Positions 1-64,000 of a stretch of 64,000 nt of DNA are shown here, in pieces. The notes under the pieces were generated by a model. That model was not told where the DNA came from, made no database searches, and saw nothing but the letters and a program-made list of their open reading frames with translations. Source of the DNA: Thermodesulfobium narugense DSM 14796. Lineage in GTDB: Bacteria > Thermodesulfobiota > Thermodesulfobiia > Thermodesulfobiales > Thermodesulfobiaceae. The stretch covers positions 1,809,421 to 1,873,420 of the forward strand of contig NC_015499.1 in NCBI RefSeq assembly GCF_000212395.1, read 5' to 3'. The position numbers were made by a program, and so were the translations under genes. Numbering within the stretch: position 1 is the first letter of the stretch; each line of letters begins with the position of its first letter.

Positions 1-1265
1 CTATAATTTACATCAATAGATACCAACAAATCCAACTTCTTAAAAGCGCTTCTAAAGAAGTCTGGATCGGGCAAAGAAGCAAGCGGATCGTGTCTAAAGA
101 CAATATACGCCCTTACAGGGTAGGGATCATCGGTAAGAAGTACGTGAGCTAATTCCTGTGCTAACCCCCATTGACCGCTAAGGTGGGGATATTTTGTTCC
201 ACAACCGTCAAACCTTGGATCTTTTGGCTTTGGAACCTGAGCCAAAAGTGACTTAAGAGGCTTTCCGACGGCTGCAGGTCCTTTATTAATTATTAAGCCT
301 CCCTTTGCCTCATATACGCCTAAAAGCGCGTTGAGAGAACAAATGGCTCGCCTTAGATAAAAGTCATTTGAATACCAAGCAGTCATCCAGCCAAGGTGAA
401 ATATTACCGATGGTTTGGCATTTCCCACATCATGAGCTAATTTTACAATTTCAGCTGCAGGAATGCCAGTCTCCTTTTCAGCAAATTCAGGAGTATATGG
501 CTTTACAAAGTTTGAAAGTTCCTCAAACCCCACAGTCCATCTCTTAACAAAGTCAGAATCATAAAGAGAGTCCTTTATAATCACGTGAATTAAAGCTAAA
601 GCCAAAGCATAATCAGTACCTGGATTAATCAAAAAGAACCTATCAGCCTTTGCAGCTGTATAGTTCCATCGCACGTCAATCTGTATGAGTTTTCCGCCGT
701 TATCTATCATGTCTATAACATTTTTTGCCTCTCCTGTGACAAGAGATTCAAGCAAATTTCTACCAAAACTGACCAAATATTTACAGTTTTTGTAATCATA
801 AGTCACGCCGTTTCTTGCAAGGCCAGCAACTGACAGATGAGCATTGTGGATAGAATTAGAACAAGCCGCGTGATGATTAAAGTAATTTGGAGAACCAATT
901 GCGGCAATAAACGTCTTCTCAAATTCCGTTATTGCGCCCCCTCTATCAGATAACACGACACTTTTTGCTCCATAAGTATCAATTATCTTTTTTAACTTTT
1001 CTGCTACATAATCTAGAGCCTCATCCCAAGAAACGCTTTTCCACTTCCCAGAACCCCTCTCTCCATCACGTATCAAAGGCGTTTGTGGCCTTTCTGTGTC
1101 ATTTAATAGAGCTTTGCCAGCAGCCCCTCTTGGACATAAATGATACCCGCCCAAAAGATGTGGATTGCCCCAAATGTGTTCCACTTCATTTCCGTTAACA
1201 TCAACCACAATAGGGCACCTTCCTGTACACATCGCACAAATACTATAAACCCTCTTGCTACCCAT
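1..1265 (-). CDS. Molybdopterin oxidoreductase catalytic subunit (partial, C-terminus off the left edge)
   Basis: The minus strand is open from an ATG at 1265 to the window edge, about 421 codons. A GGAGGAG ribosome-binding site lies 5 nt upstream of this ATG, which fixes the start. The N-terminus carries a [4Fe-4S] motif with Cys10, Cys13, Cys17 and Cys44 (ending C-P-R-G). This is typical of the bis-MGD enzyme family that includes formate dehydrogenases and thiosulfate/polysulfide reductases. Cys135, in a H-H-A-A-C-S motif, is the likely molybdenum or tungsten ligand, which resembles PhsA/PsrA. No Tat signal precedes the cluster motif, so a cytoplasmic location is inferred. Substrate cannot be assigned from this part. 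It is transcribed away from queF. Confidence 0.9.
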   Translation of the reverse strand, partial: MGSKRVYSICAMCTGRCPIVVDVNGNEVEHIWGNPHLLGGYHLCPRGAAGKALLNDTERPQTPLIRDGERGSGKWKSVSWDEALDYVAEKLKKIIDTYGAKSVVLSDRGGAITEFEKTFIAAIGSPNYFNHHAACSNSIHNAHLSVAGLARNGVTYDYKNCKYLVSFGRNLLESLVTGEAKNVIDMIDNGGKLIQIDVRWNYTAAKADRFFLINPGTDYALALALIHVIIKDSLYDSDFVKRWTVGFEELSNFVKPYTPEFAEKETGIPAAEIVKLAHDVGNAKPSVIFHLGWMTAWYSNDFYLRRAICSLNALLGVYEAKGGLIINKGPAAVGKPLKSLLAQVPKPKDPRFDGCGTKYPHLSGQWGLAQELAHVLLTDDPYPVRAYIVFRHDPLASLPDPDFFRSAFKKLDLLVSIDVNY

Positions 1266-1463
1266 AGTCTCCTCCAAATTTATTTGAAATATTATAAATC
1301 AATTCTCTTAAAATTGACAGAAAATTTAGACAATATTTTTTTCTTAACTATTATAATTTATAATTATTAATTAATATATTTTTAGTCTAACAAAATATTA
1401 GTAAAAATGTTTATAAGAATTGTTTATTATTAAATTTAAAATAGTGATAGAAAAGGGGTATTT

Positions 1464-1847
1464 ATGCCAGAAGCAAGCGGTAAGACTTTTGAATTCAAAG
1501 ACGAATCTCATATTATGACAGATTTCCTTGAAGGATTTAGTTTCAGGGCTGAAGAATACATAAAGATTGAAACTAAAGAATTTAGCGCAGTTTGTCCCTT
1601 TAGTGGTCTGCCAGATATCGGGAGACTAATAATCGAATATTTTCCAGATGGAGGAGTCTGTGTAGAGCTTAAAAGTTTGAAATATTACCTTACATCGTTT
1701 AGAAATGTAGGGATTTATCAAGAAGCAGTTACAAAGAGAATATACGAAGACCTAAAAAGGCTTCTAAAAACTGATAGATTGAAAGTAACACTTATATACA
1801 ATACAAGGGGCGGGATGGACACTTTAACCAGCATGGGAAGCTTATAG
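1464..1847 (+). CDS. queF: NADPH-dependent 7-cyano-7-deazaguanine reductase (QueF, short type)
   Basis: This enzyme reduces preQ0 to preQ1 in queuosine tRNA modification. The 127-residue length fits the short, unimodular QueF type (YkvM-like). Visible motifs are C-P-F-S-G-L-P-D with nucleophile Cys44 and Asp51, the QueF signature E-L-K-S-L-K at about 68-73, and a C-terminal R-G-G. An AAGGGG site sits just upstream of the ATG. It stands alone in its direction, with no other queuosine gene nearby. I looked for a preQ1 riboswitch in the 200 nt upstream and did not see one. Confidence 0.95.
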
Positions 1848-1983
1848 AGAAAAATAAACTAAATAAATAATATAATAAATAATTCTAATTCTAAAACAAA
1901 TTTAAGCTAAAAATTTGAAATATTTAAGTGTTAAAATAAAGTTTAAATTAAAAAATTTATTTTAATTTGGGAGAGAACTAAAA

Positions 1984-4143
1984 ATGAACATTATTCAGAA
2001 TTGGTCTTTGAGAAAAAAGCTTCTTTCAATTACTTTGCTTAGTTTTTTAATATTCGGGCTCGCACTCATAACTCTTACATCATTTCAGTTTTTTGACAAC
2101 GGACACAAAAATGCTGAAGAAAAGCTTCGCTATGCAATGGATGCATCAAACGAACTTTTACAAAGCTATATGTCCAGATCAAAGGACATGGCAAAACTAC
2201 TTTCAGATAAAGAAAGCGTAATAAAGGGAGTAGAGACAAAAAATTTCGATCTACTAAAAACTGTTCTTGTCCCCTATATAAAAGAATATAAAGATTTATA
2301 TATAGTTGTAACCGATAACAAAGGAGACGTCATTATTAGAGCACACTCTTTAAACACTCCAACAGGCGACTCTATAGCAAATCAATTAAACATCCAAAAA
2401 GCACTTAGGGGAGAAAATACTGTTGGTATTGAGGAAGGGAAAGTTGTCAAACTCTCTATCCGTGCAGGATCTCCAGTAAGAGACAACAATGGCAATATTA
2501 TAGGTGCTGTGAGCGCAGGTTATACAATTTTTGACTCTAACAGACTTGCAAGCGAAATGAAAAAGTTACTAAACATTAATGCTACGTTTACATTTGGCAA
2601 CGAAGTAGTAACTTCAACGCTTAATAAAGATTTTAAGGGGCAAAAAATACCTCAAAATATCTATGACAAGCTAACCAAGGGCGAAAGCTTTATTCAAAGG
2701 TTTAATTTTCTTGGTCAAGATTATTACAATGTAATGGTTCCTCTTAAAAATTCAGATGACAAAGTTGTGGGTTCTTATATTCTTTCATATCCACCATCTC
2801 TTATTGACGGCCCTATTTACAACTCACTTATAGTACAAATAATTACAATTATTCTTTGTCTTTTAATAGGCCTTTTAATAATTGGTATAGGAATAGAATT
2901 TATTTTGATTAAACCGCTTTCAAGAGCAAAGTCTGATATCGACTGTCTTTCTACAGGAGATCTGTGTTCTGATATAAGCGTCTCATCAAAAGACGAAATC
3001 GGTCAAATTGCTCAGGCATCTTTAAAACTTAGGGATAATTTCTCTGAAATTTTACACGATATAAAGAACGTTTTAAACGATTTGTCACATGCTTCAAACA
3101 AGTTGTCAAGCCTTTCGTCTGATGCCAAATATGCTTCAAGCGAAAGCGCAAACTATGCAGAAAAAACTGCCCAAAATTCTGAAGAATTGAGTCAAACGTT
3201 AGAAAAATTAAATAATCACGTAAATATCTTGCTAAGCGCCATAGAATCAATTGCAAAAGGAGCTGAAGACCAAGCAAATTCAGCCTCAAACGTTGCTGAA
3301 AAAATGGGCAAAATTTCAGAAAACGCTCAAATTCTACTCAAGACCACCAAAGGGGTGGGTTCTCTTGCAACAGAAGCTGAAGAAAAGTCAAAAATGGGAT
3401 CTTTGTTAATTGAGCAAAACGATTCCTCATCCTTACAAATCTTAAACTCTGTTGAAGAACTTTCAAAGACTATCCTGTCTCTCTCAGAGAGATCAAACGA
3501 TATAGTAAAAATAGTAGATATCATATCACAAATTTCCGAGCAGACAAATCTGTTAGCACTAAATGCAGCAATTGAAGCAGCAAGAGCTGGGGATGCTGGA
3601 AGAGGGTTTGCGGTGGTAGCAGATGAAGTAAGAAAGCTAGCAGAAGAATCTCAAAGAGCAGCTAAAAATATTGGAGAATTAATAGAGCAAACCAGAAAAG
3701 AAACGGCGTTAGCATCAGAGGCAATGAAAACTACCCTAGAAGAAGTCAAAAAGGGTAGGACTATAACAAAAGATTCAAAAGAGGCATTTGAACAGATAAG
3801 CCAAAACATCGAAAGATTGCTTCAAGAGATACAATCGGCTCAAAATAACGTAGCCAAAGTTGAAGAAGATATTAGAAGCATAGAGACCAATATTAGCAAC
3901 CTTGCAGCCCTTTCAGAAGAATATACAGCTAGTGCTCAAGAAATGAACGCTTCAACAGCAGAGCTAAAAAAGGATATAAATGGCCTCTCAGAAATTGCGA
4001 AAGAAGGTTCAGTTGCAGCTAGTGAAGAATCAGCTCTTGCAAAGGAATTAAGTTCTATGATGGAAGATGTGGAAGATATCTCAAAGAAATTAAATGCTCA
4101 TGTAGAAAAATTAAACGAAAAAACGTCAAAATTTAAAATTTAA
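1984..4143 (+). CDS. Methyl-accepting chemotaxis protein with periplasmic Cache-like sensor
   Basis: Transmembrane chemoreceptor that passes ligand signals to CheA/CheW. TM1 is at about residues 13-35. A periplasmic Cache-like region of about 240 residues follows, then TM2 at about 281-308, a HAMP segment to about 360, and a long coiled-coil signalling domain. The conserved hairpin tip, with the core [15 protein letters not shown], starts near residue 520. A GGGAGAG site precedes the ATG. The ligand is unknown. The gene is monocistronic: AT-rich sequence lies upstream and a strong terminator follows. No CheA, CheW or CheY gene is in the window. Confidence 0.95.
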
Positions 4144-4160
4144 TTAATTAATTTTTTTAA

Positions 4161-4220
4161 AACCCTTGTTCAACAACGTTTGACATATAACAAATGTTGA
4201 ACAAGGGTTTCTTGTATATT
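4161..4220 (+). terminator. Rho-independent terminator after the chemoreceptor gene
   Basis: A perfect 15-bp inverted repeat, arms 4161-4175 and 4195-4209 with a 19-nt loop, lies 17 nt after the stop codon. A moderately T-rich stretch follows. Confidence 0.85.
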
Positions 4221-4290
4221 TTAACAATTACAAAATTTCGTATAAAATAAGTTATTATTCAAAATATTAAAAATTACTGAGGAGGTTCTG

Positions 4291-4851
4291 ATGAGCATAC
4301 TTGAAATTATAAAATCAAGGAGATCTGTTAGAAAGTACAAGGATAAAGTGATAGAGCCAGAAAAGATAGATCGTCTGATAGAAGCTGCTATATGGGCTCC
4401 AAGCGCCATGAATTCTCAACCTTGGGCTTTTGTAGTAATTCAAGATCGATCAACCTTAAAAGTTTTGTCAGATAATTCAAAGAGATTTCTCGTTGAAAAT
4501 ATGAATAAGTTTAAAGTCCTTGAAAAATACAAATCTATGTTAGAAAAGGATGATTATAATATCTTTTACAATGCACCTGTTCTAATAACTATTTATGCCA
4601 AAAGTTATGGCCTGTATCCCAAAGAAGATTGTGCACTTGCAGCACAAAATCTTATGCTTGAAGCTCACGCTATTGGCCTTGGAACGTGTTGGATAGGATT
4701 TGCAAGAGAGTATATGGACCTAGAAGAAACAAAAGCAAAGTTTAACGTGCCCTTAGATTATAGTGCTGTAGCGCCCATAATTGTAGGCTATCCTGAAATA
4801 TTGCCAGCTCAAGGCGCAAGAAACAACCCTGTAATACTTTATAGAAAATAA
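4291..4851 (+). CDS. Nitroreductase family FMN oxidoreductase
   Basis: A 186-residue flavoprotein of the nitroreductase fold that uses FMN and NAD(P)H. Its physiological substrate is unknown. The N-terminal R-R-S-V-R-K-Y motif and A-P-S-A-M-N-S-Q-P-W (about 38-47) are the classic FMN-binding signatures. A C-terminal G-x-G-T-C-W-I-G segment is also conserved. GAGGAGG lies a few bases before the ATG. It is 16 nt upstream of the flavodiiron gene and probably co-transcribed with it, which hints at a shared role in oxygen or redox defence (inference). A second nitroreductase lies at 32 kb. Confidence 0.93.
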   Translation: MSILEIIKSRRSVRKYKDKVIEPEKIDRLIEAAIWAPSAMNSQPWAFVVIQDRSTLKVLSDNSKRFLVENMNKFKVLEKYKSMLEKDDYNIFYNAPVLITIYAKSYGLYPKEDCALAAQNLMLEAHAIGLGTCWIGFAREYMDLEETKAKFNVPLDYSAVAPIIVGYPEILPAQGARNNPVILYRK

Positions 4852-4867
4852 GAAGAGGAGGAAAAAC

Positions 4868-6043
4868 ATGAACTGTAAACTAGCGGATTCACTATACGAT
4901 GTAGGAGCACTAGACTGGGAAATAAGAGATTTTCACGGAGTATATACACCTCAAGGCAGCAAATATAATTCGTTTCTCCTCTTAGATGAAAAGATTGCTA
5001 TTATAGACAGCGTAAAAGAGTGCTTCGGTAAAGAAACAATATGCAAAATAAAAGAAATAATAAAGGAAAGAGATGTAGACTATCTTGTATCTTTACATAC
5101 AGAACCAGACCATGCAGGATCAATTACTGAATATTTCAAAGAGTTCAAAAACATTAAGCTAGTATGTTTGGAGAAGAATTATGAATTTATAAAAAATTTT
5201 TTGCCTGACCTTGATGGTTCAAGAGTTTTGGTCTTAAAGTCTGGAGAAAGTTTGTCACTTGGCGAAAAGACTCTCGTCTTAAAATCTCTTCCAATGACTC
5301 ATTGGCCTGACACCACAAGTGCTTATATCCCAGAAAAGGGCTGGCTTTTCACTTCAGACTTTTTTGGCAGCCTTATTTCTATTTCAAGGCCGTTTTACGA
5401 TCAGTTGCAATCAGACATATATCCCTTTATAAGAGATTACTTTGCTTTCTTAATGAGACCGTTTGAATCGCTTACAAAAAAAGCTCTAGACTACTATAAG
5501 TCCCTTAATCCTACAATGATATTGCCTGCACACGGACCTTTTTATAGAAGACCAGAAGATATAAAATATATTTTTGACGTCACAGAAAAATTAATAAACG
5601 ACCCGACAGAAAACAAAGTAATAGTTGTTTATACAACCATGTGGCACACAACTGAAAAAATGGCAAAGCTAATTTCTGAAGGGGCAGGGTGTAAAAATGA
5701 TTGTGAGGTCAAGGTTTTTGACTTAAGAGAAGATCCTGTTTCTGTTATTATGGGAGAAATTATGACCTGTAAAGCCTTCGCTATAGGTTCTCCAACAGTT
5801 TATAACGGAGTATTTCCGAACATATTGCCATTGTTAAGATTAATGAGGCTTCTTAGACTAAAGGGCAAAAGGGCAGTTATATTTGGCTCTTTCGGTTGGT
5901 CTGGAGGTGCCGTGAAGGAAATAGAAGATGCCATAAAGCCTCTTGGCGTAGAAGTCATAGAAAAAATTGAAACAAGATTTTCTTTAAAACCAGAAGAAAT
6001 AAAAAAGTGCCTAGAAGTTGGCAAAATGCTTGCTGAGTTATAG
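4868..6043 (+). CDS. Flavodiiron protein (class A, FprA-like O2/NO reductase)
   Basis: Cytoplasmic enzyme that reduces O2 to water or NO to N2O in anaerobes. The N-terminal metallo-beta-lactamase-like domain (about 1-250) holds a full diiron ligand set: His77, Glu79, Asp81 and His82 in H-T-E-P-D-H, His145, Asp164 and His222. The C-terminal flavodoxin domain (about 254-391) begins V-V-Y-T-T-M-W-H and binds FMN. No rubredoxin domain is fused, so an external donor is needed. AGAGGAGG precedes the ATG. The downstream cimA begins 2 nt after the stop, so they share an operon. Substrate preference between O2 and NO cannot be read from the sequence. Confidence 0.95.
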   Translation: MNCKLADSLYDVGALDWEIRDFHGVYTPQGSKYNSFLLLDEKIAIIDSVKECFGKETICKIKEIIKERDVDYLVSLHTEPDHAGSITEYFKEFKNIKLVCLEKNYEFIKNFLPDLDGSRVLVLKSGESLSLGEKTLVLKSLPMTHWPDTTSAYIPEKGWLFTSDFFGSLISISRPFYDQLQSDIYPFIRDYFAFLMRPFESLTKKALDYYKSLNPTMILPAHGPFYRRPEDIKYIFDVTEKLINDPTENKVIVVYTTMWHTTEKMAKLISEGAGCKNDCEVKVFDLREDPVSVIMGEIMTCKAFAIGSPTVYNGVFPNILPLLRLMRLLRLKGKRAVIFGSFGWSGGAVKEIEDAIKPLGVEVIEKIETRFSLKPEEIKKCLEVGKMLAEL

Positions 6044-6045
6044 CT

Positions 6046-7668
6046 ATGAAAAAAGCACAAAGAAAAATAGAACTATACGATACCACCTTAAGAGATGGTG
6101 CCCAGCGGGAAGGAATATCTTTAACCCTAGAAGATAAATTAAAAATAGTTAAGAGATTAGACGATTTTGGCATAGATTATATCGAAGCCGGTTGGCCTGG
6201 TTCTAATCCAAAGGATGAGAAATTTTTTGAACAGGCTAAAGACCTAAAACTTAACTTTGCTAAATTAGTTGCTTTTGGTTCCACCAGAAGAGCAAATACA
6301 CCTGCAGAAAACGATAAAAATGTAATATCTCTTTTGAATGCTAACACAAGCACAATTACAATATTTGGAAAGTCCTGGGACCTTCACGTCAAAGAGGCCT
6401 TAAAAACCACACTTGATGAAAACTTAAATATGGTCTCAGATACGATATCATATCTTAATTCAAAAGGTAAATCGGTATTCTTCGATGCAGAGCACTTTTT
6501 TGACGGCTTTAAAAATAACAAAGAGTATGCGCTTGCAGTCTTAAAAAGAGCTAAAGACGCAAAGGCAAAAAGAATAGTCCTAGCAGACACAAATGGTGGC
6601 ACTTTGCCAGACGAAGTTAGAGAAATAATAAGAGAAGTAAAGTCTTATCTTGGCAAAAATGTGGCTCTTGGGATCCATTGTCACAACGACAGCGAACTTG
6701 CTGTAGCAAATTCAATTGCAGCTGTTCAGGAGGGAGTCCTACAAGTTCAGGGCACAATAAATGGCTTTGGAGAAAGAGCAGGAAATGCAAATCTTTGTTC
6801 TTTAATTCCAATTTTACAACTAAAAATGAATATCCCTCTATTTGACGAGGAAAAACTAAAAGCTCTAACCCCTCTTTCTAGATTTATAGACGAAATAGCC
6901 AATATAACGCCAAATGACCATCAACCATTTGTTGGGAAATCTGTGTTCGCTCACAAGGGCGGCATACACGTAAGCGCAGTCCTAGCAAACCCTAAAACTT
7001 ACGAGCACATAGATCCTGAATTAATTGGAAATAAAAGAAGAGTAGTAATATCTGAGCTCTCAGGCACAAGCAACATTATATTCAAAGCAAAAGAAATGGG
7101 AATAGATTTGAGCAAAAACAGGCCTGAAACAAGAAAGATATTGTCAATTATTAAGGAACTTGAAAACCAAGGATATCAATTTGAAGCGGCTGAGGCCTCT
7201 TTTGAGATACTTTTGTGGAAAGGCCTTTGTACAAGAGATGAGTTATTCGATCTTATATATTGGAAAACGACTGTAGAATATAACGAAAGGTTAAAGGAAA
7301 TTTATGCAGAAGCGGTAATAAAGTTGATTGTAGAAGGTAAAATTAGCCACAGCGTCGGAGATGGAAACGGACCAGTTAACGCAATGGACAAAGCCCTTAG
7401 ATCAGCTTTGTCCAATCACTTTCCATCTCTTGAAAAGATACACTTATCTGACTATAGAGTTCGTGTTCTAGGAGGTAGTTCTGGCACAGGGGCAGGAGTA
7501 AGAGTTCTAATAGATCACACAGATTCAGAAGAAACCTGGACAACGCTTGGCGTATCGAGCAATATCATCGAAGCAAGCTACATTGCGCTGGTTGACGGCA
7601 TAGAATACGGCTTAAGAAAGGAAAGAATAAGAAAGGATCTTAAAGAAATATCGAAAAAGCTCCAATGA
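6046..7668 (+). CDS. cimA: Citramalate synthase
   Basis: Condenses pyruvate with acetyl-CoA to (R)-citramalate, the first step of the threonine-independent route to isoleucine. The 540-residue length and N-terminal T-T-L-R-D-G-A-Q-R-E-G motif fit the long CimA group of the LeuA/homocitrate synthase superfamily. It has a TIM-barrel catalytic domain (about 1-280) with metal-binding H-C-H-N-D. The C-terminal LeuA-type regulatory domain (about 400-535) suggests feedback control. 2-Isopropylmalate synthase is the main alternative, but the E-A-G-W-P-G-S-N-P motif and overall pattern favour citramalate synthase. The stop overlaps the next start (ATGA). Confidence 0.9.
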   Translation: MKKAQRKIELYDTTLRDGAQREGISLTLEDKLKIVKRLDDFGIDYIEAGWPGSNPKDEKFFEQAKDLKLNFAKLVAFGSTRRANTPAENDKNVISLLNANTSTITIFGKSWDLHVKEALKTTLDENLNMVSDTISYLNSKGKSVFFDAEHFFDGFKNNKEYALAVLKRAKDAKAKRIVLADTNGGTLPDEVREIIREVKSYLGKNVALGIHCHNDSELAVANSIAAVQEGVLQVQGTINGFGERAGNANLCSLIPILQLKMNIPLFDEEKLKALTPLSRFIDEIANITPNDHQPFVGKSVFAHKGGIHVSAVLANPKTYEHIDPELIGNKRRVVISELSGTSNIIFKAKEMGIDLSKNRPETRKILSIIKELENQGYQFEAAEASFEILLWKGLCTRDELFDLIYWKTTVEYNERLKEIYAEAVIKLIVEGKISHSVGDGNGPVNAMDKALRSALSNHFPSLEKIHLSDYRVRVLGGSSGTGAGVRVLIDHTDSEETWTTLGVSSNIIEASYIALVDGIEYGLRKERIRKDLKEISKKLQ

Positions 7669-8210
7669 AAAATAAATTTTTGTTTTTCTCTACTATTGGA
7701 GAACTCTTTCTTCTAGCTGTAAGCGTTTTTATTTTGAAAAGGTTTCAACAGATGCCAGAGTTTAACATTGATTTATTGGGTTTTTGCACTTCTGTACTGG
7801 TTGGAATCTTGGTGTTTTTGTTAGGCTTTTATATTTCAAAAATTTTTTTATTTGCAAAAAGGATAGATCAGGCGCTTTATATTAATGTTTTTAAACAGGC
7901 TAATATTTTAGAAATGCTATATATATCAATTCTTAGCGCCTTTTCTGAAGAGATGTTTTTTAGAGGTCTAATGCAGGAGTTTCTTGGAATATATTTAGCA
8001 TCTATATTCTTCGGTATACTACATACTCCTGAAATAAGCATAAAAGGCTTGTTTTATGCAATTTATATCTCTTTTATCGGATTCATTTTGGGAGCGCTTT
8101 ATATTCAACAAGGAACCATTCTAGCTCCAATGATTGCTCACTTCATAATAAATTTTTTGGGAATCATCTCTTTAACGTTTTATAACAATTTTTTACAAAT
8201 GAAAGACTGA
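7665..8210 (+). CDS. CPBP family intramembrane metalloprotease
   Basis: A 181-residue, largely hydrophobic protein of the CAAX protease and bacteriocin-processing (CPBP/Abi) family. Diagnostic residues are Glu95-Glu96-x3-Arg100 (E-E-M-F-F-R), His120 in F-G-I-L-H, and His159 in A-H-F-I-I-N-F. These form the intramembrane active site. About five membrane segments are predicted by eye. The ATG overlaps the cimA stop by 4 nt, so translation is probably coupled. Its substrate is unknown, and the link to isoleucine synthesis may be only positional. Confidence 0.88.
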   Translation: MKNKFLFFSTIGELFLLAVSVFILKRFQQMPEFNIDLLGFCTSVLVGILVFLLGFYISKIFLFAKRIDQALYINVFKQANILEMLYISILSAFSEEMFFRGLMQEFLGIYLASIFFGILHTPEISIKGLFYAIYISFIGFILGALYIQQGTILAPMIAHFIINFLGIISLTFYNNFLQMKD

Positions 8211-8303
8211 TTTTTACTTTCATTATTATAAATTTTTAGAGGGATTAAAGTAGCTTAATTAATATTATATAAATAAAACTTATAGAAATTTTATAAGAAT
8301 TTA

Positions 8304-8331
8304 TTCAAAATTCAAAATTTTTTGATATAAT
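8304..8331 (+). promoter_or_regulatory. Extended -10 promoter before a short non-coding transcript
   Basis: TATAAT at 8326-8331 is preceded by TGA, giving a TGnTATAAT extended -10. A weak -35 (TTCAAA, 8304-8309) lies 16 nt upstream. Transcription would start near 8338. No plus-strand gene follows for about 1.8 kb. Confidence 0.6.
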
Positions 8332-8337
8332 ACTTTC

Positions 8338-8394
8338 TGGGTTCCCCCCACAGCACGGCCATGAAGGTAGGACTTACTTCATGGCCTCTTTTAT
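8338..8394 (+). ncRNA. Candidate short RNA ending in a terminator hairpin
   Basis: Between the convergent protease and DUF155 genes, a good promoter is followed within about 20 nt by a G/C-rich segment unlike the AT-rich surroundings. The segment has a small C-T-G/C-A-G hairpin near 8338-8354. A perfect 10-bp stem follows (8357-8366 with 8377-8386) with a 10-nt loop, then TCTTTTATT. The transcript would be about 57 nt. It matches no RNA family I recognise and has no likely open reading frame. It could instead be only a terminator for the upstream operon with a chance promoter. Confidence 0.4.
8357..8394 (+). terminator. Rho-independent terminator
   Basis: The 10-bp perfect stem (8357-8366 and 8377-8386) is followed by a T-rich tail on the plus strand. 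It can end both the nitroreductase-cimA-protease operon and the candidate short RNA. Confidence 0.8.
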
Positions 8395-8405
8395 TATGAA
8401 AAGTT

Positions 8406-9461
8406 TTATAAAATCCTTAATAATCCTAAAACTATTTCCACTAATATTAAGATTACAATTGTGATTTCTAAAAAGTTTGCAATCTTTTGGAAAAAGTCTT
8501 CACGTAAGAGCTGATATATATCAGAAAGAGTCTTGAGATTTCTTTCTAAAGAATTTTCCCATTCTGACACGTGAAGCTTTAAGCCTAGAGATTTATAAAT
8601 CCTTGCAAGATACAAATCTCCCATTAATTTTAGAGCATTATCAAGTCTTTCTCTATTAAGTGAAACGTTTAAGAAGAAAAGGCTTATCTCCTTTATTGGT
8701 GGGAGAAAAATTGATCTCTTTTCGATTATTGACTCAAAATAGTCCAAACTTTTGTCAAGTATTCTATCTAGTGCTCTAATTTGAGCTAATTCAACCTGAC
8801 TGAACTCAATAATTTCTAAAATATCTTCATAGTCAGCATCAATAACAAAAGAAGCATTGTAATCTATGACAACCATATCAAATTCATAGTAACTAAGAGC
8901 TATCTGAGTAGCCTCATCTATTTCCATCTGAGAAAGATTTTCCTTTTCCATTCTGAGTATATGAGCTATAGTTTCTTTATTGTTTCTAAGAAATTCAGAA
9001 GGCTTAGAATCAATTTCATCAGTTTGAAATACTATGTAGTCCTCAAAAATTATTTCATCAAATGGCTTCTTTAGAGTTTTGGTTAAATAATTTTTAAGTT
9101 CAGATACATAACTTAAAACTTTTTCTTCAAGGTTGCTGTCAAAAAGATCTGAAGAAATATACTTTAAGTTTACAAATTCAGTCTTCCCGTTCCACAAAAG
9201 CGAAATTGAAACTGCTCCAAAATCAAAAATCTTGAGGTTTATATTTGATGGATAAAAATCATCAATGATATCAAAGTCAAATGGAATATCTAAATTGACA
9301 GTAATAGGAGGAGTTTCATATTGAAGCCTTTTGGGAGTAGATTTCGATCTCCTAAAATTGACCCTTTTTGAGGCATTAAGAAGATTTTGCGCAAGCGCAA
9401 GATCTATTTCTTCAGCTATATAAAAAGAATAAATTGAAAATATTTTTCCCCTGAATTCCAT
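8406..9461 (-). CDS. RMD1/DUF155 family membrane-anchored protein
   Basis: A 351-residue protein that I place in the RMD1/YagE (DUF155) family. The main evidence is its C-terminus: a helical coiled region (about 270-325) followed by a single membrane segment with the pattern L-E-I-x-I-V-I-L-I-L-V-E-I-V-L-G. This matches the family's typical L-E-x-x-x-V-x-L-I-x-x-E tail. The middle region is acidic. The molecular function of bacterial members is not known; eukaryotic relatives act in mitochondria. No operon partner is evident. The gene converges on the terminator region at 8357-8394. Confidence 0.65.
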   Translation of the reverse strand: MEFRGKIFSIYSFYIAEEIDLALAQNLLNASKRVNFRRSKSTPKRLQYETPPITVNLDIPFDFDIIDDFYPSNINLKIFDFGAVSISLLWNGKTEFVNLKYISSDLFDSNLEEKVLSYVSELKNYLTKTLKKPFDEIIFEDYIVFQTDEIDSKPSEFLRNNKETIAHILRMEKENLSQMEIDEATQIALSYYEFDMVVIDYNASFVIDADYEDILEIIEFSQVELAQIRALDRILDKSLDYFESIIEKRSIFLPPIKEISLFFLNVSLNRERLDNALKLMGDLYLARIYKSLGLKLHVSEWENSLERNLKTLSDIYQLLREDFFQKIANFLEITIVILILVEIVLGLLRIL

Positions 9462-9545
9462 GATCTGATTTTACTACCAAAATCAAATAAAACAAACATA
9501 AAAATAAAATTCAAATAAGTCCAAAAACGAAGAAAAAATATATTG

Positions 9546-9971
9546 TTAAAATCTTTTATTAACAACTTCAAAATTCTTTACATCAATTTCGTTATAAAAA
9601 GTATATTTCCCAACTTGCCTGATATCATAGTATCTTCCACTTAGTTTCAAAACATCATTATTCTTTATTGGAAGCCATCCAAAAGAAAAGCAATTATAAA
9701 CATTAGCATTTTCAGTTTTTATCTTAAATGTTGTATACTCATTTCCTTTTTTGGATGTTTTAAACTTTACATTATATATTGTTCCTTTAACCTCAATATC
9801 TTTAAATTCCTTAGGTTGTTTGGTGTTTTCATAGTTATTTTTAGCATAGTTATTGCTCTCTTGATAAAAATTGTTTCTGTTTCCACTAAAGTTTCTGTAA
9901 AGAAATAGACCTGCTATAAGGAACAAAACAATCAGTATCAAAAAAATTCTTTTATTCTTTAAGAAAGACAT
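9546..9971 (-). CDS. Membrane-anchored small protein with OB-fold-like domain
   Basis: A 141-residue protein with an N-terminal signal anchor (about residues 8-26), then a polar Asn/Tyr-rich linker to about residue 52. The following beta-rich domain has the rhythm V-K-G-T-I-Y-N-V ... T-T-F-K-I ... L-K-L-S-G-R-Y-Y. That pattern is typical of OB folds of the tRNA_anti/nucleic-acid-binding type. The domain would face the periplasm or outer surface. Function is unknown. It lies 84 nt upstream of the DUF155 gene on the same strand and may be co-transcribed. Confidence 0.6.
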   Translation of the reverse strand: MSFLKNKRIFLILIVLFLIAGLFLYRNFSGNRNNFYQESNNYAKNNYENTKQPKEFKDIEVKGTIYNVKFKTSKKGNEYTTFKIKTENANVYNCFSFGWLPIKNNDVLKLSGRYYDIRQVGKYTFYNEIDVKNFEVVNKRF

Positions 9972-10199
9972 TTAATCTTCCCCCAAACGTTTTTGTTTTC
10001 TAAAATATAATTTCAATCATTCTAATACTAAAACAAAAAAAATACATCGTTTAATTTAGTAATTTAGCTAGAACACAGATAATGGCAGTAGTTTTCTGGA
10101 TTTTTTAAAATTACAGACAACAATTTAATTCAATTTTAATTTGAAAAAAGTATATTTTTTTGTTAAAATATAATAACTGAAAAGTAGGAGATATTTGCT

Positions 10200-10748
10200 T
10201 TGAAATACATCCTTTTTACCTTGTTGTTAATTGGAATTTTAGCTTTATCTGGATGCGGCCAAAGGGTTGAACAAAAAGAAACTACCAGAAATGAAAGCGA
10301 AAACCAACTAATTGGAAAATTAGCTCCAAACTTCAAACTAAAGGACATGGCTGGTTTTGAAGTAAATTTATCGCAGTATAGAGGAAAACCAATTTTGTTG
10401 GTCTTTTGGGCAACATGGTGTCCACATTGTAGAGTAGAAATGCCTCAAATTAACAACCTATATAAATCATTTAAAGAAAAAGTATTGGTTTTTGGGATAA
10501 ACGAAGAAGATGAAGAAAGCAGGATTTTGAAGTTTATGAGCGATTATCCTTTATCGTTTCCTATACTTCCTGACAAAAACGGTGAAGTAGCAAGGTTATA
10601 TAAAGTTAATTCAATTCCTGCAGTATTTTTTGTTGACCCATCCGGAGTTATAAGGGACGTCGACGTAGGCGAAACAAGCGTAACTACTATTGAAAATTGG
10701 TTAAAACCATATGTAGAGGAGGTAAAATCAAATGGGAGATCAAATTAA
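10200..10748 (+). CDS. TlpA-like thioredoxin-fold lipoprotein
   Basis: An exported thiol-disulfide protein. The lipobox L-S-G-C places lipidated Cys19 after a hydrophobic signal peptide. The thioredoxin/AhpC-TSA-like domain carries W-C-P-H-C (Cys74, Cys77) and a cis-proline segment near S-I-P-A. Members reduce periplasmic disulfides, often for cytochrome c maturation. The start is TTG at 10200, with AGGAG upstream. The 3' end overlaps htpX by 17 nt, suggesting coupled translation in an envelope-stress pair. Confidence 0.88.
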   Translation: MKYILFTLLLIGILALSGCGQRVEQKETTRNESENQLIGKLAPNFKLKDMAGFEVNLSQYRGKPILLVFWATWCPHCRVEMPQINNLYKSFKEKVLVFGINEEDEESRILKFMSDYPLSFPILPDKNGEVARLYKVNSIPAVFFVDPSGVIRDVDVGETSVTTIENWLKPYVEEVKSNGRSN

Positions 10749-11586
10749 AACCTTCTTACTTCTTGGACTGTTAAGCGTTATTTTAATTAGCATGGGTGGT
10801 TTAATAGGCGGAAAAAGTGGCCTTTTGATAGCCTTTTTAATTGCATTAAGTATGAACTTTATTTCTTACTGGTTTTCTGACAAAATTGTTCTAAAAATGA
10901 CAGGCGCTAGAGAAGTATCAAGAGATGAGGCACCAATACTTCACGACATCGTTGAAGAGCTTTCATACAGGGCAAATATCCCAAAACCAAAAATATACAT
11001 TACCGATGACCCCTCACCTAATGCCTTTGCAACAGGTAGGGATCCTGAGCACTCAGCAGTAGCAGTAACAAGTGGTATACTAAGAATCCTTAATGCAAGG
11101 GAACTAAAGGGAGTTTTAGGACATGAAATTGGACACATAAAGCACAGAGATATTTTAATATCCAGCCTTGCAGCTGTGTTGGCTTCTACAATAACCTTTG
11201 TAGCAGACATGGCAAGATGGGCAATGTTTTTTGGCGTTGATAGAGAAAGAGATGACAATAATAATCCTATAGCCCTTGTTGGAAGTATATTAATGCTAAT
11301 ACTTGCTCCAATAGCAGCTATGCTCATTCAATTTGCCATTTCAAGATCTAGAGAATTTCTTGCTGACGAAGAAGGGGCAAAACTCTCACGCGATCCTGAT
11401 GCTTTAGCCGATGCATTAGAGAAATTACACAGAGGAGTAGAGTTAGTCCCGTCAGATACCTCCCCTGCACTCTCTCACATGTATATAGTAAATCCTTTAA
11501 AAGGCGACTTTATTTCCAACCTATTCAGCACTCACCCACCTTTTGAAGAGAGAATAAAGAGGTTAAGAAATATGAGAATTTACTAG
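10732..11586 (+). CDS. htpX: HtpX-like membrane zinc metalloprotease (M48)
   Basis: Inner-membrane protease for quality control of membrane proteins. Two N-terminal membrane helices (about 7-24 and 28-48) precede the zinc motif H-E-I-G-H (His131, Glu132, His135). The third ligand lies in E-F-L-A-D-E-E near residue 210, after another hydrophobic pair (about 150-200). The 284-residue length is normal. GGAGG precedes the ATG, inside the end of the lipoprotein gene. Confidence 0.93.
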   Translation: MGDQIKTFLLLGLLSVILISMGGLIGGKSGLLIAFLIALSMNFISYWFSDKIVLKMTGAREVSRDEAPILHDIVEELSYRANIPKPKIYITDDPSPNAFATGRDPEHSAVAVTSGILRILNARELKGVLGHEIGHIKHRDILISSLAAVLASTITFVADMARWAMFFGVDRERDDNNNPIALVGSILMLILAPIAAMLIQFAISRSREFLADEEGAKLSRDPDALADALEKLHRGVELVPSDTSPALSHMYIVNPLKGDFISNLFSTHPPFEERIKRLRNMRIY

Positions 11587-11632
11587 ATTTCTTTAGCACT
11601 TAAAATTAATATTTCATTTAAGGAGAATAATT

Positions 11633-12199
11633 TTGGATCAAGAAAAAATAAAAAGAGCAATTTACGATATATTGGTAGCAATTGGGGAAGACCCAAATAG
11701 AGAAGGCCTTAAGGACACACCTGAGAGGATAGCAAGGATGTATGAAGAAATATTTTCAGGCATAAACGAAGACCCCCTCTCAGTGCTCAACGTAGAATAT
11801 CACGAAAATACCGACGAAATGGTACTTATAAAAGATATACCGTTTTATTCCATCTGTGAGCACCATCTCATTCCTTTTATAGGGAGAGCACACGTTGCCT
11901 ATCTTCCAAAAGATGGCAGGGTTGTTGGACTCTCTAAGATCGCAAGGGTTGTAGACATACTATCAAAAAAACCTCAACTTCAAGAAAGATTAACATCAGA
12001 AATTGCCAGAACAATAATGAAAGGGCTAAACCCTTTGGGAGTGGCAGTTGTAGTAGAAGCCGAGCATCTTTGCATGAGCATGAGAGGGATAAAAAAACCG
12101 GGGCACACTACTGTTACCTCTGCTTTAAGGGGAGCCTTCAAGGCTTCTTCTTCTACAAGATCTGAAGTTCTTAGTTTGATCTTCGGAAGGCTTATATGA
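11633..12199 (+). CDS. folE: GTP cyclohydrolase I
   Basis: Converts GTP to dihydroneopterin triphosphate, the entry to folate. The zinc and catalytic motifs C-E-H-H-L-I-P-F and [11 protein letters not shown] are intact, and 188 residues is the normal length. The start is TTG at 11633, with AAGGAG upstream. It heads a folE-folP-folK block: its stop overlaps folP by 4 nt. Confidence 0.96.
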
Positions 12200-13035
12200 T
12201 ATTTAAAGCACGTAACAGAAGTTTTGATTTGAAAAAAACTATTATCTTTGGAATTTTAAACGTAACGCCCGATTCATTTTATGACGGCGGCAGGTGGTGT
12301 GAACCCGATATAGCAATAAAGAGAGCCTTCAAAATGATTGAAGAAGGCGCAGATATAATTGACTTAGGCGGGGAATCTACAAAACCTTTTGTTGATCCTA
12401 CCCCGCTAGATGTAGAAATAGAAAGAATTCTGCCAGTTTTAAAGGAATTGGTCAAAAATGATATAAGCGTTTCAGTTGACACCTACAAGCCAGAGGTGGC
12501 AAAAATTGCTCTGGAAGAAGGCGCTATCATAATTAACGATATCTTTGGCCTTAGATCTGAGGGCATGTTAGAAACAATTTCTTCATTTAATCCTAAGCCT
12601 GGCATAATTATAATGCACATGAAAAAGAATCCTAAAGAAATGCAGATTAATCCTGAGTATGACAACATCTTTAACGAAATCTCAGAATTTCTGCACGCTC
12701 AAGCTAAAAAGGCCATCAGTGCTGGTTTTACAAAAGAAAATATACTCTTAGATGTTGGACTTGGCTTTGGGAAGAGTTTTAAGGATAATTTGAAACTGTG
12801 CTCAAATTATGAAAGGTTTTTAAAAGACAATTTCCTTCACCTCATAGGCCCTTCTAGAAAAAGTTTTACTGGACTTGTTTCAAAGGGCGTTCCTACTGAG
12901 GATAGATTGCCAGCAACTATTAGCGTATCCAGCATATGTGTTTACAAGGGAATACATGCACTTCGAGTCCACGATGTAAAAGAAATAAGACTTGCTTGTG
13001 ATATGGCAGAAGAAATGAGAAAATTAAATATTTAA
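12196..13035 (+). CDS. folP: Dihydropteroate synthase
   Basis: Joins p-aminobenzoate to dihydropterin pyrophosphate. The first signature [13 protein letters not shown] lies near the N-terminus, D-L-G-G-E-S-T follows, and the S-R-K-S-F segment lies near 217. The TIM-barrel length (279) is normal. It overlaps folE by 4 nt and folK by 1 nt, so the three are co-translated. Confidence 0.95.
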
Positions 13036-13541
13036 TGCCATTTGCATATTTGTCTCTTGGATCAAACATTGGATATAGGAAAAAATATTTAAAAAAAGCA
13101 ATAAAGTTTTTAAGAAAAAACTGCTGTGAATTGCTAGCTGTTTCGAATATATACACTACAGAACCTCTTGAGGTTACCAATCAACCATATTTTGCAAACT
13201 GTTTGATAAAAGTCAAAACAAAGCTTTCACCCATCTCTCTCCTTCATTTGTGCAAACACATAGAAAAGGAAATAGGGAGGTTTAAAACATTTAGATATGG
13301 GCCAAGAGTTATTGACATTGATATATTAAGTTATAATTATTGTATAGGAAGTAATGATATGATAGAAATATTAAACCATTCTTATAATGTAGCAAATAAA
13401 GAATTGACCATCCCACACCCAAAAAGTGTGGAAAGGGATTTCATTAGAGTCTTATTTGATGAAGTTCTCGGAAATTCTTATAAGAAATTACAAGGAGTGA
13501 ACAGAGGGGATAAAATTGGCCACAGAGCTAGTAGAAGTTAA
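13035..13541 (+). CDS. folK: 6-hydroxymethyl-7,8-dihydropterin pyrophosphokinase
   Basis: Transfers pyrophosphate from ATP to 6-hydroxymethyl-dihydropterin. The start motif L-S-L-G-S-N-I-G, T-E-P-L-E-V-T-N-Q-P-Y-F-A-N and R-V-I-D-I-D-I-L (metal-binding aspartates) are all present. The C-terminal tail is about 15 residues longer than needed and overlaps the next gene's start by 26 nt. The folB step that should supply its substrate is not encoded in this cluster. Confidence 0.94.
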   Translation: MPFAYLSLGSNIGYRKKYLKKAIKFLRKNCCELLAVSNIYTTEPLEVTNQPYFANCLIKVKTKLSPISLLHLCKHIEKEIGRFKTFRYGPRVIDIDILSYNYCIGSNDMIEILNHSYNVANKELTIPHPKSVERDFIRVLFDEVLGNSYKKLQGVNRGDKIGHRASRS

Positions 13542-14016
13542 GGTTTTAGGCGTAACGATCGACCCGACCAACAACCAAACTGTTGTAATACTAAAAGAAA
13601 TTGACTCAGATAGAGTTTTGCCAATATGGGTAGGCCCGTTTGAGGCCGGGGCAATCGCTATGGCTATAGAAAAGATAAAACCCCCAAGACCCATAGCATA
13701 CGACCTTATAAGTGATATTATGCAAGTATTTGATCTAAATGTAGTAAAAGTAATTATAGAATCTTTAAAAGACGGCGTCTTTTATGCTCAAATAGTAATT
13801 TCTCAAAATGATAGGGAAGAATATTTAGATTGTAGACCATCTGACTCTATTGCAATTGCAGTGAGACTTCTTGCTCCAATATACGTCAAAAGAGATCTTT
13901 TTGAGTCTTCATCGGTAAGCTTTATAAAAAAGGAAATAGATGATGAGGAGGAGGAAACAAAAAAGTTTAAAGACTTCATAAAAAATCTAAAACCTTCCGA
14001 TTTCAAATGGCATTAA
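13516..14016 (+). CDS. Bifunctional nuclease family protein (BFN/DUF151)
   Basis: A 166-residue protein of the BFN family, whose members have reported nuclease activity in plants and structural data in Thermotoga. It shows the conserved V-L-P-I-W-V-G-P-x-E-A, P-R-P-x-x-Y-D-L and C-R-P-S-D-S-I-A-I-A segments, followed by an acidic tail (D-D-E-E-E-E-T). The start is TTG at 13516 inside the end of folK. Its own end overlaps the TamB-like start. Cellular role is unclear. Confidence 0.9.
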   Translation: MATELVEVKVLGVTIDPTNNQTVVILKEIDSDRVLPIWVGPFEAGAIAMAIEKIKPPRPIAYDLISDIMQVFDLNVVKVIIESLKDGVFYAQIVISQNDREEYLDCRPSDSIAIAVRLLAPIYVKRDLFESSSVSFIKKEIDDEEEETKKFKDFIKNLKPSDFKWH

Positions 14017-17000
14017 AATGTCTTAAATATGCCAGTACGTGTAGCTTTATATTATGTATATTTTGTTTAATCCTCTTCCTAAATATCGATAATGTAAAAA
14101 AAACCTTTATATATCCTATAATAAGTTCAAATTTACCAGAAGGAACAAGTTTTGAATCAGCTGACATTAGCCTTAACAAGATCATAATTCATAACGCAAG
14201 CATCAATAATGACTTTAAAGCAAAAAAGGTTTATGTAAGCTTTTCTATTTCTCTAATACCTTTTAAAATAACACCAACTGAAATTAAGCTTTACGACGCT
14301 TCGCTAAATTTGATATTCACCAAAAATAAGGGTTTTTCTTTGCCTGAAGATGTTTTAAAAGCGTTTACCCCAAAAGAAGGCGTCCCACCTGCCAATTTTA
14401 TACTGGATGCCTATAACTCTACTCTAATTATAAAAAATAGCATGATAACTCTTCCTGTAAATGCCTTCGGTTTTGTCGAAAACAATTCGTTAAACCTTAA
14501 AGCAGTTTCAAATTCAAATTACGGAGATATAAATTGCACAGTAAAAATTGAGCCAGATAAAAAAGAGTTTTTATTTTATGCCCACAACGTAGAAGCCAAA
14601 GAACTACTACAATTTATTAACCTTGACAAAAGAATAGCACTAAAGTCAGGCAAAATTTCAGCAAATGGCAGTTTTATATTAGAAAAAGAAAAGCCCTTAA
14701 CTAACATTTATATCACATCAAATAATATATCAACAGAAGTAGACAACCAAGCCCTTGCCGGTCCTCTTGAGCTATATATTAATTACCCATCTTTGAATTT
14801 AAACTATTTTTCAAGGAAGTCTAATTTTGGACCAATAAAAGTGAGCCTATCATATAATTTGGAGTCTGATGGAAAAGCTCAAATATTTTTGCCGCAATAC
14901 CCTTTGAAAGACCTTAACTGCACTGTAAGCGCTTATTTATATACAGATAGCATTAACTCTCCTTATTTTTATGGCAGGTTTAATGCCACAAACATGTCTT
15001 TTAACGATATTGAGTTAAAAAATGTAAGCGGTAAAATTAATACAGACGGATATTCTTCACATGGAACTTTAGAAGCTTCACTCTTTGGCTATCCAATATC
15101 TGGAGGATATGCTATAAGCGCTGACAAATTTGCATTTGTGGGAAATTATAGAAACGTTAACTTTACCCTTCACAAAATAAATAACCTGGCTCAAATTCAG
15201 GGCAATTTTTTGTTTAATTATAGGCAGATCTCCTTTAATTCGATCATTAACTTATCAAGTAACCCTATAGACTTCTCAGGAACATTAGGTTCAGGAAATT
15301 TTTCAGGAAGCATCGTAAAAAACACACTTTTATCAAAGGTTGAATTAAATCTTAAAGATTTTTTGGACGTAGAAAGCGGCAACGCAAAACTCAATATAAA
15401 TTATTCTTCAAACACTGGTCTAAATACAAAGGTCAACTTTGCAATGCTAACGAGGTATGGAGCTTCCTTAAAGGGGATAGGATCTATTTGTGCCAAAAAC
15501 TCTAGCAACATAGAATTCGATTTTTCTTTATTTTCAGGTACAAATGAAGCATACATCAAAGGCAACCAAAACAAATTTGTTGCAAGCGGAAAAGATATTT
15601 CCATTGACGCATTATATCAACTCTCTCCCTTTACCTTTGAGGAAGGGAAGTTGATTAAAAAACCAAATTTAAAATTTTTATACGACATCGGAATTATAAG
15701 AGGCTTTCCAACACCCCCATCAAACAAAATTCTATATCAGGTATATTCAGTAGATTTAAACAAAGGCACTACGATACTCTCGCCCGAGTCATATCTTTCA
15801 TTTTATCAAAGCGTTATAAAAAGCATAAAACCCTATCAACCGCCAACTTATCTTGAAGGCACTACATCATTTGAGATAACTTATGACAATGGTAGTTGGA
15901 AGGGAGAAACAAGTATAAAAAATTTTTACTCAAATTTTTATTCATTTTCCAGCGCAAATGTTAAATTTCATGGCAATAACAATGAATTCTTTATTGACGA
16001 TGCAAGTATTTACAAGGATTCAGGAAGATTAAATTTTTCAGGTTTTATAGCCCCTGTCTTAAATATCAGTGGAAAAACGAAAAATTATCCGGTAGACTTT
16101 GAAGGTTTTAGTTTACTAGCTGACTCTACATTTAGCTTTTATCATTCAGAATCCTCTACCAGAGGCACAATAAATCTTACTTCTGACAACATTTCTTACA
16201 ACGGAAAGAGCGGCGGTAAATTGTCTATGGACGTATCCTTAGATTATCCATTTCTAAAAGTAAACGAACTCTCATTAGAACATGATGGGCATACAGCAAT
16301 CCTTAAGGGCACTCTTCCAATGAACAAAGAAGCGCTCAAAAGCAGTGAAGCCACTGACTTAAAGCTTTCAATATCAAACTCAAGCATTGCACTACTTTCC
16401 TTTTTGTTACCAAAAAATATGTCTATAAAATCAAGTGAAGGAGATATAAATCTTCAAGTCTCTGGTAGCTTTGATTCACCAACCCTTAGTGGAAGCGCCA
16501 ACATACCTAATATGACAATACTTCTAGACAATCAAGAGATCAAGCTAAAAGATTTCAGCGCAAAGCTTGCGGGCAACGAAATAAATCTGGCAGGGTATCT
16601 TATTGAAAACGGTGGTATTGCAAGCTTAGATGGACATATAAACAGCAGAACAAAGGATCTTGATATAAATATTTTAGGAAAAAACTTTCCTGCAAATCTT
16701 GGAAAAGCTTATAATGGATTGGCAGACTTTTACTTAAATTTAGGTGGAAATGTATTTGACCCAATCTTAAAGGGCAACATTAATTTAACAAAAGGGCATA
16801 TAGGCTTTTCAAATAGCAGTGCTTCTGTCTTGCCAAATATTAAATTAGATCTTAGTGTAAACATTGGAAAAAATGTTGATTTTCAAAACGATTTTTATAC
16901 TTTGTATCCTTCTGGAAATGTCAAAGTAGCAGGCACATTAAACAATCCAATTATATTTGCAGACCTGAATATTAATTCGGGTAGAATTTCTGTTTTCGAT

Positions 17001-17543
17001 CAACCATTTCAGGTTACAAGAGGACACATTAAGTATACTCCACTTAGTCATACTGTAAATATTTTAGCCCAAAGCAGCATATCAGAATACAAAGTATACC
17101 TTACAGTAAGCGGACAACTAGAGAGTCCAAAGCTTTCCTTCTCGTCAGTGCCAGAACTAAGCGAATCTCAGATAATAGCCCTAATTGGCACTGGCAAAAA
17201 TCCTGTTACTTATGCTTCAACAGTAGCGGCAATGTCACCTATAACTGCCGTATCACAGGCACAGGGAATATTGTTTGAACCGATAAAGCAGGCATTAGGA
17301 TTGTCTCGACTATCCTTTGGAATGTCTGTAGACGGCAAACCAGAAATCACAATTTCAAAATCCTGGAATGAAAAAATTTCAACTTCTGTCACCTATACGC
17401 TTGGAGTAAAACCTCAAGCCACCTATCAAGCTGATATGCAACTTTCAAAGGTTACTTCTTTTGTTATTAGAAACTCAATAACAGACAACACATCGTTCGA
17501 TAGAGGTACATTTGTCGGTTTGTATTACAGATTGAGATTTTAA
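14007..17543 (+). CDS. tamB: TamB-like inner-membrane-anchored beta-helical protein (DUF490)
   Basis: An 1178-residue protein with one N-terminal membrane segment (about 9-26) and a very long repetitive beta-rich body. The C-terminal TamB domain ends with L-S-E-S-Q-I-I-A-L-I-G-T-G and a final beta-strand pattern Y-Y-R-L-R-F. Such AsmA-like proteins span the periplasm and move lipids to the outer membrane; older work linked TamB to outer-membrane protein assembly. It is a strong marker of a diderm envelope. No TamA/BamA gene is adjacent. The ATG overlaps the BFN gene by 10 nt. Confidence 0.9.
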   Translation: MALKCLKYASTCSFILCIFCLILFLNIDNVKKTFIYPIISSNLPEGTSFESADISLNKIIIHNASINNDFKAKKVYVSFSISLIPFKITPTEIKLYDASLNLIFTKNKGFSLPEDVLKAFTPKEGVPPANFILDAYNSTLIIKNSMITLPVNAFGFVENNSLNLKAVSNSNYGDINCTVKIEPDKKEFLFYAHNVEAKELLQFINLDKRIALKSGKISANGSFILEKEKPLTNIYITSNNISTEVDNQALAGPLELYINYPSLNLNYFSRKSNFGPIKVSLSYNLESDGKAQIFLPQYPLKDLNCTVSAYLYTDSINSPYFYGRFNATNMSFNDIELKNVSGKINTDGYSSHGTLEASLFGYPISGGYAISADKFAFVGNYRNVNFTLHKINNLAQIQGNFLFNYRQISFNSIINLSSNPIDFSGTLGSGNFSGSIVKNTLLSKVELNLKDFLDVESGNAKLNINYSSNTGLNTKVNFAMLTRYGASLKGIGSICAKNSSNIEFDFSLFSGTNEAYIKGNQNKFVASGKDISIDALYQLSPFTFEEGKLIKKPNLKFLYDIGIIRGFPTPPSNKILYQVYSVDLNKGTTILSPESYLSFYQSVIKSIKPYQPPTYLEGTTSFEITYDNGSWKGETSIKNFYSNFYSFSSANVKFHGNNNEFFIDDASIYKDSGRLNFSGFIAPVLNISGKTKNYPVDFEGFSLLADSTFSFYHSESSTRGTINLTSDNISYNGKSGGKLSMDVSLDYPFLKVNELSLEHDGHTAILKGTLPMNKEALKSSEATDLKLSISNSSIALLSFLLPKNMSIKSSEGDINLQVSGSFDSPTLSGSANIPNMTILLDNQEIKLKDFSAKLAGNEINLAGYLIENGGIASLDGHINSRTKDLDINILGKNFPANLGKAYNGLADFYLNLGGNVFDPILKGNINLTKGHIGFSNSSASVLPNIKLDLSVNIGKNVDFQNDFYTLYPSGNVKVAGTLNNPIIFADLNINSGRISVFDQPFQVTRGHIKYTPLSHTVNILAQSSISEYKVYLTVSGQLESPKLSFSSVPELSESQIIALIGTGKNPVTYASTVAAMSPITAVSQAQGILFEPIKQALGLSRLSFGMSVDGKPEITISKSWNEKISTSVTYTLGVKPQATYQADMQLSKVTSFVIRNSITDNTSFDRGTFVGLYYRLRF

Positions 17544-17570
17544 AAATTTATAGGGACATAATAAAACGAA

Positions 17571-19442
17571 TCATTTCTTAGGTGTTTTTTGAGGGAAAAA
17601 TTCCATCTTGAATTCAAATTTTGGGTAAATGGTCGGTAGTCTCAAGATATGATAAGTTCTTAAACCCATAGCAACCCTTTCAAGCCAGGAAGAAGTAGGC
17701 CAGCCCAGATGAACAACTATCCTTCTGTCCGGAAAACTCTCCTGCAATAAGCCAAGCAAGCCATTTATGCCGCCGTCAATCCCCCAAAAATGATTGACCG
17801 GAATTATAAAATGATTATTTGATATTCGTTTAGGTATGCTTTGCCTGGACATAAAAAACGTTACAAAAATTTTTGAAGAGTCATCGATTCTTTCTGATGT
17901 ACGTTCCATAGGCCTTCTAAAATAGATATGAATATTGGATATATCATTTTCCTTTATGTAGTTTATCACGTCTTGGGGCTTCTCTGTTGATATCTTGACA
18001 GCTTTATCAATATTCTTACTTCTTATAATAATAGTTCCAAATATCAAGAAGACAATTAACGAAGAGAGCCATAAAAGAGCACCATCAGGCTTGTCTTTAA
18101 GTAAAAATATAAAGCTTCCCAAAAACAATATGAAAAGGAAACTATTTAAAAGTATGCTTGTAGAATATTCTTTTACATCTTCTCTACCCCTGTACGCCCT
18201 ATATACTATAAGGTTAAAAAGGTTTATTACAAATGTGGCTACAAGACCTATTGCGTACATCTGTGCTACAGTATGCTGATTGCCGGATGTTATCAAAATT
18301 ATCGAAATAAATGCAGTAGACATAATAATAATTATTCTATACGCTGCACCAAATCTATTGGTTTTCGTTAGCGGTTTAAATTTATACTTTTCCGCAACCC
18401 TATCAAGAAGCTCAACAGACGCTACCATCGCAGTATTTACAGCAAATATCAAAGTAACAGCTGCGAGTATTACTACTATTATTGCTAGTGGTAAGCCGCC
18501 TAACATACGTGAAAAAAAGGTTATAAGATCTTCTGAGTGATCTATTGGATTTGGTACTTGTGAGAGGGCAAGCGTTCCAACCAACGGTATTATAATCCCA
18601 ACTGTTAAAGCAAGCGTAATATATGCCTTTTTGATAGTTTTCCAATTTTCTACTAGTGAATGCGTCTGCAATACAGATTCGATACCTGAAAAAGCAAGTA
18701 TAGTAGCCGACATATTAAAAGTAATAGACGTGTATGAGTGGATCGGATTGGAAGTTAAAATATCTTTTAAGCTAGCATGATATGCATCAATAAGAAAAGG
18801 CAATCCTGTATTGATATTAAAAAGTCCTAGAATTGCAACGTTCACCAATACGACAGCTGCAATTACAAATATAGAATAAGTTACTTTAACATTTTCCTTA
18901 ATGCCTATCAAATTAAGGAAGGCAATAAACAATATAATCGAAACTTCAAATATTATCTTTAGTTCATGGGGAAATGCTAGGAGAGAGTGTATATTGTCTA
19001 TAGCAGAAACGCTTGACATTGCTGCAGTCGTAATATAGTCAACTATTATAGAAGCAACAGCAACAAAAGAAAAGGTCTGACCAAGAACCAAATAAGAAAA
19101 ATTATATACTCCGCCACCTTTAAGATTATTTTTTTCAAGAATTTCAGCAACTTCAGTTAGAGAAAAGGAATATAAAGTTACCATTGCAAAAGTAAAAACA
19201 AGGTAGAAAACAGCATGTTTGCCAATAAAGTGAAAAGCCTCACCGGGAGCATAAAATATAGACGTTAATTCGTCCATCATTGTAATTACTGCAACCCCCA
19301 TAAAACCTAAGAAAAGCATTCCACCTTTTTTATAGTATAAAATCCTTTTTCTCTTTGTAAGGTAAAACAGCGCTGCAAGAAGCAAAGCATTACAAAAGAT
19401 CATAATTAAGATCTTGAACGTATCTAAACCAGTTACAGTCAA
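17571..19442 (-). CDS. APC superfamily amino acid permease-like transporter
   Basis: A 623-residue membrane protein with about 12-14 hydrophobic segments over residues 8-480. A soluble C-terminal tail of about 140 residues follows. The segment G-G-G-V-Y-N-F-S-Y near 109-117 and the following pattern fit the amino acid/polyamine/cation family. Substrate cannot be assigned. The start is a TTG at 19442 with GAGGAG somewhat far upstream (about 14 nt), so the true start is less certain. It converges on the TamB-like gene with only 27 nt between stops and no clear terminator. Confidence 0.82.
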   Translation of the reverse strand: MTVTGLDTFKILIMIFCNALLLAALFYLTKRKRILYYKKGGMLFLGFMGVAVITMMDELTSIFYAPGEAFHFIGKHAVFYLVFTFAMVTLYSFSLTEVAEILEKNNLKGGGVYNFSYLVLGQTFSFVAVASIIVDYITTAAMSSVSAIDNIHSLLAFPHELKIIFEVSIILFIAFLNLIGIKENVKVTYSIFVIAAVVLVNVAILGLFNINTGLPFLIDAYHASLKDILTSNPIHSYTSITFNMSATILAFSGIESVLQTHSLVENWKTIKKAYITLALTVGIIIPLVGTLALSQVPNPIDHSEDLITFFSRMLGGLPLAIIVVILAAVTLIFAVNTAMVASVELLDRVAEKYKFKPLTKTNRFGAAYRIIIIMSTAFISIILITSGNQHTVAQMYAIGLVATFVINLFNLIVYRAYRGREDVKEYSTSILLNSFLFILFLGSFIFLLKDKPDGALLWLSSLIVFLIFGTIIIRSKNIDKAVKISTEKPQDVINYIKENDISNIHIYFRRPMERTSERIDDSSKIFVTFFMSRQSIPKRISNNHFIIPVNHFWGIDGGINGLLGLLQESFPDRRIVVHLGWPTSSWLERVAMGLRTYHILRLPTIYPKFEFKMEFFPQKTPKK

Positions 19443-19554
19443 ATTGATCTAACACTCTCCTCAAAGTAAATAAATATATCTACTTATTTTAACATTCAAA
19501 GTTAGCTGTAATTATTTCTAAATAATATTGCATAAATATAAACATTTATAACTT

Positions 19555-21240
19555 TTAGGATCTTAAAATTTCAATAAGCAATTTTAAGCACAATAGAATC
19601 GCTAAAACAAAACCTAAAAATCCAGGCAAAGGATAGCCAAATATTTTAAGGTTCGTTTGAAATTGAAAAAGTATTGATGAACCTATCACCAACGATGCAA
19701 TTATGATAGCAAGACTAAGACGATTTCCTAATTTATCAATGTGATTGATAAGACTTTCTAATCCCTTGTGATCGAATCTAATTGTAAGATTGTCATCTCT
19801 AAGTTTTGAAAGAATCTCTCTTAAATTAGAAGGGAGTTCCTTAAAGAGTGAAGTTGTATCTCCAAGGATAAAAGAAAAATCTTTAGAAATTCTAGAAAGA
19901 TTTATGTCTTTTAACATTAGGTTTTTAATATGAGATCTTAAGTATTCTATCATGTTAAATTCTGGATAAAGTACTCTACCAATGCCTTCATGAATTACTA
20001 AAGCTCTTAGCATTAATACTAACGTGGTTGGGAAACGAATCTTATATTTTCTAATTATGTCTAAAAATTCTTCAATCAGCGTCCCCACGTTAAGATCTTT
20101 TAAAGGGACTTCATAATATCGTTCCAAAAAATCAAATAAATCAATTCTAAAGTTTATTATATCTTTTGGTTGAGGAGCTATGTTAAGACTTAAAATAGCC
20201 TTTATCAATAAATTTACATTTTTATCTAAAATAGCTCTCAAGACACTGATAAGCCAATCTACAATAGTATCATCAAGAATGCCTACCATCCCAAAATCTA
20301 CAAAGGCCATAACGTTGTTATTTAGAAGAAATATATTTCCAGGATGAGGATCCGCATGAAAAAAATGACATTCAAAAATCTCTCTTAGGATAAAATGAGC
20401 ACCGTTAAGAGCAACGCTCTTTTTGTCCACATTTAGATCGGGAAAGTTATCAACCTCAGAGAGCTTATATCCATTTATATATTCCATTGTCAAAACTTTT
20501 GGTGCAGTTAAATCCCAGTAAACCTTTGGAAAATAAACTGTCTTATCGTTTTTAAAACATTTACTAAATCTCTCAATATTGCGCCCTTCTCTAATAAAGT
20601 CTAATTCTTTTCGAATAGTCTTCGCAAATTCCTCAACAATTCTATCAGGCTCATAATAACCGATTTCTGAAAAGTGTTTTTTCAATAAAATAGCAAAGTC
20701 GTATAAAATTTTGATATCTGATTCAATAATCTTTTCTATTCCAGGCCTTTGGACTTTAACAGCTACCTCTTTTTTAGTTTTAGTTATAGCTTTGTGTACC
20801 TGGGCCAAAGAACCTGCTGCTATGGGAGTTTCATCAAAAGATGTAAACATCTCTTCAAGGGGCCTTTTAAACTGGCTTTCTATGACTTCTCTAACCTTTA
20901 TAAAAGGAAACGGGGGGACATTGTCTTGTAATTTGCTTAACTCTTCTATAAATTGATTCGAGAGAAGGTCAGGTCTACAGCTCAATATCTGACCAAATTT
21001 TATAAAAGTAGGCCCAAGTTCCTCTAAAACTAAACGTACTCTTTCTGGCGTAGAAAGACGTTCTATACCAGTTTTTTCCTTTCTAACAGTTCCCCTTTGC
21101 CAGAAAATAAAAAATCTAAACCCTAGGCGCCCTTCAACCTTATCAAGAATATCTTCAAAGCCATAGCGAATTAAAACTGAAAATATTGTTAAATAGCGCT
21201 TTAACTCTCTATAACTTCTCCCTATTTTAAGTAAAAACAC
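19555..21240 (-). CDS. ABC1/UbiB-like atypical protein kinase
   Basis: A 561-residue member of the ABC1 (AarF/UbiB/ADCK) family, implicated in quinone or isoprenoid lipid metabolism. Visible motifs are K-F-G-Q (the K-x-G-Q motif), A-A-G-S-L-A-Q-V-H-K-A (alanine-rich loop replacing the usual kinase glycine loop), H-A-D-P-H-P-G-N-I-F (catalytic region) and F-V-D-F-G-M. Two membrane helices close the C-terminus (about 508-558). It follows the phasin-like gene by 16 nt, a pairing I have seen in other anaerobes. Its actual substrate is unknown. Confidence 0.9.
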   Translation of the reverse strand: MFLLKIGRSYRELKRYLTIFSVLIRYGFEDILDKVEGRLGFRFFIFWQRGTVRKEKTGIERLSTPERVRLVLEELGPTFIKFGQILSCRPDLLSNQFIEELSKLQDNVPPFPFIKVREVIESQFKRPLEEMFTSFDETPIAAGSLAQVHKAITKTKKEVAVKVQRPGIEKIIESDIKILYDFAILLKKHFSEIGYYEPDRIVEEFAKTIRKELDFIREGRNIERFSKCFKNDKTVYFPKVYWDLTAPKVLTMEYINGYKLSEVDNFPDLNVDKKSVALNGAHFILREIFECHFFHADPHPGNIFLLNNNVMAFVDFGMVGILDDTIVDWLISVLRAILDKNVNLLIKAILSLNIAPQPKDIINFRIDLFDFLERYYEVPLKDLNVGTLIEEFLDIIRKYKIRFPTTLVLMLRALVIHEGIGRVLYPEFNMIEYLRSHIKNLMLKDINLSRISKDFSFILGDTTSLFKELPSNLREILSKLRDDNLTIRFDHKGLESLINHIDKLGNRLSLAIIIASLVIGSSILFQFQTNLKIFGYPLPGFLGFVLAILLCLKLLIEILRS

Positions 21241-21256
21241 AGATTAACAATTATCT

Positions 21257-21547
21257 TTAAGAATTTTTCTTCTCTATCTCATCAAGTCTCCTTAAAATTT
21301 TTTCCATATCATCTTTGGTAGGCACACCCATTTCGGATATAGTTTTTTTAACTACTTCAGAAACCTTTTGCGTCAATTCCTTTTCATGCTTATCTATCTG
21401 ATCAAGAAGATTGTTTACTACCTTATACTTTTCTTCCTTTGCAACTTCACCTCTCTTAACTAATTCATCAACTAATTTCTCAGCTTTTTCTCTAGTAATA
21501 TCCATCACGCCAAGTCCCATTAGTAAGGCCTTGTTAATTAAATTCAT
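21257..21547 (-). CDS. Phasin-like small helical protein
   Basis: A 96-residue, highly charged, almost wholly helical protein. The pattern R-E-K-A-E-K-L-V-D-E-L-V-K-R-G-E and a C-terminal coiled coil (I-L-R-R-L-D-E-I-E-K-K) match short proteins annotated as polyhydroxyalkanoate synthesis regulator/phasin. No polyester synthase is in view, so the name describes similarity only. It is the first gene of the pair with the ABC1 kinase. GGAGGG precedes the ATG. Confidence 0.75.
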   Translation of the reverse strand: MNLINKALLMGLGVMDITREKAEKLVDELVKRGEVAKEEKYKVVNNLLDQIDKHEKELTQKVSEVVKKTISEMGVPTKDDMEKILRRLDEIEKKNS

Positions 21548-21704
21548 CTTTTTCCCTCCTTAAGATAGAACTAAAAAATTAGCTAAACTACTTTAACTTT
21601 TAATTTTACTACCAGTATATTAGTTTTAAATAAGATTAAAAATAATATCAAAAATATAAAATGAATAGTGTAACTTTCTTTGCTATAAATAGATAGATAA
21701 CATA

Positions 21705-21733
21705 TTTACCCTTACTTCATGTTAGAATATTAT
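21705..21733 (+). promoter_or_regulatory. Probable promoter of the SRP RNA gene
   Basis: TTTACC (21705-21710) and TATTAT (21728-21733) are separated by 17 nt and lie directly upstream of the RNA. Confidence 0.5.
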
Positions 21734-21734
21734 T

Positions 21735-22002
<268 letters not shown>

Positions 22003-22056
22003 ATCTAAGCTTAATTATATTATTTTTTAATATTTAATATTTTGAGAAAGGACGTT

Positions 22057-22449
22057 ATGTTGATAGCAGATGATTGGTGTTTTGCTTGTGGAAGGGCTAA
22101 CCCATTAGGACTTCGTCTTGAGATATCTCAAGACAATGAAGGCGTATTTACCACATTTCAATTTCAAAAAAACCACCAAGGATGGAATAATATTGTGCAC
22201 GGCGGAATAATATCAACGCTTCTAGATGAATTAAGCACCTGGGCAGCGGTTAAATTAGGGCACAACGTAGTAACAGCTCAGCTAATAGTAAAATTCAAAA
22301 AACCTATCACTATAGGCACCTATGTAAGGGTATTTGCTAAAGTAACTGAAGACAAGGGTCGCCTAATTTATGCAAAATCTCAAATAGAAAGCCTCGATAA
22401 AACTATATTATATGCTACAGGACTAGCCACTTTATCAGTTATAAGATGA
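22057..22449 (+). CDS. PaaI-type hotdog thioesterase
   Basis: A protein of about 130 residues with a single 4HBT hotdog domain: C-F-A-C-G-R-A-N-P near the start, then H-G-G-I-I-S-T-L-L-D-E and V-T-A-Q-L-I-V-K-F-K-K-P. It probably hydrolyses acyl-CoA thioesters; the substrate is unknown. I chose the ATG at 22057 because AAAGGA lies 4-5 nt before it. A TTG 15 nt upstream lacks a ribosome-binding site. It overlaps smpB by 4 nt. Confidence 0.88.
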   Translation: MLIADDWCFACGRANPLGLRLEISQDNEGVFTTFQFQKNHQGWNNIVHGGIISTLLDELSTWAAVKLGHNVVTAQLIVKFKKPITIGTYVRVFAKVTEDKGRLIYAKSQIESLDKTILYATGLATLSVIR

Positions 22450-22892
22450 GTAGTTTTTCTCCTATAATAGAAAACAGAAAAGCACGATACGAATATGAGA
22501 TACTGGAAACCCTTGAAACTGGAATAGAACTTAAAGGCACAGAAGTAAAATCGCTTCGACTTGGCAAAGCTTCTTTTTCTGGATCGTATTGTCAGGTTGA
22601 AAGGGGCGAGCTTTGGATTTATGATTTTCACATATCCCCATATGAACAGGGGAACATTTTCAATCTTGATCCGAAAAGAAAAAGGAGACTCCTTGCTCAC
22701 AGAAGTGAAATACTTAGGTTATACAATGCTGTAAAGCGTAAAGGGCTCACATTAATACCACTAAAGTTATATTGGAAAAGAGGAATAGCAAAAGTCCAAG
22801 TTGGACTCGCTAGAGGCAAAAAATTATATGATAAGAGAGAGACTATTAAAAAGAGAACAATGGAAAAAGAAAGTAGGAGAGGAGAATACTAA
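22446..22892 (+). CDS. smpB: SsrA-binding protein SmpB
   Basis: Partner of tmRNA in rescue of stalled ribosomes. The sequence shows N-R-K-A-R-Y-E-Y-E-I near the start, G-I-E-L-x-G-T-E-V-K-S-L-R, R-K-R-R-L-L-x-H and the basic tail K-L-Y-D-K-R-E-T-I-K-K-R. The 148-residue length is normal. The start overlaps the thioesterase stop (ATGA). The tmRNA gene, often nearby, was not seen in this window. Confidence 0.97.
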   Translation: MSSFSPIIENRKARYEYEILETLETGIELKGTEVKSLRLGKASFSGSYCQVERGELWIYDFHISPYEQGNIFNLDPKRKRRLLAHRSEILRLYNAVKRKGLTLIPLKLYWKRGIAKVQVGLARGKKLYDKRETIKKRTMEKESRRGEY

Positions 22893-22911
22893 ATTATGAA
22901 GAGAGTCAAAA

Positions 22912-23781
22912 ATGCTTAAAAGACTTAGTCTAGCCCTTATATTTCTTTTGATATTAACTATTGTTTTTTCTTTGGGCTATATGGCAGCAAAGTTTAAGCC
23001 AGCAGGCGCTAAAGTCGGTTATATCGAAATAAATGGAACGATAAACGATCAAACCAGCGAATCAGTATCATCAGCTATCAGGAGAGCTAAGCAAGACCCA
23101 AATATTAGGGGAATACTTTTAAGGGTAAATAGTCCCGGAGGGTCGGTTGGTGCTAGCCAGGAGATATTTGAGACCCTAATGAACTACAAAGAAAGTACAG
23201 GAAAGCCTATTATTGTTTCTATGGGAGATGTGGCCGCTTCTGGTGGTTATTATGTTTCTTTAGCGGGCGATAAAATTTTTGCCCTGCCGTCCACTCTCAC
23301 TGGAAGCATAGGCGTAATCGCTAATATATTAGATATCCATGAACTTATGAAAAACATTGGCATAAAGGAAGAAACCTTAAAAACTGGAGAATATAAAGAT
23401 ACAGGTTCTATGTTCAGGTCTCTCACCCCAAAAGACAAAGAATATTTAATGGGCCTTATTGGAGATTCATATGGTCAATTTTTATACGACGTTTCAACAA
23501 GACGCAATATCCCTCTTGACAAGCTAAAAAGTATAGCAGATGGAAGAGTTTTTTCTGGGGCAAAAGCAAAGTCGCTTGGACTAATAGATGAACTTGGTAC
23601 TCTTAACGACACTATAGATTACATGAAAAATCTACTGGGGGTTAAAAAGATTACATTAGAAAAGCTAAACAGCAAAAATATTTTAGAAGAACTGATGAAC
23701 ACTTCATCAAAAACTGATGTAGAACAAAAAAACTTTTTGATGTATATTCTTCCTTTTTTTAAAAATAATTTATTAAAATAA
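22912..23781 (+). CDS. sppA: Signal peptide peptidase SppA (S49)
   Basis: A 289-residue membrane-anchored serine protease that degrades cleaved signal peptides. One N-terminal membrane helix (about 5-25) precedes the ClpP-like domain. The catalytic serine lies in G-D-V-A-A-S-G-G-Y-Y near residue 109, and the catalytic lysine lies near E-Y-K-D-T-G. This is the short form with one S49 domain. It follows smpB by 19 nt. Confidence 0.93.
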   Translation: MLKRLSLALIFLLILTIVFSLGYMAAKFKPAGAKVGYIEINGTINDQTSESVSSAIRRAKQDPNIRGILLRVNSPGGSVGASQEIFETLMNYKESTGKPIIVSMGDVAASGGYYVSLAGDKIFALPSTLTGSIGVIANILDIHELMKNIGIKEETLKTGEYKDTGSMFRSLTPKDKEYLMGLIGDSYGQFLYDVSTRRNIPLDKLKSIADGRVFSGAKAKSLGLIDELGTLNDTIDYMKNLLGVKKITLEKLNSKNILEELMNTSSKTDVEQKNFLMYILPFFKNNLLK

Positions 23782-23804
23782 AAAATAAATTTTAGGAGGT
23801 TATA

Positions 23805-24155
23805 GTGGCTAAAATTGGAAATTCCTTTGAAGTTGAAAACAAAAAAATGGAGGTAGATGGCGCTAAGGGTGCAAGTATTAGATGGCTTATAACGCCTGAA
23901 GACGGCGCACCTAATTTTGCAATGAGGATGATCACCATTGAACCAAATGGACAAAGTCCTGCTCATTCACACGATTTTGAACACGAGATGTTTGTATTAG
24001 AAGGAGAGGCAACTGTAGTCTCAGATAATTCAGAGACAAAGGTATCAGAAGGGTCCTTCATTTTTATAAAACCTGGTGAATTTCATACTGTTAAAAATAC
24101 CGGTACAAAAGTTTGCAGGTTTTTGTGCATGGTACCAAACTATTCCATAAAGTAA
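23805..24155 (+). CDS. Cupin domain protein
   Basis: A 116-residue single-domain cupin. The first motif H-S-H-D-F-E-H-E-M-F-V-L-E-G and the second motif K-P-G-E-F-H carry the usual metal ligands (two His, Glu, His). The start is GTG at 23805 after GGAGG. The closest function cannot be named; such proteins bind metals and sometimes small metabolites. The second cupin gene follows after 10 nt. Confidence 0.88.
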   Translation: MAKIGNSFEVENKKMEVDGAKGASIRWLITPEDGAPNFAMRMITIEPNGQSPAHSHDFEHEMFVLEGEATVVSDNSETKVSEGSFIFIKPGEFHTVKNTGTKVCRFLCMVPNYSIK

Positions 24156-24165
24156 GGGTGAAATA

Positions 24166-24546
24166 ATGCTACCAAGACTAAAAAATTTAAACAAACTCGC
24201 TTTCGAAAGAAAAAACGGCATAAACAAAAAGATCGTATTTTCTCCAAACACTGATGGCAATCATTTTTTGTCACTGCATCTTTATGAGGGTGTGCCAGGA
24301 GAAGAAATCAAACTTGACACAGAGGTGGGCGATGAAATAATTGTTGTAATCAATGGCAGTCTAAAAGTAAACATTAATGACGTTGAATATCATGTAAAAA
24401 AGGACATGTCTATCCTTTTACCCTCAGGCGCAAGCTATCAGCTTATAATTGAAGGAGGGGAACCGCTAAAGGCTTTTGTAATAGGCTGTGAACAATGTAT
24501 TCTTGCAAGCGACTTGAAAAAAGAATTTGAATCGGTAACAGAATAA
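24166..24546 (+). CDS. Cupin-like protein, second of a pair
   Basis: A 126-residue protein with a jelly-roll pattern: V-G-D-E-I-I-V-V-I-N-G-S-L-K-V then M-S-I-L-L-P-S-G-A-S-Y. The histidine-rich metal motif of its neighbour is missing. It may therefore lack metal or act in a complex with the first cupin (inference). It ends with two cysteines spaced C-E-Q-C. It sits between the first cupin and riboflavin synthase. Confidence 0.72.
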   Translation: MLPRLKNLNKLAFERKNGINKKIVFSPNTDGNHFLSLHLYEGVPGEEIKLDTEVGDEIIVVINGSLKVNINDVEYHVKKDMSILLPSGASYQLIIEGGEPLKAFVIGCEQCILASDLKKEFESVTE

Positions 24547-24556
24547 GAATAGAAAT

Positions 24557-25150
24557 ATGTTTACTGGTATCATAGAAGATGTTGGCCAAATAATTTCCTT
24601 TTCTCCACAAGGATATGGCTATAAAATTAAAATTTCTTTTAAAAAACAATTTGATGATTTAAAAATTTCTGATTCTATCGCAGTTGATGGTGTTTGTCTG
24701 ACGGTAACAAAAATAAACGGTCAATCCTTTGAAGCCGATATCTCAAAAGAAACTGTTTCTGTTACTACTTTTAAACATTTGAAAGCTGGAATGAAAGTGA
24801 ATCTTGAAAGAGCAATGAAACACGACTCAAGATTTGGAGGACACATCGTGCTTGGTCATGTAGATGCTGTGGGGAAAATTGCATCCATCAAGAGTGAAAA
24901 GTTGAATACAATACTTACTGTAGAATTCCCTCTCCAACTAAAAAAATATATAGCTCATAAAGGCTCTATCGCTATAAACGGAATAAGCTTAACTATAGCT
25001 GCAGTAAAAGAAAATTCTTTTGACGTGGCGCTCATACCTCTAACTATAAAGGAAACTTCTCTTTCAGACAAGAAAGTAGGCTCACTCGTTAATATTGAAG
25101 TCGACGTTATATCAAGATATATTGAAAATCTGCTGAAGTATAAGGATTAG
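24557..25150 (+). CDS. ribE: Riboflavin synthase alpha chain
   Basis: Dismutates two 6,7-dimethyl-8-ribityllumazine molecules to riboflavin. The diagnostic N-terminus M-F-T-G-I-I-E and the two tandem lumazine-binding barrels (about 1-97 and 98-195), each with a V-D-G-V-C-L-T-V or I-N-G-I-S-L-T-I strand, are intact. Other rib genes are not nearby, and no FMN riboswitch was seen upstream. It probably shares a transcript with the cupins. Confidence 0.96.
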   Translation: MFTGIIEDVGQIISFSPQGYGYKIKISFKKQFDDLKISDSIAVDGVCLTVTKINGQSFEADISKETVSVTTFKHLKAGMKVNLERAMKHDSRFGGHIVLGHVDAVGKIASIKSEKLNTILTVEFPLQLKKYIAHKGSIAINGISLTIAAVKENSFDVALIPLTIKETSLSDKKVGSLVNIEVDVISRYIENLLKYKD

Positions 25151-25816
25151 TTGACAAAAGAAATTGATCTTTTAAAAAATTATGAAATTTTATATGATAC
25201 TTTTGGCCCTCAGGGCTGGTGGCCAGCTGATAGTCCATTGGAAGTTATAGTTGGTGCTGTTTTTACTCAAAACACTTCGTGGAAAAATGTAGAAAAGGCT
25301 ATCTTCAAATTAAAACAGGAAAATTTATTGACCCTTAATAAATTGGTTGATATTGAACAGGACAAACTTGCAATGTTTATTAAGTCTGTTGGATATTACA
25401 ACATAAAAGCCAAAAGATTAAAAAACCTTATATCAGAAATATATAGAAATTTCAAAAAAATCGAAGAGGTTAAAAAATTAGATTTAATCGATGCAAGAAG
25501 ATTTCTTCTCGGTATAAACGGCATTGGATATGAAACTGCTGATTCTATTCTTCTTTATGCTCTTGAATACCCCATATTTGTAATTGACACATACACTCTA
25601 AGATGGCTCGAAAGGCTTAATATAAAATTTTCTGGTAACAAAAAGGAGATTTATCATAAATCACAAGATTTCTTTATGAAGAATTTGCCAAATGAAACTG
25701 AATTGTTCAAAGAATATCACGCTCTAATTGTAAAACTTGGAAAAGAATTTTGTAAGAAGAAACCAGATTGCAAAGAATGCCCTTTTCTTGTCAAAGCTCA
25801 ACAACACTTTCTATAA
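25151..25816 (+). CDS. HhH-GPD DNA glycosylase, endonuclease III-related
   Basis: A 221-residue base-excision repair glycosylase. The N-terminal W-W-P-A-D-S-P-L-E-V-I-V-G-A-V-F-T-Q-N-T-S-W segment is typical of the endonuclease III-related/MagIII-like subgroup. The helix-hairpin-helix is L-L-G-I-N-G-I-G-Y-E-T-A, followed by catalytic Asp in V-I-D-T-Y-T. The C-terminal cluster motif has only three cysteines (C-x5-C-x2-C), so an intact [4Fe-4S] site is doubtful. The start is TTG directly after the ribE stop. The last 26 nt overlap the convergent efflux gene. Confidence 0.85.
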   Translation: MTKEIDLLKNYEILYDTFGPQGWWPADSPLEVIVGAVFTQNTSWKNVEKAIFKLKQENLLTLNKLVDIEQDKLAMFIKSVGYYNIKAKRLKNLISEIYRNFKKIEEVKKLDLIDARRFLLGINGIGYETADSILLYALEYPIFVIDTYTLRWLERLNIKFSGNKKEIYHKSQDFFMKNLPNETELFKEYHALIVKLGKEFCKKKPDCKECPFLVKAQQHFL

Positions 25817-27422
25817 CCTTTGAATCTTCTTTATTCTTTAGCTTATCAGGTCTAGTATCTCTAATTAGAAAGCTAAACAAAGTAGCTACAATAAATAGAA
25901 AGAGTATCCAAAAAAACGTAGTATTATAAGCCATAATAGCTGCATGACGGTCAATATAATTGCTCAAAATCGCAAAAGTCTTGTCCGGCAAATCAGCAGG
26001 TGTAGAGCCCGCATTTTGCATCAAAGCTCCACTTAGGCCAGCAAACCAAGTGCTAAGTATTGGAGACGTAGTAGCAGGGCTAACCAAAGAGCTTTGCGTA
26101 TAAAATGGGTTGTTTGTAACGATGTGTTCTACCATATATGCTCTGTTTATAGTTGTGGAGTTTTCAAGCATGGTAGCAAAAACAGCTATCCCAACGCTGC
26201 CACATACAGTTCTTATAAGATTAAAAAGTCCAGATGCTCCAAACATATACCTTTTTTCAACAGTCATTAGAGCTGCAGTGCTCAAGGACACAAATATAAA
26301 AGCAAAGGCAACTCCCTGAATTAACTGAGGAACCAGTATATCCCAAGCATTAGTGTTAAGATTCATTACAGTTAGAGGGTAAAAGCTAATTGTAGCCAAT
26401 ACTGTAGCAATAAAAATCATCTTTTTTGGTCCCAAAAAATTATATATTCTTCCTGCAAGTGGCATGGCAAAAGCCATAGCAAGGCTTCTTGGCATAAGAG
26501 CCAAGCCAGATTCCATCACCGAATAACCAAGAAGGCTCTCAAAAAGCATCGGCAATAAAAACAAGCTCCCGAAGAGACCCATGCCAAAAATCCCACCAAG
26601 TGCAGTAGCACTGGTAAAGGATAGGTCCTTTAAAACCCTTAACTCAACAATAGGTTTATCAGTTTTTAACTCCCAAATTATAAACAATATAAGAGAAACT
26701 GCACTGGTAACAGCAAGTCTTACTATAAAATCAGACTCGAACCAAGAATTTTCCTGGCCTTTTTCGAGCATTATCTGTAGGGTTGAAAGGCCTATCGTCA
26801 TTAATATAAGTCCTATATAATCAATTTTACCGGTATGTCTCTCTCGATCAGAAGACTCTTTTAAAAAGAAAGAGATTAGTATTAGGTTCAATATTATAAA
26901 TGGCATATTTATATAAAAAATCCAGTTCCAGCTATAGTTATCAGTAATATAGCCGCCGAGTGTAGGTCCAATACCGGGTCCCAAAACAACCCCCATACCA
27001 AAGATACCCATAGCCTTTCCTTGTTCTTCTGGAGGAAACGTTTCTCTGAGAATTGCCTGTGACATAGGAATTAGAGCGCCGCCGCCCACCCCTTGGATAA
27101 CTCTAAAAAAGATCATCGATTCCATATTCCAAGCAAGGCCGCACAAAAATGAACCTACTCCAAAAATAATCACGCTAAACGTGAAGAATCTTACTTTGCC
27201 AAACAAGTCGCTTAAAAAACCAACCGCGGGCATCACAACCACATTTGATAACATATATGCTGTTGAAACCCAGGTAATTTCAGTAACTGACGCACCAAGA
27301 GAACCCCTCATATTCGGCAAAGCAACGTTTACAATACTGGTGTCAAGGGCGGCTACCAGCGTGCTTATCATTATTGTAAGTGTTACCATCCATTTATTCG
27401 GTAAAGCAGTATCTGTAGACAT
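25791..27422 (-). CDS. emrB: EmrB/QacA-type drug efflux transporter (MFS, DHA2, 14 TM)
   Basis: A drug:proton antiporter of about 543 residues. It has the DHA2-type motif L-D-T-S-I-V-N-V-A-L-P near the N-terminus, W-V-S-T-A-Y-M-L, and the motif-C-like G-P-G-I-G-P-T-L-G-G. About 14 membrane helices are visible. It follows the HlyD/EmrA gene, with which it should form a tripartite pump through an outer-membrane channel not seen here. The start is uncertain: ATG at 27422 gives a typical N-terminus, but AAGGA lies 16 nt upstream. A GTG and a TTG further upstream are alternatives up to 27470. Confidence 0.92.
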   Translation of the reverse strand: MSTDTALPNKWMVTLTIMISTLVAALDTSIVNVALPNMRGSLGASVTEITWVSTAYMLSNVVVMPAVGFLSDLFGKVRFFTFSVIIFGVGSFLCGLAWNMESMIFFRVIQGVGGGALIPMSQAILRETFPPEEQGKAMGIFGMGVVLGPGIGPTLGGYITDNYSWNWIFYINMPFIILNLILISFFLKESSDRERHTGKIDYIGLILMTIGLSTLQIMLEKGQENSWFESDFIVRLAVTSAVSLILFIIWELKTDKPIVELRVLKDLSFTSATALGGIFGMGLFGSLFLLPMLFESLLGYSVMESGLALMPRSLAMAFAMPLAGRIYNFLGPKKMIFIATVLATISFYPLTVMNLNTNAWDILVPQLIQGVAFAFIFVSLSTAALMTVEKRYMFGASGLFNLIRTVCGSVGIAVFATMLENSTTINRAYMVEHIVTNNPFYTQSSLVSPATTSPILSTWFAGLSGALMQNAGSTPADLPDKTFAILSNYIDRHAAIMAYNTTFFWILFLFIVATLFSFLIRDTRPDKLKNKEDSKVIESVVEL

Positions 27423-27552
27423 TATTAGTTTTTTCACATCCTTAGAATTGAAAATAAAGTATAAGCACAATAAATTAAAGTTTGTTTAATTCTTCATTTA
27501 GGAATGAAAACTTTAAACTAACTAATTAAAGTTGTTCAAAAAGGTCTGTTAA

Positions 27553-28638
27553 CTAAAATCCTGTATCCACATAAGGATTTACAGAAAGCCCAGGATAAAG
27601 AGGATGTTTAGGATCATATGGGCTATCAATTGCTATCCTCACAGGTACCCTCTGAACAACTTTGACGAAGTTTCCTGTAGCGTTCTCGGGTGGCAAAAGA
27701 CTAAATACTGCTCCTGTGCCTGGTTGGAAACTTTCAACGTGCCCTTCAAACTTAATTCCAGGGTAAGCATCAACGTATATATCTACCTTTTGACCCACTC
27801 TCATCTTGTCAAGCTGAGTCTCTTTAAAGTTTGCAGTAACCCATAGATCATTCTTTTTTACTAAAATGAACAAAGTCTGACCCGGCACAGCATAGTTTCC
27901 TACTTCTGCAAACTTTTTTGCAATATAGCCGTCTTCTGGAGCATAAATTTTCGTTCTCTTAACGTTAACAAGGGCTTGATCCAGATTTGCCTTAGCTTGT
28001 TTAATAGCATATAAAGCTGTAACCTTTTGGGCCCTGATGGTGTCTAGAGCCGCCTTAGCCTGAGCAACGGCTTTTTTTGCGGCTTCCATTGCAGCTACAG
28101 CAGTCTTTTCCTTGGTAACATAGGTATCATAAACGTCAGCTGAGACTGCATCTTGTTTGTAAAGATCTTCATACCTCACCTTTTCCTTTTGTGCAAGCTC
28201 TGCCTGTGCTTTAGCTGATGAATAGTTATCCATTGCTTGTTGCAAGGCAGCTTCAGCTTGTTTTTCAGAACTTTCGAGTTCATTGATTGTTGCCTTAGCT
28301 TTGTTTAGTGTAGCCTCGTTGAGATTAAGGGCATTTGTATAATCAGAAGTTTCAATTTCAGCTAGAACTTGACCTTTTTTCACTTCTTGATATCTCTCTA
28401 CATTTACTGCAACAATCTTGCCTGATATCTCAGGAGAAATATAAATATACGTGCCTTCAACATATGCATCGTCTGTGCTCTGGTGGGTAAGAGAATAAAC
28501 TATCTTTTGGTAAGCAAAAGGAGAAAGTATTACAAGCACAACTAAGAGAAATATAAGAAAACCCTTTTTGGAAGGCTTTTTTGGCTGTGGGAGTTTAAAC
28601 TTAGCCTTGATATTGTTTTCTTTAAGTTGGTCTGACAT
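27553..28638 (-). CDS. emrA: EmrA/HlyD-type membrane fusion protein
   Basis: A 361-residue periplasmic adaptor for the downstream EmrB transporter. A cytoplasmic leader and one membrane helix (about 25-47) come first, then S-T-D-D-A-Y-V-E-G-T-Y, typical of EmrA. A split lipoyl domain flanks an alpha-hairpin coiled coil rich in Ala, Lys and Gln (about 90-220). A beta-barrel closes the protein. AGGAGG precedes the ATG. It is the first gene of the pair and its promoter carries a palindromic operator. Confidence 0.94.
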   Translation of the reverse strand: MSDQLKENNIKAKFKLPQPKKPSKKGFLIFLLVVLVILSPFAYQKIVYSLTHQSTDDAYVEGTYIYISPEISGKIVAVNVERYQEVKKGQVLAEIETSDYTNALNLNEATLNKAKATINELESSEKQAEAALQQAMDNYSSAKAQAELAQKEKVRYEDLYKQDAVSADVYDTYVTKEKTAVAAMEAAKKAVAQAKAALDTIRAQKVTALYAIKQAKANLDQALVNVKRTKIYAPEDGYIAKKFAEVGNYAVPGQTLFILVKKNDLWVTANFKETQLDKMRVGQKVDIYVDAYPGIKFEGHVESFQPGTGAVFSLLPPENATGNFVKVVQRVPVRIAIDSPYDPKHPLYPGLSVNPYVDTGF

Positions 28639-28674
28639 AATTCCTCCTAAATAGTTTCTTATTGATAAAGTATT

Positions 28675-28703
28675 ATTTTAGTAAATACTGACCAATCAGT
28701 CAA
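28675..28703 (-). promoter_or_regulatory. emrA promoter
   Basis: Read on the minus strand, TTGACT (28703-28698) and TAAAAT (28680-28675) are separated by 17 nt. The start would fall about 35 nt before the emrA ATG. Confidence 0.7.
28689..28702. promoter_or_regulatory. TetR-type operator over the emrA -35 box
   Basis: TGAC-N6-GTCA is a perfect inverted repeat, with half-sites extending to 6 of 7 matching bases. It overlaps the -35 box and spacer, so a bound repressor would block polymerase. The form resembles TetR/AcrR-family operators of efflux genes (inference). No tetR gene lies in the window. Confidence 0.6.
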
Positions 28704-28840
28704 CCACATAATTTTATGTGAAAAATAGTCTAATTTAAAGATATATATAATTAAAAATGACAGAGTTTCATCTTTGATAGTTGGTTGTTATAAATAACTT
28801 AATTTTTTGGATACAGAAAGAATTCTAATGAAAAAAGGTA

Positions 28841-28867
28841 TTTACAAATTATTTAAAGTGATATAAT
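28841..28867 (+). promoter_or_regulatory. Promoter of the universal stress protein gene
   Basis: TATAAT at 28862-28867 is preceded by TGA, an extended -10 like the one at 8326. A TTTACA at 28841-28846 is 15 nt upstream. Confidence 0.65.
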
Positions 28868-28900
28868 TTAGTTAGTAAATATTTTAAGGAGGCGTTTGAC

Positions 28901-29317
28901 ATGGATCGGAAGTCTGTTTTGGTAGCCTTTAAGAACTTTAATGTAGACAGATCTGTCTTGAAAGAGGCTACAAGGATTGCAAGGTCAAATAATGCTGTCG
29001 TTTATCTTCTGAACATAGTCGAGCGCTCTAGTTTCCTTGGGGTATATAACCCTAATGCTGAAGAAGAACTTCTTAAAAAAGCAGAAAGCGAGATTGCAAA
29101 GGCAAAAGACTATCTCAGATCAGAAGGTGTCGAAGCGTTTGGACTTGTAAGATTTGGCGAAAGAAGTGAAATAATATGCGACGTTGCTAAAAAAATAAAA
29201 CCAGTAAGAATTGTAATTGGAAACAGAGGGCTTAAAGGTATAAAGAGATTTTTGTTTGGTGGAGTACCAGAAAGAGTAGTAAAAACTTCGCCTTGCCCTG
29301 TATATGTTGTAGAATAG
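28901..29317 (+). CDS. Universal stress protein, UspA family
   Basis: A 138-residue cytoplasmic Usp-fold protein. The C-terminal nucleotide-binding pattern G-N-R-G-L-K-G-x-x-R-F-L-F-G-G-V-P-E-R-V-V fits G-x2-G-x9-G, although the usual Ser/Thr after the last glycine is replaced by valine. ATP binding is therefore likely but not certain. AAGGAGG lies upstream of the ATG. It has its own promoter and a strong terminator, so it is a single-gene unit. Confidence 0.93.
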   Translation: MDRKSVLVAFKNFNVDRSVLKEATRIARSNNAVVYLLNIVERSSFLGVYNPNAEEELLKKAESEIAKAKDYLRSEGVEAFGLVRFGERSEIICDVAKKIKPVRIVIGNRGLKGIKRFLFGGVPERVVKTSPCPVYVVE

Positions 29318-29337
29318 TTTAGAGAAAACAAACTTTG

Positions 29338-29368
29338 CCCCCGAAGTAAATTTTCGGGGGTTTTTATT
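29338..29368 (+). terminator. Rho-independent terminator after the universal stress gene
   Basis: C5-G-A-A (29338-29345) pairs with T-T-C-G5 (29353-29360) and is followed by TTTTTATTTT. This is a textbook terminator in the plus direction. Confidence 0.92.
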
Positions 29369-29376
29369 TTTTATAT

Positions 29377-31941
29377 TTATACAGTTTTCAAAAAATCTTT
29401 TAAAGCAATGATAGCAGAGTTAAGTTTGTTAATATTTTTAATCCCACCTTGTGAAACCTTGTCTCGACCACCAGCTCCTCCACCCGTAACACTTGTAATG
29501 ACCTTCGCTAATTCCTTTGCACTCAAACTTTGTGACAATTTGTCTGAAATCGACAATACGAAACTGGCGCTTTGATTATTAACCGAATAAATAAACAATA
29601 TCAAATTATCAAAACGATTTCTTGCCAAATCAACAAAAAAAAGCATATCTTCGCTAGCAAAACCATCTAAATTTTCAGAGTATAAGGAAAATTTCCCAAT
29701 CTCTTCTACAGTAAGGTTGTTAGCTTTCATTCTCAAATAATTCATGGTAACTTCTCTAAGTCGCTTTTTAGTTTCATCAAAATCTTTCAAAATAGAAAGT
29801 GACTTTTTCAGCGGAGAACCGCTTGCATCCAAAATTTTATCTATTTCATCAAGGTCTTTTCGTTTTTGTTGAAAATATTTTAAAGCTTTAAGTCCAGTAA
29901 ACGCTTCAATCCTCCTAACAGAACTTGCAATAGACTCTTGTTTCACAATAACAAATGTACCAATTTCACCAGTCATTTTCACATGAGTACCACCACACAG
30001 TTCTGAAGAAACGCTGTCAATACTTACCACTCTAACCCTGGACTTATATTTGTCTGAAAACAAAGCTATAGCACCTGATTTTATTGCATCCTCAAGATCC
30101 ATTTCCTGAACTATAACTTTAAAATTTTCCATTATTATTTTGTTTACAGATCTTTCAATATCAGCAATATCTTCATCAGACAAAGCATTTGAAAAAAAGT
30201 CAAATCTTAATAGTTCATCTGAAACAAACGAACCTTTTTGTTTAACAGTCTCACCAAATTTTTCTCTAAGTACAGCATGTAGAATATGAGTACAGGTATG
30301 ATTGCTTGAAGATAATCTTCTACGCTTTATATCAATTTCTGCCTCTACATAATCCCCAGCGCAAAAGCTTCCAGATTCTACCTTCCCAAAATGAAATATT
30401 GCATCCTTTTCCCTTTGCACACTTGTTACTCTAAATGTAGAATTTTCTGATACAATATAGCCGATATCAGAAACCTGACCACCGCTCTCCGGATAAAAAG
30501 GAGTCTTATTCAGGATAATATAGCCTTCTTCCCCAGCTAATAGGCTTCTTACTTCATTATTATTTTTGTATATACCAAGTATTTTTGAATTAGTTTTAAG
30601 GTTATCATAACCAACAAATTCTGAAGTAAAAGAAGTAGTTATAATTTCGTCTACAAACTGGGACCCCTGTCTAGAAAGATTCTTTCTTTGCATCAACAGT
30701 TCGTTAAATCCCTCAATATCAACCCCTATATTGAATTCTGCAGCCATTTCTTTAGTTAACTCAACAGGAAAGCCATAAGTATCATAAAGCAAGAATGCAA
30801 TTTCTCCAGAAATAATACCATCTTTTTTAATTTGAGGCATTAATTTGTTAAACATGCTTAAACCATCTTTGAGACTCTGAGAAAATTTTTCTTCTTCCGA
30901 TCTTATAGCATCTATAATATAATCTTTTTTCTCAAAGAGTTCAGGATATGAATGACGGTAAATGTTAGAAACGGTTGGAACTGCCTTATATATGAATGGA
31001 GTCTGATATCCTGACAAGTGTGAAAAGGTAAGAGCCCTTCTCAGAAGTCTTCTGACTACATAGCCCCTCCCTTCATTCGAAGGAAGTACCCCATCTGAAA
31101 TTGCAAAAACAGCACCTCTTAGATGATCAGACATAACTCTTAATGGAATAATCCCTTTTCCTTTGTATTCTATTCCCGTAATAGAAGAGAGCTTTTCAAT
31201 AATAGGATATATTAAGTCTGTCTCATAATTAGAATCCTTTCCTTGTAAAACTGAGGCTATCCTTTCAAGTCCCATTCCGGTATCTATACCCTTTTTACTA
31301 AGTAAAGTTAAGTTAGATTCTTCATCTCTATTGTACTGCATAAAAACAAGATTCCAAATTTCAAGAAACCTATCACAATCACATAGAGGCGAACAATCAG
31401 GTCTCTTACAACCAAAATTTTCTCCTCTATCATAGTATATTTCAGAACAGGGGCCACAAGGACCTACGGGTCCAGCAGACCAAAAATTATCCTTTTCACC
31501 TGATCGATAAATCTTTTCAGCAGGTATGTCTAAAGACCTCCAAATCTCATATGACTCATCGTCATCCTTGTATATAGTTATAAAAAGCCTTTCCTTTTGC
31601 AAATGTAAAACTTCTGTAACAAAAACCCACGCAAAAGGGATAGCTTTCTCTTTAAAGTAGTCGCCAAAGGAAAAGTTACCCAACATCTCAAAAAACGTAT
31701 GATGTCTGGCGGTTTTTCCTACCTCTTCAATGTCATTGGTTCTCAAACATTTCTGAGAAGTGGTTGCTCTTTTGAAGGGCGGTTCTTCTCTTCCTAAAAA
31801 ATATGGCTTGAATGGAACCATTCCTGCAATTGTAAACAAAATTGTTGGATCTTCTGGAACAAGCGAAAAACTTGGTAAAACAGTGTGGCCTCTCTCTTTA
31901 AAATAATTTAAAAAAAGGCGTCTAATGTCATCTGAAGTCAA
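29377..31941 (-). CDS. alaS: Alanine-tRNA ligase
   Basis: A full-length class II synthetase of 854 residues. The N-terminal F-x-x-x-G-H and the aminoacylation core (Q-K-C-L-R-T-N-D, R-H-H-T-F-F-E-M-L-G-N-F-S) are intact. The editing domain has N-H-T-C-T-H-I-L-H and C-G-G-T-H-V-K zinc ligands. The C-Ala domain ends with G-G-G-A-G-G-R. The start is TTG at 31941, with GGAGG 8 nt upstream. No T-box leader fits in the 77 nt before it. Confidence 0.97.
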   Translation of the reverse strand: MTSDDIRRLFLNYFKERGHTVLPSFSLVPEDPTILFTIAGMVPFKPYFLGREEPPFKRATTSQKCLRTNDIEEVGKTARHHTFFEMLGNFSFGDYFKEKAIPFAWVFVTEVLHLQKERLFITIYKDDDESYEIWRSLDIPAEKIYRSGEKDNFWSAGPVGPCGPCSEIYYDRGENFGCKRPDCSPLCDCDRFLEIWNLVFMQYNRDEESNLTLLSKKGIDTGMGLERIASVLQGKDSNYETDLIYPIIEKLSSITGIEYKGKGIIPLRVMSDHLRGAVFAISDGVLPSNEGRGYVVRRLLRRALTFSHLSGYQTPFIYKAVPTVSNIYRHSYPELFEKKDYIIDAIRSEEEKFSQSLKDGLSMFNKLMPQIKKDGIISGEIAFLLYDTYGFPVELTKEMAAEFNIGVDIEGFNELLMQRKNLSRQGSQFVDEIITTSFTSEFVGYDNLKTNSKILGIYKNNNEVRSLLAGEEGYIILNKTPFYPESGGQVSDIGYIVSENSTFRVTSVQREKDAIFHFGKVESGSFCAGDYVEAEIDIKRRRLSSSNHTCTHILHAVLREKFGETVKQKGSFVSDELLRFDFFSNALSDEDIADIERSVNKIIMENFKVIVQEMDLEDAIKSGAIALFSDKYKSRVRVVSIDSVSSELCGGTHVKMTGEIGTFVIVKQESIASSVRRIEAFTGLKALKYFQQKRKDLDEIDKILDASGSPLKKSLSILKDFDETKKRLREVTMNYLRMKANNLTVEEIGKFSLYSENLDGFASEDMLFFVDLARNRFDNLILFIYSVNNQSASFVLSISDKLSQSLSAKELAKVITSVTGGGAGGRDKVSQGGIKNINKLNSAIIALKDFLKTV

Positions 31942-32018
31942 GGGGCAAACCTCCTACATTTCAATCTAAGCAAGAATTTAAATATTTTAAATATTATATC
32001 TATATTATATAAACAAAG

Positions 32019-32657
32019 TTACATAAAGCGTAGCACTTCACTAACGCTTTTGCGTTTTGGTGGAACCAGATCTTTTATTGCAGGTTTTCCTAAAGGTATA
32101 GTAGCAACAATCTTATCATTTTCTTGAATCCCAAGAATCTTGCCCATTTCCTTTCTTGCAATATTTGGTGCAGTCATCCAACAACTTCCATAACCTAATA
32201 TATGTGCAGCAATCTGAAGTTGCAAAATACTTGCTGAAACGCTTTGTATTGATGCCTCGTAGGCAAAAGAAGGTTCATCTTCTTCTACAAAGTACTCATT
32301 TATAAAATCCATTACAGACTTGTATGGTTTCGCAATAGCAAATATTACAACGGGAGCCTCTTTAAAGAAGGTAAAATAAAAACTCGATTTTGAAATGAGT
32401 TTTATCTGCCTGGCATCCTTTTCTTTATCAAGAGTAGATGCTAGAAATTCAAGCTTTTTGAGAACTGCATTTGCAAGCTCTTCCTTTACACCATTATCAT
32501 ACACCGCGACATATTCCCACGGTTGAGAATTAGTTGCAGATGGAGACATAGTTGCGATATATATAATTTTTTCAATATCCTCTTTTGGGACTGAATCAGG
32601 TAAAAATTTTCTATGAGATCGCCTACTCAAAAGAACTTTAACAAAATCTTCTTGCAT
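32019..32657 (-). CDS. Nitroreductase family protein
   Basis: A flavoprotein of about 212 residues with R-R-S-H-R-K-F, S-P-S-A-T-N-S-Q-P-W and a G-Y-G-S-C-W-M segment, so FMN binding is expected. The insertion around residues 90-135 is longer than in the nitroreductase at 4291. Three ATG codons in a row occur at 32663, 32660 and 32657. GGAGG is 6 nt from the third, so I place the start there and not at the upstream in-frame codon at 32699. It is 70 nt after the slipin gene on the same strand. Confidence 0.9.
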   Translation of the reverse strand: MQEDFVKVLLSRRSHRKFLPDSVPKEDIEKIIYIATMSPSATNSQPWEYVAVYDNGVKEELANAVLKKLEFLASTLDKEKDARQIKLISKSSFYFTFFKEAPVVIFAIAKPYKSVMDFINEYFVEEDEPSFAYEASIQSVSASILQLQIAAHILGYGSCWMTAPNIARKEMGKILGIQENDKIVATIPLGKPAIKDLVPPKRKSVSEVLRFM

Positions 32658-32727
32658 CATCATCCTCCATCTTATATTTTTACAAAAGAGATATCTCAAA
32701 TGTGCAGATTTTGAAATTTTAAAATGC

Positions 32728-33534
32728 TTATTTATCCTCTTTTTCTACACTTTGTAAATATGCAGGATTGAAAATGTGGCTCAAGAGGTTTATTGGAATA
32801 GGAAGTATAGTAGTTGTGTTTCTCTCAGGAGAAATATCAGCAATTGTTTGTAAAAACCTTAGCTGAATGGTTAAGGGGTTCTGCGCCATAACTTCGGCAG
32901 CCTGTTTTAGTTTCTCTGATGCCTGAAATTCTCCATCTGCGATAATAACCTTTGCTCTTCTGAGCCTTTCCGCTTCAGCCTGTTTAGCTATAGCCCTTTG
33001 CATCTCTTGAGGTATTTCAACGTCTTTTAACTCAACTACGCTTACTTTAATGCCCCATGGGTTAGTTTGTTCGTCTATAATTTGTTGAAGTCTGTGGTTT
33101 ATGGCTTCTCTTTGTGACAACATTTCATCAAGCTCAGATTGACCAAGAACTGATCTCAAAGTAGTTTGTGCAATTTGAGATGTGGCTCTCACAAAATTCT
33201 CAACTTTAAGCACTCCAAGTTCAGGATCAACTAATCTAAAATATACTACTGCATTTACCCTCACAGGAACATTATCCTTTGTAATGATCTCTTGTGGAGG
33301 GACGTCCATTGTAATAGTTCTTAAATCTACCTTTACCATTCTTTCAACAAAAGGAATTAAAAGTATAAGACCTGGTCCTCTCACTCCTACAAATCTTCCT
33401 AATCTAAAAACAACACCTCTTTCATACTCCTGAGTAATTCTTATAGCACTTGGAAGAACTATTGCAATTACAAATATTACAAATAAAATAAAAATTAAAA
33501 CTGAACTAAAAGCAAATCTAACAATCTCGTACAT
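32728..33534 (-). CDS. Slipin/stomatin-like SPFH protein
   Basis: A 268-residue membrane-associated scaffold protein of the prokaryotic stomatin group. It has an N-terminal hydrophobic hairpin (about 10-32), [11 protein letters not shown], the [15 protein letters not shown] core and a helical region with [11 protein letters not shown]. It lies 49 nt downstream of the NfeD-type protease gene. This is the classic stomatin operon arrangement, in which the protease cleaves the slipin C-terminus in archaeal examples. Confidence 0.93.
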
Positions 33535-33583
33535 CTTAACCTCCTTTCAAAACTTTTTAATATAGTTTAGTTAATTATATAAC

Positions 33584-34885
33584 TTAAGTTGTTTCTACTT
33601 TTCTCACTTTAAGCACAATACCTTCTTTCCCTACTATTTTTACCATATCGCCAACTTTATAAATTTGATCGTCTACTGGTTTTGCACTCCAAAGTTCTCC
33701 ATCGAAAAAAACTAAAAGCAATTTTGTGCCTTCTCTGACATCTTTTACTTCGACTTCCTTGTCAATAATATTGGAAAAATCTATAAATGGCTTTTTTCTT
33801 CTGGTTCCTAGAACAAGATAAAAAAGCATAGCTATCAATAAACCAGTTAATATAGCAGCCGGGATTGCAACTGTAAGAACTGATGGATAGCCCAATCTTT
33901 CAGAAGGTTCAAAAAGCATGAACATCCCAAAAACTAAACTTATAATACCACCTATAGTCAAAATACCGAAAGAGGATACAAAAATCTCTGTAACAAAAAG
34001 AACAACAGCAAATCCTATAAAAAGTAGTCCTGTGATATTAAATGGTATATTCCCAAGCGCAAAAAATGATAACACAACGCATATGAAACCAATAATTCCT
34101 GGAAAAATTAACCCAGGACTTGCCAACTCAAATATAATTCCATAGATTCCGATCATCATTAATATACTTGCCACAGTAGGATTTGAAATAAGATGTAAAA
34201 AATTTTCAAAAAAAGACATTTTATAATACACAAAATTTGGCTCTAAATTTAAGGTCACTTTATTATTATCAGCTACAACTGTCCTACCATTCGCTTGAGA
34301 AACTAAAGAATCTAAATCTTTAGCCACCATATCTACTGCACCTTCTTTAAGTGCCTCTGAATCGTTTAGACTTTGACTATTTAATACCGAGTTTTGAGCC
34401 CAATTTTCATTTCTTCCATGAATTTTCGCAAGACTCCTAATATATGAAGCTGCATCTTGAGCTGCCTTTTCAAGTAGGGTCTTATCATTTCCCCCTCCAA
34501 TCATCACAGGATGAGCAGCGCCTATAGAAGTATTGGGAGACATAACAGCCAAAGAGGACGCTTCTACAATAAAAGTACCTGCAGATGCTGCCCTTGCACC
34601 AGATGGGTATACAAAGCTTGCAACAGGCACCTTTGATTTTAAAATAGATTGAACTATCTCTCTCATAGATTGATCAAGCCCCCCAGGCGTATCAAGTTCT
34701 ATTACTATAAGTGACATATTATTGTTGTTTGCGCTATCAATACCACTTTTTATATACCTTGCCACCACGGGGTCTATTGCACCATTAACCTGTAGAACTA
34801 AAATTCCTCCTGCATAAGCTTTATGAAAAAAAGACAAAGTAAAACAAAACAAAAAAGTTATGATTATAAGATTAAAATATCTCAT
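33584..34885 (-). CDS. NfeD family membrane serine protease (stomatin operon protease)
   Basis: A 433-residue long-form NfeD protein. After a signal sequence (about 1-25), a ClpP-like domain carries L-D-T-P-G-G and a catalytic serine in A-R-A-A-S-A-G-T-F near residue 100, with a lysine expected further on. Four to five membrane helices (about 225-365) follow, then a soluble OB-fold NfeD domain (about 375-430). Partner of the slipin gene downstream. Confidence 0.92.
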   Translation of the reverse strand: MRYFNLIIITFLFCFTLSFFHKAYAGGILVLQVNGAIDPVVARYIKSGIDSANNNNMSLIVIELDTPGGLDQSMREIVQSILKSKVPVASFVYPSGARAASAGTFIVEASSLAVMSPNTSIGAAHPVMIGGGNDKTLLEKAAQDAASYIRSLAKIHGRNENWAQNSVLNSQSLNDSEALKEGAVDMVAKDLDSLVSQANGRTVVADNNKVTLNLEPNFVYYKMSFFENFLHLISNPTVASILMMIGIYGIIFELASPGLIFPGIIGFICVVLSFFALGNIPFNITGLLFIGFAVVLFVTEIFVSSFGILTIGGIISLVFGMFMLFEPSERLGYPSVLTVAIPAAILTGLLIAMLFYLVLGTRRKKPFIDFSNIIDKEVEVKDVREGTKLLLVFFDGELWSAKPVDDQIYKVGDMVKIVGKEGIVLKVRKVETT

Positions 34886-34887
34886 AA

Positions 34888-36081
34888 CTAATTAACCATT
34901 ATTTGAATGTGTAAGGGACCAATTGCATAAGTATCTTCTGCTGCAAGAATACTAACCTTGACTTTACTCTGATAGGATAAATTTTTAATATTTCTTATCG
35001 CATTATAAAGAACAGGATATGATACGTTCCCAACAGTTCCGGTTAAAGGATCTGGAACAATCCCCCTTAACTTCGCTACGTGATTGGTCTCTTGTAACAA
35101 GAGTCCTAGTTTAGCAAGAAGCAAATTGCTGTCAAGATTTGGATCTATTTCAGCAGATACTATTGTTTCATCCTTTCTAAAAACAAGATTGTTTTCAAAA
35201 ACTTGAAGAGAGGCAAGAATATGTTTCTCACCAACCACAACGTTGCCCTCAGAAAGTATCCTCACCGCAAATTGAATATTGTTTCTTGCCATCAAGTTAA
35301 TAGAATCAACAATATTTTGCTTTGGGATAAAAAGAACAGTATCAGTATTTTTTAGCCCCAATTCATTTACAAGAATAGAGTTGGTCCTTTGTATAAAATC
35401 ATTTAGTTCACTTTCACACATCGTTTTGTCTCCGCCCTGAATTATTGTTTGAGCAATTATTTGATGTGCCTCAAATTGAAGCTTGCCTGTCCTAAGAGAC
35501 TGAATTGATGTTTTTAGCTTATCTAGCAAGGCTCTCGAAGAACTAATATCGTTTAATAAATTTTCTTTTTCAGAATTTAAAGAAGCAATTTTTTCATCCA
35601 GCAAGGATTTTTGATATTCCATTTCTTTTATATGAGAAAGAGCTAGTTTATTTTCGTTTTTTAGATTTATAGTATCTAAAATAAGTTTTCGCTTTTCATT
35701 ATTGACGTTATCTAGATCAAGCTTAAGATTTTTCAATTCATCTGAACTTTTATTGTACTCCTGTAAAAGCCTATCCTTTTCTTGTGCCAAATTATTTTTT
35801 TCTTTTGTGAGAACAGAAATCTCTTCTTTTAAGGTCTGAAGACCAAAAAGAGCTACTCTCGCATTTTGAGAAAGAGAAAGCATAACAACAACAGTTATTG
35901 CAGCTATTAAAATTCCTGAACTAACAGACATAAAGGTTGCAGTATGTTTAGGTCTTAGACCAAAAATAGAAAGCTTTTTTTTGCCAGCTTTTTTCCCTAA
36001 TTTATCTGCGATGTAGGCAACTACCGCGCTAAGAACAAGAAGAATTGGTATAAAATAGAACCCTAATTCTAAGTGTCCCAC
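34888..36081 (-). CDS. DUF3084 family membrane coiled-coil protein
   Basis: A 397-residue protein with two N-terminal membrane helices (about 8-26 and 50-70). Between them lies the diagnostic D-K-L-G-K-K-A-G-K-K-K-L-S-I-F-G-L-R-P-K motif of DUF3084. A long coiled coil (about 80-190) and a mixed C-terminal domain follow. Function is unknown. The start lies inside the LptF/G gene (13-nt overlap) and the stop is 2 nt before the NfeD gene, so it is tightly built into this envelope operon. Confidence 0.88.
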   Translation of the reverse strand: MGHLELGFYFIPILLVLSAVVAYIADKLGKKAGKKKLSIFGLRPKHTATFMSVSSGILIAAITVVVMLSLSQNARVALFGLQTLKEEISVLTKEKNNLAQEKDRLLQEYNKSSDELKNLKLDLDNVNNEKRKLILDTINLKNENKLALSHIKEMEYQKSLLDEKIASLNSEKENLLNDISSSRALLDKLKTSIQSLRTGKLQFEAHQIIAQTIIQGGDKTMCESELNDFIQRTNSILVNELGLKNTDTVLFIPKQNIVDSINLMARNNIQFAVRILSEGNVVVGEKHILASLQVFENNLVFRKDETIVSAEIDPNLDSNLLLAKLGLLLQETNHVAKLRGIVPDPLTGTVGNVSYPVLYNAIRNIKNLSYQSKVKVSILAAEDTYAIGPLHIQIMVN

Positions 36082-37166
36082 TTGACAACCATAAATATCC
36101 CAAAGATTGTAATTAATATGTCCGCTCCGAATGAAGCTATAAAGGGAGGAAGGTAACTCATATAACCTAGGGTTGTAAACAGGCTAAAAATTAGATAATA
36201 GAAAAGAACAGTAGTTATAGCAATGCCAAAACCTATAGCAGATGACTTTCTTTCAGAAGCTATTCCAAAAGCTACACCTATACATGCAAAAGCAAAACAC
36301 GCAAATGGAAGAGAAAGTTTGTTATATAAATCAACGTACAAAGACTTATCGACAATGTCTTTGGAATTTGAAAGATAGCTCAATAACTCAAAAAAGCTCA
36401 TATCTCTAGGCTTTTTTGTAGGCAAAGCCTTTACAGTTTGAGGCAAAACCCCAAGAGGAACAATTAATTTTTCGAAATCAAGTCTCCCCACAATAATTCC
36501 ATCCTTTGAAAATTCATAAGACAATCCCTTTGATGCTACCCATCTGTTACCTGTAAATGAAAGTTCACTTGAATAAATTGTTCTTTTCAAAAACTCATTG
36601 TCAAATTCCTGAATATAAACGTCTTGTAAAGACATTGTAGCAGGTTTATAGTCTTTTGCGAAGATTATAAATTTTGGTTGAGGGCTATCAGGAGGCAACT
36701 TAAATAAAACATTTTGCCTTTCGGTATTAAGCTCTTTTTTTAGGTCCTTTGCAATAATATATCTACTTTTATCTAACAGAGGATAGGCTAGTTTTTCAAA
36801 TGTAAAAAAAGAGACTGTTGAAAAAATAATGCCAATTATTATAAAGGGCAAAGAAAATTTGAAAATAGACAAGCCTGCAGATCTTAAAGCTACAAGCTCC
36901 CAATTTGATGAAATCCTGGAAACTGCCATCAAAACACCTAAAAGAGTTGCCATTGGAAAAGCAAACGCTATAGAATAAGGCAGCCCACAAGCAGCAAGTT
37001 TTGCGCCTGTCAAAAACGACCCTTGATTATCAGCAACTAATTTTATGGTTCTCATTGATTCCCCAGCCAACATCAATCCAGAAAACGCAAGAAGGCCAAA
37101 GAAAAAAAAAGGTAAAAAATCTTTCAATATATAAGACCAAAAAAGTTTATTTAAAAGAAGCCTCAT
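36069..37166 (-). CDS. LptF/LptG-type lipopolysaccharide export permease
   Basis: A 365-residue YjgP/YjgQ-family inner-membrane subunit of the lipopolysaccharide transporter. About six membrane helices are visible: two or three at the N-terminus and three after a periplasmic beta-jellyroll domain (about 135-270). Only one such gene is present, so it may pair with a copy elsewhere or act as a homodimer. The start overlaps the LptA-like gene by 4 nt. The ATPase LptB is not in view. Confidence 0.9.
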   Translation of the reverse strand: MRLLLNKLFWSYILKDFLPFFFFGLLAFSGLMLAGESMRTIKLVADNQGSFLTGAKLAACGLPYSIAFAFPMATLLGVLMAVSRISSNWELVALRSAGLSIFKFSLPFIIIGIIFSTVSFFTFEKLAYPLLDKSRYIIAKDLKKELNTERQNVLFKLPPDSPQPKFIIFAKDYKPATMSLQDVYIQEFDNEFLKRTIYSSELSFTGNRWVASKGLSYEFSKDGIIVGRLDFEKLIVPLGVLPQTVKALPTKKPRDMSFFELLSYLSNSKDIVDKSLYVDLYNKLSLPFACFAFACIGVAFGIASERKSSAIGFGIAITTVLFYYLIFSLFTTLGYMSYLPPFIASFGADILITIFGIFMVVKWDT

Positions 37167-37729
37167 TGTCCTGTGTTTGTATTAGTTTCAGAAGAATTGT
37201 TCGTATCTTTTTTTGAAGAAGTTTCTACGTTGGCTGACTTCACGTTTGTTCCTTCAATCTTACCTGTTTTTAAATTTATAGAAAACTTATCACCTGTCAT
37301 TCTGGAAGAAGAAGAACCAATTGAAGCGTTTCCAATTAATGTAGCTATATCATCAGACAAAGTTAGCTCGTTACAGGAAAAAGAATATTCTTTATAAACT
37401 CCGTCTTTAACGTTAAAGGCATCTACATTAGTTTTGTTATCTGATTTCTTCAAAATAATTTTTTTCGCTAGAAAACTTACATCTTTTCCACTTAATTTGC
37501 CATTAAAAAGGTCTAGGACAGATGTATTAGGATAATATTCTGCCTTTTCACCAGTAAACTCGTAGTCCTTGTAAGTAATTACAACATTTCCCTCGGCAAC
37601 CCAAGTGCCAGAGCCAAAATCAAGATATACTTGATCTGCTTTTACATTTGGAGTTTCAGCAAAAGAAATGCCTGTAAGCAAAAACAATGTTACAAAAAAA
37701 ACTAAAAAAATTCTTATAAAATTCAACAT
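37163..37729 (-). CDS. LptA/OstA-like periplasmic lipopolysaccharide transport protein
   Basis: A signal peptide (M-L-N-F-I-R ... G-I-S-F-A) is followed by an OstA-type beta-jellyroll with A-D-Q-V-Y and W-V-A-E-G-N-V-V-I-T-Y, and a low-complexity Ser/Asn/Thr tail. The ATG at 37729 gives a clean signal peptide. A longer frame back to a TTG at 37780 would bury it. GGAGG is only 2 nt before this ATG, so the TTG codon directly after it is also a possible start. First gene of the lipopolysaccharide-export and stomatin operon. Confidence 0.85.
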   Translation of the reverse strand: MLNFIRIFLVFFVTLFLLTGISFAETPNVKADQVYLDFGSGTWVAEGNVVITYKDYEFTGEKAEYYPNTSVLDLFNGKLSGKDVSFLAKKIILKKSDNKTNVDAFNVKDGVYKEYSFSCNELTLSDDIATLIGNASIGSSSSRMTGDKFSINLKTGKIEGTNVKSANVETSSKKDTNNSSETNTNTGQ

Positions 37730-37886
37730 TCCCTCCAAAATTAAGGTTTTAATTTTAAAGCTATTATTTTTAGCTATCAACTATATTAAATACATTATAT
37801 ATTATAAATGAAATAAGATTAGATTAATTTTAAAAAAGCATAAGCTTTACACTTGAACAATTATAAATATCCTTTTAAACATCTGG

Positions 37887-37902
37887 TTGACAAAAACCAA
37901 CA
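37887..37902. promoter_or_regulatory. Operator-like palindrome 1 upstream of feo
   Basis: A 16-nt inverted repeat, GTTG ... CAAC, upstream of a TATACT -10 box (37906-37911). It resembles the second palindrome 35 nt downstream, with 11 of 16 positions identical. Confidence 0.5.
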
Positions 37903-37905
37903 ATT

Positions 37906-37911
37906 ATACTA
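37906..37911 (+). promoter_or_regulatory. Likely -10 box of the feo operon
   Basis: TATACT lies between the two palindromes, 42 nt before the first ATG. The -35 position is poor (TCTGGT), as in activated or tightly regulated promoters. A TTGACA at 37888 is too close to serve. Confidence 0.45.
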
Positions 37912-37921
37912 AACTTTAATT

Positions 37922-37937
37922 GTTAGTCAAAACTAAC
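37922..37937. promoter_or_regulatory. Operator-like palindrome 2 upstream of feo
   Basis: GTTAGT-CAAA-ACTAAC is a perfect 6-bp-arm inverted repeat located just after the predicted transcription start and before the ribosome-binding site. A Fur- or DtxR-type iron repressor is a reasonable guess for a feo operon. The sequence is not a strict match to either consensus. Confidence 0.55.
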
Positions 37938-37952
37938 TTTGGAGGAAAAATT

Positions 37953-38129
37953 ATGGATATTTTATTTATTTTATTAGTAGGCATTGTTTCCTTTTTTGTG
38001 TTATATAAAATTTTCTCAAAAAGAAAAACTATATGCGACAGTTGTCCCAACAAAGCTTGTAAAACAAAAGATTTTAACTGCTGTGATCTAGAAACCTTTC
38101 CCAAGGAGGAAAAAGATGGTTCTAAATAA
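37953..38129 (+). CDS. Small cysteine-rich FeoB-associated membrane protein
   Basis: A 58-residue protein with one N-terminal membrane helix (about 2-20), a basic stretch and a Cys-rich tail (C-D-S-C-P-N-K-A-C then C-C). This matches the FeoB-associated Cys-rich membrane protein type found with feo genes. The ATG at 37953 has GGAGG 7 nt upstream; a longer TTG-started frame from 37920 is less likely. The 3' end overlaps feoA by 14 nt. It may help iron delivery or assembly, but this is inference. Confidence 0.8.
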   Translation: MDILFILLVGIVSFFVLYKIFSKRKTICDSCPNKACKTKDFNCCDLETFPKEEKDGSK

Positions 38130-38343
38130 GGCATTAAAAAACAAAAAGTATAGAGTAATTGACATAAAACTAGATGAAAAGCTTGCAAGAAGACTTCAAG
38201 AGTTGGGAATAGTAAAAGGCGGAAAAATTCACATGATAAGAAAGGCTCCTCTAGGAGATCCTATACACATCTGCGTAAACGGTCAAAATATTTCGCTAAG
38301 GAATTCGGTTTGTTCAGGCATCGTTATAGAAGAAGACAAATAG
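38116..38343 (+). CDS. feoA: FeoA family ferrous iron transport protein
   Basis: A 75-residue SH3-like small protein with the pattern A-R-R-L-Q-E-L-G-I-V-K-G-G and a final G-I-V-I-E. FeoA interacts with FeoB in ferrous iron uptake. AAGGAGG precedes the ATG. Its end overlaps feoB by 34 nt. Confidence 0.93.
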   Translation: MVLNKALKNKKYRVIDIKLDEKLARRLQELGIVKGGKIHMIRKAPLGDPIHICVNGQNISLRNSVCSGIVIEEDK

Positions 38344-40472
38344 CCAACTTAAGCGAAAAAATCGTAAAGGTCGCTTTTGTAGGCAACCCAAATGTGGGAA
38401 AATCTGCACTTATAAACGCACTTTCCGGATCGAATCTAAAGGTTGGCAATTGGCCGGGAGTTACAGTCGAAAAAAAGGAAGCAAACATTATTATAAATAA
38501 CCAGATGTTTTCACTGGTAGACTTGCCAGGTGCATATTCTTTAAACCCTTTTTCTTTAGAAGAAAAAATAACAAGAGATTTCTTAATCAAAGAAAGACCA
38601 GATGTAATAGTAAACGTAGTAGATAGTAATCAACTCGAAAAAAGTCTTTTCTTAACTTTTGCTTTATCAGAATTTGAAATACCTATGGTAATAGCTCTAA
38701 ACTTTTTTGACGAAATGATCAAAAACAAAACAGAAATAGACATTAAAAAATTAAGAGACATTTTATCAATAGAAGTAGTTCCTACATCAGGAATAAAAGG
38801 AATAGGAATAGATGAGCTTAAAAAAGCGATTTACAAAAGTGTAAGCGAAAGAGATTTGCCAAATATCTTATTCGAAGAAAAACTCGATAAAAGATTTAAG
38901 CGAATTAAAGAAATATTATCTGATAAGAAAGAGAAATTGGGTTATCCTTTATCTTTTGTAGCTGCAAGAATTCTAGAAAACGATCAGCAAGTGATAAGTG
39001 AGCTAAACGACAAAAAGCTTCTCGATAAAGGTATTTTAGAGCTTGCTGTTGACAACACAACATATATCGAATCAAGATACAAACTTATATCCTCAATATG
39101 CAAAAAGATTTTGGTAAGACACAAAGACAGCAATGAAATAACTCAAAAAATTGATTCAATACTTTTGAATAAATTTTTCGGCTTGCCACTCTTTTTCATA
39201 ATGATGTTTATAGTATTCAAACTTACCTTTGATCTGTCAAAACCATTTGTAGACTTTACCAGTTATTTCATAAATGACTACGTTGGAAAGTATACAATTT
39301 ATCTTCTCTGGTTTTTGCCAGATATACTCAAATCACTTATAAAGGAAGCCATTATAGGCGGTGTAGGTTCGGTAATAAGCTTTTTTCCACTAATAGGGGT
39401 ATTTTTTTTGTTTATATCAATTCTTGAAGAAAGCGGTTACATGACGAGAGCAGCTTTTCTTATTGACAAACTCATGAGTTCAATTGGTCTAAGTGGCAAA
39501 GTTTTTATTCCTCTTATACTTGGTTTTGGATGTAATGTTCCTGCTATTTACGCCACAAGAGGTCTTGATTCCCAAAAGGATAGGCTTCTTGCTGGTCTTA
39601 TGATACCTTTAATGTCTTGTTCAGCAAGATTGCCAGTATATCTTTTGTTTACTGCTGCTTTTTTTGAAAACTTTAAAGAATTAGTAATACTTTGTCTATA
39701 CTTCCTGGGAGCCTTTATTGCAATAATACTTGTCATATTACTACAACTTGCAGTCCCATCTCTAAAGATGGACTCCACGCCGTTCATATTAGAACTTCCA
39801 CCATACAGAATCCCTCCTCTAAAATTTCTCTTGAAACTCACAGGTTTTAGAGTAAAGTCTTTCGTAAGAAAGGCCGGGTCGGTAATACTATTCACAATGA
39901 TACTTGTGTGGAGCGTAAATTCTTTACCATACAACGCACCTAGCGGCGAAAGTTATCTTGCACAAGGTTCAAAAGCAATTTCGTTTATATTTGCTCCTGC
40001 AGGTTTTGATAAATGGGAAGCGGTCGCAACCCTTTTGCCAAGCGTAGTTGCCAAAGAAGCGGTCATTGGAACTCTGGGTCAGATACTTGAAGGAGAGCAA
40101 GGAAATTCAAATACAGCCAAAGATTCGGAAGAATACAATTTTCTAAGCGATACTTCAAAGGTAGCTGTAAGGTTTAAGGATTCTTTTATTGAAGCTGCTT
40201 CAAATCTCTTAAATTTCTTTACAATTCAATCATTTCAGGAAAAAGAAAAAGATGAAGGACTTATCAACAGGCTAAAAACTTTATTTACCCCACTTTCAGC
40301 TCTTTCATTTATGATATTCATTTTACTCTTTGTACCATGCATTGTTACTATTAGCGTTTTAATTCAAGAATACGGAATAAAATGGACTATATTTGAAATC
40401 TGTATGCTACTGTTTATTTCATATAGCGTTTCTACCCTTGTTTATCAAGCTGGGAAATTATTTGTGCACTGA
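38310..40472 (+). CDS. feoB: Ferrous iron transporter FeoB
   Basis: A 720-residue inner-membrane Fe(II) transporter with an N-terminal G domain: G-N-P-N-V-G-K-S (G1), D-L-P-G (G3) and N-F-F-D (G4). Gate repeats with conserved cysteines follow in C-terminal membrane helices (about 285-715). The only plausible start codon is TTG at 38310 within feoA; AAGGA lies 6 nt upstream of it. The last 15 nt overlap comF on the other strand. Confidence 0.96.
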   Translation: MFRHRYRRRQIANLSEKIVKVAFVGNPNVGKSALINALSGSNLKVGNWPGVTVEKKEANIIINNQMFSLVDLPGAYSLNPFSLEEKITRDFLIKERPDVIVNVVDSNQLEKSLFLTFALSEFEIPMVIALNFFDEMIKNKTEIDIKKLRDILSIEVVPTSGIKGIGIDELKKAIYKSVSERDLPNILFEEKLDKRFKRIKEILSDKKEKLGYPLSFVAARILENDQQVISELNDKKLLDKGILELAVDNTTYIESRYKLISSICKKILVRHKDSNEITQKIDSILLNKFFGLPLFFIMMFIVFKLTFDLSKPFVDFTSYFINDYVGKYTIYLLWFLPDILKSLIKEAIIGGVGSVISFFPLIGVFFLFISILEESGYMTRAAFLIDKLMSSIGLSGKVFIPLILGFGCNVPAIYATRGLDSQKDRLLAGLMIPLMSCSARLPVYLLFTAAFFENFKELVILCLYFLGAFIAIILVILLQLAVPSLKMDSTPFILELPPYRIPPLKFLLKLTGFRVKSFVRKAGSVILFTMILVWSVNSLPYNAPSGESYLAQGSKAISFIFAPAGFDKWEAVATLLPSVVAKEAVIGTLGQILEGEQGNSNTAKDSEEYNFLSDTSKVAVRFKDSFIEAASNLLNFFTIQSFQEKEKDEGLINRLKTLFTPLSALSFMIFILLFVPCIVTISVLIQEYGIKWTIFEICMLLFISYSVSTLVYQAGKLFVH

Positions 40473-41084
40473 GTTTTTATAATTTTCCCAAAAAACTGGT
40501 GAAACAGCAAAGGTCAAAGAATAAACTATTTTAGAACCTGATCTGGTTAGCTCTTTATATGCGCTTCTTAAGGTTGCTCCTGAAGTAATAACGTCATCAA
40601 TTAGTAATATTTTTTCAGGGCTAAATTCTGCCTTAAAGCAGTTTTCTACGTTAAGGCGTCTTTCACCAAAGTACAAAAGATGTTGTTTTTTCGTTTCCTT
40701 TATCTTCTGAAATCTATATATAGGAAGCTTTTTCTCTCTAGAAATATTATTTACAATTCTGTCAAGATGTGAGCGTCCAAACCTGTCATCAGGAATACAC
40801 GAAATATAAAACCCTTCAAACTTTTTGTCCTTTAGAAATTTCAGAACTAACTTAGATATCACTTCCATTGCTATCGTGTTTGACTTTGCTTTTATCACTA
40901 AATCTTTAAACTTGTCTTTATATATCCCAATAGCAAAAGACTTCCGAAAGGGGGGATAAAAAAATTCAAATGCGTTTTCAAACGTTGAAACACAGTTTGG
41001 GCAAACATATTCAAGGCTTAAATCGTCACATAAAATACAATGCCCTCCAAATAGGAGGGCAAAAAAATCTTTTAAGGCTTTCAA
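40458..41084 (-). CDS. ComF family phosphoribosyltransferase-like protein
   Basis: A 208-residue protein with an N-terminal zinc finger (C-x2-C ... C-x2-C) and a type I phosphoribosyltransferase fold carrying the PRPP loop I-D-D-V-I-T-S-G-A-T-L. ComF members act in DNA uptake or processing, but phosphoribosyl transfer has not been shown for most. It follows metK by 22 nt. Confidence 0.9.
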   Translation of the reverse strand: MKALKDFFALLFGGHCILCDDLSLEYVCPNCVSTFENAFEFFYPPFRKSFAIGIYKDKFKDLVIKAKSNTIAMEVISKLVLKFLKDKKFEGFYISCIPDDRFGRSHLDRIVNNISREKKLPIYRFQKIKETKKQHLLYFGERRLNVENCFKAEFSPEKILLIDDVITSGATLRSAYKELTRSGSKIVYSLTFAVSPVFWENYKNSVHK

Positions 41085-41106
41085 GGTTAAACTCTGGATT
41101 TAAACT

Positions 41107-42300
41107 CTAATTTAAACCCTTCTTAAGTTCCTCAACCTTGTCTAATTTCTCCCAGCTAACCCCCAGATCAACTCTACCCATATGACCATAAGCAGCAAGT
41201 GGCCTATATATGGGACGTCTGAGATCTAACTGATTGATAATAGATCTTGGTCTAAAATCAAAAACATCCCTAACTAGTTCTTCTATTCTCTCCTCTGGCA
41301 CATTATTAGTGCCAAAAGTATCTATCATTATAGAAAGCGGATTAGCTTTCCCTATAGCATAGGAAACTTGAATCTCAACCCTTGATGCAAGTCCTGCAGC
41401 CACAATGTTTTTCGCTACGTATCTTGCATAATATGCACCAGATCTATCAACCTTTGTAGGATCTTTGCCAGAAAAAGCTCCTCCTCCATGTCTAGCCATA
41501 CCTCCATAAGTATCAACAATTATTTTTCTACCAGTCAAACCAGAATCTCCTTGCGGACCGCCAATTACAAACCTTCCAGAGGGATTAATTAATATCTTCA
41601 TTGAATCATCTCTTAAATTCTCTGGAATTACTGGCATAATAACCTTTTCTATAACTTCTTTTTCAATTTCTTCATTTTCAATATCGGGCTTATGCTGAGT
41701 AGATATTAGAACGGTATCAACTCTTATTGGCCTAAAACCCTCGTACTCTACAGTAACCTGAGTTTTGCCATCAGGTCTTAAAAAGGGAATTATTCTATTT
41801 TTCCTGACAAAAGCTAGTCTTTTGGCCAAATTATGGGCAAGTGTAATCGGGAGTGGCATATATTCTTCTGTCTCATCACAGGCAAATCCGTATACCATTC
41901 CCTGATCGCCTGCTCCAAGCTCTTCTTCAGGCGCACTCACTTTTTCACCACGTTTTTCTAAAGCCACGTCAACTCCATGAGCTATATCGGGTGATTGTGG
42001 ATCTATAGAGGTCAGAACCGCACAGGTTTCGCTATCAAATCCGTACTTTGCCCTAGTATAACCAACCTCTTTGATAGTCTTTCTGATAATACTAGGAATA
42101 TCCACATACGTCTTTGTAGTGATCTGCCCAACCACTAGCACCAACCCTGTAGCAACAGTAGTCTCAGCCGCAACTCTCCCCGCTGGATCATCTTCTATTA
42201 TTGCGTCCAGAATGGCATCAGAAATTTGATCTGCAATCTTATCTGGGTGGCCTTCTGTAACAGATTCTGAGGTGAAAAAATAATGCTTGTTTTGGATCAA
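41107..42300 (-). CDS. metK: S-adenosylmethionine synthetase
   Basis: Makes AdoMet from methionine and ATP. The 397-residue protein shows T-E-G-H-P-D-K near the start, G-A-G-D-Q-G in the middle and G-G-G-A-F-S-G-K-D near 275, all diagnostic. AGGAGG precedes the ATG. No SAM riboswitch was seen in the 115 nt upstream. Confidence 0.98.
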
Positions 42301-42415
42301 TTTTTGTACCTCCTGAAGATTAAATTTTAATTCACATTATCAAATATTTATTACAAAATTGCAAGCATTACAATTTATTTGTGTTAATAGAATTCGCATT
42401 TCAAGTAAACTAGCC

Positions 42416-43666
42416 CTATTCTGTTGCCCAATTATTAATAGCGTTGTTTATGTCAGGCCAGACCTCAGGAACTAAGTCAGAAAGAACCTTCCCCTCTTCA
42501 AAGAGAATTTGTTTCCTAGTGACCCACGTTTCGTTTTGGTGTAAATGAAAAGATATTTCTTTTTTTATCTCGTCTGACCAAACTGTTCTCCCTTCCACAT
42601 CAATCAACTTGAAGTCCACGTTCATAAGAATCTTCTTTTTTGGAGATAAAGACAAAAATCTTCCAACCCACCAGGAGCCACCAAAAGATGGTAGACTTAA
42701 AAGATCAAGAATAGCTCCAGGACTTGATGCTATTGGCTGGGGCAATAAAAGAGGTTGAGGAAAGTTTGGGACGTGAGATATAGTTGTGACCAAAAAGAGC
42801 GTTTCTTCAGGCTTAAAGCCCATTTTGTCTGCTATAAAGGCTCTTGAATCAGTAGTCATATTCACAGGATTAAATGCTGCAACATCTTGAAAGGATAAAA
42901 GCATAACATCACTTTTATATTTTTTTAAAGAATCTACAAACATCTTCATAGGAAAAGGTATTTCTTCATAAGAAGCAAGATATATTCCATTTTTTGCTTG
43001 CGGGGGAAAAACTATAATTGATGGTACAACTCCCGAAGTCTTTTTCTCGAGAGGATAATATGGAGCATTTAGTATCCTAACTCCAGACAAAAAAGGCTTT
43101 AATGCGGTTTTTATCTCGCTGTGTAAGTATTGAAGATATTCTATCTCTCTAATCCTTTGTGGAAATCCACCAGGCAAATATTTGACAGGACCAGAATTAA
43201 AAGTTTTTATATTCCTTTGAGCTACTCCATAAATTAAATCTCCAGTCTTTGCGTTATAAATTCTTATTTCAAGCCATATATTGATTTCATATTTATCAAA
43301 AATTAAATTTGGAAGACTAACAATATCAACAAGGTGTATAATTGGCAATACTACTATATCGTCATTCTTAACACTTCCTAAGGCAAAGTATGCGCAAGAC
43401 ATAATAAATTCCTTATTTATCCCTTTAAATTTCTTTTCAAACAATTTAACATCATCAGCATCCACGTATTTAAGAGAATATCCAGGAAGTGTGTTGTCAA
43501 AAGCTCTTATTTGCGATTCAGAGTATCCAGGATCTTCGTCCAAAAAAGTCGTCTCAGCAAGATAAGGAAGTATTACAGCCTTTTTCCCATCAATAGGACC
43601 TGCATTAGCCTTTGGAACAAGGGTGTAAAAAACTAAAAATACTATTAACAAAATTTTCAATCTCAT
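42416..43666 (-). CDS. Exported protein of unknown function with two tandem similar domains
   Basis: A 416-residue protein with a clear signal peptide (about 1-22, ending A-N-A). I do not recognise the family. Two parts, about 28-200 and 215-410, share one order of elements: a strand (A-V-I-L-P / S-I-I-V-F-P), a middle helical section, a strand block (D-I-V-V-L-P-I-I-H / T-L-F-L-V-T-T-I-S-H), a beta-hairpin (I-W-L-E-I-R-I-Y-N-A-K-T-G / M-N-V-D-F-K-L-I-D-V-E-G-R) and a C-terminal helix. This suggests an internal duplication of a CsgG/TolB-N-like fold (inference). It probably works in the periplasm. Confidence 0.75.
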   Translation of the reverse strand: MRLKILLIVFLVFYTLVPKANAGPIDGKKAVILPYLAETTFLDEDPGYSESQIRAFDNTLPGYSLKYVDADDVKLFEKKFKGINKEFIMSCAYFALGSVKNDDIVVLPIIHLVDIVSLPNLIFDKYEINIWLEIRIYNAKTGDLIYGVAQRNIKTFNSGPVKYLPGGFPQRIREIEYLQYLHSEIKTALKPFLSGVRILNAPYYPLEKKTSGVVPSIIVFPPQAKNGIYLASYEEIPFPMKMFVDSLKKYKSDVMLLSFQDVAAFNPVNMTTDSRAFIADKMGFKPEETLFLVTTISHVPNFPQPLLLPQPIASSPGAILDLLSLPSFGGSWWVGRFLSLSPKKKILMNVDFKLIDVEGRTVWSDEIKKEISFHLHQNETWVTRKQILFEEGKVLSDLVPEVWPDINNAINNWATE

Positions 43667-43836
43667 GTTAGTATTTTATCAAAAAAAGTTAAAAATTAAT
43701 TAAGATATATATTAACTATTCTGAATATTTAGAAAACTTAACTTTTTGTAGTATACCAAGATTAGATGTTAAAATTCATTAAGTAACTTATTAATTAAAA
43801 TATTTTATATTTAATAAAAGCTATTAGGAGGAGTAA

Positions 43837-44934
43837 ATGTCGTCAGAAGAAAGATTGAAAGAGGCAATAAGTTATTTTGGAGAAGAAGAGCTAAAATTAT
43901 CAAAGTTACTTACAGAGGAAGAAAAGAAATGGATATACGATTTTTTTGATAAACTTTCAAGAGAACTTGATTTTGCGGTAACGGTATCAGACCCAGAGGG
44001 CACTCCTGTTATACCTGTGATAAACCATTCTGACCTGTGTGGCAAAATTATACGCGGCACTGAGAAGGGATTGGCAAGATGCAAGCAAGAAGCGGCAAAG
44101 CGCGGAAAAGACGCAATGGAACAAGGCAAACCTCAATATTACTTTTGTCATGCAAATATTCAAGATTTTATAGTTCCAATTTTGCTTTATGGCAAAAGAA
44201 TTGGAAATATTGCAGGGGGACAGTGCCTGCCAAAACAACCTGACGAAGAAATGACAGAACACTTTAGAAGGTATTTTGCTGAAATTGGAGTTGAAAACGT
44301 AGAAGAAGCACTTAAAACTTTAAAAACTGCCCACATAAATCCAAGAGAGAGAATAGGAAATTTTACTGTAATGTTTGACGCTCTTGGAAAAATCATCTCA
44401 AATTATCTCATGTTTCAGGTAGAAGCAAGAATAGAAGAAATGAAATTATTTGAAACTATAAACAAAAACCAAAAAATATCTTCTTCATTAACCCAAACGC
44501 TTAGCTCACTATCGGCAAGTTCTGAAGAACTAGCTGCGTCAAGCGAAGAAACAGCAGCAATCGTTCATGAAGCAAGAAACAAATTGGACGAAACTGACGC
44601 AATAAATACTTTTATCAAAAAGATTGCGAATCAAACAAGACTCCTTGGTTTAAACGCAGCAATAGAAGCATCTAGAGCAGGCGTTCATGGCAAGGGCTTT
44701 GGGGTTGTAGCCAGTGAAATACAAAAGCTTGCTACTGAGTCGATGAAATTTGCAAATAAGATAAACGAAACATTAAACGAAATAAGCATGTCTGTAAAAC
44801 AAATTCTTGAAAGTTCTCAAAATATAGCCAAAGTGTCAGAAGATCAAGCAATGTCTATAAATGAATTATCAAAAGTAGCAGAAGATTTATACGCAATCTC
44901 AGAAAAACTTTTAAAAATGAGAAACGCTAAATAA
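43837..44934 (+). CDS. Soluble chemoreceptor with PocR sensor domain
   Basis: A 365-residue methyl-accepting protein without membrane segments. The N-terminal PocR-type domain (about 20-195) includes C-K-x3-A-x2-R-G, Y-F-C-H-A-N and a G-N-I-A-G-G-Q segment. PocR domains bind small molecules such as 1,2-propanediol in other proteins. The C-terminal signalling domain has the hairpin tip around [18 protein letters not shown] (about 264-281) and is short. It would sense a cytoplasmic ligand. AGGAGG lies before the ATG. Confidence 0.92.
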
Positions 44935-45537
44935 TTACCTTTTTTCTAATTTTTTATACAGTTCGTGAAGTGAATTATAAAAACTTTCGTTCGGATCTTT
45001 ACATACCAGATTTTTCATAAAACCAGCTAAGGTGCCAGCGCTTTGGTCGTCAACTACATCAACGTCGTCTGGTCTGTAAGCGGCTGTATATCCCAGACCC
45101 CATATCAGTGCATATCCTACAAGGTCGTCTGAGGTTGTGTCGCTTGAATTAAGAGAGCTTAAGAACGCTTTACATGTATACCTTTTTGGGTTAAATATTG
45201 CTACATTTTCACCCTTTTTTGAACTTCCTACATATTTAAAAGTAAAATATTTTCTGACAAATTCAATAAAAGATGCGTCTAAATTTTGAGAACAGCCTTC
45301 ACTTAGTTCGTTAGTTAAAGACTTTAACATATCGCTGTTTAAAGACATAAGACTTTCGTCTTTAAATGTTAGAAAACCCCATGCCCACAGTGTCTGCAAA
45401 GCAACGCTGCCAGAATCATTTGAATAGCTTTGAACAAAGTCCCTACAGGTATAAATATTTGGATCAAATCCTTGAGCACAAGCATTAGAATTGACAATAA
45501 AGCAAAAGAACAAAATCAATAATATTATTTTTTTCAT
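44935..45537 (-). CDS. Exported protein with two tandem HdeA-like domains
   Basis: A signal peptide (about 1-21, ending A-C-A) precedes two units of similar design: about 25-100 and 115-197. Each starts Y-T-C-x-x-F (Cys31, Cys122) and has a central G-F/G-Y pattern with aromatic residues. Each closes with a second cysteine (Cys82, Cys179) and a helix F-x-x-x-L/V. This spacing and the C-x-D-F start resemble HdeA, the periplasmic acid chaperone with one disulfide. The match is by eye, not by alignment search. It is last in a molybdenum-cofactor/sulfur operon, 20 nt after the dsrE-like gene. Confidence 0.65.
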   Translation of the reverse strand: MKKIILLILFFCFIVNSNACAQGFDPNIYTCRDFVQSYSNDSGSVALQTLWAWGFLTFKDESLMSLNSDMLKSLTNELSEGCSQNLDASFIEFVRKYFTFKYVGSSKKGENVAIFNPKRYTCKAFLSSLNSSDTTSDDLVGYALIWGLGYTAAYRPDDVDVVDDQSAGTLAGFMKNLVCKDPNESFYNSLHELYKKLEKR

Positions 45538-45557
45538 TTTTGCTCCCCCTTTAATAT

Positions 45558-45908
45558 TTACGGCTTTATATATGAAAAGCCTAACTCTTGAAGCCTTACT
45601 ATCTCAGTAATACCAGCCTTAACAACCTTAGCCCAATCAAATACTAATTTTTTATCTATCTTGTAAAGATTTAGAGCGTTATTGCAAAATTCAAAGATAA
45701 CCCCCTTATCAGACAATTTTTTCATAGTAGGTTCAAGCTCACTTCTTAGTTCATTTGTTAAAATTAATACTCCTGCCGAGTTAGCTACAACCTTTATATC
45801 AAATTCACTTTCGTCTGATATATCATTAATAAAATTATTAATATTTTTTAAGGCAACCGGCCAGTCTTCAAGTTTTGAAACGTGAAAACACACTTTGAAT
45901 TGATTCAT
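45558..45908 (-). CDS. DsrE-like sulfur carrier family protein
   Basis: A 116-residue cytoplasmic protein with the DsrE/F-fold pattern V-V-A-N-S-A-G-V-L, E-L-E-P-T-M-K-K-L, V-I-F-E-F-C-N-N-A-L and a terminal E-I-V-R-L-Q-E-L-G-F-S-Y-I-K-P. The single Cys75 in F-C-N-N-A-L is where related proteins carry persulfide. The start overlaps the MoeA-like gene by 4 nt, which suggests a role in sulfur supply for molybdenum cofactor (inference). Confidence 0.85.
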   Translation of the reverse strand: MNQFKVCFHVSKLEDWPVALKNINNFINDISDESEFDIKVVANSAGVLILTNELRSELEPTMKKLSDKGVIFEFCNNALNLYKIDKKLVFDWAKVVKAGITEIVRLQELGFSYIKP

Positions 45909-46885
45909 CTTAATAAGCCTCCATGCCCAGAATGTCTAATCATCTCATAGGTAATCCTCAAACCAGCAAAGGCAACTTGACCAAACAAGTCAAATGCCCC
46001 AGGATCAAATCTAAGTGCACCTCCAGGAATACCAAAAATTGGGATGTCACCAAGATAGGCCACAAGAAACATTGCACCAGGTGAAAGTGGTGCACCATAA
46101 CTTACTACAGATGCGCCAGATCTTCTTATACCTTCGGCAGAAACATCATCTGGGCTCATCCCACCTGTTATAATTATGATCTGAACTTTATTTCGAACAA
46201 ATTTTAAAATAGCATTAGATATTAGATCAGGATCATCTGGTAAACATTCTCTCATAACTACTTCAGAGTTAAACTTTGCTACTTTACTAACAATTAGCGG
46301 CGTAAATGAATCCTCTTTTCTGCCATAATAAATCTCAGAACCAGTAACAATCAAACCTACTCTCATTTCTATAAATGGATAAAGGGTTAGAACCTTTCCA
46401 AGATTTTTACACTCACCCTCAATTAATTCTATTTCTCTTTTCTTTATAACCAGTCCTTGAACCTTCGCCTTTGCAACAACCCTGCCTTCTTCAACCACAG
46501 TATTGTTCCTCAAAGTGGCAACAAGTGTATCTCCCCTTGAATTTATAGCATCAAGTTGTCTCACCCTAACTTTAAAAAGGCCTTTTTTTGCTGCAATCAC
46601 ATCAGCCCAAGCTTCACCAGGCATTTTGACAATTAGATTATCACCCGAAATCGCGCTTGCAAGCCTTAAAGCTGCTTCATCCTCATGAAGTTCGTCTTCA
46701 GCAATTTTTAAATCCCATATGAAATCTTTTCCGATCTCTTTCAATATAGGTATATCATCTGCAGTAATAACATGTCCTCTTCGAAAAACAGCCTCTTTGT
46801 GCTTGCCAGGAACAATTCTTGTTAGATCGTATCCCAATGTCATACCAACGCTTTCTTCAACCGGCACCTTTTTAGAAGGATACAT
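45905..46885 (-). CDS. MoeA-like molybdopterin-binding protein
   Basis: A 326-residue protein with an N-terminal MoeA-like beta-barrel region (E-S-V-G-M-T-L-G-Y-D-L) and a MoaB/MogA-type molybdopterin-binding domain (about 170-325). That domain carries I-I-I-I-T-G-G-M-S-P-D-D and F-G-I-P-G-G-A-L. The family occurs alone in many anaerobes and its exact step is not settled. It lies 2 nt after moeA, so the two products could work as a pair. Confidence 0.85.
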   Translation of the reverse strand: MYPSKKVPVEESVGMTLGYDLTRIVPGKHKEAVFRRGHVITADDIPILKEIGKDFIWDLKIAEDELHEDEAALRLASAISGDNLIVKMPGEAWADVIAAKKGLFKVRVRQLDAINSRGDTLVATLRNNTVVEEGRVVAKAKVQGLVIKKREIELIEGECKNLGKVLTLYPFIEMRVGLIVTGSEIYYGRKEDSFTPLIVSKVAKFNSEVVMRECLPDDPDLISNAILKFVRNKVQIIIITGGMSPDDVSAEGIRRSGASVVSYGAPLSPGAMFLVAYLGDIPIFGIPGGALRFDPGAFDLFGQVAFAGLRITYEMIRHSGHGGLLR

Positions 46886-46887
46886 TG

Positions 46888-48051
46888 TTAAACCTCCAAA
46901 GAAAATTCAAATACCCTTACTTTAGCTCCTATATCCTGTGGAGGACCAGGATTTAACATAGCAATATGAGTCATATCTCTAAAGCCTTTAAGAGAGTGAC
47001 TGTGTTGTGAAAATTTTTTAAAATAAAACTTGTTGTCAATTAAAGTACCTCGCAAAAATCTTGCTTCTTTAGAATTTTTATTAAAGGCTTCCCCAAGCAC
47101 GCTCTCAAAAGATTTAAACTTATAATCTTGACCAGAAAGCAAAAATATCAAAGGCCTTATAAAAAGATAGAAACCCAAGACAGCAGCCCAAACGTTGCCA
47201 GACAAACCAAAATAATACGTTTTATTTTTTTTAAAAGCCATTAAAGATTTTCCGGGTTGCATTTTTACCCTCCAAAAAATTGGTTCAAATATTTTTTGGA
47301 CAACAGGAAAAAGACCATCACTTGAATCAAACGACGCATTTCCAAAAGAAATTATTATGTCTGAATCATCAAGTGCCTTCTTCAATTCGCCTTCAATCTC
47401 ATAATTGTTCCTGCATATAATATTTCTTTTAATTTCTATATGAGGCCTTCTTAAAATTTCCTCGAAAGTGGGAGTTAAAAAATTTTTATAAAGGCCTTCT
47501 TCTTCACAACTTACAAGTTCTTTTCCAACTGCCAGTAAAGATATCTTAACCTTTTTAAAAACCTTTACTTTAGTTTTATTAAGTCTACAAAAAGTAGCAA
47601 AATCAAATGGCGAAATCTTTGAGCCATTATAAGAAACAATTGATCCGGCTTCATATTCTTCGCCCATTTTAAAAATATTTCTTCCCTCTAAAGGCATTTT
47701 TTTAATATAAACCACATCAGAACTTACCAACGTGTCTTCGATCAGAACTACAGCATTGCTTCCTTTTGGAAGAACTGATCCAGTTGAAACTTTTACAGCT
47801 TCATTTTGAGAAATCTCCCCCAGGAAGGGTCTCTCCGTTCTGGACTCACCAATTATTTTACACTTGTCATCACATGGCAGTTTTATTGCAAAGCCATCCA
47901 TAGCAGACAGGTTTCTAGCTGGCACATCTTCTTCTACTTTAATATCTTCAGCTAGTATTCTGCCTATTGAGTCTTTGAGAGAGACATATTCCGTTCCCAG
48001 AAGAGATGCATTTTGCAGTATCAAAATTTTAGCTTTCTCAACGTCAACCAC
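46888..48051 (-). CDS. moeA: MoeA-type molybdopterin molybdotransferase, divergent
   Basis: A 387-residue MoeA-family protein. The N-terminal V-P-A-R-N-L-S-A-M-D-G-F-A and G-S-V-L-P-K-G-S-N segments are normal, as is M-Q-P-G-K-S. Two key motifs of the active domain are altered. The usual T-G-G-x-S-x-G-x-x-D reads S-F-G-N-A-S-F-D-S-S-D, and L-P-G-N-P-V reads L-S-G-N-V-W. Activity as a metal-inserting enzyme is doubtful alone. The start is GTG at 48051. It is 30 nt after the methyltransferase gene. Confidence 0.88.
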   Translation of the reverse strand: MVDVEKAKILILQNASLLGTEYVSLKDSIGRILAEDIKVEEDVPARNLSAMDGFAIKLPCDDKCKIIGESRTERPFLGEISQNEAVKVSTGSVLPKGSNAVVLIEDTLVSSDVVYIKKMPLEGRNIFKMGEEYEAGSIVSYNGSKISPFDFATFCRLNKTKVKVFKKVKISLLAVGKELVSCEEEGLYKNFLTPTFEEILRRPHIEIKRNIICRNNYEIEGELKKALDDSDIIISFGNASFDSSDGLFPVVQKIFEPIFWRVKMQPGKSLMAFKKNKTYYFGLSGNVWAAVLGFYLFIRPLIFLLSGQDYKFKSFESVLGEAFNKNSKEARFLRGTLIDNKFYFKKFSQHSHSLKGFRDMTHIAMLNPGPPQDIGAKVRVFEFSLEV

Positions 48052-48081
48052 AATTTAAACCCTTTCTAATCATTTATTTGA

Positions 48082-48648
48082 TTAAAATTTTTGTTCTGAA
48101 TTACTAATTCTGTCAGATTTTTTTAATATTACGTGATAAATTGAAGGCGTTAGGTCTTCCATGTGAATCAGATCAAATCCTGAGAATATTAGAGTACCCA
48201 GAAGTAAATCTTCCTCTACCCTAACTACAGCCGGTGGCCCAAAATTCTCTTTTCTTTCCTTTTTCCACTCAATTACAGAAAGTATGCCTGTAGATCTTAA
48301 CCACCTGTTTATTCTTTTCAGAATTAAAGGAGCATCTTCTAATTCGTGATATACAGAAGACATTATTACAAGATCAAAATATTCTTCTTGAAACTCTAAG
48401 TCTTCAAAACTCGAATTAAGAGCAATTAGATTATTAATATTTTCACTTTTTGCACGATTTAACATTATGTTTAAAACTTCAGTATTTTTATCAACAGCAA
48501 ATATTGTTCCCTTGGTAAGCATTTTTGCACATGGTATAGAGATTGCTCCTCCTCCACAACCAAGATCTAATATCCTTAGATCATCTTTAATTATTATTTC
48601 ATCTAAAACTCTTTTAACGTCTATAAACTGCGATATGTCTTTGTGCAA
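48082..48648 (-). CDS. Class I SAM-dependent methyltransferase
   Basis: A 188-residue Rossmann methyltransferase. Motif I is I-L-D-L-G-C-G-G-G, motif II ends A-V-D-K-N, and F-D-L-V-I-M-S-S-V-Y-H-E-L is the motif IV region. The substrate is unknown. First gene of the operon leading into moeA; a GGAGGG lies before the ATG. Confidence 0.88.
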   Translation of the reverse strand: MHKDISQFIDVKRVLDEIIIKDDLRILDLGCGGGAISIPCAKMLTKGTIFAVDKNTEVLNIMLNRAKSENINNLIALNSSFEDLEFQEEYFDLVIMSSVYHELEDAPLILKRINRWLRSTGILSVIEWKKERKENFGPPAVVRVEEDLLLGTLIFSGFDLIHMEDLTPSIYHVILKKSDRISNSEQKF

Positions 48649-48855
48649 TTCTACTACCCTCCTAAAAAGCCCTTTAAAACATTATAACGCTAAAAACTAA
48701 ACTGTTTTTTAAAGAAATTTATTAATAAATTTTATTAATTTATAAAATAGAATAACTACTAAGAGGTTCATTTTAAGATTCAGTAATCCTTACATAACAA
48801 TCTATAGTATTATAAAATATAGGATTCTAAAATAAGACTTTAAGGAGCCAAAGAA

Positions 48856-49665
48856 GTGAATGATTACGAATGGATTAAAAAAATATTACAGAAAATAAAG
48901 GAAAGAAAACCCTTGATTCATCATCTTACAAATTACGTCGTAATGAACGATAGTGCAAACATAACGCTTGCAATTGGAGCTCTTCCAATAATGGCGCTGG
49001 AAGAGGTTGAATTAGATGATATAACGAATATGGCTTCAGCAGTATTGCTAAACATTGGAACTCTTAAGCAAGATGAAATAAATCACATGCTCGTTGCCGG
49101 AAAATATGCAAATTTTAAAAACCTCCCCCTAATTTTAGACCCCGTTGGGGCAGGAGCAAGCAAGTTTAGAACAAGAACAGCAAAAAATCTTTTGCAAAAT
49201 TTGAAAATAAGTATTATAAAGGGTAATTCCTTTGAGATAGCAACTCTTATTGATTTGCCTGCTGAAGGCATAGGAGTAGATGCCACCCCTTCTAACAAAA
49301 ATTATGCTAATATAGCAAAAGAGGCTGCTAAGAAATATAGAGCCATAGTTTTGGTAACAGGAGAAAAAGACTTTGTTAGTGATGGTGATAAAGTATTTGA
49401 AATTGAGGGTGGAAGCTCTTTGATGTCAAAGGTAACCGGTTGTGGTTGTATGTTAGGATCTATTGTTGCCTCCTTTGCAGCCATAGAAAGTGATAATTTA
49501 CTAATGGCTTCTCTTGGAGCAAGCATATTTTTCAAATCAGTTGGAAAGGTAGCCGAGCAAAGAAGCTCATTACCTGGCTCATTTAGAAATAACTTAATAG
49601 ATTCAGCTTACCTAATTGCAAATGATGAGGAAAAATTAAACGCGATTTGGAGGGAAGAGAAATGA
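48856..49665 (+). CDS. thiM: Hydroxyethylthiazole kinase
   Basis: Phosphorylates the thiazole alcohol for thiamine salvage. The N-terminal I-H-H-L-T-N-Y-V-V-M-N-D and the catalytic V-T-G-C-G-C-M-L are diagnostic, and 269 residues is normal. The start is GTG at 48856 with AAGGAG 8 nt upstream. ThiE and ThiD are not adjacent and no TPP riboswitch was seen upstream. Confidence 0.96.
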   Translation: MNDYEWIKKILQKIKERKPLIHHLTNYVVMNDSANITLAIGALPIMALEEVELDDITNMASAVLLNIGTLKQDEINHMLVAGKYANFKNLPLILDPVGAGASKFRTRTAKNLLQNLKISIIKGNSFEIATLIDLPAEGIGVDATPSNKNYANIAKEAAKKYRAIVLVTGEKDFVSDGDKVFEIEGGSSLMSKVTGCGCMLGSIVASFAAIESDNLLMASLGASIFFKSVGKVAEQRSSLPGSFRNNLIDSAYLIANDEEKLNAIWREEK

Positions 49666-49931
49666 CCCTATATGCCAAAGTAATAGGAAAAGTTCAAGGA
49701 GTATATTTTAGGGCTTTCACGCAAAAGATAGCTAGAGAATTAGACCTTAGAGGTACAGTTAGAAACCTAAGCGATGGTTCTGTAGAGGTTGTAGCCGTTG
49801 GAGAGGAAGAAAAAATAAATAAGTTAATAAAAGAATTAAAAAAGGGATCACCCGGTTCAAAAGTAATTGACATAGAAATAAAAAAGGATAAACACGATTT
49901 AGACTTTGAAGATTTTAAAATTGTTTACTAA
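49662..49931 (+). CDS. acyP: Acylphosphatase
   Basis: An 89-residue enzyme that hydrolyses acyl phosphates. The active-site motif G-K-V-Q-G-V-Y-F-R gives the catalytic arginine, and V-R-N-L-S-D-G-S-V-E gives the asparagine. The ATG at 49662 overlaps the thiM stop and has GGAGGG before it. An upstream TTG in frame is unlikely. Confidence 0.95.
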   Translation: MTLYAKVIGKVQGVYFRAFTQKIARELDLRGTVRNLSDGSVEVVAVGEEEKINKLIKELKKGSPGSKVIDIEIKKDKHDLDFEDFKIVY

Positions 49932-49943
49932 AATAAATATAGT

Positions 49944-51104
49944 TTAAATTTTTTCCAGCCTCTCTCTGGGGCTTATTATTTCTGTGATTCTTATGCCAAA
50001 ATTTTCATCTATAACTACCACTTCGCCTCGAGCAATTAACTCATCGTTTATCATTACTTCAAGAGCCTCTCCAGCAAGCTTATTTAATTCAATAACAGAC
50101 CCTGACCTTAACTCTAACACGTCTTTTAGCGTCATCTTTGCATTACCAAGTGAAACACTAAGCTCAAGAGGTATATTCAAGAGATTTTCAATGTTAATCG
50201 AATCCCCTTGAGGTGATGGCTGAAGCTGTTGAAATTGGGCTTGAGAAGCCTGTATTTGAGGTTGTTGTTGGTATGTAGGTGGAGGTGGCGGATAACTATA
50301 TGGTGGTGGTGGATAATTATAGGGGTTTTGCTGCGATGCTTGTGGCGGATACGAATATGGGGGTTGCTGAACTCCAGACTGAGGAATTGAAGAATTAACA
50401 GCCGTTGAACCCGCAGCACTTAAAGGCTGTGAAGCACTTTGAGGCGACATAGTAGTGCTTTGATTCTCTAAGGAAGAAGCTTTAGACGCGCTGTCATCTT
50501 GGTTTTCAATCATAGCCTTAGCTTTATTAACAGCCATCTGAGCCATTTTTTGGGCTACGGGCTCCGATAATATCATGACCAACTTCGTTTGAAAAACATT
50601 TTCTCCTGTAAAATCAAATAATACCTCTACCGCTTCTTTCCCTGATGCTATCTGCTTCAGCGATTCTACAATCGGCTGTTCATCAAAATTGACTACACTA
50701 GGAGGCATTATATTAATCCTGCCACCTAAAAGGCTAGCAAGAGCCGTTGAAGCTGCTCCCATCATTTGATTCATAGCTTCCTGCAGAGCCGATTCAGCAA
50801 GTTCATCGAATGGAAGCTCTGGATTTCCCTCTCCGCCCATCATAAGATCAGCAATAATTGAACCATCAGTTTTTTTAACAACAAGCAAAGAGGAACCTTC
50901 CACTTCTCCTTCATAACCTATCATCACGCCGATGGAATTGTCTTCGAAATCAGCTGCAATCTGTTCAATATCGCTTATGTCAACCATTGGAGAAGTAATC
51001 GATATCTTTTTATTAACCAGTTGTGAAAGAGTGGTGGCTGCAGAGCCCATAGCCATATTTAAGACTTCACCAATAGCATCTATTTGTTCGTCAGTTAGAT
51101 TCAT
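49944..51104 (-). CDS. fliY: Flagellar motor switch phosphatase FliY
   Basis: A 386-residue switch protein with a CheC-type phosphatase domain and a FliN-type end. The two CheC helices are visible: I-G-E-V-L-N-M (Glu13, Asn16) and L-Q-E-A-M-N-Q-M (about 110-117), each with E-x2-N. A Pro/Gln/Tyr-rich linker (about 240-300) is followed by the SpoA/FliN domain (about 308-380). It should dephosphorylate CheY-P at the motor, as in Bacillus. Last gene of the operon. Confidence 0.95.
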   Translation of the reverse strand: MNLTDEQIDAIGEVLNMAMGSAATTLSQLVNKKISITSPMVDISDIEQIAADFEDNSIGVMIGYEGEVEGSSLLVVKKTDGSIIADLMMGGEGNPELPFDELAESALQEAMNQMMGAASTALASLLGGRINIMPPSVVNFDEQPIVESLKQIASGKEAVEVLFDFTGENVFQTKLVMILSEPVAQKMAQMAVNKAKAMIENQDDSASKASSLENQSTTMSPQSASQPLSAAGSTAVNSSIPQSGVQQPPYSYPPQASQQNPYNYPPPPYSYPPPPPTYQQQPQIQASQAQFQQLQPSPQGDSINIENLLNIPLELSVSLGNAKMTLKDVLELRSGSVIELNKLAGEALEVMINDELIARGEVVVIDENFGIRITEIISPRERLEKI

Positions 51105-51108
51105 ACGT

Positions 51109-52080
51109 TCATTCCCTCAACACCTCAGTAATTTTTATTGCCAAATTCTTACCAACCCTTCCAGGCACTCCTAAAAATTTTTGTTTCTTCTCTATTTTAA
51201 CATCAAGTGGTTTATCAACCTTCGTATCTAACAATAAAGTGTCACCAACTCTTAAATTAATCAAATCTCTCAAAGGAATATGCATATGTCCCAAACATAC
51301 CTGCAAGTTAACCATTACGTTCAAAACATGTTGATAAACGTATTCTCTTTCTATGTCATTTTCTGCCTTTTTCTTTACAAAAAATCTTTGAGCAGAAAGG
51401 TGATTAACTATTGGTTCTAACAAACTATATGGAATTGCTAAGGACATTATACCACTAAGATCTCCAATGCCTATGTCCATAGTAATTAGTACCACCATTT
51501 CATTCGCTGGGACAATTTGTGCAAATTCAGGATTTGTTTCTGTTCCTACAAAGGTAAGACTTACAGGGTAAACTGTTCTCCATGCCTCCTCAAGGGCTAC
51601 AAGGTGCCTATCAACAAGCTTAGCAATTAAAGCATTTTCTATGTCTGTTGGAGCTCTTGGACTAGGCGGTGGGAGTCCAGAACCTCCTAACAATCTGTCC
51701 ACAAGAGCCAAAGTAATGTTCAAATTCATTTCCAAAACCATTGATAGTCCGGTATTTTCCCAACTAATTATTACAATCATTGCAGGGGGGATTAGCGAGT
51801 TTATAAACTCTTCGTAAGGAACTTGATCTATTGCAGAAAAATCTAACCTCATGCTGCCTCTTACCAGGCTTGAAAGAGAGGTCGCTACTAACCTTCCATA
51901 CGTTTCATGGATCAGTTCAAGCGTTCTGAGATGATCTCTAGAAAATTTACTAGGTCTTTTGAAGTCGTAAGTCTTTACGGTCTTTTCTGGCTCTTTTTCA
52001 AGCAGATCAGCGCTAACCTGACCTGTATTAAAGGCATTTAGGATTGCATCTATTTCGTCTTGGCTTAAAACATCAGCCAT
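51109..52080 (-). CDS. fliM: Flagellar motor switch protein FliM
   Basis: A 323-residue switch protein with the CheY-binding N-terminus V-L-S-Q-D-E-I-D-A-I-L, a CheC-like middle and a C-terminal SpoA domain ending near F-L-G-V-P-G. The ATG overlaps the motA stop by 1 nt. It lies 4 nt before fliY. Confidence 0.96.
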   Translation of the reverse strand: MADVLSQDEIDAILNAFNTGQVSADLLEKEPEKTVKTYDFKRPSKFSRDHLRTLELIHETYGRLVATSLSSLVRGSMRLDFSAIDQVPYEEFINSLIPPAMIVIISWENTGLSMVLEMNLNITLALVDRLLGGSGLPPPSPRAPTDIENALIAKLVDRHLVALEEAWRTVYPVSLTFVGTETNPEFAQIVPANEMVVLITMDIGIGDLSGIMSLAIPYSLLEPIVNHLSAQRFFVKKKAENDIEREYVYQHVLNVMVNLQVCLGHMHIPLRDLINLRVGDTLLLDTKVDKPLDVKIEKKQKFLGVPGRVGKNLAIKITEVLRE

Positions 52081-52874
52081 TATGCACTAACTCTTTCCTT
52101 TTCTTTTTGTGCCTCATACGCTAACCTTAGCGTAGGGGGCAAAAATACCTTCAATTTTTCTTCTATTATTCTTGGATTATCCCCTGCCTGTATTGAGAGT
52201 ATGCCTTCCATTATCATTGTCTTAATTTGCGTTTCCTCTTTGCTCCTAACGCCCAATTTCCCAGCAATGGGCAAAAACACAAGGTTAGCTACGCCAACAC
52301 CATATAGAGTAGCTATAAAGGCGCCAGCAATTGCCTGACTGACGCCACTTGGATCTTCCAAATTTGCAAGCATGTGAACAAGACCCATAACCGTACCAAG
52401 AATACCTAAAGTGGGCGCAAATCCCCCCAACCCTACAAAGAAATTTTCGCCCAATTTGTGTCTCGCTTCCATTATCTCTAAATCATTTTCTAAAATTGCT
52501 CTAACTAGTTCAGGATCAACAGCATCTACTACCAGCTGAACTCCTCTTTTCATAAACATATCATCAACGCCCTCAAGCTCGGCTTCAAGTGATAGCAGAC
52601 CTTCTCTCCTGGCCTTTTCAGCAAGCCTTACAATCTGATCTATAACTGTCACAGGATTATCCTTAGGTGCAAAAAAGGCCTTTCTAACAATTTTTGGAAC
52701 CATTTTTAATTGATCCACTGTTGTGTTTATGACTACTGCACCAGTAGTTCCACCAAGCACCAACACAAAAGCTGGTAGGCTCAAATAGTGTGAAAATGAC
52801 CCACCTTCAATAATGACAGATAACATTATAGAGCCAAAAGCAATGGCAAAGCCTGCAACTGTTGCTATGTCCAT
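52080..52874 (-). CDS. motA: Flagellar motor stator protein MotA
   Basis: A 264-residue stator subunit with four membrane helices: two near the N-terminus and two at about 150-200. A cytoplasmic loop (about 55-140) carries the charged residues that contact the rotor. The expected partner MotB is not next to it: the stop of motA is fused to the start of fliM. A MotB is therefore needed from elsewhere. Confidence 0.94.
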   Translation of the reverse strand: MDIATVAGFAIAFGSIMLSVIIEGGSFSHYLSLPAFVLVLGGTTGAVVINTTVDQLKMVPKIVRKAFFAPKDNPVTVIDQIVRLAEKARREGLLSLEAELEGVDDMFMKRGVQLVVDAVDPELVRAILENDLEIMEARHKLGENFFVGLGGFAPTLGILGTVMGLVHMLANLEDPSGVSQAIAGAFIATLYGVGVANLVFLPIAGKLGVRSKEETQIKTMIMEGILSIQAGDNPRIIEEKLKVFLPPTLRLAYEAQKEKERVSA

Positions 52875-52877
52875 ATA

Positions 52878-53105
52878 TTAACCCTTGTTTTCGGATGTGT
52901 TTTGCATTCTGGCCTGGGCAAACCTTAAACCTACCTTTTTATTATACTCGATTATTTTTTCAACTATTTCTTCGGGAGTCTCCTTTACCATAAATTTTTT
53001 TCCTGTAAAAAGAGTTATAGTCGTATCAGGTGAACTCTCTATAGATTCTATCAAATCTGAATTTAAGATAAACTCTGCATCGTTTAACTTTGTTAATTTT
53101 ATCAT
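52878..53105 (-). CDS. flbD: FlbD family small flagellar protein
   Basis: A 75-residue protein with the pattern M-I-K-L-T-K-L-N and L-I-E-S-I-E-S-x-P-D-T, as in FlbD/SwrD. In Bacillus the homologue boosts stator power. The ATG overlaps the flgF/G stop and the gene ends 3 nt before motA, in line with this role. Confidence 0.9.
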   Translation of the reverse strand: MIKLTKLNDAEFILNSDLIESIESSPDTTITLFTGKKFMVKETPEEIVEKIIEYNKKVGLRFAQARMQNTSENKG

Positions 53106-53869
53106 ACTATAAGTCCTATTGCAGTCTGAAGCATACTATCGCTTGTAGTAATAGCTTGAGCGTTTACCTGATAAGTTCTTTCATAATCGATTAAATTGGC
53201 CATCTGAGTTGCAAGGTCAGTATTTGAACCTTCTAAAGCATTTTGGATTATTGAGTAACCGTTGCTTAGCGCTACTGGATTTCCAGAATTTACAGATGGA
53301 CTAAAATTATTTCCTCCTACGTTTATAAGTGCATTTTTGTTTATAAAATCAACTACCATAATTTTCCCATCCAAAACAGACTGCCCATTCGAGAAATTTG
53401 AATAAACTGAACCGTCCGGCTTAACTGTAAAGTTTACGAAATTTTTAGATGTAGTATCGATATTTATATTACCATTTGTACCTTGTACATACAAACCATC
53501 TGCAGTTACAAGGTTGCCGTTGCTATCTAGGCTAAAGGATCCATCCCTCGTATAATAGGTATTTGTCCCATCAGAAACAACAAAAAATCCGCTACCGCTG
53601 ATTGCAAAATCTGTAGGGTCGTTAGTAGTTAGAACTGGTCCCTGAGTAAAAGATAGCGACGTAGAGTCAAGCTTAGATCCTGCTCCGATCTGAAGAGGGT
53701 TTGTCCTGGAGGTTGCAAATGAAAGCTCTTGTGACAAGACATCAGCAAAAGTAGGGTTGCTTTCTTTAAACCCCGTCGTATTAACGTTTGAAATATTGTT
53801 TGCCACTACATCCAGAGCACTCTGGCTGGAGAGGGCACCACTTACAGCAGTAAAAATAGAATTATCCAT
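53102..53869 (-). CDS. Flagellar basal-body rod/hook protein of the FlgF/FlgG type
   Basis: A 255-residue axial protein. The N-terminal S-A-L-D-V-V-A-N-N-I-S-N-V-N-T-T-G-F-K and C-terminal Y-E-R-T-Y-Q-V-N-A-Q-A-I helices are conserved in all rod and hook proteins. The length fits FlgF or FlgG. Which one, or a second hook-like protein, is unclear; it follows flgE. Confidence 0.87.
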   Translation of the reverse strand: MDNSIFTAVSGALSSQSALDVVANNISNVNTTGFKESNPTFADVLSQELSFATSRTNPLQIGAGSKLDSTSLSFTQGPVLTTNDPTDFAISGSGFFVVSDGTNTYYTRDGSFSLDSNGNLVTADGLYVQGTNGNINIDTTSKNFVNFTVKPDGSVYSNFSNGQSVLDGKIMVVDFINKNALINVGGNNFSPSVNSGNPVALSNGYSIIQNALEGSNTDLATQMANLIDYERTYQVNAQAITTSDSMLQTAIGLIV

Positions 53870-53898
53870 AACTTTAACCTCCTAAAATTCACAAACTC

Positions 53899-55578
53899 CT
53901 ACGGAGCAGCCTTTAGCGATAATAAATCCTGAAGCATTTGATCAGATGTGGTTATAACTCTGGCATTCGCCTCATAACCTCTTTCAGTAGTAATCAAGTT
54001 CGTAAACTGCTGGGAAAGATCTACGTTGGACATTTCAAGGGCACTTGGAATAATCGTTCCTATACCGCCAGAACCAGCAGCACCAATTTGGGCAGTTCCA
54101 GAATTTGAAGAAGTACTATATATGTTCGATCCATTACTGGTTAAGCCTGATGGATTTGGGAAATTAGCTAGTGCAATCTGACCTATAGCGTTTGTAAGAC
54201 CATTAGAATAAGTTCCGGTAATAACGCCTGACTGATCTATAGAATAGCTCTGTAAAGAACCAGAAGAATAACCGTCCTGGCTAGCAAAGTTTAGACTAGA
54301 CGATCCTCCGTATTGCGTCATGCCGGAAAAGTTAATTGTGGGAGTCCATGGAGTAGAAGCACCTGTTGACGGATTTATCAAAAGTGTTGCTGTAGAAGTA
54401 GAGGGAGTTGGATAAGTAGTAGTAACATTTGAAAGTGAGCCATTAGAGTTGAATGTTAGTGTACCGTAGCCAGAAGTAGCATAAACGTTTGAAACAGGAG
54501 TAGTACCTACATCAGATGAAGCATAAGAAAAATTATTAAGCCCTGTAGCAGCTCCTGTTGAACCATCATTCTCAGTGATTGTTAACCAGTTCGTTCCATA
54601 AGTACCAGTCGGATCCACCAATTTTGACTGCAAATTAACGCTACCACTATTATTGCTTGCTACAAAATAATTTTTCAGTATTTGATCGTTGTTTATAGCG
54701 TTTATGACCTTCTGTTCTATTGTAGAGGTCGTGTCACCATTTTGAACTGTAATAGATATATTGTAGGGCACGTTGTCTCCAACAATGCTCTGGATTGCAT
54801 AGCCATTAAAAGAAAGGGTTATGTTCCCTGTTGCAGTAGCAGGTCCACTAGGAGCAGCAGCGGTCTTACTTGGAACATCAGCAGACGGAAGAGTTGTAAG
54901 AGTTCTCCACTTCCATGTGTTTTGAGTACCAGTTGGGGTAATAACTGTGGTAACAGAGTGGGATACGCCAAGAGAATCATATATTGCCCCAGATGACGTA
55001 ACGGCATACGGAGTAGTAGAAGATGATGTGTTCGCGTACTGGGATGCGTCAAGATTCCCCGTCATAGTAATGTTGTTTGACTGTTTTGCAGGCATAGACT
55101 GTCCTATTGGAATCTTCAAGTCAGACACAGGACCTGAGGGATTTACTACACCACTAGAATCAGCCTGCCAACCTTGAACCTTAAGACCTGCACTATTTAC
55201 AAGATTTCCGTTTGCATCTACGTTAAACGAGCCGTCTCTGGTATAAAAATTTTGAGAGCCGTTGTTCACGATAAAAAAGCCGTTGCCCTGTATAGCAAGA
55301 TCGGTATTTACTCCAGTATTTTCAGTAGAAGAACTAGTAAATGGAGTAGAAATAGCAGCGATTTGAGTGCCCAGACCAATTTGCATTGGATTGATCCCCC
55401 CCAAACCGTTTTGAGGAGCTGACGCTCCGCTGAGAGTTTGAGAAAGCATTTGAGAAAAGGTAACTGTACTCGCCTTAAAACCAATAGTATTAACGTTTGC
55501 GATGTTATTACCTATTACGTCCATAGCTGTTTGGTTATTTTGTAAACCACTAACAGCAGAAGACATAGCTCTTAACAT
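53899..55578 (-). CDS. flgE: Flagellar hook protein FlgE
   Basis: A 559-residue hook subunit. The N-terminus (S-A-V-S-G-L-Q-N-N-Q-T-A-M-D-V-I-G-N-N-I) and C-terminus (Y-E-A-N-A-R-V-I-T-T-S) are the axial helices. The large Ser/Thr/Gly-rich centre is the surface-exposed hook domain. It follows flg_new and flgD, as expected for hook assembly. GGAGGG precedes the ATG. Confidence 0.93.
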   Translation of the reverse strand: MLRAMSSAVSGLQNNQTAMDVIGNNIANVNTIGFKASTVTFSQMLSQTLSGASAPQNGLGGINPMQIGLGTQIAAISTPFTSSSTENTGVNTDLAIQGNGFFIVNNGSQNFYTRDGSFNVDANGNLVNSAGLKVQGWQADSSGVVNPSGPVSDLKIPIGQSMPAKQSNNITMTGNLDASQYANTSSSTTPYAVTSSGAIYDSLGVSHSVTTVITPTGTQNTWKWRTLTTLPSADVPSKTAAAPSGPATATGNITLSFNGYAIQSIVGDNVPYNISITVQNGDTTSTIEQKVINAINNDQILKNYFVASNNSGSVNLQSKLVDPTGTYGTNWLTITENDGSTGAATGLNNFSYASSDVGTTPVSNVYATSGYGTLTFNSNGSLSNVTTTYPTPSTSTATLLINPSTGASTPWTPTINFSGMTQYGGSSSLNFASQDGYSSGSLQSYSIDQSGVITGTYSNGLTNAIGQIALANFPNPSGLTSNGSNIYSTSSNSGTAQIGAAGSGGIGTIIPSALEMSNVDLSQQFTNLITTERGYEANARVITTSDQMLQDLLSLKAAP

Positions 55579-55630
55579 ATTTCACCCTCCTTAACTTTTC
55601 GAGGGCCTCCGACATGCGGTCCAGCCCATT

Positions 55631-55984
55631 TTATAATATTATTGCACTATCAATATTTGTAAAAACGTTATCCTTTAAATTCTCCTGGCTTACAGCAGTT
55701 ATAATAGTTTTGCTTTTAGGATTGACTACAAAAGCCCTGTTGTCCATAAGCACAAGAGATTCTCTTGAACCTTTTTTTGAAAGCTTTTCCATAGCATAGT
55801 TCATCTTTGAAATATCTTGAGAACTAAGACTTATACCTCTTGATTCAAGGCGCTTTGAGGCGTGATTTGTAAGGTTTATGTTACTAAGTTCACTGTTTAA
55901 AATCTGGGCAAAACTTGAATCTGACTGAAGTTTTGGAAAACTGCTATTAGAAGTGCCTTGTCCTTGAATTTTATCTATCTTCAT
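55631..55984 (-). CDS. Flagellar operon protein of the flg_new type
   Basis: A 117-residue protein with the pattern H-A-S-K-R-L-E-S-R-G-I-S-L and M-D-N-R-A-F-V-V-N-P-K-S-K-T-I-I-T-A. I recognise this as the flagellar operon protein found between flgD and flgE in Bacillus-like operons. Function is unknown. It overlaps flgD by 4 nt. Confidence 0.85.
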   Translation of the reverse strand: MKIDKIQGQGTSNSSFPKLQSDSSFAQILNSELSNINLTNHASKRLESRGISLSSQDISKMNYAMEKLSKKGSRESLVLMDNRAFVVNPKSKTIITAVSQENLKDNVFTNIDSAIIL

Positions 55985-56400
55985 GAAACGCTTACTACGC
56001 TCGAAAGATTTATAGTAGAACCGTTATCTAATACCAAAGAAGGATTTCCATTTTTTATAGTAACCTGGGTAACTGTAGCGCTTTGTGTGCTGTTGTCAGC
56101 AGCGGTATACTGAATTTTTTTACCTATTAAGTTGGTAGCATACAGATTGTTTATGTTTGTCATAGAATTTTGTACGGAATTACTCATGTTTGTCATTTGT
56201 TGTGTGGTAGTAAGAGCTGATAACTCGTTCATAAACTCGTTTGTGCTCATAGCGTCAAGAGGATCCTGATTTTTTAGCTGAGCAATTAAAAGGGTCAAAA
56301 AAGCATTGGTGCTTGCCAGGCTATTAGCGCTCGAACTTGAACTGGTATTAGAACTTGCACTAGTACTATTACTCGTTGAACCAACGCTTGAAACTGACAT
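55981..56400 (-). CDS. flgD: Hook capping protein FlgD, short form
   Basis: A 139-residue protein with the N-terminal core L-I-A-Q-L-K-N-Q-D-P-L-D and E-F-M-N-E-L-S-A-L. The Ig-like/FlgD C-terminal domain of longer homologues is missing, as in the short Bacillus form. A Ser/Asn-rich leader (about 1-30) precedes it. It caps the growing hook. Confidence 0.92.
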   Translation of the reverse strand: MSVSSVGSTSNSTSASSNTSSSSSANSLASTNAFLTLLIAQLKNQDPLDAMSTNEFMNELSALTTTQQMTNMSNSVQNSMTNINNLYATNLIGKKIQYTAADNSTQSATVTQVTIKNGNPSLVLDNGSTINLSSVVSVS

Positions 56401-56417
56401 TTTAATGCCTCCTTTTT

Positions 56418-58160
56418 CTAAACTCTTATATCAACACCGCTTTTAAGGCTTTGGATACCTGTTATAAGCGCAGTATCTAAAGAAACATTATTATTATTAT
56501 CTAAAGGATAAATTACGTGACTGAAATCCTGACTGAATCCTTGGCCTTTTTGATCAGAGTTTACATAGACGTTTACGTTATTTGTTGCAAAACCATTTGA
56601 CTGCAAAATCTGCCTAAAATCTTGCATATTTGACAAAATGGCGTGCTTTGCAAGATCGTCTACAACAAAAAACGTCATGTTTACAGAGTTTGTAGCCTTA
56701 TCAAGTGAAACGTTTAATTTTACTTTGCCCAAATCTGGCGGTTCTAGCAAAAATTCTATATCCTTTGGAGAATTAAATCTCAAATCCTGCATCATATTCT
56801 GAATCTTTTGATAAGCGTCGAGTGAAATGGAGTGATAAGATATCCCCTGATTTGGCATCACCATATTACTGCTATTTGATATAGAAACATTAGGCAAGCC
56901 TGAAAGAATAGCTTCATTTGTACTTGTTAATTTGCTATCAGGTGAATTAGACAAAGAATTTGTCTGATTAAAGTTGGAGATTATTTGTCGGGAGAGAATG
57001 TTAGCAGCACTAATTTGAGAGTTCACAGAAGAGGGTATACTTAAGTTGCTGAGTATCTGAGAAGTAATATTGTTTGAGATATTTTGTGCCGCAACCTGAT
57101 TTTGGTAGATAAAGGCTTCTTGGTTTAGGTTCTGAGAAGATAAAAGAGGTCCTGTAACAGAATTTGGCAAATTTGATTGATTTATAACGACTTGCAAATT
57201 TGGCATTAACTGTAGGATGCTAGATGATTTGTTAGAAATTGTCTCTAAATTTTGCGAAAGATTTGACAAAGTATTTAAGGTAGCAGCATTTGCTCCAGAA
57301 TTATCCTGAGACATACTGCCAGGGGTTTGTAATGTTTGAATATAGCTAAAATTAGGCACAATATTGTTCTGAGCTAGCTGATTAGAAAGTGTGGAATTAG
57401 CAGCTTGGACAGGTGTACTTTGAGGCGCTGATTGTGCTTGAAAAATATTTAATTGGGTATCTAATAAGAATGGAGTTTGATTACTTGTTTGCAAAGTACT
57501 TGATACATTAGAGTTACTTTGAGAATTAGTTGCAACACTATTTATTTGAGAATTTGAGACAGGAGGAGAATTTAAAACATTTGAAAGTAACTGGTTTATA
57601 ACAGTGCTTTCAGAAACAGGAACACTAGCAGGCATATTGTCATTATTTATTAAATTACCAAGATCTTTACTTTGGTTTGTGAGTAAAATATTAGGTGGCT
57701 GTATAGAAACTAATTGAACGTCTTGCAGTGGTCCTAGGATCTGGGTATTCGGTTGAGTAAGAGTATTGATGCTTGCGTTAGTTTGCTCTTTTAAAGAGCT
57801 TTGAGTGCTGATTTGATCCTGAGATGAATTTGAGCCCTGAAGAGCAAGAATTTGAACTGGCAAATTTATAATTGGCATTTGATTTGATACTGAAATTGGC
57901 ACGACAGAAGGTTGCATTTGTCCTGAAACGCTCTGATCGCTACTTTCATTTCCAGATTGCAATTGAGATTTTGATGTAGGTGCTTGGACATTGGTTTGTG
58001 AGCTTTGAGCTACATTAGTCTCATTTTGAGTAGCTTCGCTAACAATTTGTTCTAAAATCGAAGAGAAGGCTTCGTCCTGTGAGATAGATGACTGATTCTG
58101 ATTTGACACAGAATTGCCAGACTGCACTATGGGCAAATTAACTAAAGGCAAGGAATTCAA
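56418..58160 (-). CDS. fliK: Flagellar hook-length control protein FliK
   Basis: A 580-residue molecular ruler. The first 430 residues are rich in Ser, Asn and Gln and poorly ordered. The C-terminal Flg_hook domain (about 445-540) has L-L-E-P-P-D-L-G-K-V-K-L-N-V, the family hallmark. First gene of the flagellar operon here. The start is probably a TTG after AGGAGG. Confidence 0.9.
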   Translation of the reverse strand: MNSLPLVNLPIVQSGNSVSNQNQSSISQDEAFSSILEQIVSEATQNETNVAQSSQTNVQAPTSKSQLQSGNESSDQSVSGQMQPSVVPISVSNQMPIINLPVQILALQGSNSSQDQISTQSSLKEQTNASINTLTQPNTQILGPLQDVQLVSIQPPNILLTNQSKDLGNLINNDNMPASVPVSESTVINQLLSNVLNSPPVSNSQINSVATNSQSNSNVSSTLQTSNQTPFLLDTQLNIFQAQSAPQSTPVQAANSTLSNQLAQNNIVPNFSYIQTLQTPGSMSQDNSGANAATLNTLSNLSQNLETISNKSSSILQLMPNLQVVINQSNLPNSVTGPLLSSQNLNQEAFIYQNQVAAQNISNNITSQILSNLSIPSSVNSQISAANILSRQIISNFNQTNSLSNSPDSKLTSTNEAILSGLPNVSISNSSNMVMPNQGISYHSISLDAYQKIQNMMQDLRFNSPKDIEFLLEPPDLGKVKLNVSLDKATNSVNMTFFVVDDLAKHAILSNMQDFRQILQSNGFATNNVNVYVNSDQKGQGFSQDFSHVIYPLDNNNNVSLDTALITGIQSLKSGVDIRV

Positions 58161-58225
58161 TTCTTCACCTCCTTTCTGTCTTTAGACTATATACTCCTTT
58201 ATTAAAAAATAATTACTCTATCGAA

Positions 58226-58253
58226 TTATCGACAAAAAAACTAATTTTATTTA
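58226..58253 (-). promoter_or_regulatory. Candidate sigma-28-like promoter before fliK
   Basis: On the minus strand, TAAA (58253-58250) and GTCGATAA (58233-58226) are 16 nt apart. The second box matches the sigma-28 -10 (GCCGATAA) at 7 of 8 bases. It sits in the 105-nt gap between gmhA and fliK. Confidence 0.45.
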
Positions 58254-58265
58254 AGATAGGTTGAA

Positions 58266-58856
58266 TCAAGTAGATTTTGAAGTAAGAGTCTTTTCAACCA
58301 TATCACAAATTATGTGTCCGATCATAATATGACACTCCTGTATTCTTGGCACTTTTTTTGATGGGACGCTTATACAAATATCAGATAGTTTTTCCATTTC
58401 GTTGCCAGTCATACCTGTAAGTGAAATTGTGCTTATATGATAAAGTTGAGCAATTCTTAAAGCCTTTATTAAATTCTTAGAATTTCCACTTGTTGAAATT
58501 GCAAAAAAGACGTCGCCCATCTCACCCAGTGCCTCAATCTGTCTTGCAAAAACGCTTTCATATCCAAAATCATTTGAAACAGCAGTAATAATTGAAGTGT
58601 CAGTAGTAAGAGCTATAGCTCTTAGTGCTTTTCTTTCCAATAAGAATCTTCCAACAAACTCTGCTGCAATATGCTGAGAATCAGCAGCACTACCGCCATT
58701 TCCAGCAATCAAAAGTTTTTTCCCAGATCTTAGCGCTGCAGATATAACTTTAACGCTCATTTTAACAGTTTCTAAAAATTTATCATCAGAAAGCAGTCTA
58801 TTTTTTAGCTCCAGCGATTCAGATATTGCTTTTTTAATTTCATCTTTTACAATCAT
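58266..58856 (-). CDS. gmhA: Phosphoheptose isomerase (GmhA-like SIS protein)
   Basis: A 196-residue SIS-domain enzyme that isomerises sedoheptulose 7-phosphate for lipopolysaccharide heptose. Motifs G-N-G-G-S-A-A-D-S-Q-H-I-A-A-E-F-V-G-R-F and S-T-S-G-N-S-K-N are as in GmhA. The start overlaps the glycosyltransferase stop by 4 nt. Together they point to surface glycan synthesis. Confidence 0.94.
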   Translation of the reverse strand: MIVKDEIKKAISESLELKNRLLSDDKFLETVKMSVKVISAALRSGKKLLIAGNGGSAADSQHIAAEFVGRFLLERKALRAIALTTDTSIITAVSNDFGYESVFARQIEALGEMGDVFFAISTSGNSKNLIKALRIAQLYHISTISLTGMTGNEMEKLSDICISVPSKKVPRIQECHIMIGHIICDMVEKTLTSKST

Positions 58857-61240
58857 TTACTTTCTCTTTCAAAAAAGTTGAGCATCTCTTTGGAAAAGTT
58901 TTGGACGGAAAACTTTTCCATCACAAAAGCTCTTGCCCTTTCTCCAAGTTCTCTAGCAAAATCTCTATCTTTAGCCAATTTAATCATAGCACTATACAAC
59001 TCATCTTCATCAGGGAGCGCCCATTCCCAATCTGGGTTATATCCTGAATTATTCTGACCTATTTTTTCAAACTTATAGCTTAAAAGTATGGAATTATCTT
59101 TATTCATAAACTCAAGATTCCCACCATACGCTGTAGCTATAACTGGCTTTCCAAGCCACATAGCCTCTATTAAAGGAAGAGCCATACCTTCACAGCTGTG
59201 AGGCGAAACATACGCATCAGCAGCATTTAATATTGTAATGTAACCATCTCTATTTGTAGTTTCGTCTACAAACACAACATTGTCAATAATATCCAATTCT
59301 TTAATGTATTTTGTAAGTTTTACTTGATTTTCAGAATATTTTGCAGCCTGAAAAGTCTTAAAAATTAGATATACATCGCTACATTCTCTTACAACTCTCG
59401 AGAGAGCCTTCAGAAGCAAAAACGGCCTTTTTCTGTCAAAATCTCTGAAAAAGTCTAAAATAAACATGAAAACAAATGAATCATAAAAACCAAAGGTTGC
59501 TCGAAGATTCTTTCTGTGTTGTAATATTCTCCAATCGTAAGTGAATGGATATGGGAATTTATATACTTTTTCTCCTCCAGCTTTTATTAAAGCACCTTTT
59601 ACAAAATCCGAATAACACATAACTTCATCCACCAAAGAAAAAGCCCTTGGGTCATCAAAATATTTGTCAAATTCCCAATTCCAGATTGCAGACGTTCTGC
59701 CTCTAAAAATATTACTCGATATATCTTTAAGATAAGCCAAATCCTCTGAGTTAATGAAAAATATTGTGTTATTAAATGACAGATTATTAACATTAAAGCA
59801 TGCGATATTTTTAATCTCTTCTTCAGAAACTCTCAAATTTGAAGCAACGGGCAAAAAGAAAAGAGAACATGGAATGCCCAGTGAAGAGGCCTTTCTAAAA
59901 AAAGATCTCGCCTGAACTCCAAGTCCAATTTTTGATTCAAAAAACCCAACAATATTTATCCCAAAGGAACTATGTTCAATACGAGAAGTATAAGTGAGGT
60001 TGTAATTAACCCTTAAGATATCCTTCAATGCTGCCGTGTTTATTGTGCCCGTACTGGAAAAAGCTAAGTTTAAATCCTGCCTCGACTCGATCACACATCT
60101 CGCAAACCTGCTTATAGAACTATATTTTGGGTGTAGAAAGGAAAGTATTGCTCTTACGTTCTCACTGTCAGGTAAATATGGATTTCTAAATCTCTTAAAT
60201 ATTTCTTCTGAGTACCTCTTTCTTACTTCAAGAGGTACTCTTATTTTTGTTAATGGGAGGTATTCGAAATAATATGGCAATTCTTCAAACTTTCTTTTGT
60301 TCTGGAAAAAGTCTTTATTATAGTATTCATTTATTAACTTTACATATGATTTGTTTATTGATCCAAAAAAGCTCACATGATCGAACAAAAATAGGTCATC
60401 TAAATAAAATCCACTAAATTCAAAAAGTGACAATTTCCTAAGTTGATTTTTTCTGTTTACAAAATAACTAGATTCTTTAAATACGATATCTTCTTTTTTA
60501 ACGTTATAAAAAGTCAAAGTATACTGCAAATCGTCTAGCTCAAGATATTTAAGCTTTGAAATCTCTTTCTTATGGAAATAGGAAATATTAGCTTCGGTGT
60601 TTTTTAAGGCATATATTGATTCTTTGAAACGAATTACGTCATAATCGTCCAAAAGATCGTATAAGCCCCTTACGTCAGAAAGGCAAAAAATATTTTTCGA
60701 TAAGTACAAACTCTTCTTAAAGCCAACATAAGCAAAGTATTCGAAAACATACGGCAAAATCCAGTTTTTCGCTTCGTCCTTTGTGGATGTCCAAAGAACT
60801 TTATGCATATCTCTGCAGGAAATTTCTGACAAAAGCTCACACAAGAAAAAAAATTTAATGCCTTTAGATACTAACTCATTAAAGAGTCTAAACTCTCTAA
60901 TATCTTTTAAAAGGTCTACAACTACTACTACAAAATCAATTTCTGGATTATTTCTTAAAAAGCTATCCCTTAAATTAAGAGCGTAGTGCATCTCGTCTTT
61001 GTTAATTATAGTAAACGCAACATCTTTATGTTGAACAGGAATTTTAGGAGAGTAGTCAAAATTTATCTTAACAACTCTTAGATCTTGCCAGAAATCTTTT
61101 GCTTTAAAAATTTCATATTTTATCTTTTCTAAACCTTTACTTAACGAAGTTGCAAAACCTTTTTCCTGATAATTTTTTAAAGATTTTCTAAATGAAATAT
61201 ATCTTGAAAGAGAACTTTTAAATAGAGTACCCTTAAACAT
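58853..61240 (-). CDS. Large two-part glycosyltransferase
   Basis: A 795-residue protein. The N-terminal part (about 60-330) shows a nucleotide-sugar-type pattern (D-F-V-V-V-V-V-D-L-L, S-L-Y-L-S-K-N-I-F) that may be a GT8-like or degenerate fold. The C-terminal part (about 430-790) is a GT4-type transferase with P-H-S-C-E-G-M-A-L-P-L-I-E-A-M and G-K-P-V-I-A-T-A-Y-G-G. Acceptor and donor are unknown. It starts 1 nt after the second selenoprotein gene and overlaps gmhA. Flagellin or outer-membrane glycan targets are both possible. Confidence 0.82.
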   Translation of the reverse strand: MFKGTLFKSSLSRYISFRKSLKNYQEKGFATSLSKGLEKIKYEIFKAKDFWQDLRVVKINFDYSPKIPVQHKDVAFTIINKDEMHYALNLRDSFLRNNPEIDFVVVVVDLLKDIREFRLFNELVSKGIKFFFLCELLSEISCRDMHKVLWTSTKDEAKNWILPYVFEYFAYVGFKKSLYLSKNIFCLSDVRGLYDLLDDYDVIRFKESIYALKNTEANISYFHKKEISKLKYLELDDLQYTLTFYNVKKEDIVFKESSYFVNRKNQLRKLSLFEFSGFYLDDLFLFDHVSFFGSINKSYVKLINEYYNKDFFQNKRKFEELPYYFEYLPLTKIRVPLEVRKRYSEEIFKRFRNPYLPDSENVRAILSFLHPKYSSISRFARCVIESRQDLNLAFSSTGTINTAALKDILRVNYNLTYTSRIEHSSFGINIVGFFESKIGLGVQARSFFRKASSLGIPCSLFFLPVASNLRVSEEEIKNIACFNVNNLSFNNTIFFINSEDLAYLKDISSNIFRGRTSAIWNWEFDKYFDDPRAFSLVDEVMCYSDFVKGALIKAGGEKVYKFPYPFTYDWRILQHRKNLRATFGFYDSFVFMFILDFFRDFDRKRPFLLLKALSRVVRECSDVYLIFKTFQAAKYSENQVKLTKYIKELDIIDNVVFVDETTNRDGYITILNAADAYVSPHSCEGMALPLIEAMWLGKPVIATAYGGNLEFMNKDNSILLSYKFEKIGQNNSGYNPDWEWALPDEDELYSAMIKLAKDRDFARELGERARAFVMEKFSVQNFSKEMLNFFERESK

Positions 61241-61241
61241 A

Positions 61242-61517
61242 TCAAGCTACCACTATAAGTTCTTTGAAAAATAAAAATTTTTTCAAACCAATTCTTGTCT
61301 TATTCTTAAGGTTCAACTCCTTTGGTATATAAATTTCTATTCCCTCCTGTTCAAAAACTTTATAGGCTATACCTTCAAGTGGTTCTCCCGCTCTAACTGA
61401 GGGAGGCAAAGGAACCCTACTTCAAGAAAAACATGATGAAGCATTTATAAAAAAAATCTTTGAACCCTTTGATTTTATATATTCTTTAGCTTCTTTATCA
61501 AATTCAAATTTAGGCAT
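61242..61517 (-). CDS. HesB-like/CC-motif selenoprotein, second of a tandem pair (in-frame TGA)
   Basis: Minus-strand frame of 91 residues from ATG 61517 to TGA 61242-61244, with one internal TGA at 61422-61424 (codon 32). Coding character continues past it. Around the TGA the protein reads S-S-C-F-S-U-S-R, a C-x-x-U redox motif. Then come P-P-S-V-R-A-G-E-P, G-I-E-I-Y-I-P-K-E-L and L-K-K-F-L-F-F-K, a pattern of the HesB-like selenoprotein type. The start overlaps the end of the first paralogue by 8 nt, and GGAGG lies 5 nt upstream of the ATG. The glycosyltransferase starts 1 nt later. Without recoding it would be a 31-residue stub. Function is unknown. Confidence 0.85.
61383..61407 (-). promoter_or_regulatory. 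Candidate bacterial SECIS hairpin of the second selenoprotein gene
   Basis: Just downstream of the internal TGA in the mRNA, C-T-C-C-C (61405-61401) can pair with G-G-G-A-G (61389-61385). The inner stem CTC/GAG encloses loop AGTTA (61398-61394). The loop begins 23 nt after the TGA, within the usual range for bacterial SECIS elements. Confidence 0.6.
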
Positions 61518-61812
61518 CTTTACCTCCATCTAAAGCATATATAAAAATATATTCCTTGCCATAAGAGCTTCTCTTTGCATCGACCACTAGATCTTTGTCG
61601 TAAGAAAAATTTTTCGGTATATAAACTACAATATCATTAAAATACATACAAACATACTTATCAAATTCTTTCTTAGGTCTTCCCCATCTAACTGATGGGA
61701 TTCCTGAACCAGTTCCTCAAGTGCTACACAACAAATCCCTCGATGGCAAGATATATATTTCTTTGCCGCTACTTTCAATTAGTTTTATTGCCTTTTTAGT
61801 TAAAGATATCAT
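61510..61812 (-). CDS. HesB-like/CC-motif selenoprotein, first of a tandem pair (in-frame TGA)
   Basis: Minus-strand frame of 100 residues from ATG 61812 to TAA 61510-61512, broken only by a TGA at 61717-61719 (codon 32). The motif is L-C-S-T-U-G-T-G, so Cys29 and Sec32 form C-x-x-U at the same positions as in its neighbour. Homology continues with I-P-S-V-R-W-G-R-P and I-V-V-Y-I-P-K-N-F. The N-terminus (S-L-T-K-K-A-I-K-L-I) resembles HesB/IscA-type proteins. The ATG lacks a close ribosome-binding site: AGGAG is 22 nt upstream and sits before a two-codon ATG-ATT-TAA, so initiation may be unusual. A double nonsense mutation in both genes is a far less likely explanation. Confidence 0.85.
61683..61699 (-). 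promoter_or_regulatory. Candidate bacterial SECIS hairpin of the first selenoprotein gene
   Basis: C-C-C-A-T-C pairs perfectly with G-A-T-G-G-G around the loop AGTTA. The loop starts 23 nt after the internal TGA, the same distance and the same loop as in the second gene. The loop contains GU, a common feature of bacterial SECIS loops. Confidence 0.65.
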
Positions 61813-61946
61813 TATATATATTAAATCATATTAGCTCCTAAGAGTGAAGATCCAAAAAATATTGTTTACACAAACTTCTACACAAATTTAAAAAAATAAG
61901 ATAGTATTTATAAAGTGAGTTAGTAAATAAAATTTTTGGAGGAATT

Positions 61947-62816
61947 ATGTCATTAACCAATTACAAAGAAAAGCTACAAAATGCCGTTGACTTAGTCAAC
62001 AAAAACGAGCTCGACCAAGGAAGGGAAGTGTTACAAGAATTAATTGATGAGCTTTATGAAAGTCAAACAAACGAAGAAAAAGACATTCTTGCAACTGCAC
62101 TGGATATACGAAGTCTTATTAGAGCCTATGGCAGAGATTTTGAAGGTTCAATGAAAGATCTTGATGAATCGATTTCTCTTAGAAGGTTTCTTTTTAGCGA
62201 AAATTTTAGTAAAAATCAGGAAGATATTGCTCGGTTATTAACGCACAAGGGAATAAACTTAGGACAGATGGGCAAGCTTGATGAAGCCCTTTCTCAAATC
62301 AAAGAAGCAATTAAGTTATATGAAGAATGCTACAAAAATGGCTCTCTTTCCAATGCCGGACTCTATACTCATGCTCTAAATCAGCTTGCAATTACACAAA
62401 AAAATATGAACAATTTTGAATCTTCTTTTGAAGCCTTTAACAAGGCCATAGATATTTTAGAAAAAGAAACAAAAGTTGACAGTTCTCTTAACTTAGACCT
62501 TGCTATAACTTATATGAACAGAGGTATAAACAACGTAGAGGTAGCAAAAACTCAAGATTCAATTGACGATTTCAGAAAAAGTATCGATATTGTTATAGAT
62601 TCTTTAAAAGAAAGGCCAGAACTTGTTGGACTTTACTCGAGATTAGTCTATTATTCCATTCTCTCGATGGCAAGATCAGGCCTTATATTGCCAGATAAGA
62701 TGGAAAAATTTAAAACAGAATCAGAATACGTGTTTAATACGTATGGCATGACTGAGGAAGCAGAATTTTGGATGACTAAAATCGGTGAATTATTTGCTCC
62801 ACCACAAAGTTCCTGA
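61947..62816 (+). CDS. Tetratricopeptide-repeat protein
   Basis: A 289-residue soluble helical protein with several TPR units (for example G-K-L-D-E-A-L-S-Q-I-K-E-A-I-K-L-Y near 110-130, and S-S-F-E-A-F-N-K-A-I-D-I-L near 165-180). TPRs mediate protein contacts. No enzyme domain or signal peptide is seen, so the partner is unknown. GGAGG lies upstream of the ATG. It is transcribed divergently from the selenoprotein operon with a 134-nt gap. Confidence 0.88.
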   Translation: MSLTNYKEKLQNAVDLVNKNELDQGREVLQELIDELYESQTNEEKDILATALDIRSLIRAYGRDFEGSMKDLDESISLRRFLFSENFSKNQEDIARLLTHKGINLGQMGKLDEALSQIKEAIKLYEECYKNGSLSNAGLYTHALNQLAITQKNMNNFESSFEAFNKAIDILEKETKVDSSLNLDLAITYMNRGINNVEVAKTQDSIDDFRKSIDIVIDSLKERPELVGLYSRLVYYSILSMARSGLILPDKMEKFKTESEYVFNTYGMTEEAEFWMTKIGELFAPPQSS

Positions 62817-62832
62817 GGACCGGGCTGCTAGT

Positions 62833-62853
62833 CCCTTGGTCTAAGGGTTTTTT
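62833..62853 (+). terminator. Terminator after the TPR gene
   Basis: CCCTT pairs with AAGGG around a 5-nt loop, followed by six T. The stem is short but placed 16 nt after the stop codon. Confidence 0.7.
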
Positions 62854-62860
62854 GGAATAC

Positions 62861-62896
62861 AAAAAAAAGAAGAGACAATGCTCTCTTCTTTTTTTT
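62861..62896. terminator. Perfect 15-bp A/T-flanked hairpin, likely bidirectional terminator
   Basis: A8-GAAGAGA (62861-62875) is fully complementary to TCTCTTC-T8 (62882-62896) around a 6-nt loop. The flanking A and T runs give a U-tract in either direction. Confidence 0.7.
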
Positions 62897-62955
62897 GTTA
62901 CTATTAGCATATTCTTAACGTACTTTATAAAAAAGTGTGAGTTCGGAGGTAAAAG

Positions 62956-63630
62956 ATGTGCAATGTGTGCAGCAGAAGATCTTTTATTAAAAAACTTATT
63001 GGTAGCTTTGTTGCTTTCAAGTTGTTTTCAATTAGCTCAGATTCACTTGCGGATTCATCTAGCGAGGTGTGGGGTCAATGCCCAAAAGGGCTTCAATATG
63101 ACCCATATCCTGGCAAATGCTCAAGATACATTGACACAAACAACGATGGCTACTGTGACTATTCAGAGCCACCTCCAAAATCTACATCCAATATAAATCC
63201 ATCTTATTCACCCAATACAGACGAAAACTTTAAAAGCACACAACCATTGTTTGGTGACGACATAGCTGAAGCAGCAAACAGAGAAAGAAGACGCTCAATT
63301 ATTGAAAGTTATAATACAGGAACACTGTCCATATTAGCAATTCTTTTTTCCTTAGTATCTAGCTTTTTAGTACAGAAGAAAATAATAAAAAAACAAACAC
63401 TTCTAAAAATATGTAACTTTGTCTTAGCAATATCTTTTGTAATATCTGCAACTCTTGGAATGATCCTTTCACTTAAATACGATGGTCTTATAAGCCTTCT
63501 TTTACCGTCCTGGGTTTTGTTTTTGCACGTAGAATTTGGGATAGTCTTTTGTGTTTTTGCGATTCTACATTTAGTTCTAAATTGGAAATCAATGCTTTGC
63601 TTGTTTAATCTTAATGGTAAAAAAAATTAG
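62956..63630 (+). CDS. Tat-exported membrane protein with EF-hand-like motif and cytochrome b-like (DUF4405-type) end
   Basis: A 224-residue protein. The N-terminal S-R-R-S-F-I-K-K plus hydrophobic stretch is a Tat-type signal. A Cys-rich segment (about 40-70) follows: C-P-K-G-L-x-Y-D-P-Y-P-G-K-C and D-T-N-N-D-G-Y-C-D, which looks like a calcium-binding loop. Three membrane helices (about 117-205) end in H-V-E-F-G and H-L-V-L-N-W, histidines placed as in DUF4405/b-heme proteins. A role in membrane electron transfer is inferred. The ATG at 62956 follows GGAGG. Confidence 0.7.
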   Translation: MCNVCSRRSFIKKLIGSFVAFKLFSISSDSLADSSSEVWGQCPKGLQYDPYPGKCSRYIDTNNDGYCDYSEPPPKSTSNINPSYSPNTDENFKSTQPLFGDDIAEAANRERRRSIIESYNTGTLSILAILFSLVSSFLVQKKIIKKQTLLKICNFVLAISFVISATLGMILSLKYDGLISLLLPSWVLFLHVEFGIVFCVFAILHLVLNWKSMLCLFNLNGKKN

Positions 63631-63662
63631 TCTTACCCTCGCTCTTTCAAGGCAAGACTAAT
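63618..63662 (-). terminator. Terminator of the NhaC-type antiporter gene (minus strand)
   Basis: ATTAGTCTT (63626-63634) pairs with AAGACTAAT (63654-63662). On the minus strand it is followed by a run of T (63626-63619). It overlaps the end of the preceding plus-strand gene. Confidence 0.7.
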
Positions 63663-63820
63663 TATAGTTAGGGGGTGTACTTCACAGTATTTAGTTTTAT
63701 ATTGACTATATTTTTATTATAGACTCAATTACCATAAAACAATATTGTTTTTCCAAAAGGAATAATTATGAATATATTGAATTTATTAATGACAAATCAA
63801 ATTAAAAAAAATTATTTTAT

Positions 63821-64000
63821 TTAATCTTTTTGAGCAAAAAAGCTAAAAAGAAGATTTGTTATCGGTAAGATCCACAAAAGAAGTGCAAAGGGTATATAAT
63901 ATATTGGCTTAACCCCAAGTAAAATTGCGCATATTTGAGCCAGTAGATTCCAGGGAACAATTCCTGGAAAGACATGCGCGCTATCTGCAATAACTCTTGA
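63821..64000 (-). CDS. Na+/H+ antiporter NhaC-like, C-terminal part (partial)
   Basis: The minus strand is open from the right edge to a TAA at 63821-63823, 59 codons. The pattern S-R-V-I-A-D-S-A-H-V-F-P-G-I-V-P-W-N-L-L and G-V-K-P-I-Y-Y-I-P-F-A resembles the C-terminus of NhaC-family antiporters (P-W-N motif, then L-G-V ... Y-x-P-x-A). The rest lies outside the window, so the family call is moderate. Confidence 0.7.
   Translation of the reverse strand, partial: SRVIADSAHVFPGIVPWNLLAQICAILLGVKPIYYIPFALLLWILPITNLLFSFFAQKD

Follow-up and report, generated by a model that had tools for sequence, protein, structure and literature searches.

The closest described relatives of the locus analysed here belong to the NCBIfam family NF041239, 'CC/Se motif family (seleno)protein'. 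In the part available, a 2026 review (PMC13188914) lists this family with the motif CxxU as a 'hypothetical protein predicted in Moorella thermoacetica', and the available part of PMC9312934 also lists the Moorella hypothetical protein; neither text, to that extent, assigns the family a function. The same part of the review lists a separate HesB-like family, TIGR01911, with the motif UxGP. The word 'Moorella' is absent from the main text, as available, of PMC5029168, which the review cites for the family, and of PMC2398784. For the genus of the present organism, the accessible part of the deep-Sep report (PMC12013277) counts, with no names given, four known selenoprotein genes for one Thermodesulfobium genome. 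The kind of selenoprotein described below is therefore already known, since NF041239 with its CxxU motif is listed in both PMC13188914 and PMC9312934, in the parts available. No earlier report of the tandem gene pair, or of a link between NF041239 and the HesB fold, was found in the literature covered, which consists of parts of main texts.

The pair lies near one end of the window, the whole 64,000-nucleotide stretch of Thermodesulfobium narugense DNA that was analysed. We put at roughly 0.8 the probability, covering identity and fold together, that genes A and B are genuine co-directional overlapping selenoproteins, each a member or relative of NF041239 with a predicted IscA/HesB fold. Gene B is a new member, and gene A a divergent relative, of an already published selenoprotein family, arranged in overlapping tandem. 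The features of the locus are as follows.

58853..61240, minus strand: glycosyltransferase gene (PF00534, PF13692), the next gene of the run
61242..61517, minus strand: gene B, predicted 91-aa selenoprotein (CFSU), NF041239 member, TGA stop (from the frame, the profile and conservation of the TGA at codon 32)
61385..61405, minus strand: candidate weak bSECIS hairpin of gene B, loop AGUUA, distance from the UGA as in gene A, -6.6 kcal/mol (hairpin search)
61422..61424, minus strand: UGA codon 32 of gene B, predicted Sec (frame and conservation)
61510..61812, minus strand: gene A, predicted 100-aa selenoprotein (CSTU), divergent NF041239 relative, TAA stop (from the frame, the profile and conservation of the TGA at codon 32)
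61522..61527, minus strand: Shine-Dalgarno-like GGAGGT before the gene B ATG at 61517 (upstream sequence)
61682..61700, minus strand: candidate bSECIS hairpin of gene A, 7 bp, -9.0 kcal/mol, its AGUUA loop beginning 23 nt past the UGA (hairpin search)
61717..61719, minus strand: UGA codon 32 of gene A, predicted Sec (frame and conservation)

Both frames of 61242-61812 are read from the minus strand, and each is open save for one TGA. Gene A runs from an ATG at 61812 to a TAA stop ending at 61510, with the TGA at codon 32 and a product of 100 aa (MISLTKKAIKLIESSGKEIYILPSRDLLCSTU-GTGSGIPSVRWGRP...); gene B runs from the ATG at 61517 to 61242, with its TGA likewise at codon 32, a TGA stop at 61244-61242, and a product of 91 aa (MPKFEFDKEAKEYIKSKGSKIFFINASSCFSU-SRVPLPPSVRAGEP...). 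The motif C29-x-x-U32 is present in both proteins, which are 30% identical in an alignment that spans both sides of the TGA and have C29, residue 32, PSVR, G44 and P46 in common. With the gene B start taken at 61517, the two genes overlap by 8 nt (61510-61517); the sequence upstream of this ATG is GGAGGTAAAG, and use of a second ATG in frame, at 61529, would lengthen the product by 4 residues. No table-11 ORF of at least 60 aa is listed in 61242-61812. The sequence-only reading, which gave no strand, had described two frames intact but for a TGA as codon 32, within a C-x-x-U motif (Cys29, Sec32), proteins that align on either side of that TGA, a first gene ending inside the start of the second, and a stretch that standard gene calling would leave empty or turn into two stubs. 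The frames, the 30% identity and the 8-nt overlap bear out this description, and its last point holds at the level of table-11 ORFs 60 aa or longer, none of which is listed there.

Profile searches separate the two genes. Gene B matches NF041239 over nearly its full length at 59.5 bits (54.4 in a second scan), above the cut-off of 40, whereas gene A reaches 32.2 bits (E 8.7e-8; 28.3 in the second scan) and falls below that curated cut-off. On these scores gene B is a member of the family and gene A a relative but no formal member; automatic annotation could miss paralogue A or call it a stub. The earlier assignment of the pair to a 'CC-motif type' is upheld in the form of NF041239 with its CxxU (PMC13188914, in the part available), gene A lying under the curated cut-off. 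What the pair shares with the described family is the CxxU motif, a length of about 90-100 aa and Sec or Cys at a matching column; it differs in the 32.2 bits of gene A against the required 40, in carrying two Sec copies that overlap in tandem, and in having two further relatives in the same genome. Pfam gives nothing over cut-off for either gene, and a single weak match, YcxB (E 0.019), for gene A.

Matches at E 1e-3 or better occur in 7 of the 386 sampled genomes, namely the 4 of the genus and 3 others. Searches in two other phyla gave a match in 4 of 9 and in 3 of 25 genomes, counts that include G171 and G237 of the 386-genome sample. The plasmids searched gave no match, and no relative is found among the 37 pattern matches in viral contigs. 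One candidate, L037 from a Sorangium MAG, was discarded as due to chance: a stop closes its frame shortly beyond the region of the match, and a different frame seems to be the coding one. The T. narugense genome holds four relatives over E 1e-3, which are A, B, L022 and L033. L022 (1498-1785, plus strand; G000:C1:1155437-1155712), a single-Cys, TGA-free protein encoded just before a tRNA-like match, is the best family scorer in the genome (89.7 bits) and occurs in 4/4 genus genomes. L033 (1375-1719, minus strand; G000:C1:1530165-1530380) is a divergent, longer relative of the Sec type with the motif KYCGAU and an in-frame TGA, scores below the cut-off (24.8 bits) and occurs in 3/4 genus genomes. 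Its neighbours are presumably a universal-stress-like gene on one side and phoU/pstB-like genes on the other.

Alignment of the family places Cys or Sec at the Sec column in 13 of 13 rows, an outcome favoured by the writing of U as C. The alignment comprises 13 of 18 members identified by that stage and omits the A, B and C proteins of G002, the B protein of G003 and the D protein of G001. The sequence-only reading had asked for a search for homologues with Cys at codon 32 and had named homologues lacking Cys or Sec there as evidence against it; no such row appears in the alignment. Spacing counted by hand agrees in part: the next Pro lies 7 residues on from U32 in A and B, and likewise 7 from the sole Cys of the G237 protein, while the printed sequences give 8 for the L022 type and 9 for G178. 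Cys29 is not universal, for only one Cys occurs in this region in proteins of the L022, L038 and L039 types, and the motif of L040, L053 and L054 is CxU.

The machinery for selenocysteine is complete in the T. narugense genome, a single contig of 1,898,865 bases. A tRNA-Sec with anticodon TCA scores 74.3 bits, and profile searches recover selB (366.7 bits), selA (531.3) and selD (323.4), all over their cut-offs. The sequence-only reading had called for a check of selA, selB, selC and selD, and selA, selB, selD and tRNA-Sec(TCA) are all found. Together with the occupation of the residue-32 column by Cys or Sec in the aligned homologues, this supports its claim of tandem selenoproteins, and neither of the outcomes that it had named as contrary is observed. 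Ribosomes would decode UGA-32 of both genes as Sec by way of the cell's own SelA, SelB, SelD and tRNA-Sec.

The recoding signal itself is less uniform. The published rule for a bSECIS (PMC13188914, legend to Fig 2, in the part available) is a loop of 3-9 nt with G in one of its first two positions, 16-37 nt after the UGA, and an MFE of -7.5 kcal/mol or lower; our hairpin search is built so that the loop and spacing hold by construction, and its energies are those of the hairpin only. On such hairpin-only energies the published limit is reached by the gene A hairpin in 2 of 4 genomes and by the gene B hairpin in 0 of 4. The same rule applied to 1200 sampled TGAs of the window yields a hairpin of -9 or better at 5 of them and one reaching -7.5 at 11. 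Longer folds around the two UGAs show no gain in stability over shuffled sequence (z 0.31 and 0.87). The Ser TCA and Val GTT codons that span the loop are unchanged in 8/8 sequences, an invariance that is consistent with constraint on the RNA but could also have arisen by chance. Among the relatives from another phylum, NF041239-family genes with a TGA are found in 4 of 9 genomes, and in the three of these four that were read (L040, L053 and L054, with L055 outside) a clean hairpin, GGAGGU-GGUC-ACCUCC, lies 17 nt downstream of the UGA. SECIS support for the T. narugense pair is thus partial, being fair in gene A and weak in gene B.

Structure prediction points to the A-type carriers. AlphaFold2 models built on four-sequence alignments have a mean pLDDT of 76.3 for A, whose five models range from 76.3 to 37.9, and of 81.3 for B; the Sec loop is of low confidence, with pLDDT below 50 at residues 26-36 of A and 28-30 of B. 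In a Foldseek search with the A model IscA and SufA rank first, and the top four entries all come from 1x0g and 2d2a, with E between 3.3e-3 and 1.2e-2 and a probability of 0.98-1.00; no match has E below 1e-3. VIA-align against IscA (1r94) gives Z 9.1, rmsd 3.6 and 89 aligned residues for A, and Z 8.3, rmsd 3.6 and 84 aligned residues for B. Ranks 1-5 are IscA, SufA or DsrR for A and likewise for B; for B, Z 8 is reached by 1 of 294 chains, and the tool warns that a Z below 8 may be a mere common arrangement. Profile-profile comparison with a 9-sequence PF01521 set, run with no negative control, gives a probability of 71.7% (pair E 3.5e-5), or 85.4% when the odd sequence L050 is omitted. A sequence search of the PDB with the A2 profile returned only 5kca (E 9.9e-5), a cerebellin/glutamate-receptor chain in which no stretch passes alone, and this was rejected as chance. 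Genes A and B are predicted from these models to resemble A-type carriers (IscA/HesB) in fold.

Comparison with each of the carrier-like systems qualifies this likeness. For IscA, SufA and ErpA (PF01521) the likeness consists of the predicted fold and the best structural matches; no match of A or B to PF01521 appears up to E 10 in a scan whose filters drop most weak matches. A-type carriers have three ligand Cys. The C-terminal CGCG is present in 8 of 9 PF01521 rows, whereas CGC is absent from all 13 rows of the A/B family, and in A and B an additional Cys stands three positions ahead of the loop residue. In the joint alignment Sec32 coincides with, or lies close to, the conserved Cys that comes first in IscA-type proteins, a correspondence that is aligned, not proven. 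DsrR (2k4z) is among the top VIA-align matches (Z 8.2 for A, 7.7 for B), but its identity to A and B is 12-13%; we take it to be an A-type-like protein that lacks the cluster-ligand cysteines and has no Sec. TIGR01911 is HesB-like by name, as A and B are by predicted fold, but its motif is UxGP (PMC13188914, in the part available) rather than the CxxU of A and B, and hmmscan, whose filters drop most weak matches, finds no match for either protein up to E 10. Membership of TIGR01911 is rejected on these two grounds. The earlier label 'HesB-like' survives, then, as a predicted fold with matches to IscA, SufA and DsrR, and fails as family membership. The loose relative L050 reaches 36.7 bits against TIGR01911, below the cut-off of 66.35, and scores higher on general IscA models; the Cys of its CxGP aligns near the Sec column of A and B, which is weak evidence of a connection.

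Whether the open frames beyond codon 32 are more than chance is decided by conservation. Were the TGAs real stops, A and B would be decayed or truncated genes; UGA does serve as a normal stop here, in that gene B ends in TGA, the SECIS hairpins are weak in some orthologues, and openness of a single frame past a TGA is no rarity, given that 59 or more open codons follow 20 of the 184 TGAs in the window that have 31 or more open codons before them. Because of this last count, openness of the frame past the TGA is weak evidence alone. However, gene A, gene B and both codon-32 TGAs are kept in 4 of the 4 genus genomes searched, T. narugense included, and the protein beyond the TGA is under constraint: post-TGA dN/dS is 0.12-0.28 for gene A and 0-0.10 for gene B (6 pairs each), with Fisher p of 8e-4 and 4e-3 for gene A and 8e-11 and 6e-10 for gene B in the two pairs tested. 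Chance is ruled out because genes and TGAs are conserved with protein constraint after the TGA, and pseudogenes are rejected for the purifying selection past the TGA in both genes; the same values confirm the earlier claim that conserved protein is encoded downstream of it. A known family with Sec at that place and the complete Sec machinery also stand against decay, which is hardly credible. An alternative genetic code is likewise rejected, for the terminal TGA of gene B is replaced by TAA in one relative (G003) and is therefore a true stop. A different use of the codon would make UGA-32 a selenium gate, at which A and B stop when selenium is lacking, the coupled start of the glycosyltransferase is under-used and the operon senses selenium. 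The 8-nt overlap, the single base between the gene B stop and the glycosyltransferase ATG, and a gene order (TPR / A-B-glycosyltransferase-SIS-FliK) kept in 3 of the 3 relatives examined are in its favour. The kept order also counts towards A and B being genuine genes. Yet gene B has a strong Shine-Dalgarno of its own, which weakens its coupling to A, and the constraint on the protein after the UGA argues that the A and B products themselves matter. A single transcript for the run is putative, and the gate, for which the gene spacing speaks, is possible though very unlikely.

Given selenoproteins, the choice of role lies between metal handling and redox chemistry. Sec32 would be part of a flexible loop and occupy the column where single-Cys homologues have their Cys, with Cys29 as an added neighbour and the C-terminal CGC gone; the thiolate/selenolate pair Cys29-Sec32 could then serve to bind a soft metal or an Fe-S/sulfur species, or to pass it on. 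Such binding or transfer is the role we tentatively favour, at somewhat short of even odds. In the competing account A and B are thiol/selenol oxidoreductases in which Cys29 and Sec32 cycle between a selenenylsulfide and the reduced form, a cycle also put forward for other CxxU proteins, the HesB-like fold being a mere scaffold. The CxxU of both genes is kept in 4/4 genus genomes searched, CxxU/UxxC is read as redox-related in the available part of PMC13188914, and the C-terminal CGC of Fe-S carriers is missing, all of which suit an oxidoreductase; the structural matches listed are carrier-fold proteins (other folds outside the list being possible), and homologues with a single Cys (L022 type, L038, L039) or CxU (L040, L053, L054) do without the CxxU spacing. 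The oxidoreductase account is a serious contender, and binding of a metal or cluster is judged slightly likelier because of the fold; the two are close. The 'thiol/selenol redox or metal-handling' role proposed from the sequence is one that we still infer. A more specific version of the binding role, in which the genus uses a few small HesB-fold selenoproteins as selenolate Fe-S or metal carriers, with Sec as the first carrier Cys, Cys29 in place of the C-terminal pair and A and B as a heterodimer, is unlikely. A PF01521 search finds no classical A-type carrier in 4/4 genus genomes, but this absence is not distinctive since PF01521 is missing from 18 of the 25 genomes that it covered. For a family listed with no function, a predicted HesB/IscA fold with Sec aligned to a carrier Cys makes Fe-S or metal binding versus redox concretely testable.

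Several observations concern the surroundings of A, B and their relatives. Promoter-like sites number 11 against 15.9 in shuffles and terminator-like sites 2 against 1.9, which is no excess, and an Rfam search of 60500-62500 gave one match below the gathering score, taken as chance. Elsewhere in the genome, selD carries an in-frame TGA of its own, and so does one match of the formate dehydrogenase alpha type (L062, G000:C1:1181448-1182194, minus strand), which lies ~5 kb from a TGA-free one. In the G171 genome a TGA-bearing family member (L041, 5845-6105, plus strand) lies between two apparently similar membrane-protein genes, and G386-G388, relatives of G171, also have a member with one TGA. 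The single-Cys member of the G237 genome (L043, 6880-7158, plus strand) begins 15 bases downstream of a gene for 600 aa whose product presumably resembles the CstA transporter. At 62956-63630 of the window, plus strand, a 224-aa protein with no Pfam match at E 1e-3 has two Cys near its start (MCNVC) and is 74-79% identical in 3 of the 3 relatives examined.
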